A program made the position numbers and the translations under genes. A DNA stretch of 27,462 bases, from contig JAGQHH010000108.1 in the NCBI GenBank assembly GCA_020431945.1, forward strand, positions 1 through 27,462. Direction: 5' to 3'. Source of the stretch: Cyanobacteria bacterium HKST-UBA02. GTDB lineage: Bacteria > Cyanobacteriota > Vampirovibrionia > Obscuribacterales > Obscuribacteraceae. Shown here piece by piece: positions 1 through 27,462 of this stretch (position 1 is its first letter; every line of letters starts with the position of its first letter). A model generated the notes under the pieces. It ran no database searches and was not told where the DNA came from. It worked only from the letters and a program-made list of their open reading frames with translations.

Positions 1-2
1 GC

Positions 3-77
3 ATGGCTGCTGGCGGCATGGCCGGTGGCGGCATGGCCGGTGGCGGAATTGCCGGTGGCGGTATGGCCGGCGGAGCG
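3..77 (+). repeat. tandem 15-bp coding repeat (MAGGG)
   Basis: Four complete 15-base units start at 3, 18, 33 and 48, and a partial one starts at 63. Each encodes M/I-A-G/A-G-G. Units two and three differ only at the last base. The array may continue beyond the left edge. It is coding, in frame with the membrane protein above. Confidence 0.8.
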
Positions 78-575
78 GGTCAAGCACCATCACCGACACC
101 GCAAGCAAGCCCGACGGCGGAGGCTGACGACTGGAAATCCCAGCTCGACGCCATTCCGACTCCCAAATCCCTGACTGCTTCTCATGACCAGCTCCCGGTT
201 CACAATCCCGGCGCAGGAGCAGGCCCAGGAGCCGGTGCAATGACACCTCCTCCATCTGCAGCGGGCGGAGCCGGCCGATGGACATCGGACTCCATGGAGA
301 GACCGAGTTACGACGGATCCGAATACAATCGCTCCCGGGACTACGAGTCACCAGGAGCCCCGGGCGGGTTCGGAATGATCCTCGTGATTGTCCTGTTCAT
401 CGCAATCGCCGTTCTCGGTCTGCAAATGATGAACAAAGCACCGGCCCCCGACTTCAATAAACCAGCCGAACAGGCGGCCCCGGCAACAACATCCACTACG
501 CCGACCACGGCTCCCACGAGCCCGGGCTCGGTGCCGAGCGACGCCCTGCCGCCGCATCTCAGAACCCCAAGTTAA
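3..575 (+). CDS. Gly-rich single-pass membrane protein, 5' end probably outside the window
   Basis: The reading frame is open to the left edge, so the ATG at 3 may be an internal Met of a longer protein. The visible 190 residues start with MAGGG pentapeptide repeats (residues 1-25), then a Pro/Ala/Gly-rich hydrophilic stretch. One clear membrane helix lies at about 122-143 (GGFGMILVIVLFIAIAVLG), followed by an Ala/Thr/Pro-rich tail of about 45 residues. No catalytic or known domain is visible. The low-complexity arms around one helix suggest a membrane-anchored structural or envelope protein, but that is inference. Family not recognised; the coding call itself is fairly safe. Confidence 0.7.
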   Translation: MAAGGMAGGGMAGGGIAGGGMAGGAGQAPSPTPQASPTAEADDWKSQLDAIPTPKSLTASHDQLPVHNPGAGAGPGAGAMTPPPSAAGGAGRWTSDSMERPSYDGSEYNRSRDYESPGAPGGFGMILVIVLFIAIAVLGLQMMNKAPAPDFNKPAEQAAPATTSTTPTTAPTSPGSVPSDALPPHLRTPS

Positions 576-652
576 TCAGCTCCCGATTGCTATCCTGAGA
601 GCCGGGGAACATAGTACCTGGCGTCCCGGTAATGTCGGTCGCGAGGCAGTCA

Positions 653-811
653 ATGAAATACATAGGCTTAGCAATCTTAATCGCAGGGGCCTTTCTCTGG
701 TGTGGAAACGTCTTCGGATTTTTCCGAACTTTCCCGCTGTGCGGTTACCTTGTGATGGCTCTGGGCGGATTTTTGATGAAACAGGGCGGCGGCGGTGGCG
801 GCGAAGGCTGA
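653..811 (+). CDS. 52-residue single/double-pass membrane protein
   Basis: The ATG at 653 opens a 52-codon frame ending in TGA at 809-811. A GAGG Shine-Dalgarno lies at 643-646, seven bases before the start. Residues 3-15 (YIGLAILIAGAFL) form one hydrophobic helix, and residues 32-43 around GYLVMALGGFLM form a second hydrophobic stretch. The protein ends in a run of six glycines and EG. The stop lies two bases before the end of the convergent minus-strand gene at 814. The Gly tail recalls the Gly-rich gene just upstream. Function unknown. The hydrophobicity, ribosome site and tight fit between neighbours support a real gene. Confidence 0.55.
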   Translation: MKYIGLAILIAGAFLWCGNVFGFFRTFPLCGYLVMALGGFLMKQGGGGGGEG

Positions 812-813
812 AC

Positions 814-2190
814 TCAGGACTCTTCCACCGGATCGTAATCGTTTTCGCTCATATCGAAGGACCAGGCGACCGCCTGTCGTGCCGAGCTGACCTCTGGCGG
901 CACCCTGATGAAATATGCCTTGAAGCTGCCATCGCGCTCAGGCGTTGAATTGAGGACTTTAACCATGACCATGGGGAAGTCTCCGCTCAGACGTTTGAGA
1001 TAGAGCGTGCCATAGCGGGGATCTTCGTCGATGATCTCGGCACCGGATTCGGTGATGAACCTCTCTTCTCCGAATCGACTGATCAGAATCCGCCGAACTT
1101 CGACATTCTTCTCTTTCTCGATTTCTTTGATCGTAATCGTTTCGGGCTCCATCACCAGCCGCCTGGAGACAGCCATGCCGTGCCAGGCGAAGACCTCGAA
1201 GCCATCGGCAAACGTGATGCAGGCCCCATCTTCGCAATGAGGTCTGCTACTCTCGTCGACTTTCAGGGATCCGAGCCGCTCATAGAGCCAGCAATAACGC
1301 TCGTGAGGCACAAAAGCAGCACCGGTACGAACGATTGCCATGAGCGGCAGGAGCCTGTCGGTTGCCGCTTCGAAGTCCATCTCGTTGCGAAGGAAGTCCG
1401 GCACTGCTAGAAATCTTGCATCGAACTGCCCGTAACAAGCATCGACCAGGGAGCTCTGAACCAGCTCTACAAAGCGGCCGAGATTGCGGTAATGGCAGTA
1501 CTGCAGCATCATCTCTTTCTCATCATCAGTAATCGGCCGCCCGAGCAGAGTCTCGGCTGATGTGAAGGATTCAGACAGAACCGACTCCGGGATATTCCGG
1601 CTGCGGAACACCAGATCGATAGACCTGGTAAATAGCGCCATGAGCTGATCGACATCGAGGGCGGAGCCGCCGCCACGAAATATCAGGCTGTTACCCCAGC
1701 GGATCTGATTGTTCCGGGTATTCCTGGAGTTACCCCAGGCCCGGGAGGACATGGTGGATGCGGACCAGCCGTCGCTGGTGGTAAGCTCGCAGAGCGACTC
1801 GAGAACGCCCTGTCCGAGCATCTGCTCGAGATTATCTTCAGCCTCGAGCAGGATCTCGTCCCTGATCGGCCGCTTCAAGCCTCTTCCCATAAAACTCTCG
1901 GACCAGGGAGCTTTGATAGCCGACCCCAGTTTCTCGCTGCTATCAACCTGCATTCCCCCGAGAAGCTCCAGGGTGGCGCGGGAAATCGTCATGCTCAGAG
2001 GCGATGAGCACCAGGACATACGCGGCGGACCCAGACCGATCTGCCTGTAAGCGTGGAGAATAGCGGACTCTCCGGCAGCGCGCTCGGCAGGATCGGTCGA
2101 GGTCTCATAGAGACTCCAGACCTCCATATTCTCCAGGAGATCTCGCTCTTGCTCTTTTGTCATGAAACCGGAGCGAAGATGGATGGACAT
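814..2190 (-). CDS. DUF6745-family protein
   Basis: 458 residues. The last 123 residues carry a conserved block I associate with DUF6745: WHG at 336-338, a stretch with I-x-x-E-K-N-V-E-V-R-R-I-L-I (about 350-370), SGAE near 382, RYGTLYL near 392, then VLNSTPERDGSFKAYFIRVPP (about 413-433) and AVAWSF (about 440-445). The N-terminal half has no motif I can place. Proteins with this domain are often larger and of unknown function. No signal peptide or membrane helix is visible, so it is probably cytosolic. A Met at residue 10 (2163) is an alternative start; neither start has a strong ribosome site. It lies 55 bases after the SAF-domain gene on the same strand and may be cotranscribed with it. 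Confidence 0.75.
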   Translation of the reverse strand: MSIHLRSGFMTKEQERDLLENMEVWSLYETSTDPAERAAGESAILHAYRQIGLGPPRMSWCSSPLSMTISRATLELLGGMQVDSSEKLGSAIKAPWSESFMGRGLKRPIRDEILLEAEDNLEQMLGQGVLESLCELTTSDGWSASTMSSRAWGNSRNTRNNQIRWGNSLIFRGGGSALDVDQLMALFTRSIDLVFRSRNIPESVLSESFTSAETLLGRPITDDEKEMMLQYCHYRNLGRFVELVQSSLVDACYGQFDARFLAVPDFLRNEMDFEAATDRLLPLMAIVRTGAAFVPHERYCWLYERLGSLKVDESSRPHCEDGACITFADGFEVFAWHGMAVSRRLVMEPETITIKEIEKEKNVEVRRILISRFGEERFITESGAEIIDEDPRYGTLYLKRLSGDFPMVMVKVLNSTPERDGSFKAYFIRVPPEVSSARQAVAWSFDMSENDYDPVEES

Positions 2191-2245
2191 GAGATCGGCA
2201 TCTCTTGCTGCTTATTATTTGATTGTACCCACAGAATCAAGTGCT

Positions 2246-2578
2246 CTATTGAAGGTCGATTTCGCGCACCTGAGCATGGATCGGTATGGCATGGACAGTA
2301 GTCCGGCCTACCGCAGCAGGCATCGAGGTGACAGCGTCCTGAAACAGGCCGACTTCGCTGAGGCGAGCCTGCTCGACCATGCTCTTATCGATGGTGGTCC
2401 CGGAAGGAACAGCAACACTGGTCAAAATCACCGAGCCGCGAGATCCGCTCGAATCAGCTTCGAGCTGGCTCACTCTGCTGGTGACGGCCATGGTGACGAA
2501 CACCGCCAGCACTATGATGACGAGCAGCATCACTGCCGGCGGGCAGTTCGCAAGCCGATCAATCAGTTTCTTGTTCAT
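2246..2578 (-). CDS. membrane-anchored SAF-domain protein
   Basis: 110 residues from the ATG at 2578, chosen because GGAGG (2588-2592 on this strand) sits nine bases upstream; a GTG at 2587 would add three residues but overlaps that site. A membrane helix spans about residues 15-33. A SAF-like domain follows (about 50-108): an ILTSVAVPSGTTIDKSMVEQ start, a middle VGRTTV and a final IPIHAQVREIDL strand. SAF domains occur in CpaB pilus-assembly and FlgA flagellar proteins and in antifreeze-like enzymes. This one has no further domain, so it is far shorter than CpaB. No pilus genes are visible nearby. The role is unknown, probably in the envelope. Confidence 0.65.
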   Translation of the reverse strand: MNKKLIDRLANCPPAVMLLVIIVLAVFVTMAVTSRVSQLEADSSGSRGSVILTSVAVPSGTTIDKSMVEQARLSEVGLFQDAVTSMPAAVGRTTVHAIPIHAQVREIDLQ

Positions 2579-2650
2579 GGAAAACACCTCCTCATCCCAT
2601 CATAAGTGAGAGAAGGCAACCGGAGTCCTGCCTGAATCTATCCTTAAGAG

Positions 2651-4006
2651 TCACCGCATACGACACCACTTAGCGACCCGGTAGACAGGATAGCTGAGCA
2701 CCAGCATGAGCAAAGCCAGGGGCGCATTCTCGTGGTCGGTGAAAAGCGAGCCCGCCAGAAAAAGGAGTGAAATAGCCAGGGCGATTCCGGTAGTCCAGGG
2801 ATAGCCCCAGGCTCGATACGGTCTGGCCAGATCGGGCTCCCGGCGCCTGAGCAAGAAGAGAGAAAGGTAAGAAAGCGAGTAGTTGGCTACGAAGAAGAAA
2901 GAGAGCATGGCAATGACCCGCTCGAATGATCCCATGACGAAAACGATCCCCACCATAGTGCTCAGCATCAGAGCGACTTCCGGCGTTCCGCCTCGATTGA
3001 CCCGGCTGGCAGCATGAAAGAAGAGCCCGTCGGAGCTCATGGCATAGAGTATGCGCGAGCAGAAAAGTTGCACGGCATTGATGCAGCTGAGCAGAGAGAC
3101 GATCATGATCCCCCGGACGATATGGTCCCCATGGCGCCCGAAAACATGCTCGGCTGCTGTCCCGAGGACAAATTTGTTGCCGGCGATCTCATTCATCGGC
3201 ATCACATACAATACTGCTGCGTTCAACAGGACATAGATAATGACGATAGCGAACACGCTGCTGAAAATCGAGCGAGGGACATCCCTTGCCGGATCCTTGA
3301 GCTCCTCAGAAAAATAGATCACTCCGTGCCAGCCATCAATCGTATAGAAGACCGCCTGCATGCCGAGCATCATTGCCGAGAGCAGAACCCAGCTCGGCTT
3401 GAGCTCCAGGGAGCCCGAGGCGAAGCCCGGAGCTCCGGCGTGATGTCCGACATAAAAGCAAGCCGCGGCCACCACCAGGAAGGCTATTGTTTTGAGCACC
3501 GCAGTCACTACCTGGATGCTGCTTCCCCACTTGATGCCTCGCCACTGGAGCAGGGCGAACAAGACAATGACCGCCACAGCCAGCTCTCTTTCCCGACCTG
3601 AGAGCGACGGCAGGAGAATTTCGGAGTATTCGCCCACGACAATGGACACAGCTGCGAGGGTTCCGCAGCTCGAGAGCCAGTCGCTCCAGCCCACCACAAA
3701 ACCGGCATACTCAGAAATTGCCCGTCGCGAGAAGTTGTACTGCCCGCCGCTTCTCGGGATCGCCACAGCCAGCTCGGCAAGGGAAGAGGCTCCGCAGAAA
3801 GCATAGAGACCGCCAAGGATCCAGACTCCCAGGAAGACGAAGGGATTGGGCAGCCATGTGGCAATGTCTCCCGGTGTTCGCACGATCCCGGCAGCAATAG
3901 TATTGCCTATTGCCGCTGATATACCGAACCAGACCCCCAGGGCCTTGAGCAGCTTGCCTCTATCCTCGCGCTCGGTCCGGGCGGAATTGTCCTGGCTTTC
4001 GGTCAA
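2651..4006 (-). CDS. APC-superfamily amino acid permease
   Basis: 451 residues with about twelve hydrophobic segments and the N-terminal APC signature IGNTIAAGIVRTPG (about residues 33-46), the region that binds the substrate amino group in LeuT-fold carriers. RSGGQYNFSRRA and the EELKDPARDVPRSI loop are also typical of the family. It should be an inner-membrane importer or antiporter of amino acids or polyamines; the substrate cannot be read from sequence. The start is TTG at 4006. An in-frame TGA lies six bases upstream (4010-4012) and no other start precedes the first helix, so TTG is almost forced. Length and topology are normal for the family. Confidence 0.88.
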   Translation of the reverse strand: MTESQDNSARTEREDRGKLLKALGVWFGISAAIGNTIAAGIVRTPGDIATWLPNPFVFLGVWILGGLYAFCGASSLAELAVAIPRSGGQYNFSRRAISEYAGFVVGWSDWLSSCGTLAAVSIVVGEYSEILLPSLSGRERELAVAVIVLFALLQWRGIKWGSSIQVVTAVLKTIAFLVVAAACFYVGHHAGAPGFASGSLELKPSWVLLSAMMLGMQAVFYTIDGWHGVIYFSEELKDPARDVPRSIFSSVFAIVIIYVLLNAAVLYVMPMNEIAGNKFVLGTAAEHVFGRHGDHIVRGIMIVSLLSCINAVQLFCSRILYAMSSDGLFFHAASRVNRGGTPEVALMLSTMVGIVFVMGSFERVIAMLSFFFVANYSLSYLSLFLLRRREPDLARPYRAWGYPWTTGIALAISLLFLAGSLFTDHENAPLALLMLVLSYPVYRVAKWCRMR

Positions 4007-4062
4007 ACGTCAGTCTCGGGAGCGCTAATTCTCACCGTAAATTTCATCGCTAATTTTAATCG

Positions 4063-4359
4063 CTACTCGATCCGGAATTCGGTACGACCGACACGAATGA
4101 CATCGGAAGGCGCCAGTCTCCAGGCCGCATTGAGGAGCTGGTCGTTGACCTTGGTCCCATTGCTGCTGTTGAGGTCTTCTACCCACCAGGCGCCATCGTC
4201 CCAGTAAATCTGGGCATGGTACGCGGAAGCATAGCCGTCCTCGGGCAAGACCACCTGATTGTCCGGGGCTCTGCCGAGCGCTACCTTCGAGTCATTGATA
4301 GTAAATCTCTCACCGGTGGTCAGATTGACCAGTATCGGAAGGCGACCTGTATTTTCCAT
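4063..4359 (-). CDS. FHA-domain protein
   Basis: 98 residues, essentially a single forkhead-associated domain that would bind phosphothreonine peptides. Visible FHA landmarks are G29-R30, S45-x-x-H48 (SAYHAQI) and N67-G68-T69 in DLNSSNGTKVN, ending with the terminal strand GRTEFRIE. The ATG at 4359 is chosen because an AGGGGAG ribosome site lies directly upstream; a TTG at 4383 would add eight residues without a site. No kinase or phosphatase is adjacent, so its partner is unknown. It lies upstream of the permease gene on the same strand, 56 bases away, and diverges from the CGNR gene. Confidence 0.85.
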   Translation of the reverse strand: MENTGRLPILVNLTTGERFTINDSKVALGRAPDNQVVLPEDGYASAYHAQIYWDDGAWWVEDLNSSNGTKVNDQLLNAAWRLAPSDVIRVGRTEFRIE

Positions 4360-4426
4360 GTTCTCCCCTGAGGGCTCAGCCAAACACCAAACATATTTTA
4401 GACGGCGAAAATTCTATCGACAATCC

Positions 4427-4440
4427 GCTGATTTATCAGC
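4427..4440. promoter_or_regulatory. palindrome between divergent FHA and CGNR genes
   Basis: GCTGAT-TT-ATCAGC is a perfect 6-bp inverted repeat with a two-base centre. It lies in the 145-base divergent intergenic region, which suggests an operator shared by both genes. The CGNR protein, a possible DNA binder, is a candidate ligand, but nothing in the sequence proves it. Confidence 0.35.
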
Positions 4441-4504
4441 TCGCTAAGAGATTCACATTAAAGTACCCCAGAATCGGTGCCTTCCGGCTCTTGATAATTG
4501 TGCT

Positions 4505-5569
4505 ATGCTGATTTACAGAGTTTCGTGGCACAAACGTGGCAAAATGAGATCGAGTCAAGCAGACACGCCCGGATCCCGTACCTGGCGGGTTTTCGAAGCA
4601 TATGAGCTGAGCGCCGACCAGCGGTCCCTGGAACGCCATGGCAATCCTGTCTTTGACGCTTCTTATCTCCTGGAGGATCCTGCCTGGAAAAAGAAAGCGT
4701 TTTTCGACTACTGCAATATCGGCTCCTCCGGGGAAGCCCTGGACTATGTGAAACGCTGGGGATTCCCGGCCCAGTCACACAACGGGCTCTTCAGCCTGAC
4801 CGAGGTCCTCGAATCGGCGGCCTCCATGCGTTTTCTCGCAATGGTTTTGAGAAATGCCGGGGATCTGGCAAAAGTCGACAAATGGATCAGTGTCCGGGGA
4901 GACATACTGGACCAACTCTGGCGGCAGTGGTCCCGCCAGACGAAAGGAGCGAGCTATGCCCGATTCATGGCGGAGCTTCCGCTTCTGATGAGCTCGACAG
5001 TGAGAAAGCTTAAGACAGGCATCGACCAGGCGGAGCTCTCGGACATCGAACGTCTTGTCAAAGAAGTCTATCTCGAGACCGCACGGACAGACCGGCTCAT
5101 CTTTCACCTCGAGCCCACCAGCCAGGAAGCCGACCTCGTCTTTCCACACTATCGCGGCATCTACACCACATCTTCCCTGGGCGCGCCGGTCATGGATCAT
5201 GACGCTTCATCCATATCGATGGAGAGCCGCACCTTCGAGGACCTGCGCCAGCGCCTCGGCCAGCCCGAGCTGGTAGTCGTCAAAGAATTCGTCAGGCGGA
5301 TCCTCAACCGGATGCTCCAGGGCATCAAGCCGACTCTTTCATTCAGACAGGCAGGAAGGTCCTCGCCGGATCTCGTTCAGTCTTTCACCGTCTCCACTCC
5401 CTGGGAAGGTCTCTGTCTGGAGCTCTACGATCTGGCAGGCGGGGCCTCGAGACTGCGTCTCTGCGGCAATGAAAAATGCCGCAAGCTACTATCGCCTGCG
5501 ACCAGGCGAAAAGAACATTGCAATGCGACCTGCCGAAAAGAACACTGGCGGCAACGACAGCTACAATGA
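4505..5569 (+). CDS. CGNR/ABATE-like zinc-finger protein
   Basis: 354 residues from the ATG at 4505; an ATG at 4544 (residue 14, KMRSSQ) is equally plausible, and neither has a good ribosome site. The C-terminus has C320-G-N-E-K-C325, 13 residues, then C339-x3-C343 in a very basic context, as in CGNR zinc fingers attached to ABATE-type N-terminal domains. Such proteins are thought to be regulators, usually around 180-220 residues, so this is a long version. The N-terminal 300 residues are mostly helical and acidic, with no second recognisable domain. It ends five bases before the first gene of the small-membrane-protein group, so the two may be cotranscribed. Confidence 0.65.
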   Translation: MLIYRVSWHKRGKMRSSQADTPGSRTWRVFEAYELSADQRSLERHGNPVFDASYLLEDPAWKKKAFFDYCNIGSSGEALDYVKRWGFPAQSHNGLFSLTEVLESAASMRFLAMVLRNAGDLAKVDKWISVRGDILDQLWRQWSRQTKGASYARFMAELPLLMSSTVRKLKTGIDQAELSDIERLVKEVYLETARTDRLIFHLEPTSQEADLVFPHYRGIYTTSSLGAPVMDHDASSISMESRTFEDLRQRLGQPELVVVKEFVRRILNRMLQGIKPTLSFRQAGRSSPDLVQSFTVSTPWEGLCLELYDLAGGASRLRLCGNEKCRKLLSPATRRKEHCNATCRKEHWRQRQLQ

Positions 5570-5573
5570 TCTT

Positions 5574-5879
5574 ATGAGGATAAGAAAAGAGCCAGATCGA
5601 ATCGTTCTTTACGTGACGCTAGCCGCTATGCTAGCCGGTCTTCTGACGAACCCGCGATACGTGCTCGGAGCCTTATTCACCTTCCTTTGCATAGCTGTCG
5701 CCATGGTCCTCCCTACCGTCATCGCTTACGTAACAGCGGCGACGGGCTACTTCGCTCTATCATGGACGATCATAGGAAGCCAGCGTCTCTACGGCTTCTA
5801 CTGCCGGAACAATGTTTCCGCGGGACTCGCTACCGTTATCGTCTCCTTCACCGCCGGAGTCGCCTGGGCATGCTTGTAA
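5574..5879 (+). CDS. small RSL-type membrane protein, left group gene 1
   Basis: 101 residues from the ATG at 5574. The frame is open further left, but there it overlaps the zinc-finger gene, and MRIRKEPDRIVLYVT gives a normal short basic N-terminus. Three hydrophobic segments lie at about 10-22, 29-63 and 82-101. The C-terminus reads YCRNNVSAGLATVIVSFTAGVAWACL. This matches the signature of the paralogs in this window (polar/basic loop, G-x-A, then S-F-x-A-G), although R-S-L itself is changed to N-N-V. It is the most diverged member. Function unknown; an integral inner-membrane protein is expected. Confidence 0.6.
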   Translation: MRIRKEPDRIVLYVTLAAMLAGLLTNPRYVLGALFTFLCIAVAMVLPTVIAYVTAATGYFALSWTIIGSQRLYGFYCRNNVSAGLATVIVSFTAGVAWACL

Positions 5880-5977
5880 CCATCAGTTGGTGAAGTGTTC
5901 AGTCCATCGGCTTGCTTAGCCGTTCCCGAAGATAAAATCGGCCCGTTGGAGACTGTGTCGAAGTCGGGAGCCGGCTG

Positions 5978-6292
5978 ATGTTCAAGCGAGTTCCATTACC
6001 AGTAGTTGTTTTGATCGGGACGTTGCTTGTCTACGGAATGATGAACCCGGTCATACTTGGCGCCCTTCTTTACCTGCCAGCCGTCTTCCTGTCCGTGCTC
6101 ACCTACTTTGCCTTCTTTATTTCGATCTTCGCAGCAGCAGCGTTCATGACGTTCCACGTCTTCATGGGTGCCTGGGCGTATCTGAACAGCTTTTATCGAG
6201 CCAGCGCCCGGAGCCTCATGCTTGCCGGTGGCACATCCGCCGTCGTCGCGTTCTCCATGGGAATTCTCTACGGAGTCCTGAGCAATATGTAG
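5978..6292 (+). CDS. small RSL-type membrane protein, left group gene 2
   Basis: 104 residues, start ATG 5978 with a GGGAG ribosome site seven bases upstream. A long hydrophobic stretch fills residues 8-65, enough for two or three helices. A polar loop SFYRASARSLMLAGG follows, then a last helix VVAFSMGILYGVL. The loop carries the R-S-L-x-x-A-G signature shared with the other small membrane genes. It lies about 98 bases after gene 1. No motif outside the signature is recognisable, and no catalytic residues stand out. Confidence 0.6.
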   Translation: MFKRVPLPVVVLIGTLLVYGMMNPVILGALLYLPAVFLSVLTYFAFFISIFAAAAFMTFHVFMGAWAYLNSFYRASARSLMLAGGTSAVVAFSMGILYGVLSNM

Positions 6293-6345
6293 GACCGTAC
6301 AGCCAAACCTTGGCACTGCCCTGTCCCACATGCAATGATTGATCT

Positions 6346-6555
6346 ATGCACAGATTCAGACTCACACTGACTCTCCTCTGTCTATTCGCAGGCTTCGCCT
6401 TCGATAATTTCGATGAATTCGGTCGCCGCCTCGAAGCCTCTTTGATAAAACAGGCAGAGCTTCTGAATCAAGGAAGTTGCAGCTACAATTCAGAAACCGG
6501 CACCTATGAAAGTATTGATGGGCTGCTAATTGACACTGCGCTCCTGAGTCCATGA
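6346..6555 (+). CDS. 69-residue predicted secreted peptide
   Basis: The N-terminus MHRFRLTLTLLCLFAGFA looks like a Sec signal peptide with likely cleavage near residue 18. About 50 acidic, polar residues follow, with a single Cys at about 45 (GSCSYNSETGTYES). It does not carry the RSL signature. Its TGA overlaps the ATG of the next gene (ATGA at 6552-6555), a typical translational-coupling arrangement, which is the main reason to trust it. No ribosome site is obvious. It could be a small periplasmic partner of the membrane proteins, but no family is recognised. Confidence 0.5.
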   Translation: MHRFRLTLTLLCLFAGFAFDNFDEFGRRLEASLIKQAELLNQGSCSYNSETGTYESIDGLLIDTALLSP

Positions 6556-6893
6556 AGCATGCAAAACCGAGCCTGAAGTCATACTTGAAGCAGTGCTTTC
6601 GAACGCTGATCATTGTCCAGTCGGCTATCTATCTGCTCGCAGTCTTAATTTTTGCGATGCATGGGGATGCAGGTCTCGTCTATGGACTGCTCATATTCAT
6701 CTTTTTCGTCCCGGTCGTAGCAGCTTTCCATTGCTTGTGGCTGATTCCGTTCTATCCTATTTTCGCCATCAGCCATAGGAGCCTCAGCGTAGCGGGGACG
6801 GCTTTGACAGCGCTGTCTTTCACAGCCGGAGTTTGTACGGCAAATCTCGACAGGATTGGCCCATTGCTCTGGGGACCGCCATGGAGCCTTTGA
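6552..6893 (+). CDS. small RSL-type membrane protein, left group gene 4
   Basis: 113 residues, starting inside the stop codon of the preceding gene. A basic N-terminus (MKHAKPSLKSYLKQ) is followed by hydrophobic segments at about 18-36, 42-65 and 83-97. The C-terminal part IPFYPIFAISHRSLSVAG, then TALTALSFTAGV, is closely similar to the gene at 13993, which has LPFYPIYAAGHRSLTRAG and then MVLAALSFLAGI. It is therefore a clear member of the RSL family and the left-group counterpart of the A5/B3 gene type. Function unknown. Confidence 0.65.
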   Translation: MKHAKPSLKSYLKQCFRTLIIVQSAIYLLAVLIFAMHGDAGLVYGLLIFIFFVPVVAAFHCLWLIPFYPIFAISHRSLSVAGTALTALSFTAGVCTANLDRIGPLLWGPPWSL

Positions 6894-6943
6894 TTCGTTC
6901 CAGCTGGTACTCGAGATTCCCAAACCAAAGGCGAACGCCGCCC

Positions 6944-7171
6944 CTACTCCTTGTAGGTAGTGTTTTTGATATGCTCCCATCCGAAGTCCCCAATATACTT
7001 GGGCTCTGAAAGCCAGTGGTTAAATTTGCAAACATACTTGTCCGCCTCCCGGTCGATTTGGGAGACGATAAGGCCGGAAATGATTCCTGCAGAAAACGAT
7101 AGCGAAATGACAATAGTGGCGGAGCAGGTTCTGGCAGAACGTAGCACCCGTGCTGCAGCAGGAGAAATCAT
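6944..7171 (-). CDS. small minus-strand membrane protein, paralog of 13134-13325
   Basis: 75 residues. One hydrophobic segment, about residues 18-38, reads SATIVISLSFSAGIISGLIV, followed by a charged tail SQIDREADKYVCKFNHW. The other minus-strand gene (13134-13325) has the same plan: VVSFTFGFVSGLALSYLEEK, then a polar tail of similar length. S-F-x-A-G-I recalls the last helix of the plus-strand RSL family, but here it is near the N-terminus. The start at 7171 has no good ribosome site, so the N-terminus is uncertain. It is convergent with the left group. Confidence 0.5.
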   Translation of the reverse strand: MISPAAARVLRSARTCSATIVISLSFSAGIISGLIVSQIDREADKYVCKFNHWLSEPKYIGDFGWEHIKNTTYKE

Positions 7172-7202
7172 GGTCTAATTCCATCCGTGATTGCGTACAT
7201 AG

Positions 7203-7240
7203 ATCCATGATAAGCGCCGTGTCGCGATAGCGGAAGAGAG
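7203..7240 (+). repeat. upstream element copy E1
   Basis: ATCCATGATAAGCGCCG at 7203-7219 matches the element in front of the gene at 9002 (14 of 15 over CCATGATARGCGCCG), and both copies continue to a GGAAGAG block. Here no small membrane gene follows. The copy lies between the minus-strand gene ending its 5' side at 7171 and fabV, so it may be a remnant of a lost cassette or a regulatory site for the minus gene. Confidence 0.45.
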
Positions 7241-7307
7241 CCCAGCGCCTGAGTAACAATCTGAGAGTGCCTGTCGGCTTTGCGGGTACCTGAAAGCATG
7301 GGCGATC

Positions 7308-7313
7308 TATAAT
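7308..7313 (+). promoter_or_regulatory. -10 box for fabV
   Basis: A consensus TATAAT lies 35 bases before the chosen fabV start. No convincing -35 box is found at 16-18 bases, so the promoter may be activator-dependent or the match incidental. Confidence 0.4.
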
Positions 7314-7347
7314 TACAGCCCCTATTGAACCGTACATGGAGTCGATC

Positions 7348-8550
7348 ATGTCAAGCGAAACACCAACGGCAACTCTTATCAAACCGAGGATTCGGGGTTT
7401 TGTTTGTGTCACTTCCCACCCGGAAGGTTGCCAAGCCCACGTAGCTCAACAAATCGACTATGTCAAAGGGCAGAAGCCAATCGCAGTGCCTAAGAATGTC
7501 CTCGTGATCGGCTCGTCGACCGGCTATGGTCTGGCATCCAGAATCGTCGCCGCCGTCGCCGGCGGAGCTTCGACCCTCGGTGTTTTCTTCGAAAGAGAGC
7601 CGAGTGATGAAAAACCCGCGACAGCGGGCTGGTACAACAACCGGGCTTTTGAAAAATGGGCGAAGAAAGAAGGACTCTACGCAAGCAGTATCAATGGTGA
7701 TGCCTTCTCCTACGAGATCATGGACAAGGCAATCGAGACCATCAAGAAAGATATGGGCAGAGTCGACCTGGTTGTCTTCAGCCTGGCTTCGCCCCGAAGA
7801 ACCCATCCCGAAACCGGCGTTGTCCATAACTCCGTCCTGAAACCAATCGGAACTTCATTCACCAACAAGACCCTCGATACAGACAGAGGCATCGTCAAAG
7901 ACATCACAATCGAGCCTTGCAACGACGAGGACATCGCCGAGACCATTGCCGTCATGGGTGGCGAGCCATGGGAAATGTGGATGGACAGATTGCAAGCTGC
8001 CGGTGCTCTCGCCGATGGCGCCACCACTGTCGCTTATTCCTACATCGGGCCGGAAGTTACCTGGCCGGTCTACAAGGAAGGCACGATCGGTGCCGCCAAG
8101 GCTGACCTCGAGCGCGCTGCTGAGTGCATCACCGCCAAGCTTTCCCCGACAGGCGGACGAGCCTACGTCTCGATCAACCAGGCCATCGTCACCCAGGCAA
8201 GCTCGGCTATCCCTGTGGTGCCGCTCTACATCTCGCTGCTCTTCAAAGAACTGAAGAAGCGCGGCATCTACGAAGGAGCCATCGAGCAAATCTACAGACT
8301 CTTTGCCGAGCAAATGTTCAGCGGTAAAGAGCCCGAGCTCGATGACCGTGGTCGGCTGCGCGTCGACGATCTGGAGATGCAGGATGAAGTTCAGGCTGCC
8401 GTTGCCGAACTCTGGAAGAAAGTAACCAGTGAAAACTTGAACGAGCTCTCCGACTTCGCCAGCTACAGGACCGAATTCCTGAGACTGTTCGGTTTCGGAC
8501 TGCCCGGTGTCGACTATGAAAAGCCGGTGAACCTGTCCGAGTGGGCTTAG
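7348..8550 (+). CDS. fabV: FabV-type enoyl-ACP / trans-2-enoyl-CoA reductase
   Basis: 400 residues, the usual FabV length. It reduces trans-2-enoyl thioesters with NAD(P)H, the last step of fatty-acid elongation; the related TER enzymes act on enoyl-CoA. Counting from MSSETP, the nucleotide-binding loop [11 protein letters not shown] lies at about 55-65 and the active-site pair is Y242-x8-K251 in [11 protein letters not shown], the spacing special to FabV/TER. The N-terminus [18 protein letters not shown] and the C-terminal GVDYEKPVN are also typical. ATG 7348 is preferred over ATG 7336, because the GGAG at 7338-7341 is then a well-placed ribosome site. FabV is known to be less triclosan-sensitive than FabI. 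It stands alone among small membrane genes, with no other fab gene in the window. Confidence 0.95.
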
Positions 8551-8683
8551 GAGTCGCCTCTACTGGCTCGATAACGCAATCGATTGAGTGCCTCTGGCAG
8601 TTGTGAGTTTACTTGCATCTTCCTCATATTTGCGGAGCATAATAGAAGCATCGGGAAGACAGACGACCCAGGAGGGAACGTCA

Positions 8684-8854
8684 ATGAAACGCAATCGGAA
8701 AAGAAGCAAAACCGAACTCAATGAGCTCAAGGCAGTAAAAGAGGTGAAATCCGAAAGCCAAGATCAAGTGGTTGGAGGAAGCGCCGTTAGACAGAATAAG
8801 TTAGTCATTGGCGACGGGAAACAGGATCAGTTCGCATCTGGGCGTGGGAAGTAG
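8684..8854 (+). CDS. 56-residue hydrophilic peptide with GG motif
   Basis: The ATG at 8684 is chosen over an open upstream stretch because GGAGGG at 8671-8676 is an excellent ribosome site. The peptide starts MKRNRKRSKTELNELK, is rich in Lys, Glu and Gln, and has no membrane helix. QVVGGSA near the middle (G-G at 31-32) loosely resembles a double-glycine leader cleavage site, with V at -4, but Leu/Met at -7 is missing. No peptidase-transporter or modifying enzyme is nearby. Family not recognised. It starts 133 bases after fabV. Confidence 0.5.
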   Translation: MKRNRKRSKTELNELKAVKEVKSESQDQVVGGSAVRQNKLVIGDGKQDQFASGRGK

Positions 8855-8951
8855 AAACAACTGCATCCTCATCATATTCTTCTTTGAGCATTCCAAGGCA
8901 CTCTCATGAGCCTGGGCTCTTTCGCCGGTGTGAAGAGACTCGAGAATGACG

Positions 8952-9001
8952 GACCATGATAGGCGCCGAGCTGTAATATGGGAAGAGGAGGGCGAGAGCA
9001 G
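8952..9001 (+). repeat. upstream element copy E2 with ribosome site
   Basis: GACCATGATAGGCGCCG at 8952-8968 is followed at 8985-8997 by GAGGAGGGCGAGA. The second block recurs before the genes at 9470 and 13427 and is the Shine-Dalgarno of this gene, ten bases from the ATG at 9002. Confidence 0.55.
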
Positions 9002-9337
9002 ATGGTCCGAGTCGCCTATGTCGTTGCTTTCATACTGGGTGGAATCCTAATGGTTGCCGGCGTTGGATTGCTACTTTTTGTCGGGCCTGGTCAGGGATTC
9101 ATCGGCGACCTATCCATTCTTGGCTCTATCCCCCTTATCCTTGTCGGCACAGCCCATCTCTTAATAGGAAGCGCCTATCTATCTTTCGTTGCCTGCCGGA
9201 AACTCATCCGAGTATGTAATCAAAGTCTCGCCGTGAGCGGTATCGCCCTGTTCGCCCTATCCTTTTTCGCTGGCATTGGGACGGCGGTACTTGATTCTGC
9301 GGTGGGGAACCTCTTTGCGCAAACGAAGATACATTGA
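9002..9337 (+). CDS. small RSL-type membrane protein, cassette A gene 1
   Basis: 111 residues from the ATG at 9002. An ATG at 8978 would add GRGGREQ, but that stretch is the conserved AGGAGGG ribosome leader, which is out of frame in the paralog at 9470, so it is not coding. Hydrophobic segments lie at about 4-28, 40-63 and 79-97. The loop CRKLIRVCNQSLAVSG and helix IALFALSFFAGIGTAVL form the family signature. Its first 80 residues match the gene at 13427 (LMVAGVGLLLFVG against LLVAGVGLFFVG; GSAYLSFVACRK against GGAYLSFAICRK). The C-terminal 20 residues after the helix are unique. Function unknown. Confidence 0.65.
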   Translation: MVRVAYVVAFILGGILMVAGVGLLLFVGPGQGFIGDLSILGSIPLILVGTAHLLIGSAYLSFVACRKLIRVCNQSLAVSGIALFALSFFAGIGTAVLDSAVGNLFAQTKIH

Positions 9338-9369
9338 GCGATACGCGCTTTACGGGAGCCCGCCGTGTT

Positions 9370-9469
9370 AGGAGGAGTCTCAGTTCTCTAGTCCGCTTCG
9401 TCAGTCCATTATAAGGACGCTTCCGGCTTGACGCGGGCGTTATGATGAGAGGAGGAGGGCGAGAGAAAC
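9370..9469 (+). repeat. upstream element copy E3 with conserved leader
   Basis: The order is AGGAGGAGTC (9370-9379), GTCCATTATAAGGACG (9404-9419), CCGGCTTGACGCGGG (9423-9437) and AGGAGGAGGGCGAGA (9450-9464). The same four blocks in the same order precede the gene at 13427. The last is the ribosome site, ten bases before the ATG at 9470. Confidence 0.65.
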
Positions 9470-9739
9470 ATGATCAAATTGGGTTTCTTTTTGCTGGTTA
9501 TCGGTGCGAGCCTTCTGGTGCTCAGTTTATGTGAGCTCAACCCGGGCTCGGAATTTTCTTTTGTCGCTCTTTTGTCCGTCATATTTGCCAGCGAACTCCT
9601 CTTTCTCGGAGGAGTCCTCCTTTTGCTCGTATCCGTTCAGCAGATCCTCCGGGCGTGCGAGCGAAGCCTTTCCCTCAGCGGTCTCGCCCTCTGTGGCGTG
9701 TCCGTTATAGCCGGCGTATTCTGGTCGCTCGGACATTGA
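9470..9739 (+). CDS. small RSL-type membrane protein, cassette A gene 2
   Basis: 89 residues with a strong AGGAGGAGGG ribosome site. Two hydrophobic segments (about 3-21 and 29-52) precede the loop QQILRACERSLSLSG and last helix LALCGVSVIAGVFWSLGH. The final 23 residues are nearly identical to the end of the gene at 13427 (LALCSISAIAGLLWSLGH). The following junction to gene 3 is also conserved with cassette B: CATTGACGCCG, then GCAC, CAAGG and GAGATGAAGAA. It starts 132 bases after gene 1, the longest gap inside the cassette, so it may have its own promoter. Confidence 0.65.
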   Translation: MIKLGFFLLVIGASLLVLSLCELNPGSEFSFVALLSVIFASELLFLGGVLLLLVSVQQILRACERSLSLSGLALCGVSVIAGVFWSLGH

Positions 9740-9784
9740 CGCCGATAAAAATATAGAAGCACAGCTCTTTCAAGGTGGGGCGAG

Positions 9785-10072
9785 ATGAAGAAAAGTCAGA
9801 CATTTCGCGACTGCCTTAAATCGCTCGCTGGGGGTATCGTTTGCTTCGCGCTCGGCTACTGCGTAGCAATGGAAAGCAACGGGGAGTTCAACGCACTGAT
9901 GTTCCTTGGCATTGCTTTGTGTATGGCAGCAACGACCTTCTTTGTCTCCATTCCGGTTTTGATCATCATTGGATTCGGCAGAAAGGGTCTGGCAATTGGC
10001 GGCCTTGCGCTCTGCTTCTTTTCCATAGTTGCTGGCATAATATGGCCGCTCGGGCCGCCGGGAGTAGAATAG
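9785..10072 (+). CDS. small RSL-type membrane protein, cassette A gene 3
   Basis: 95 residues, start ATG 9785 behind GGTGGGG (9774-9780). The basic N-terminus MKKSQTFRD is shared with the gene at 13773 (MKKSKLARN). Hydrophobic segments lie at about 14-28, 36-63 and 70-88. The signature loop is diverged (GFGRKGLAIGG in place of R-S-L-x3-G) and is followed by LALCFFSIVAGIIWPLG. The stop lies four bases before the next start, consistent with a polycistronic unit with genes 4-6. Function unknown. Confidence 0.62.
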   Translation: MKKSQTFRDCLKSLAGGIVCFALGYCVAMESNGEFNALMFLGIALCMAATTFFVSIPVLIIIGFGRKGLAIGGLALCFFSIVAGIIWPLGPPGVE

Positions 10073-10076
10073 GGAC

Positions 10077-10346
10077 ATGGACAAGATGAAGAGCTTTCTA
10101 TGCTACGTAGGGATTTCATGGCTGATCGGGCTTTGCTACTTCTTTGTCACAGGGTTCTACTACTTTCGGCACAATCCGCCTGATGGGTTGTGCATCCTTC
10201 TCTTTGCGGCAAGCGTTTTTGCCGGGCTCATGCTCTGGCTCTATCCCGTCTTTGCGGCAAGCCGTCGCAGCCTCCGTCACGCTGGACTGGCGGTAGCCAT
10301 GGCCTCTTTTGGCTTCGGGGTTCTTTGGTCCATGTGGCGGTGTTGA
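10077..10346 (+). CDS. small RSL-type membrane protein, cassette A gene 4
   Basis: 89 residues; an in-frame ATG at 10086 (MKSFL) is an alternative start. Hydrophobic segments lie at about 8-26 and 36-57. The loop LYPVFAASRRSLRHAGLA is the clearest form of the signature and is followed by VAMASFGFGVLWSMWRC. The DNA encoding ASRRSLRHAGLA is almost identical to that of the gene at 13773. The gap to gene 3 is four bases and to gene 5 four bases, so translation is probably coupled. Confidence 0.62.
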   Translation: MDKMKSFLCYVGISWLIGLCYFFVTGFYYFRHNPPDGLCILLFAASVFAGLMLWLYPVFAASRRSLRHAGLAVAMASFGFGVLWSMWRC

Positions 10347-10350
10347 TGGC

Positions 10351-10596
10351 ATGAGTAAAAAGAACAGTGCGAGCTGCAGCCTAATCAACCGGCATGACAT
10401 TTTTTTTCAAGGCGACCATCCAAACATTTTTCAGTTTGTCTGGATAGTCTTCCTGCATTTCATCGGGTTCGCTACGCTCGCGCTCTATTCCGTCTTCCTG
10501 GCTGGATACCGAAGCCTGGCCCACGGCGGCTCTGCCGTCGCCGCTCTGGCCTTTCTTGCAGGCATCATAACGGCTATGCTGGTGACTTGGGAGTGA
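10351..10596 (+). CDS. small RSL-type membrane protein, cassette A gene 5
   Basis: 81 residues from the ATG at 10351. The start MSKKNSAS parallels MSRKDSAS of the gene at 13993, and both follow a CGGTGTTGATGG junction. One hydrophobic segment lies at about 27-50, then the loop YSVFLAGYRSLAHGG and last helix SAVAALAFLAGIITAML. It is 40 residues shorter than its B counterpart because the first hydrophobic region is reduced to one helix; an internal deletion is likely. Function unknown. Confidence 0.6.
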   Translation: MSKKNSASCSLINRHDIFFQGDHPNIFQFVWIVFLHFIGFATLALYSVFLAGYRSLAHGGSAVAALAFLAGIITAMLVTWE

Positions 10597-10601
10597 CGGA
10601 C

Positions 10602-10838
10602 ATGGAGAAGGATGCTCTCAACGGCTGGACACCCGAGCAAACCAGATGGTCAAACCTGGTAGCAGCCACTCTAGTTCTTTGTATGGCAGCCTACCTTGCA
10701 TGGTCAGGACTTCCCAACGTCGCACTATTTTTTATCGGTGTCGCAGCATCGCTCTTTTGTAGAACATTTTTCCACTTGAGCCTTGTCTTTATCCTCATGT
10801 CCGCTGGAATCGGTTTCATAGTTGGACTGCCCTCTTGA
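10602..10838 (+). CDS. small membrane protein, cassette A gene 6
   Basis: 78 residues from ATG 10602; a TTG at 10587 overlaps gene 5 and is less likely, since the paralog at 14361 starts at the equivalent ATG. It begins MEKDALNGWTPEQTRW, then hydrophobic segments VAATLVLCMAAYLAW, NVALFFIGVAASLF and LVFILMSAGIGFIVGL. It has no R-S-L, only a faint R-T-F-F-H-L-S-L before an A-G-I helix. Its counterpart at 14361 has exactly the same length (78) and shares ATLVLC, so this is a separate subtype that closes each cassette. Confidence 0.6.
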   Translation: MEKDALNGWTPEQTRWSNLVAATLVLCMAAYLAWSGLPNVALFFIGVAASLFCRTFFHLSLVFILMSAGIGFIVGLPS

Positions 10839-10855
10839 GTCGTCCTTCTCGACTC
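10837..10855 (+). terminator. hairpin at end of cassette A
   Basis: GAGTCG-TCCTTCT-CGACTC forms a 6-bp stem overlapping the gene 6 stop codon. No T-run follows, so it may be a Rho-dependent end, an RNA stabiliser or incidental. Confidence 0.3.
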
Positions 10856-11148
10856 CAGGCACAATCACCTCACCCAATTCAAAAACAACGCTACGCAAAA
10901 ACTACCCGCACGAGACCGCAGCCGACTGCGACACCGGCAAGGCACCACCAGTAGCGCCATTCGCGTCAACGTGGAGCGGTGGCGAGGGCTATTAAAACGC
11001 CTCGTCCCTTTGGTAGTGCCTCCGAGTCCCGTGTTTGTCCGGGCTCGATCCGCTGCCACTGCCCGTTTGACGTCCTGCATATTGTATTGCCGCTGTAATC
11101 GGTGGGAGTCGTTTGCTCCTTGAAACGCCACAGGCTGGGGGGCTTGCT
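10839..11148. other. non-coding stretch between cassette A and abiEi
   Basis: No supported gene. The segment 10942-10959 (GCACCACCAGTAGCGCCA) matches 14631-14648 downstream of cassette B at 17 of 18 positions, so part of this region is the duplicated cassette end. A minus-strand frame (10966-11151, 61 codons) starts right at the operator arm but has no ribosome site or recognisable content. Confidence 0.5.
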
Positions 11149-11185
11149 CATTTGTTAGATATTATGATAGTATTTCTAACAAATG
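11149..11185. promoter_or_regulatory. inverted-repeat operator/promoter of abiEi-abiEii
   Basis: Perfect 11-bp arms, CATTTGTTAGA (11149-11159) and TCTAACAAATG (11175-11185), flank a 15-base spacer that contains a TATGAT -10 box (11163-11168). The right arm runs into the GGAGGA ribosome site of abiEi. AbiEi antitoxins are known to repress their own promoters through inverted repeats, so this fits autoregulation. The -35 is not obvious. Confidence 0.7.
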
Positions 11186-11198
11186 GAGGACGAGTTCC

Positions 11199-11810
11199 AT
11201 GAAAACAGCCGCAGCCATTAGAAAGAAGATCGAATCACTGCCCCTTGGGCAGCCCTTTGCCGTAACAGAACTCCTTCACCTCGGGACACGAGCAGCAGTA
11301 GACCAAGAGCTCTACCGGCTAACCAAGTCCGGAGAGATCTCCCGGGTATGCCGTGGCGTATATGTAAAGCCAGAAGAAAATAGGTATGTAGGGAAGATGA
11401 TGCCGAGCGTCCAGGAAGTCGCTAAGACCAAAGCTAACGCGCTTGGGGTGAAGATTGGCATAAGCGGAGCGGAGGCTGCGAACCAGATGGGCTTTACGAC
11501 ACAGGTGCCGATGGTGCCCGTGTTCTACACAAATGGGAACCCCGCCAGCTTTAAAATTGGCAATCTGCCGGTCAGATTCAAGAAGGTTCATCCTAAGCAG
11601 CTGCAGCACGCGGGGACACGCCTGGGAACAGCGATAGCGGCCTTGTGGTACCTCGGGGAAGAGAACGCGAATGAAGAAGCTATATCTCGAATAGAGCAGC
11701 AGCTCTCCGAAGAAGAGTTCCATCAACTCCTTAAGTCAGCCGGCACACTGCCAGGATGGCTGGCCAGCAGGCTTTATCTGTACGGGAAAGGAGATCAGCA
11801 CGTTGCCTGA
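11199..11810 (+). CDS. abiEi: AbiEi-type antitoxin / DUF6088 transcriptional regulator
   Basis: 203 residues. The N-terminal winged-helix part (about 1-60) has the family pattern FAVTELLHLGTRAAVDQELY, then LTKSGEISRVCRGVYVKPE. The middle part (IGISGAEAANQMGFTTQVP, then VFYTNGNP) is typical of DUF6088/AbiEi proteins. AbiEi is the antitoxin and repressor of type IV AbiE systems, in which it counters the toxin without direct binding. A GGAGGA site lies ten bases before the ATG. It overlaps the toxin gene by eight bases. This region looks more A/T-rich than its neighbours, suggesting transfer. It is placed between the two duplicated cassettes. Confidence 0.85.
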   Translation: MKTAAAIRKKIESLPLGQPFAVTELLHLGTRAAVDQELYRLTKSGEISRVCRGVYVKPEENRYVGKMMPSVQEVAKTKANALGVKIGISGAEAANQMGFTTQVPMVPVFYTNGNPASFKIGNLPVRFKKVHPKQLQHAGTRLGTAIAALWYLGEENANEEAISRIEQQLSEEEFHQLLKSAGTLPGWLASRLYLYGKGDQHVA

Positions 11811-12816
11811 CGACTTTTTCCACCTGGATGCAAGCGACCGCCGCGCAATCTTGAACGATGCGGCGCAAAGACTTGGAAGGATTCCGCGGGTTCTAGAAAA
11901 GGATGTATGGGTCTGTTGGGCGCTCAACCACCTGTTCTCGATACAAGATAGAAGGCAAATGGCGTTCAAAGGAGGAACATCGCTTTCGAAGGTATATGGC
12001 GTTATTGATAGGTTCTCGGAAGACGTTGATGTCACAGTGGACTTTCAAGAGTCGGCACCCGGAGGGGAGCCCAACCGCTCGCAGGGAAAGAACTTCCGAA
12101 ATATGGCAGAGAAGGGAGTTCAAGAATTCATCGAGACAAGAGTAATTCCCGTGCTTCAGAAAGAAGTCGACAAGCTCATCAATCATTCGCCGGTGATCTT
12201 GTACGAGAGAGCCGATGCATCTCTGACCGTGAAATACAAGACGGCACTTGACGAGCCAGGTACGGGCTATCTGGAAGACAAAGTCATGATCGAGTTTGGC
12301 GGGCGAAATCCAACAAATCCAAAGTCGCGACATCGAGTTGAAGCATATATCTCAAATTTCTACCCCGAAGTTTTGTTCCCTTCTGCGGACGTAGATGTGC
12401 TAGCAGCAGAGCGAACCTTTTGGGAGAAGGTGACCCTGATTCATGCAGCGATATCAAAAGGCAGGCTTGAGTCAAAAAAGAACCTACAATTTCGACACTG
12501 GCTCGATGTCTACGCTATGTCCAATACTGGCGTCTACACTCGAGCTCGCGCAGACATAGATCTGCTCCGCCGCGTCGCTGAGTACAAGAGGGTATTCTTC
12601 CCGTCCAAGGGAGTTGACTACACAGATTGCCTGACTGGCAAACTTCGACTGGCAGCAAGCTTGGAGAGTATGGTCAGAGAGATGGAGTCGGACTACAACA
12701 GCATAGGGGAAATGTACCCAGCCAATCCGCCGCTATTCTCGGACGTCCTATCCGCTATGGCAGAGCTCGAAAGCGAGATCAATAAGGCGGTCATGGATCA
12801 TCAGTCGGATGACTAA
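11803..12816 (+). CDS. abiEii: AbiEii-type nucleotidyltransferase toxin
   Basis: 337 residues starting at TTG 11803, inside the antitoxin gene, with AAGGAG about nine bases upstream; no in-frame ATG lies near enough to replace it. The nucleotidyltransferase signature is clear: KGGTSLSK at 56-63, then R70-FSEDVDV with D75 and D77 as likely metal ligands. The downstream VMIEFGGRNPTNP and RTFWEKVTLIHA are typical of the AbiEii/AbiGii family. Family members act as reversible growth-arrest toxins or phage-abortive factors by modifying RNA or nucleotides. The target here is not deducible. Length is normal and all key motifs are present, so it should be active. Confidence 0.88.
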   Translation: MPDDFFHLDASDRRAILNDAAQRLGRIPRVLEKDVWVCWALNHLFSIQDRRQMAFKGGTSLSKVYGVIDRFSEDVDVTVDFQESAPGGEPNRSQGKNFRNMAEKGVQEFIETRVIPVLQKEVDKLINHSPVILYERADASLTVKYKTALDEPGTGYLEDKVMIEFGGRNPTNPKSRHRVEAYISNFYPEVLFPSADVDVLAAERTFWEKVTLIHAAISKGRLESKKNLQFRHWLDVYAMSNTGVYTRARADIDLLRRVAEYKRVFFPSKGVDYTDCLTGKLRLAASLESMVREMESDYNSIGEMYPANPPLFSDVLSAMAELESEINKAVMDHQSDD

Positions 12817-12825
12817 GCAAGTCAT

Positions 12826-13071
12826 CTAGCTGAGAGTCTCGATTTCGCAGTCCTCCATCTCGAAGACCCGGGCACCACCGTTCGAGCGCATTTGAAGAAC
12901 TCGAAAGTTCCTCGCGGTTGGAGTCCCGACCAACCTAACCGCCACGGCTTCATTTGGATCAAAGCACGAGAGACAGAGAATCTGCTGGTTGTAATCACCC
13001 GCGGGCAGGCTGATCTCATACGATCCATTCTCTAGGCGAGCCATTTGTTCGGGCAGGATATCGACGTACAT
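12826..13071 (-). CDS. 81-residue protein of unknown function
   Basis: Start ATG 13071 behind an AGGAGG site at normal spacing. The product (MYVDILPEQMARLENGSYEI...) is soluble and predicted mainly beta, with acidic ends and three Cys (33, 36 and about 75) that include C-L-S-C. No family is recognised. It is convergent with abiEii (nine-base gap) and lies downstream of the minus-strand membrane gene at 13134. An overlapping minus-strand frame gives an Arg/Ser-rich product without a ribosome site, so it was not chosen. Confidence 0.55.
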   Translation of the reverse strand: MYVDILPEQMARLENGSYEISLPAGDYNQQILCLSCFDPNEAVAVRLVGTPTARNFRVLQMRSNGGARVFEMEDCEIETLS

Positions 13072-13133
13072 GGGAACAGGTCCTCCTTCGGGCGCTCAGT
13101 CATCTTACTACCCCTCGTAGGAGGTGTCAACGA

Positions 13134-13325
13134 TCACTCGTCGGCTTCATGTAATCTGATTATGCGGGGGTCTTCGTTCCCGATCAGCCGCAACACCGCA
13201 TCGTAGCACTTGTTTCCGCCCGAGCCGAACGAACGCATCTTCTCTTCGAGATATGACAGGGCGAGCCCCGAGACAAATCCGAAGGTAAACGAGACTACAA
13301 GCAGAACGGAAGCAGTACGGATCAT
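13134..13325 (-). CDS. small minus-strand membrane protein, paralog of 6944-7171
   Basis: 63 residues: MIRTAS, one helix VLLVVSFTFGFVSGLALSYL (about 7-26), then a charged C-terminal tail with K-C-Y-D-A-V. It resembles the minus-strand gene at 6944-7171 in size, orientation and the S-F-x-x-G-x-x-S-G-L helix followed by acidic/basic residues. The ribosome site is weak (AGGGAC). It is divergent from cassette B gene 1 (101 bases from the GTG), with element E4 between them, much as the other copy has element E1 at its 5' side. Confidence 0.5.
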   Translation of the reverse strand: MIRTASVLLVVSFTFGFVSGLALSYLEEKMRSFGSGGNKCYDAVLRLIGNEDPRIIRLHEADE

Positions 13326-13342
13326 GGCGCGGTCCCTGTGGC

Positions 13343-13426
13343 AGGAGGAGTCGTCATCCGTCCATTTTAAGGCCGGTCGTCCGGCTTGACGCGGGAGGTA
13401 AAATGAGAAGAGGAGGAGGGCGAGAA
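13343..13426 (+). repeat. upstream element copy E4 with conserved leader
   Basis: Four blocks in the same order as at 9370-9469: AGGAGGAGTC (13343-13352), GTCCATTTTAAGGCCG (13360-13375), CCGGCTTGACGCGGG (13381-13395) and AGGAGGAGGGCGAGA (13411-13425). The second and third blocks also form a GCCGG-TCGT-CCGGC hairpin. The last block is the ribosome site of the GTG start at 13427. Confidence 0.65.
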
Positions 13427-13729
13427 GTGGTCCGAATCGGTTTCATCGTCGTTTCTACGCTGGGCTTCATCTTGCTCGTTGCCGGCGTGGGGCTTTTCTT
13501 TGTGGGGGTCCTTCAGCCTGAGTTCAACATAATCTCTCTATTTGGAATACTAGGCTCTTTCCCCCTGATCGTTCTCGGCGTAGCTCTGCTCTTCCTTGGA
13601 GGCGCCTACTTGTCCTTCGCTATCTGCCGAAAATTTTACCGAACATGCAAACGCAGCCTAGCTATGAGCGGTCTCGCCCTCTGCAGCATATCCGCTATTG
13701 CCGGTCTGCTCTGGTCGCTCGGGCATTGA
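13427..13729 (+). CDS. small RSL-type membrane protein, cassette B gene 1 (A1/A2 chimera)
   Basis: 100 residues from GTG 13427. An ATG at 13403 is in frame, but the stretch between is the conserved AGGAGGAGGG leader, out of frame in the paralog at 9470, and GTG aligns with the ATG at 9002. The first about 75 residues follow A gene 1 (VRIGFIVV, LLVAGVGLFFVG, GGAYLSFAICRK). From RSLAMSG onward the protein and its DNA follow A gene 2 (LALCSISAIAGLLWSLGH and the same downstream junction). It therefore looks like a fusion of the two neighbours made near the RSL signature. Two or three helices precede the loop. Function unknown. Confidence 0.65.
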   Translation: MVRIGFIVVSTLGFILLVAGVGLFFVGVLQPEFNIISLFGILGSFPLIVLGVALLFLGGAYLSFAICRKFYRTCKRSLAMSGLALCSISAIAGLLWSLGH

Positions 13730-13772
13730 CGCCGGGATTAGAATAGATGCACGCCTCGAGCAAGGAGACGAG

Positions 13773-13988
13773 ATGAAGAAGAGCAAGTTGGCTCGCAACG
13801 GCGTGATTCTTTTGGTTAGCGGCGCTACTCTCCTGTTCGCCTGCTGGCTAAACTCGCACCTGATGTTTAGATCCCTGTTCGATCCGCTTACGGCAAGCCG
13901 CCGCAGCCTCCGTCATGCTGGACTAGCAATCGTCATTTGGTCCTTCCTTGCTGGCATGGCGACCGCTCTTATGAGCGTCCGGTGTTGA
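13773..13988 (+). CDS. small RSL-type membrane protein, cassette B gene 2 (A3/A4 chimera)
   Basis: 71 residues from ATG 13773 with AAGGAG (13762-13767) upstream. An open stretch further left belongs to gene 1 in another frame. The N-terminus MKKSKLARN and its 5' leader follow A gene 3. The C-terminus TASRRSLRHAGLA follows A gene 4, and its DNA is almost identical over about 36 bases. One long hydrophobic stretch and the last helix remain, so it has lost one helix compared with either parent. It ends four bases before gene 3, like the A4-A5 junction. Confidence 0.62.
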   Translation: MKKSKLARNGVILLVSGATLLFACWLNSHLMFRSLFDPLTASRRSLRHAGLAIVIWSFLAGMATALMSVRC

Positions 13989-13992
13989 TGGA

Positions 13993-14358
13993 ATGAGCAG
14001 GAAGGACAGCGCGAGCTTCGGTAGTTATGCCCGACAAGTAATGCGGGCGATGAGTCGACTGTTTGGATTCTTGTTTCTCATTTCCTTGTTTTATTCGATT
14101 GTGACTTTCATCTCTAGATGGCTTGTCTGGGGAAGCTGGCAACCGTCTTGCACGATTTCGCTAATGGTCGCGGTGCAAATTCTTCTTACCTATCTTATTC
14201 TCTTCGCGGCTCTGACCATCGGTACCTCTACTCTTCTTTTGCCCTTCTATCCCATCTATGCAGCCGGGCACCGAAGCCTCACCCGTGCCGGTATGGTCCT
14301 CGCCGCCCTGTCATTTCTAGCGGGCATCGTAACCTCTATGATGGGAGCCTGGGGGTGA
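13993..14358 (+). CDS. small RSL-type membrane protein, cassette B gene 3
   Basis: 121 residues, the longest member. The start MSRKDSASFGSYARQ parallels A gene 5. Hydrophobic segments lie at about 23-42, 53-85 and 100-116. The end TLLLPFYPIYAAGHRSLTRAG followed by MVLAALSFLAGIVTSMM is the best match to the left-group gene at 6552. It thus links all three groups as one family. Gaps of four and two bases to its neighbours indicate one transcript. Confidence 0.65.
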   Translation: MSRKDSASFGSYARQVMRAMSRLFGFLFLISLFYSIVTFISRWLVWGSWQPSCTISLMVAVQILLTYLILFAALTIGTSTLLLPFYPIYAAGHRSLTRAGMVLAALSFLAGIVTSMMGAWG

Positions 14359-14360
14359 CG

Positions 14361-14597
14361 ATGGAGAAAGTCAACACGCCCAAACGAACCAGCCCGCCAG
14401 ATCCCATAACTGACCTCTGGCAGCACTATCCTTGGGCTACGGCGACTCTCGTACTTTGTATCGGTGTCATTCTTACGTGGCGTGGTAATTTTTGCGCTGC
14501 TCTAGTCCTCATCGGCATCGTGGTGGCACAGTTCTTTAGGTCCTTTCTCCAAACCGCATGTTGTTTCTGGAGAGCAGAGATGGCGTGCAAGTATTAG
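14361..14597 (+). CDS. small membrane protein, cassette B gene 4
   Basis: 78 residues from ATG 14361, two bases after gene 3. It is the counterpart of A gene 6: both start MEK, both are 78 long and both have ATLVLC at the first helix. The C-terminal 15 residues (TACCFWRAEMACKY) replace the hydrophobic A-G-I helix of A gene 6, so the last helix is lost. No single frameshift restores it in the bases shown. It may be decaying or diverged. Function unknown. Confidence 0.5.
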   Translation: MEKVNTPKRTSPPDPITDLWQHYPWATATLVLCIGVILTWRGNFCAALVLIGIVVAQFFRSFLQTACCFWRAEMACKY

Positions 14598-14630
14598 GGC
14601 GTGAAGAATGGGTGCCCAGTGAGAAGCTAA

Positions 14631-14648
14631 GCACCACCGGTAGCGCCA
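14631..14648 (+). repeat. cassette-end repeat (second copy)
   Basis: GCACCACCGGTAGCGCCA differs at one position from 10942-10959 after cassette A. It marks the 3' limit of homology that I can see between the two cassettes. The rest of 14598-14838 holds no gene I can support. Confidence 0.5.
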
Positions 14649-14838
14649 CACTGGGAATGACGATGAGGGCGGCTGCGTGGATATTCAGAAAGCGGGGCGG
14701 CCGCTCGAAACGCTCCACTGGCGAAATGAGGAGACACTGGACTTTGCGAGCTGACGCCAGACCCCGGTCACTCAACCTGCCACACGCGCAATTTTCCCTA
14801 AAGCAAAACCCTTGGGACACAAGGGCTCGCGAAGAATA

Positions 14839-14915
14839 TGGGGCAAGCGAGGGGAATCGAACCCCCGAATGCTGGAACCACAATCCAGTGCCTTAACCTC
14901 TTGGCTACGCCTGCC
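14839..14915 (-). tRNA. tRNA-His (anticodon GTG)
   Basis: 77 bases fold as a full cloverleaf. The anticodon loop TTGTGGT is closed by CTGGA/TCCAG, giving anticodon GTG. The T arm is GGGGGTTCGAATCCCCT-like with the invariant TTCGAAT. The 5' end carries the extra G(-1) opposite C73, the known identity element of tRNA-His, and CCA is encoded (TGG at 14839-14841 on the plus strand). No mismatch disturbs the acceptor stem apart from one G-T pair. Confidence 0.97.
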
Positions 14916-14927
14916 ATAGACTCCCAA

Positions 14928-14956
14928 ATTATACAGAAAAGCCGGGAGCGGCCAAA
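14928..14956 (-). promoter_or_regulatory. promoter of tRNA-His
   Basis: On the minus strand an extended -10, TGTATAAT (TATAAT at 14933-14928), lies 12 bases before the tRNA. A weak -35, TTTGGC (14956-14951), lies 17 bases further up. The -35 falls inside the loop of the feoB terminator hairpin. Confidence 0.6.
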
Positions 14957-14968
14957 CCTGACCCGGCT
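14937..14968 (-). terminator. intrinsic terminator of feoB
   Basis: On the minus strand AGCCGGG (14968-14962) pairs with CCCGGCT (14946-14940) across a 15-base loop and is followed by TTTTCTGT. It lies about 40 bases after the feoB stop and directly upstream of the tRNA. Confidence 0.7.
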
Positions 14969-15005
14969 GTTCTATTAAGAAGGTTTTGACGAGATAGCCG
15001 AAAGC

Positions 15006-17081
15006 TCAAGCAGCGCCGAAAAGCGCAAAGACCAGGGGCAGGCCGCGGGCTAACAAACCGCCAATCACGAAGGCACAGAGCCAGGAGCCGACCCATATGG
15101 TCGTGGCTACCACCGGACCGCGCTCTTTGATCATGACGCCCACGGTGGCGATACAGGGGACGAACAGGGTGATGACGATCATGGCTGTGACCGCCTGGAC
15201 CGCCGTCAGCGGCACTTCTGTGAGCCCGAAGGAGGCGAAGTCCCGGCGAACAATTCCGAGGATGAAGGTCGTGGCAATCCGCGGATCGTTCGGCAGATTC
15301 AGCCAGTGGACGACTATCGGATTGAGAACCGAGATAAACCAGTCGAGCACGCCCAGCATTTGCGCCACCGTCACCACCAGACCGGCAAGGATGAACATCG
15401 GTGTCGCTTCTTTGAGGAAGTTCCAGGATTTCTTCCAGGTCTTCTTCAAAACATTGTCCATACGAGGCAGGCGCATGGGCGGCAGATCGATCATGAGAGC
15501 CTGGGACTTGCCCGGCAGGATCATATTGAGCAGCACCCCGGTGCCGGCGAGAATACCGAAGACGACCACGCCGTAGACGGTCCAGGCAAGCAGCCCGCCG
15601 GTACGTGCCAGGGTACCCGAGACCACACCCAGTTGCGCCGAGCAGGGAATCGCCACGCCCAGAAGCGCCGTGGCGATGAGCTTCTCTCTATTGCTTGTGA
15701 GCAGCCTGGTGGTGATGGTAGCCATGGTGACACAGCCGAGACCGAGAATCAGCGGGATAATCGCCCGACCGTTGAGCCCGATGCGATTCATCATCCGATC
15801 GACCAGCACCGCCAGTCGAGGCAGATAGCCGGAGTCTTCGAGAAGCGACAGCCCGAGATAAAATCCAAGCACCAGGGGAAAAAGCAGACCGAGCAGATAA
15901 GTGACGGTGAGAGTCACCACCCCGTATTCGCCGACCAGAAGATTGCCCAGCATACCGAGAAGATTGTGCCGGTACTTCCAGAAATCGAAGGTCAATTTGT
16001 CGCCGGTGACCTTGCCGGAAGCAGCATCGAGACTGGCAGCCATGGATGATTCCGCCAGGGTGCCCGAGGGGAATGCGAATTCTCTGTCACCAACCGTGAT
16101 ATCACAGGGAAAGACGTTGGCTGCCAGACGTCTGACATTGGGCTCGTAGTAGACTTTCATGATCTTGTTTTCGGTTATGTTCACAAGATCGCCGGCGATC
16201 CAGATGCCGAGCATCTGGTAAAAGATCAGATAACAGACTACCGAAGCAATACCGGCGCCATAGACAGGATGAAGAAGAGTCCGCCCGAGCTTCACCGAAA
16301 AGCGGGCGCCGGTGGATGTCTCCGCCACACAGGTCTCGACTATATGATCGGCTCTGACTCGGCGGGCACCATAGATACCGGCACGATCCGGCTCGATCTT
16401 CCCAGCCTCCGGCGTAGACTCGTGAGCGAGATCAGCCAGAGTGACCTCGTCTCCTTCCAGGGCCAGCACCGCTTTAGGGCGCGCGATCCCGGTCTTGAGA
16501 ATGGCTTGCAAACGCTCTTCCAGACAATGAGTGGTTATCCCGGCTCTGGCATTTTCAATAGCCGGAATAATCTCGGCAATCCCTTTACCCTCTACCGCCA
16601 CGCAGGTGAGCACAGGTATCCCGAGTTCTTCCTCGAGACGGGGCAGGTCGATCTTGACCCCTCTGCTCAGAGCCTCGTCCCATTGATTGATCACCAGGAG
16701 CATGGGATAGCCCATATCAATAGTCTGAAGAGTGAGAAACAGGTCACGGTCCAGGCTGAGAGCCGAGACTACATTGATGACTATGTCGGCTCTCAAGATC
16801 AATTTGCGAGCGATTCGCTCTTCGTCGTTGAGGCTGGCTATGCCATAGACGCCCGGGGTATCGCAGAGGTTGTCCTCGCCCATCGCCCCTGTGGCGACGT
16901 CGATCGTGGTCCCCGGATAGTTCGATACATCGGCGGAGAGACCGGTTAGAGCGTTGAAGATGACTGATTTGCCGACATTCGGGTTACCGGCCAGGGCAAT
17001 ATGACGAGCGCGCTCGCTGGTTCTGTCTTCGGCCCCGGGTCTGGTCGACTCCTCGAGGCGCCAGCGCGTAGGAGCTGTCAT
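15006..17081 (-). CDS. feoB: FeoB ferrous iron transporter
   Basis: 691 residues. An N-terminal GTPase domain has G1 GNPNVGKS (32-39), the G2 Thr in the SNYPGTT region, G3 DTPG (74-77) and G4 NQWD (132-135). A helical spacer and about eight to ten membrane segments follow. Both FeoB-specific membrane signatures are present: EDSGYLPRLAVLVDRMMNRIGLNG-type Gate 1, and RRDFASFGL with TLFVPCIATVGVMIKERG in Gate 2. It imports Fe2+ across the inner membrane. The usual GCNVPAI motif reads GCVTMATITTR, a variant subtype. No feoA is adjacent. The start ATG 17081 has GGAG upstream. It is divergent from the M16 gene. Confidence 0.92.
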   Translation of the reverse strand: MTAPTRWRLEESTRPGAEDRTSERARHIALAGNPNVGKSVIFNALTGLSADVSNYPGTTIDVATGAMGEDNLCDTPGVYGIASLNDEERIARKLILRADIVINVVSALSLDRDLFLTLQTIDMGYPMLLVINQWDEALSRGVKIDLPRLEEELGIPVLTCVAVEGKGIAEIIPAIENARAGITTHCLEERLQAILKTGIARPKAVLALEGDEVTLADLAHESTPEAGKIEPDRAGIYGARRVRADHIVETCVAETSTGARFSVKLGRTLLHPVYGAGIASVVCYLIFYQMLGIWIAGDLVNITENKIMKVYYEPNVRRLAANVFPCDITVGDREFAFPSGTLAESSMAASLDAASGKVTGDKLTFDFWKYRHNLLGMLGNLLVGEYGVVTLTVTYLLGLLFPLVLGFYLGLSLLEDSGYLPRLAVLVDRMMNRIGLNGRAIIPLILGLGCVTMATITTRLLTSNREKLIATALLGVAIPCSAQLGVVSGTLARTGGLLAWTVYGVVVFGILAGTGVLLNMILPGKSQALMIDLPPMRLPRMDNVLKKTWKKSWNFLKEATPMFILAGLVVTVAQMLGVLDWFISVLNPIVVHWLNLPNDPRIATTFILGIVRRDFASFGLTEVPLTAVQAVTAMIVITLFVPCIATVGVMIKERGPVVATTIWVGSWLCAFVIGGLLARGLPLVFALFGAA

Positions 17082-17111
17082 CGCAACTGGTCTCCGGTAT
17101 CTAATTGAGAA

Positions 17112-17120
17112 ATTTTAGCA
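17112..17120 (-). promoter_or_regulatory. extended -10 of feoB
   Basis: TGC-TAAAAT on the minus strand (17120-17112), 31 bases before the feoB start, fits an extended -10 promoter that does not need a good -35. One GATAAT hexamer at 17140-17145 recalls a Fur half-site, but no full Fur box is present. Confidence 0.35.
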
Positions 17121-17224
17121 GTAAAAACGCCCCTCTTCCGATAATGTAAAGAGTTTGGCTCTTATTAATAGAATTACTGCTTCAATTTGTTTTCATATGT
17201 AGTCGGCCCGGCCCCGGAGGCATC

Positions 17225-20200
17225 GTGCTCAGTTCGACTCCCCAAAACAGCATCTCCCGCAAAGCTCTGGCTATAGCCCAGGCACTCCTGCTTATGGCAA
17301 TGACCCTCGGACTGCCCGTATTGCCGGCGGAAGCAGCCTCCCCGGTAGATTCGGGTAGAGCGGCGGTGAGGCTCCCCAACGGGCTGCGAGTGGTGATCGT
17401 CGAGGAGAAAGCCCTGCCGGTGGTCTCCTGCCAGCTCTGGTACAGGGTGGGCGCCAGGCATGACCCCCAGGGATTTCGCGGTACATGTCACGTCATCGAG
17501 CATGTTCTCGAGAACAAACAGCTCCACAACAACAAAGACAAAGTCACCAGCCTCATTAGCAGTGCTGCCCGGTTCGATGCTTTCACCAGTGACGACTTCA
17601 CCGTTTTCGTCTCCAATGTTCGCCCGTCCGATCTGGAGACGGCAATAACCCTCCAGGCAGCAAGGTTCAAGGATCCGAACATCTCCCAGGGTATGCTCGA
17701 CGGCGCCGCGGCCCAGGTAGTCGAGGAGATTCAATCCGAAAAGCTGTCTCCGGAGAACACTCTTTCGAGAGAAGTTCGAGGGGTGGCTTATAGCCGGCAC
17801 CCTTACGCATTCACTCCCACCGGCAGCCAGGATGACGTGCGAAGGCTCACGCCCAGTGTCGTTCAGGACTTCTACAATCGCTATTTCGAGCCCGGCAACG
17901 CCACCCTCGTCGTTTGCGGCCGGCTCAACGCCGCCCCCACCCTGGCTGCGGTCGGGCGGTTGTTCGGTCCCCTGGCGAAGGGCAAAGAGATAGCAGGAGC
18001 TCAAGAGGAAGTCCCGGAACCGAAACAAGAAGGGGAAAGACGGGTTTATCTAAAATATCCCGGTGAGGTCGACCAGCTTTTCATAGCTTTTCACACACCC
18101 GGCATCGGGCACCCGGACGCACCGGCCCTGGCGGTGCTCGAATCGCTTTTGAATAACGCCAATAACGGCATACTCAAACGCCGTTTTATCGACTCGAGAC
18201 TATGCCAGGCAGCCACGGCTTCTTTCGAGTTTCGCAAGAGCCCGGGGCTGACTACCTTTCATCTTGTAGGCAACAAGGATGTCGGCTCCACCGGCATGCT
18301 CAACGAGGTGGACAAGCTATTCAACGACATCAGGCAGGTGACGCCGGAGCCCGGCACCCTGGAGCGTGCGCAGAATCGCACCGCCTTCAAATACTATCTA
18401 TCCCGCACCGGACCATATAAGACCTCCTACCAGCTCGGGCTCTTCGACGCCCTGGGTCACTTCGAGCTTGCCGAAGCCTGGCCCGAAAGAGTGAAGGCGG
18501 TCACAGCCGAGAAAGTTAAAGAAGTAGCAGAACGCTATCTGCAAACAAACAATCGCAGCGTCGGCTTTCTCGTAGCCGAAAAGGGAGCACCGCCGCCCAA
18601 GCCGTCTCGCGACCGGACAGCACACGATCACGATTACCCCCGAATGGAACGCGCCAGCTTCGAAGCCGATCGAGGAGCTTTGCTGGCAGCCGATACCAGG
18701 CTGGCAAAAACTCCTCCTCCCCTGAGCAAGTTACCCGTCAAACCGGCAGCAGCCAAACCTGCGGCACCGGCAGCAGCCAAACCCGCGGCTCCGGCAGCTA
18801 AATCTGCTTCACCGGCGGCTAAATCTGCTTCACCGGCGTCGCCGGCAGCTCCCACCAAGCCCGGGGCGGCTTCTACAAAGCCCGCCGCTACAAGCAAGCC
18901 CGCAACGCCGGCGGCAGGGCAGCATCATCACGCACCGCATACGACACCAGCCCATCACCATCATCACACCGGCGGAACACCTGCAGGAAAGCCGCCGGCT
19001 GCTGCCGCAGCGCTACCGCCCTATGATCTGGCGAGCATCGTGAGCACCAGAGAATTGCCTTCCGGGATCAAGCTGATTGTGCTTCCGGTTCGCACGAGTC
19101 CTGTCGTTCATATAGAAGGGATCATCAAAGCAGGCTCCGCCTACGATCCAGTAGACAATCCCGGACTCAGCGAGCTCAATGTCGCTCTCATGAACGGCGA
19201 CTCCACCCCGATAAGCCGGAGCAAATCGGAGCTTCACCAGGCAAACCGCGGACTGGGACCGGAAGATCAGATTGTCTTCAGCCCCGGACTCAACGATATC
19301 TCCTTCAAGACTCGTTGCCTGGCCAAAAACGCCGCGGTTCAACTGAAGCTTCTTTCCCACCACCTGACCAGACCGCTTCTCACCGAAGCATCCATGGAAG
19401 CTGCCGTAAAGAGGGTAAAGGATCTCAGCGAGAATACTCATAAAGATCCATCCGGGCTGGCTGAAGAATTCCTGCTGCGCAATCTGCTCGCCAGCAAGTC
19501 ACCATATGCGCCACCGGAGATCCACAAAAAGCTCAAGTCCATCGAAAGCGCGAAGATGGACGAAATTGCCGAATTCAGACAGAAACACCTGGTGCCCTCG
19601 TCCACCACCATAGTAATGGTCGGCGATATCACCCTCGAGACCGCCACCCAGCATGTCGAGAGCGCCTTCAAGAACTGGCAGGGCAGCCCTCAAACCACCA
19701 GCCCGGCAGTGGAGGCCAACAAGAAAAAGGTCCTGAAAGTCGTGGTATCCGCCCATGACTCCACAGAGCTCAATCTGACCGTGGGAAGGCTCCTGGAGAA
19801 TCCCGAAGCGACGGACTACACCAAGTTGCTCCTGGTGGATTCGATGCTTTTCAAACATCCCCTTTATGCGAGACTCAAAAAGAAAGGGGGCAGGATCTGT
19901 AACGTCAAAGGAGCTACTGCAAGCTCGATGGTTACGCCCCTGAGCTCGAGAACCGCCTGGTCGCTCTCGGTGAACGGGCCATCATCGGAAGCCGCTCCGC
20001 TTTTCCGGGAGCTCAAAGCCGGTCTCAGCGAGTTCACTCGCCGGGGCTTCAGCAAGACCGAGCTGCAGGAGATGCGGCAGTATGTCTCGGGCAATATCCT
20101 TCTGGAGCGTCTGAGCAATATAGACAGCGCCGGGAGCAGCCTGCTCGAGGCGGTGAGACTGGGGCGGAATCCTTCTTTCTGGACCGAGATCGACGGTTTT

Positions 20201-20329
20201 CTCAAAGCCACGGACCTGGATGACCTCAATCTTTATATATCGGAGGAGCTCAAGCCGGACGAGTCCGTCCTGGTAGTCACCGGTGAGAAGAGGACCCTCA
20301 GAGAAGCCCGTAACTTCAAGCTTCAGTGA
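17225..20329 (+). CDS. secreted two-unit M16 (insulinase/pitrilysin-type) metalloprotease
   Basis: 1034 residues, starting at GTG 17225 with GGAGG just upstream. A Sec signal peptide ends near AEAA (about 35-38). The first M16 unit (about 45-490) has the inverted zinc motif H89-x-x-E92-H93 and a downstream acidic pair E167-E168 as third ligand candidate, so it should be catalytic. A low-complexity Ala/Pro/Lys/Ser linker (about 500-600) contains two His clusters (567-569 and 577-581). The second M16-like unit (about 605-1034) has GLSELNVA where HxxEH is expected, so it is a non-catalytic partner domain. Gram-negative M16 pairs are often two genes; here both are in one chain. Periplasmic peptide degradation is likely. 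Confidence 0.9.
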   Translation: MLSSTPQNSISRKALAIAQALLLMAMTLGLPVLPAEAASPVDSGRAAVRLPNGLRVVIVEEKALPVVSCQLWYRVGARHDPQGFRGTCHVIEHVLENKQLHNNKDKVTSLISSAARFDAFTSDDFTVFVSNVRPSDLETAITLQAARFKDPNISQGMLDGAAAQVVEEIQSEKLSPENTLSREVRGVAYSRHPYAFTPTGSQDDVRRLTPSVVQDFYNRYFEPGNATLVVCGRLNAAPTLAAVGRLFGPLAKGKEIAGAQEEVPEPKQEGERRVYLKYPGEVDQLFIAFHTPGIGHPDAPALAVLESLLNNANNGILKRRFIDSRLCQAATASFEFRKSPGLTTFHLVGNKDVGSTGMLNEVDKLFNDIRQVTPEPGTLERAQNRTAFKYYLSRTGPYKTSYQLGLFDALGHFELAEAWPERVKAVTAEKVKEVAERYLQTNNRSVGFLVAEKGAPPPKPSRDRTAHDHDYPRMERASFEADRGALLAADTRLAKTPPPLSKLPVKPAAAKPAAPAAAKPAAPAAKSASPAAKSASPASPAAPTKPGAASTKPAATSKPATPAAGQHHHAPHTTPAHHHHHTGGTPAGKPPAAAAALPPYDLASIVSTRELPSGIKLIVLPVRTSPVVHIEGIIKAGSAYDPVDNPGLSELNVALMNGDSTPISRSKSELHQANRGLGPEDQIVFSPGLNDISFKTRCLAKNAAVQLKLLSHHLTRPLLTEASMEAAVKRVKDLSENTHKDPSGLAEEFLLRNLLASKSPYAPPEIHKKLKSIESAKMDEIAEFRQKHLVPSSTTIVMVGDITLETATQHVESAFKNWQGSPQTTSPAVEANKKKVLKVVVSAHDSTELNLTVGRLLENPEATDYTKLLLVDSMLFKHPLYARLKKKGGRICNVKGATASSMVTPLSSRTAWSLSVNGPSSEAAPLFRELKAGLSEFTRRGFSKTELQEMRQYVSGNILLERLSNIDSAGSSLLEAVRLGRNPSFWTEIDGFLKATDLDDLNLYISEELKPDESVLVVTGEKRTLREARNFKLQ
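18743..18850 (+). repeat. tandem coding repeats in the M16 linker
   Basis: Two 24-base units (18743-18766 and 18767-18790, two differences) are followed by two 21-base units (18791-18811 and 18812-18832, one difference). They encode PAAAKPAA and PAAKSAS. The near identity at DNA level shows recent slippage expansion. A length difference between strains would be expected. Confidence 0.8.
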
Positions 20330-20832
20330 CCTCATGGCAGCCTCAGATTAATTGGGCTCAATGAAAAAAGGAGAGCTCTGGAGCCCTGTTAAGCCCGTCT
20401 CACAATTGCCTGGAATCGCCAACTATATGCACCTTGCCAGATTCGCATATGCTCTCTATTTCTCACCTATTTAAGCGATCGGTCCAGATTGGCAGAATTG
20501 GTTATTCGGCAAAATAGCAGGAACAATGGCACTTTTCTTATGAATCGGCAATATTGACCCGGGGTGCAATTGTAAAGCAGTGGGGAGTTGTCAATTATTT
20601 AATCTCACCCGGCCTAAACGCCCTTGTACCCAGTGATTCCGGCATTCCAGCCCAGCTTCGAACCCGCAACCCCTTTCACAGTGGCGCTTTTGGCGATCGG
20701 CACCACAATTGACTTTCCAGGAGCAAATCGCTAATATGCGACCCGAAGCCCAAGTTCTGCGTCCAGGCAGATAAAGCGCTCATTCGAAATAACTGAGACG
20801 TTTTAGTAACGAGTCCTGACTCAAGGTAAGCA
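20330..20832. other. 503-base intergenic region
   Basis: No coding frame with a ribosome site is seen. At 20354-20386 GGGCTC and GAGCCC form a loose hairpin with an AGAGCTCT core that may end the M16 transcript. The right part holds the promoter described next. The middle is rich in CCGG/TTGCC-like pieces but has no structure I can name; a small RNA is possible. Confidence 0.4.
20709..20737 (+). promoter_or_regulatory. sigma-70-type promoter of lysM-helicase operon
   Basis: TTGACT (20709-20714), an exact 17-base spacer and TAATAT (20732-20737). This is the best -35/-10 pair in the window and lies 95 bases before the lysM start, leaving a 5' leader of about 85-90 bases. Confidence 0.6.
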
Positions 20833-21558
20833 ATGGTAGAACTAACAGAGCCGACCACAGACACCACAGACACCTTCGTCGAAGCGTCCGTACCGGAGAG
20901 CGAGCAGATACACGAGCTCGTCAGGGAGTCCGACACCATCCCGCCGGTCCCGGTCCCCATGCCGGTAGCTTCCGACACGGTGATCACCGGATCGCATCCT
21001 GTGGTCCCACCCCAGACTACTGTATACAGCACCAGCTCGCGGAAGCCCACCGGAGAGGTGGAAGCTCCTCGCACCGATGAGCTCGAAGCCCTCTGGCCCG
21101 GCGTGCACCATGAATTCATCCAGCCGGTGAAGCGCACACCCAGCTTCTATATGATGCTTGGTTTCATCGGCGGTGCCGTTGTGTCACTCATCGGCGTCTG
21201 GGGATATTCGGCCGTGTCCACCCAGGTCGCCATCAATCAAGCCGGCGCAGACAAGCCCATAGTCGTAGCCAAAGAAGAGCAGAAGCCCGAAGAGCAGCCC
21301 CTCACCTCCAAGAATGTCGACCCGACATCGGCCCTGGTTCCGATCAGCAACACCTACGAAGTGAAAGCCGGCGACACCCTGGTATCTATAGCGATCAAGA
21401 ACTATAGAAGAGTGACGCCCCGCCTGGTCGACCAGATTGTCGAAACCAACGGTCTGAAAAACGCCAACGTTCTCAATCTCGGTCAGACCCTGAAGCTGCC
21501 GACCTACAGACCGCAAGCCAGCAAGATTGCTGCTACCGAAACAGAAAAAATCAATTGA
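20833..21558 (+). CDS. LysM-domain single-pass membrane protein
   Basis: 241 residues. An acidic, Pro/Thr-rich cytosolic N-terminus (1-100) is followed by one membrane helix at about 105-127 (FYMMLGFIGGAVVSLIGVWG), a charged spacer and a C-terminal LysM module at about 175-223: YEVKAGDTLVSIAIKNY, then VETNGLKNANVLNLGQTLKLP. LysM binds peptidoglycan GlcNAc, so the protein probably ties the inner membrane to the wall. There is no hydrolase domain. The ribosome site is a weak AAGG. Its TGA overlaps the TTG start of the helicase gene (TTGA at 21555-21558), so the two are probably translationally coupled. Confidence 0.88.
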   Translation: MVELTEPTTDTTDTFVEASVPESEQIHELVRESDTIPPVPVPMPVASDTVITGSHPVVPPQTTVYSTSSRKPTGEVEAPRTDELEALWPGVHHEFIQPVKRTPSFYMMLGFIGGAVVSLIGVWGYSAVSTQVAINQAGADKPIVVAKEEQKPEEQPLTSKNVDPTSALVPISNTYEVKAGDTLVSIAIKNYRRVTPRLVDQIVETNGLKNANVLNLGQTLKLPTYRPQASKIAATETEKIN

Positions 21559-22784
21559 CCGCCGAGCCCATCGCCTCCAAGCAACAAAAGGCGAGCTCTC
21601 TGACCGTCAATGATCTGTTCGACAGGCTGTCTGAAAAAATGCCGGCTTACGAAGTCCGCCAGCCTCAGCTCGACATGGCGCAGTCGATCAAATACACCAT
21701 CACAGCCGGGAAGACCGGGATTTTCGAAGCCGGCACCGGTATCGGAAAGAGCCTGGCCGCAATTATTCCGGCGGCCCTTTCAGGGAAGCGCGTGGTGGTA
21801 TCCACTGCCACCATTTCTCTGCAAGAGCAATATATAAAGAAGGACCTTCCGGTTCTGCAGGAGGCCCTGGATCGTGGTCTCGAGATAGCGATCATGAAAG
21901 GGCGGGGCAATTATGTAGGTCTTAGACGCTTTCAGGAGCATCTGCAAGAGCAGGCCATAGACAACGAGCTGGTGGACTGGATCAACGAGTCCCTCACAGG
22001 CGATCTTGCCGAGCTCGATTTCATGCCCGATTACGAGACCTGGTACGAGATCAGCTCCAGCTCCGACGACTGTCTGCGCAACAAGTGCCCGAATTTCGCC
22101 ACATGCTTTTATTTCGGAGCCCGCCGTCAGGCGGAGAGAGCCGATATCCTGGTGGTCAATCATTCTCTCTTGCTTGCCGACGCTGCCTCCCTCGGGGGCA
22201 TCCTGCCAAAGTATGAGGTCCTGATCGTCGACGAGGCTCATCACCTTGCTGCCATCGCCACCGATACCTTCAGCACCTCGATCAGCAATTTCGGCGTCAA
22301 GCGCCTGGCCAGCAGAGCCCTCAAGAAAGTCCGCGCGCCGGTGGGTCTGGTGGACCATGTGCAGGCGGATGCCCACGATCTTTTCGATTTCCTGTCCAGA
22401 GAAGTACGTTTCAAGAAGACCAGGATGCGCGATCCGGTGGAAGAAGCGATGCCCCTGCTCGCTTCTTTGACTGAGCTCAAAGAGTGGCTGGACAACCAGG
22501 GTTTCGAGGACGTGCTCGATATCGATATGGCCAGAGACAGGCTCAAACTGAAAGCCAAGTCCCTCTCCAGCACCATCGACAAATATCTGCACTGTCTCGG
22601 TCTTCTCCGGGAGCCCAGCCTCGACTGGGTCGTCTTCGTTGACAGGCAGGAAGGCGCCCGGGGCAAGGTCGAAGTGGCGGCGGCGCCTCTAGACGTCTCG
22701 CACTATATCGAAGATGCGCTTCTTTCTAAATCCGGACTGGAGACCACCATATTCATGTCCGCCACCCTGGCTACCGCCGGTTAG
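21555..22784 (+). CDS. dinG: DinG/Rad3-type helicase, N-terminal part, cut by an in-frame amber codon
   Basis: Start TTG 21555. Walker A GTGIGKS is at 60-66 and the DEAH box at 226-229. Three iron-sulfur cysteines, C173-x4-C178-x5-C184, have the DinG spacing. The first ligand is missing: GRGNYVG has G122 (GGT) where DinG proteins have Cys. After MSATLATAG the frame meets TAG at 22782-22784 (codon 410) and then continues unbroken for 233 codons with helicase domain 2. Read through, the 642-residue product has normal DinG length. A stalled or split 5'-3' helicase, or a pseudogene, is expected. A Gln, Glu or Lys codon one base from TAG is the likely ancestor. Confidence 0.85.
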   Translation: MTAEPIASKQQKASSLTVNDLFDRLSEKMPAYEVRQPQLDMAQSIKYTITAGKTGIFEAGTGIGKSLAAIIPAALSGKRVVVSTATISLQEQYIKKDLPVLQEALDRGLEIAIMKGRGNYVGLRRFQEHLQEQAIDNELVDWINESLTGDLAELDFMPDYETWYEISSSSDDCLRNKCPNFATCFYFGARRQAERADILVVNHSLLLADAASLGGILPKYEVLIVDEAHHLAAIATDTFSTSISNFGVKRLASRALKKVRAPVGLVDHVQADAHDLFDFLSREVRFKKTRMRDPVEEAMPLLASLTELKEWLDNQGFEDVLDIDMARDRLKLKAKSLSSTIDKYLHCLGLLREPSLDWVVFVDRQEGARGKVEVAAAPLDVSHYIEDALLSKSGLETTIFMSATLATAG

Positions 22785-23483
22785 GATCCCTTCGGATTCT
22801 TCAAGTCTTCGGTGGGTATCGAAGGTCCTGTGGTCCAGGATCAGTATCCGAGTCCTTTCGATTTCCCCAGACAGTCCATCCTCTATCTCCCGAAGGGTCT
22901 GCCGAACCCCAACTCCCAGGAGTTCCTGCCCGAAGCCTGCCGGTATATCGAAGAGATACTCGAAGCGAGCAGCGGCCGGGCCTTCGTCCTCTTCACCAGC
23001 CGCTATGCCCTCAATACCGCCTATGATACTATCGCCGATCGCCTGCCCTATGAAAGCAGACGACAGGGAGACATGCCCCGGGGCAAGCTCCTGGACTGGT
23101 TCCGCAGCACGGACAATGCCGTGCTCTTCGGCACCTCGAGCTTCTGGGAAGGCGTCTCGGTGGACGGCGAGCAATTGAGCTGCGTGATCATCGATCGTAT
23201 TCCATTCCAGGTCCCGGATGATCCGGTGTACGAAGCCCGGTGCGAAAAGATGAAAGAGGACGAGGAGAAGAACTGGTTCGCCGACCTCGCTCTACCGCAT
23301 GCCACCACCAGGCTCAAACAGGGCGTTGGCAGGCTGATCCGCACCCAGGAAGACCGGGGAATGGTCGCCATTCTCGATCCCCGCCTGACAGAGAAATTCT
23401 ACGGACGCAAAATCATCCAGTGCCTGCCGCCCATGCGACTGACTCATTCCATGGATGACGTGAAACGATTCTTCGGCGAATAA
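22785..23483 (+). pseudogene. dinG: DinG/Rad3-type helicase, C-terminal part after the amber codon
   Basis: Same frame as the upstream part. DPFGFFKSSVG follows directly, as in intact family members. Helicase domain 2 is complete: FTSRYALNTAYDTI (motif IV region), GTSSFWEGVSVDG (motif V) and KQGVGRLIRTQEDRG (motif VI, arginine finger), ending in FFGE before TAA. A GTG at 22812 could start it, but no ribosome site is seen, so separate translation is doubtful. All motor motifs remain undamaged, so the interruption is recent, suppressed or a base-call error. Confidence 0.75.
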
Positions 23484-23505
23484 CTCAGTTTCTGAGCTTG
23501 CTTTT
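23484..23505. terminator. short convergent terminator between helicase and usp genes
   Basis: CTCAG-TTT-CTGAG (23484-23496) is followed by CTTGCTTTT. It lies in the 20-base gap between convergent genes. The stem is short, so this is tentative. Confidence 0.35.
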
Positions 23506-24019
23506 AAGCCTGCTCCACAGGCGGTGCCTGGGACTCTTCCTCGTCGGAATCTTCAGGATCCGTGTAGCTATCAAGAGGAATTCCCTTGATAACGAAAAGA
23601 GAGATGTCAGACTGATCCACCAGATAATCGACTATCGGATCGGTGCGCATCAGGAAGACGTTCTTTTCCTTGGGATCCGAGGCGCCGACGAAAATCAGAT
23701 CGGCCTTCAACTCCCGGGCGAAAGTGAGAATCGTATCTCCCACGGCGCCCATCCGGACCTCGCCGCTGGCTTTGACACTCATGCCTTTGAGCTGCTCGAC
23801 CATATTCTCTATATGCTGGTTCGCCTTGTCCTGCGGCCGGCCGGAGGAAATGAGCTGAGCGATGACACCGACCTTGCTGGGGTCGGGAATCACTCTGAGA
23901 AGCACAACTTCGGCATCGAGAGCGCGAGCATGGCGGCCCGCGGCAGCGATGAGCCTGGCGCTCTTTTTAGGCGTTGTCACTGCTACCAGGAATTTCAACT
24001 TGCTAAGTCCTTCCATCAT
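23504..24019 (-). CDS. universal stress protein-like (UspA-fold) protein
   Basis: 171 residues with one Usp domain: FLVAVTTPKKSARLIAAAGRHARALDAEVVLLRVIP at the start, KADLIFVGAS at 105-114 and a final SLFVIKG strand. The ATP-binding Usp pattern G-x2-G-x9-G-S/T is absent after VGAS, where DPKEKNVFLMRTDPIVDYL follows, so it may be a non-nucleotide-binding type. An acidic tail (DPEDSDEEES) follows. Its ATG overlaps the TGA of the phosphate permease gene (ATGA, 24016-24019), so it is translated with it and may regulate the transporter or respond to phosphate stress. That role is inference. Confidence 0.82.
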   Translation of the reverse strand: MMEGLSKLKFLVAVTTPKKSARLIAAAGRHARALDAEVVLLRVIPDPSKVGVIAQLISSGRPQDKANQHIENMVEQLKGMSVKASGEVRMGAVGDTILTFARELKADLIFVGASDPKEKNVFLMRTDPIVDYLVDQSDISLFVIKGIPLDSYTDPEDSDEEESQAPPVEQA

Positions 24020-25047
24020 GCATGCCAGACAGCACGTATTATGATATAGCTTAAGGCCGATAATGCAACCGCCACCGGCACGGTGAGAACCCAGGCGAGC
24101 ACGATCAACCAGAGAGTCTTGGGATTGAGCTTCTCTCTGCCATGAACCGGAATTGTTCCACCGGCTACCGCCGAGCTCAGGGTATGAGTGGTGCTAATTG
24201 GCGCACCATAAGTGGAGGCTACCAGAATAATCAGAGCGGTGCTCATGGAGGCACCGAAGCCCTGGGAGTGACTGAGGCGCTCCCGGCTGATCTTGGTGCC
24301 GACAGTGCGGATGATCCGCCAGCCTCCGATCACCGTGCCCAGCCCTATGGCGGTGGCGGCGCTGACCATGACCCAGAGGGGCACTTCATTTATCTTATAA
24401 CCGAAGGAAGCGAAATGGGTGGCTAGAATAAGGGTAATGATCCCCATGGTCTTCTGCCCGTCGTTGCTGCCATGGCTGAAGCTGACAGCGGCACTGGAGA
24501 ATATGTGGAGCCAGCGCATGGCTGGAGACTGAGCCTGCTTGGAGCCCGGAGTCTTGTCCTTCTCTTTGGACAGCTTCAAAGAAACCCAGGTCATCAGGGC
24601 GCCGGCGCCGAAACCCACGATGGGCGAGATTAGAAGAGCAAGAAAGACCTTCTCGAGCTCGTGCCATTCGACACCCTCGAGACCGGCAGCGGCGATGCCC
24701 GCGCCAAAGAGACTGCCTATCAGGCAATGCGAAGAGCTTACCGGAATCCCGTACCACCAGGTGATCAGATTCCAGATCAGAGCCGCCACCAGCACTGCTA
24801 CCACGATGGGCAGGGTGACGGTCTCCGGCGGGATAATCTTGGTGATCACCTGTGCAACGGCGGTGCCGACTACCACGGCACCGAGGAAATTCAAGATACC
24901 GCTCATGACGATAGCGACGCCGGGTTTGAGGGCCTTGGTATAGATGACTGTAGCGACGGCATTTGCCGTATCGTGAAAACCATTGACGAAGTCGAAGCCC
25001 AGGGCCAGGACGATGGCGATAACGGCTACGATTGTCTCGACGTTCAT
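24016..25047 (-). CDS. pit: PiT-family inorganic phosphate permease
   Basis: 343 residues, about ten membrane helices. The two PiT signatures are GFHDTANA at 23-30 and SHGSNDGQKT at 191-200, duplicated half-repeats that form the phosphate path. The charged cytosolic loop (about 158-178) lies between the halves. It takes up phosphate, usually as a metal-phosphate complex with H+ or Na+. Length fits the short bacterial type. It is the first gene of a two-gene operon with the Usp-like gene and diverges from the sulfatase gene. Confidence 0.93.
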   Translation of the reverse strand: MNVETIVAVIAIVLALGFDFVNGFHDTANAVATVIYTKALKPGVAIVMSGILNFLGAVVVGTAVAQVITKIIPPETVTLPIVVAVLVAALIWNLITWWYGIPVSSSHCLIGSLFGAGIAAAGLEGVEWHELEKVFLALLISPIVGFGAGALMTWVSLKLSKEKDKTPGSKQAQSPAMRWLHIFSSAAVSFSHGSNDGQKTMGIITLILATHFASFGYKINEVPLWVMVSAATAIGLGTVIGGWRIIRTVGTKISRERLSHSQGFGASMSTALIILVASTYGAPISTTHTLSSAVAGGTIPVHGREKLNPKTLWLIVLAWVLTVPVAVALSALSYIIIRAVWHA

Positions 25048-25134
25048 AAAGTCGCTCTTGAAAAAATGTCTCGAGCCTTCCTCGATAGAATCCGCTCATG
25101 ATGACATATCAGGACGCCACAGTATCAACGTCAC

Positions 25135-25153
25135 GGTTAAGGCGGCTTTAACC
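25135..25153. promoter_or_regulatory. palindrome in the pit-sulfatase divergent region
   Basis: GGTTAA-GGCGGCT-TTAACC has perfect 6-bp arms and lies 88 bases upstream of pit. On the minus strand one half reads CTTAACCG, close to the cyanobacterial Pho-box half CTTAACCT, but the tandem direct-repeat arrangement of a Pho box is absent. A repressor site is equally possible. Confidence 0.35.
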
Positions 25154-25274
25154 CTCAGTCCTGACAACTCAAACCGTAACAAAATCAGGTATTTCATCGA
25201 GTCATTCGAACTCGATTTACCTTTACAAGCCCGTATTCGTTTCCATGGTGATAGGATACGAGGTCTTCTAAACT

Positions 25275-25290
25275 AACCATTCCAATGGTT
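25275..25290 (+). promoter_or_regulatory. palindrome just before the sulfatase ribosome site
   Basis: AACCATT-CC-AATGGTT has perfect 7-bp arms and ends 14 bases before the sulfatase ATG, directly upstream of GGGGAAA. It may be an operator or a translation-affecting hairpin. Confidence 0.35.
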
Positions 25291-25304
25291 CCCGGGGAAA
25301 TAAG

Positions 25305-26873
25305 ATGTTAAGAGCGCTTTTACTGGTCTCCCTTCTGCTTTCGACTTGTTTTGTCCGTCCGGCTCTGGCCGCGGATAAGACTGAGGAGAGCAAACCCAAT
25401 ATCGTCATTATCTGGGGCGATGACATCGGTCAGAGCAATGTCAGCGCTTACACCCTCGGGCTCATGGGTTACAAGACCCCGAACATCGACCGTCTCGCCA
25501 GAGAAGGCACGATGTTCACCGATTATTATGGCGAGCAGAGCTGCACTGCCGGACGCGCCGCTTTCATCACCGGACAGTGCGTATTCCGCACCGGTCTCAG
25601 CAAGGTCGGCATGCCCGGCGCCGCTCTGGGAATGCGCCCGGAAGATCCGACCATCGCCGAGCTCCTCAAGCCCCTTGGCTACAGCACCGCCCAGTTCGGC
25701 AAGAACCACCTGGGCGACAAGGACGACATGCTGCCCACCAACCACGGTTTCGATGAGTTCTACGGAAACCTCTATCACCTGAACGCAGAAGAAGAGCCGG
25801 AGCTGCCCGATTATCCGAAAAATCCCGAGCTCAGGAAGAAATTCGGTCCCCGGGGAGTCATTCATAGTTTCCACATGCCCGACGGTAGCCAGAAGGTCGA
25901 AGACACTGGTCCTCTGACCAAAAAACGCATGGAGACCATCGACGACGATGTCGCCAGCCGTTCGGTCGACTATATCGCCAAGCAAGCCAAAGCCAAGAAT
26001 CCCTTTTTCGTCTGGGTGAATTTCACCCACATGCATTTTCGCACTCATCCCAAGCCCGAGAGCGTCGGTCAGTCCGGGCGCTGGCAGAGCGAATATCACG
26101 ATGTCATGATCGATCATGACCGCAATGTCGGCTCGATCCTCGACAAGCTCGACGAGCTTGGCATCGCCGACAATACCATCGTCATGTACGGCACCGACAA
26201 CGGTCCTCACATGAACACCTGGCCCGACGGAGCCATGACTCCCTTCCGCAACGAGAAGGACACCAACTGGGAAGGCGCTTATAGAACCCCCGCCTTCATC
26301 CGCTGGCCCGGTCATATCAAGGCCGGCGTAGTCTCCAACCAGCTCATGTCGCACCTCGACTGGATGCCCACCCTGGTTGCCGCAGCCGGCGACCCGGATG
26401 TCACCGACAAGCTCCTCAAGGGCTACAAGATCGGCGACAAGACTTTCAAAGTCCACCTGGACGGCTACAACTGCCTGCCCTATCTGACAGGAAAGACAGA
26501 GAAATCCCCCCGGGAGAATTTCTTCTATTTCTCCGATGACGGCGAGCTCACCGCACTCCGTTATGACAACTGGAAAATGGTCTTCGCCGAGCAACGCAAG
26601 CCCGGCACCCTGGCCGTCTGGGCAGAGCCTTATACGCTCCTGCGCTGCCCGAAGCTCTTCAACCTGAGAACGGATCCTTATGAGAGAGCGGACATCACAT
26701 CCAACACCTACTGGGACTGGTATCTCAATCACGCTTTCGTGATGATGCCTGTTCAGCACTATGTGGCCAACTTCCTCTCCACTTTCAAGGAATATCCGCC
26801 CAGACAGAAAGCCGCGAGCTTCACTATCGATCAGGTGATGGACAAGCTACAAACACCCCAGGGCGGGCGCTAG
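25305..26873 (+). CDS. secreted Cys-type sulfatase (arylsulfatase family)
   Basis: 522 residues with a Sec signal peptide ending near PALA (about 19-22). Sulfatase landmarks are the metal ligands D39-D40 (WGDD), the C80-T-A-G-R84 maturation motif whose Cys is converted to formylglycine, GKNHLGD, and GTDNGPH for the second metal pair. It hydrolyses sulfate esters in the periplasm or outside; the substrate is not readable. Residues after GFDEFYGNLYHLNAEEEPE are typical of one arylsulfatase subfamily. A GGGGAAA ribosome site precedes the ATG. A formylglycine-generating-family gene follows after 13 bases, which fits an operon of sulfatase and activator. Confidence 0.93.
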   Translation: MLRALLLVSLLLSTCFVRPALAADKTEESKPNIVIIWGDDIGQSNVSAYTLGLMGYKTPNIDRLAREGTMFTDYYGEQSCTAGRAAFITGQCVFRTGLSKVGMPGAALGMRPEDPTIAELLKPLGYSTAQFGKNHLGDKDDMLPTNHGFDEFYGNLYHLNAEEEPELPDYPKNPELRKKFGPRGVIHSFHMPDGSQKVEDTGPLTKKRMETIDDDVASRSVDYIAKQAKAKNPFFVWVNFTHMHFRTHPKPESVGQSGRWQSEYHDVMIDHDRNVGSILDKLDELGIADNTIVMYGTDNGPHMNTWPDGAMTPFRNEKDTNWEGAYRTPAFIRWPGHIKAGVVSNQLMSHLDWMPTLVAAAGDPDVTDKLLKGYKIGDKTFKVHLDGYNCLPYLTGKTEKSPRENFFYFSDDGELTALRYDNWKMVFAEQRKPGTLAVWAEPYTLLRCPKLFNLRTDPYERADITSNTYWDWYLNHAFVMMPVQHYVANFLSTFKEYPPRQKAASFTIDQVMDKLQTPQGGR

Positions 26874-26886
26874 ATACGGTGCCGTC

Positions 26887-27462
26887 GTGAAGCCGGCCGC
26901 CAGAAAAGCAGGTCTATCGACCATAGCAAATCTAGTGACAGTGGCAGTGGTGCTCCTGAGCACCGGTCTTGCCGGCATAGCTGCAGAGAAAGGCGAATAT
27001 GACGGCATGGTAAAGATCCCGGCAGGGGAATTCACCATGGGCGGTGTCGGACCATATGCCCGGCGTGATGAGTTGCCCAGGCACAGGGTAAAAATCGACA
27101 GCTTCTACCTGGACGCGACCGAGGTCACCAATGCCCGGTTCCGGCAATTCGTGGAAGCCACCGGCTATGTCACCACCGCCGAGCGCAAGATCGACTGGGA
27201 AGAGCTGAAAAAAGGGGCGCCGCCCGGTACGCCGAAACCACCTGATGAGAAGCTGGAGCCCGGCTCCATGGTTTTCAAGGAACCGACCGAGCCGGGTCCC
27301 ATGGACTATCACCGGTGGTGGCACTGGGTAAACGGTGCCGACTGGCGGCACCCGGACGGTCCGGATAGCTCCATCCAGGGCAAAGAGAACCACCCCGTGG
27401 TTCACATATCCCTGGAGGACGCCCGGGCTTTCGCGAGCTGGGCCGGCAAGCGCCTGCCCACC
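26887..27462 (+). CDS. secreted formylglycine-generating-enzyme (FGE/SUMF1) family protein, 3' truncated by window
   Basis: The GTG at 26887 opens a frame that runs to the window edge (192 codons seen). Residues 1-35 look like a signal peptide or anchor (VTVAVVLLSTGLAGIAA). The FGE fold follows: MVKIPAGEFTMGG, RHRVKIDSFYLDATEVTNARFRQFVEATGY, HPVVHISLEDARAFASWAGKRLPT. FGE converts the sulfatase motif Cys to formylglycine. The catalytic cysteines of FGE lie in the part beyond the window, so activity cannot be judged; many relatives with this domain have other roles. Position after a Cys-type sulfatase supports a maturation role. Confidence 0.85.
   Translation, partial: MKPAARKAGLSTIANLVTVAVVLLSTGLAGIAAEKGEYDGMVKIPAGEFTMGGVGPYARRDELPRHRVKIDSFYLDATEVTNARFRQFVEATGYVTTAERKIDWEELKKGAPPGTPKPPDEKLEPGSMVFKEPTEPGPMDYHRWWHWVNGADWRHPDGPDSSIQGKENHPVVHISLEDARAFASWAGKRLPT

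What the first reader, a model, noticed from the sequence alone, without database searches (positions are those of the whole stretch)
5574..14597. Family of about eleven tandem tiny membrane proteins with a shared RSL signature
Seen: plus-strand genes of 71-121 residues end in a polar loop with R-S-L-x3-G followed by a small-residue-rich helix containing S-F-x-A-G (clear at 6552, 9002, 9470, 10077, 10351, 13427, 13773 and 13993; diverged at 5574, 5978 and 9785). They have strong ribosome sites and gaps of only a few bases. Known: I can match the signature to no family. Inference: an expanding membrane system, possibly envelope stress, immunity-type or oligomeric. The repeated pattern of short helices plus a conserved basic loop suggests subunits of one heteromeric complex.
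Basis: partly seen in the sequence, partly recalled or inferred. Interest (0 to 1): 0.8.

Follow-up and report, generated by a model that had tools for sequence, protein, structure and literature searches.

The report
New family of tiny membrane proteins
A little-studied bacterium carries a tandem, duplicating family of tiny membrane proteins that share one end but differ in the middle; they match no family we could find, and their job is unknown.

Summary
They share a basic loop plus last helix, R-S-L-x3-G-x-A-x4-S-F-x-A-G; two glycines are invariant in 28 of 28 rows. No Pfam or PHROG family fits. All six named relatives carry one locus-tag prefix, Candidatus Obscuribacterales.

New here: (1) subtypes in the order A-B-C form a cassette, twice in the window and once, by locus tags, in that relative; (2) in five of six subtypes with full-length relatives the C-terminal block is better conserved than the middle; (3) gene 10351 is a mosaic of C-type ends and a B-type middle. 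An AbiE toxin-antitoxin pair lies between the cassettes.

Best reading: inner-membrane subunits with a constant assembly module and an exchangeable outward-facing module, acting as hetero-oligomers. Family, cassette and one mosaic are shown; topology is predicted; oligomerisation and any recognition or immunity role are inferred. No DNA of a relative could be fetched.

The parts
5574..5879 (+). Divergent family member (RNN instead of RSL), 4 bases after gene 4505-5569
   Evidence: External HMM E 1.5e-4; leave-one-out 17.2 bits, 0 of 2000 shuffles reach it
5978..6292 (+). Subtype D member
   Evidence: External HMM E 9.1e-23; relatives P0010 and P0013
6552..6893 (+). Family member, overlaps small ORF 6346-6555 by 4 bases
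   Evidence: External HMM E 2.5e-12; overlap
9002..9337 (+). Subtype A1 member
   Evidence: External HMM E 8.1e-28; relatives P0004, P0005, group about 80% alike
9398..9464 (+). Leader of cassette 1, repeated at 13354-13425 (81% identity)
   Evidence: blastn and listing; repeat D6
9470..9739 (+). Cassette 1, subtype A3
   Evidence: External HMM E 5.9e-22; relatives P0018, P0020
9785..10072 (+). Cassette 1, A-like member
   Evidence: External HMM E 8.8e-20; P0002 95% identical
10077..10346 (+). Cassette 1, subtype B
   Evidence: External HMM E 1.1e-19; relatives P0009, P0011, P0012
10351..10596 (+). Cassette 1, subtype C ends with a B-type middle (mosaic)
   Evidence: External HMM E 1.7e-9; middle scores 76 to P0009, next best 25
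10602..10838 (+). Cassette 1, last gene: small membrane protein outside the RSL family, paralogue of 14361
   Evidence: 40% identity over 42 aa with 14361; not among the family HMM hits
11199..11810 (+). AbiEi-like antitoxin (DUF6088), between the cassettes; not part of the family
   Evidence: PF19570 5.3e-33; PADLOC AbiEi 7.8e-61
11803..12816 (+). AbiEii nucleotidyltransferase toxin, between the cassettes; not part of the family
   Evidence: PF08843 1.4e-32; PADLOC AbiEii 4.7e-87
13354..13425 (+). Leader of cassette 2, copy of 9398-9464
13427..13729 (+). Cassette 2, subtype A2 (GTG start; in-frame ATG at 13403)
   Evidence: External HMM E 1.4e-29; P0015 73% identical
13773..13988 (+). Cassette 2, subtype B2, shortened: full B2 tail, first part weakly A-like
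   Evidence: External HMM E 1.5e-10; tail matches P0026; DNA repeats D7 and D3
13993..14358 (+). Cassette 2, subtype C
   Evidence: External HMM E 2.4e-13; relatives P0023-P0025, P0027
14361..14597 (+). Cassette 2, last gene: paralogue of 10602, outside the RSL family
   Evidence: family HMM 1.9 bits only
6944..7171 (-). Doubtful distant relative: single helix plus soluble tail
   Evidence: Family HMM only E 0.2; 33% identity over 33 aa to 13134-13325 minus
13134..13325 (-). Doubtful distant relative: single helix plus soluble tail, divergent from cassette 2
   Evidence: Family HMM 2.0 bits, E 8.4

Best explanation
A paralogous family, so far seen only in one lineage, of inner-membrane proteins, typically with three helices and a cytosolic basic loop (R-S-L) before the last helix. 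Each protein joins a constant C-terminal module (basic loop plus a last helix with a stripe of small residues, suited to helix packing) to a variable middle (outer loop and second helix). Subtypes A, B and C are encoded side by side as a cassette that duplicates as a block and can swap its variable middle. Inferred: the constant modules assemble A, B and C into a hetero-oligomer in the membrane, and the variable parts set what each assembly contacts on the outer face. Shown: homology, cassette order, constant/variable split in most subtypes, one clear mosaic, constraint between paralogues. Predicted from sequence: topology. Not shown: co-transcription, oligomerisation, ligand, phenotype.
For: Family. 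Cassette: the window has 9470(A)-9785(A-like)-10077(B)-10351(C) and 13427(A)-13773(B2)-13993(C), with gaps of 4 bases from 9785 on and between 13773 and 13993; the relative has AB7W16_01780(C)-01785(A)-01790(B2)-01795(C), taken as neighbours because the tags step by five. P0011 (B), P0016 (A) and P0023 (C) all list 2386 bp as longest contig, so probably sit together (inference). Constant/variable, C block against middle identity in %: A2 69/53, A3 75/49, B 88/43, C 84/46, D 85/35. Mosaic: middle of 10351 scores 76 to B-type P0009, next best of the other 27 is 25, 0 of 500 shuffles reach 76, while its first 8 residues match C types. Topology: three hydrophobic segments in 7 of 11 window and 16 of 18 external proteins; among these the R-S-L loop is net positive in 7 of 7 and 15 of 16. 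Constraint: 12 family pairs and the pair 10602/14361 were tried; dS was computable in 8 of 12 and in the extra pair, dN below dS in all nine; third codon positions differ most in 13 of 13.
Against: A1 (9002) shows no constant/variable split (middle 82, C block 80), and B2 cannot be judged because 13773 is shortened. AlphaFold2 models are only fair (pTM 0.55 and 0.45) and draw helix 2, loop and helix 3 as one unbroken helix of 65-68 residues, which does not show the proposed hairpin. Hydropathy gives two or four segments in 4 of 11 window members, and 13773 does not fit the positive-inside rule. Codon usage does not single out these frames: for several an alternative frame scores as high or higher (9002 -0.12 against 0.10). 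Four of 12 family pairs have saturated dS and others are near saturation. A repeated gene order can come from block duplication alone. The second genome is a single assembly. No interaction or expression data.
Confidence: 0.4

Rival explanations
1. Immunity or self-protection repertoire: each small membrane protein neutralises a membrane-acting bacteriocin or toxin of siblings, and duplication plus exchange of the middle tracks changing toxins. It would work like the inner-membrane immunity proteins of pore-forming colicins (recalled, not tested).
For: Tandem expansion, variable middle predicted to face outward, mosaic, small size, neighbouring AbiE pair, small ORFs nearby: 6346-6555 with one hydrophobic stretch and 8684-8854 without.
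Against: No toxin other than AbiEii, and no bacteriocin or export gene, was recognised among the ORFs scanned; no immunity family among the Pfam hits of 21 sequences. The conserved cytosolic loop is not explained by toxin binding from outside.
Confidence: 0.2
2. Fixed accessory subunits of a larger membrane machine (transporter or respiratory complex), with the middle diverging because it faces lipid and is weakly constrained.
For: Mostly three-helix proteins; weak, non-significant profile similarity to the SdhC cytochrome b556 subunit (E 0.62 and 0.88); dN/dS between paralogues about 0.15-0.57.
Against: No core subunit of such a machine was recognised among the neighbours scanned; these include FabV, AbiE and FeoB. 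Copy number and shuffling are unusual for fixed subunits (inference). No PDB fold match with E at or below 0.001.
Confidence: 0.2
3. Weakly constrained, short-lived duplicates with no important role, kept by chance in a recombining region.
For: Some copies look reduced: 13773 lacks a helix, P0019 loses the motif after RSL, 14361 does not align with 10602 at its end. Codon usage is undistinguished.
Against: Two glycines invariant in 28 of 28 rows; well-kept relatives in other records, such as P0002 95%, P0015 73%, the A1 group about 80%; dN below dS between paralogues.
Confidence: 0.12
4. Membrane-disrupting small toxins (type I-like) or holin-like proteins.
For: Small hydrophobic proteins beside a toxin-antitoxin pair; a stray Ldr_toxin match for 10351 below cut-off.
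Against: The Ldr match covers 13 residues, 15.7 bits against a cut-off of 27; best PHROG E 0.0067 and at most 2 of 21 members on one family; no tblastn match of P0005 in phages or P0009 in phages and plasmids. Long basic loop and multi-gene operons are not typical of type I toxins (recalled).
Confidence: 0.08

Closest known systems
Immunity proteins of pore-forming colicins (recalled; E1 type)
   Same: About 110 aa, few membrane helices, specificity set in the membrane (recalled)
   Different: No such family among the Pfam hits; here many tandem copies with a constant C-terminal module and no toxin gene recognised
Small multidrug resistance and other paired small transporters (recalled)
   Same: Short paralogous membrane proteins encoded side by side and able to form hetero-oligomers (recalled)
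   Different: Usually four helices and a recognised Pfam family (recalled); no such family hit here
PF20134 DUF6524
   Same: Weak match of 9470 over residues 5-85 (E 0.0025, 18 bits against cut-off 27)
   Different: Only 1 of 21 sequences matches at E 0.1, so not a member
SdhC, succinate dehydrogenase cytochrome b556 subunit
   Same: Family profile aligns over positions 12-96 at E 0.62
   Different: Not significant; no Sdh gene among the ORFs I scanned

Membership tests
Any Pfam, NCBIfam, PADLOC or PHROG family | Score above the curated cut-off, or several members hitting one family | tested here: not met
   Pfam on all 11 and on 21 sequences (best-shared family matched by 2); NCBIfam and PADLOC on 4 of 11 members, none; PHROGs on 21 sequences, best 0.0067
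DUF6524 (PF20134) | Above 27 bits | tested here: not met
   18 bits, 9470 only
Colicin-type membrane immunity proteins | Sequence match to a Pfam immunity family | tested here: not met
   Nine families listed at E 0.1 for 21 sequences, none an immunity family
Colicin-type membrane immunity proteins | Adjacent cognate toxin | tested here: inconclusive
   Only AbiEii, with its own antitoxin, was recognised among the ORFs scanned; a short peptide toxin would escape these scans
Colicin-type membrane immunity proteins | Protection against a membrane-acting toxin | not testable with these tools
   Needs an experiment
Small multidrug resistance-like hetero-oligomer | Physical hetero-oligomer | not testable with these tools
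   Only single-chain models were made
Genomic island at a tRNA gene | Duplicated tRNA 3' part flanking the array | tested here: inconclusive
   A 24-base stretch of tRNA-His occurs once in the window with up to 3 mismatches; the window may not reach the other end

The most novel reading that the evidence does not exclude
A combinatorial membrane repertoire: constant assembly modules (RSL loop and last helix) of three kinds, A, B and C, are fitted by recombination with exchangeable outward-facing modules, so that one cassette encodes a hetero-oligomer whose outer specificity is renewed by shuffling, for recognition of rival toxins, phages or ligands.
Probability: 0.17. Interest if true: 0.75.

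Novelty: new variant of a known kind. Interest (0 to 1): 0.47.

Why it matters
Obscuribacterales belong to the non-photosynthetic relatives of the cyanobacteria (abstract beginnings) and are mostly known from assemblies (recalled). A recombining multi-gene family of mostly three-helix proteins that no library searched here describes would be a new protein family there. If the constant/variable split reflects assembly plus recognition, it would be a membrane analogue of modular immunity repertoires, and co-purification would test it directly.

Tried and rejected
Whole genome of the window: not held. So no genomic context or DNA of a relative was obtained. Blastn of 9002-14600 against plasmids matched 7 records, in the AbiEii part only. 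Viral scans with P0005 and with subtype alignments A8, A9 and A4 gave no relatives. A scan for a leader stretch gave 14 viral stretches; the family HMM on all 23 fetched loci gave nothing better than E 0.64, so I take them as chance. The phylum of the Dehalococcoidia locus (Chloroflexota by inference): 0 of 201 genomes matched, with no positive control in that set, so it shows little.

The protein searches scored only the candidates sharing most words (7995 and 7992), so relatives may be missed. P0019 was dropped from the block alignment and the tree because its end departs after RSL; P0016 was trimmed to its likely start; 5574 was not in the structure alignments. The tree is poorly resolved (3 of 25 inner branches starred) and long branches meet; it separates the A types from the rest at 87/96 only.

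A tRNA-His integration site was considered and not supported. Structure search: no PDB match with E at or below 0.001 for either model; the top rows for 13427, E 0.73 and above, are mostly long helices of other proteins. Promoter-like matches (5) did not exceed shuffles (mean 6.0).

Papers: searches (20 of 40 listed; 0 papers; 10 of 152 listed; 0 papers) were seen as listings and abstract beginnings; none listed describes such a family. No paper was opened. That is not proof that it is unpublished.
Full report
WHAT IS THERE. No whole genome is held for the window. The protein from 9785 is 95% identical to P0002, named by NCBI as from a Candidatus Obscuribacterales bacterium. The three protein searches returned 27 distinct proteins; 9 are the window's own and 18 external. 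Of the 18, 6 bear names, all with the tag prefix AB7W16_ and that organism name; 12 are unnamed. So the host is very probably of that order, and the family is so far seen only there, with the caution that most relatives carry no taxonomy and that two of the three searches scored only a capped set of candidates.

Eleven plus-strand genes (5574, 5978, 6552, 9002, 9470, 9785, 10077, 10351, 13427, 13773, 13993) code for 71-121 aa. A profile made only from the 18 external proteins was run against all 378 six-frame segments of at least 40 aa. It ranked exactly these 11 first (E 1.4e-29 to 1.5e-4); the twelfth had E 0.2. The externals were found with queries made from the window, so this is not fully independent, but the gap to every other frame is wide. 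Leaving out each member in turn, a profile of the other ten C-terminal blocks scored the member above all 2000 shuffles of it in 11 of 11 cases.

THE MOTIF. Over 28 rows (11 window, 17 external; P0019 left out) the L of RSL is kept in 27, R in 23, S in 23, the G four after L in 28, the S of S-F-x-A-G in 24, F in 19, A in 21 and the final G in 28. Positions +6, +10, +13, +17 and +21 from the R are mostly small residues, which would lie on one side of a helix; a packing surface is an inference.

TOPOLOGY. Hydropathy gives three segments in 7 of 11 window and 16 of 18 external proteins; among these the loop with RSL is net positive in 7 of 7 and 15 of 16. By the positive-inside rule this puts the N-terminus and the RSL loop in the cytosol and the C-terminus outside. 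The other window members gave two segments (6552, 10351, 13773) or four (5978). AlphaFold2 gave moderate models that run helix 2, loop and helix 3 together, so the hairpin is not confirmed by structure. Foldseek against the PDB gave nothing at or below 0.001.

CASSETTES. Cassette 1: 9470(A)-9785(A-like)-10077(B)-10351(C)-10602. Cassette 2: 13427(A)-13773(B2)-13993(C)-14361. Six DNA pieces at 67-81% identity join 8973-10609 to 13354-14368, among them the leader of the A gene (9398-9464 against 13354-13425) and the B-C junction (10252-10375 against 13888-14017); one piece joins gene 9002 to 13427, so 13427 resembles 9002 in its body and 9470 in leader and end (also repeats D1, D3, D5, D6, D7). 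In the relative, the tags AB7W16_01780, 01785, 01790 and 01795 are C, A, B2 and C; I read them as neighbours because such tags step by five. The over-long start called for P0016 reads YGKRRARE just before its likely start; the window's leader TATGGGAAGAGGAGGGCGAGAG reads YGKRRAR in that frame, so the leader is probably kept there too, though no DNA of it was seen. The last genes 10602 and 14361 are paralogues of each other, not of the RSL family.

CONSTANT AND VARIABLE PARTS. Within subtypes, percent identity of the first 18 columns, the middle and the C block was: A2 50, 53, 69; A3 70, 49, 75; B 69, 43, 88; C 82, 46, 84; D 85, 35, 85; A1 80, 82, 80 is the exception; B2 (two sequences, one shortened) cannot be judged. 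The C block has no gaps in 6 of 7 groups. Gene 10351 has the start and end of C types, but residues 10-43 score 76 to B-type P0009 and only 25 to the next best of all members (0 of 500 shuffles reach 76). I read this as exchange of a middle module. Gene 13773 has the B2 tail almost identical to P0026, its first part resembles A types more weakly (1 to 6 of 500 shuffles reach its top scores), and its first bases repeat those of 9785.

SELECTION. Twelve family pairs and the pair 10602/14361 were compared. dS could be computed for 8 of 12 and for the extra pair, with dN below dS in all nine (for example 9002/13427 0.39/0.89; 9470/13427 0.41/1.48; 10351/13993 0.34/0.95); four were saturated; third positions differ most in 13 of 13. 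Codon usage was tested and is uninformative: several true frames do not outscore the alternatives. Selection between genomes could not be measured without DNA of relatives.

KNOWN FAMILIES. None of the 11 reached a Pfam cut-off; over 21 sequences (two of them the doubtful minus-strand ORFs) Pfam and PHROG matches were sporadic. NCBIfam and PADLOC were run on 4 of the 11 and hit none of those. tblastn of P0005 against phages and of P0009 against phages and plasmids found nothing. Four viral contig scans found no relative. A profile search of PDB sequences gave only SdhC at E 0.62 and 0.88. In 201 genomes of another phylum there were no matches, a weak negative.

MECHANISM. The best reading is membrane subunits that assemble through the constant module and differ through the outward module. 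Assembly, partners and purpose are inferred. The chief rival, an immunity repertoire, could be the purpose of such assemblies; nothing found here proves a toxin partner. The AbiEi/AbiEii pair between the cassettes is a complete pair of its own kind and may only mark a region open to insertion.

VERDICT. A genuine family that none of the libraries searched describes, with an unusual modular and cassette organisation, in a poorly known lineage; function open.

Noticed in passing
window 11199-12816 (+): Complete AbiEi (DUF6088)/AbiEii type IV toxin-antitoxin pair lies between the two duplicated cassettes.
   Followed up: partly
window 8684-8854 (+): 56-aa basic ORF with a strong ribosome site and a V-V-G-G-S stretch; could be a peptide precursor (idea recalled; no Pfam match at E 1).
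   Followed up: partly
window 6346-6555 (+): 69-aa ORF with one N-terminal hydrophobic stretch, overlapping the start of family gene 6552 by 4 bases; may be an exported partner.
   Followed up: partly
window 12826-13071 (-): 81-aa acidic soluble ORF with an AGGAGG ribosome site on the minus strand between AbiE and cassette 2; no Pfam match at E 1.
   Followed up: partly
window 6944-7171 (-) and 13134-13325 (-): Two minus-strand ORFs with one helix like the family's last helix plus a soluble tail; 33% identity over 33 aa to each other, not significant to the family profile.
   Followed up: partly
window 4505-5569 (+): 354-aa protein with a C-terminal cysteine pattern like a CGNR zinc finger (recalled; no Pfam match at E 1), 4 bases upstream of 5574.
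   Followed up: partly
window 14839-14914 (-): tRNA-His with its 3' end facing the array; a 24-base stretch of it has no second copy in the window.
   Followed up: yes
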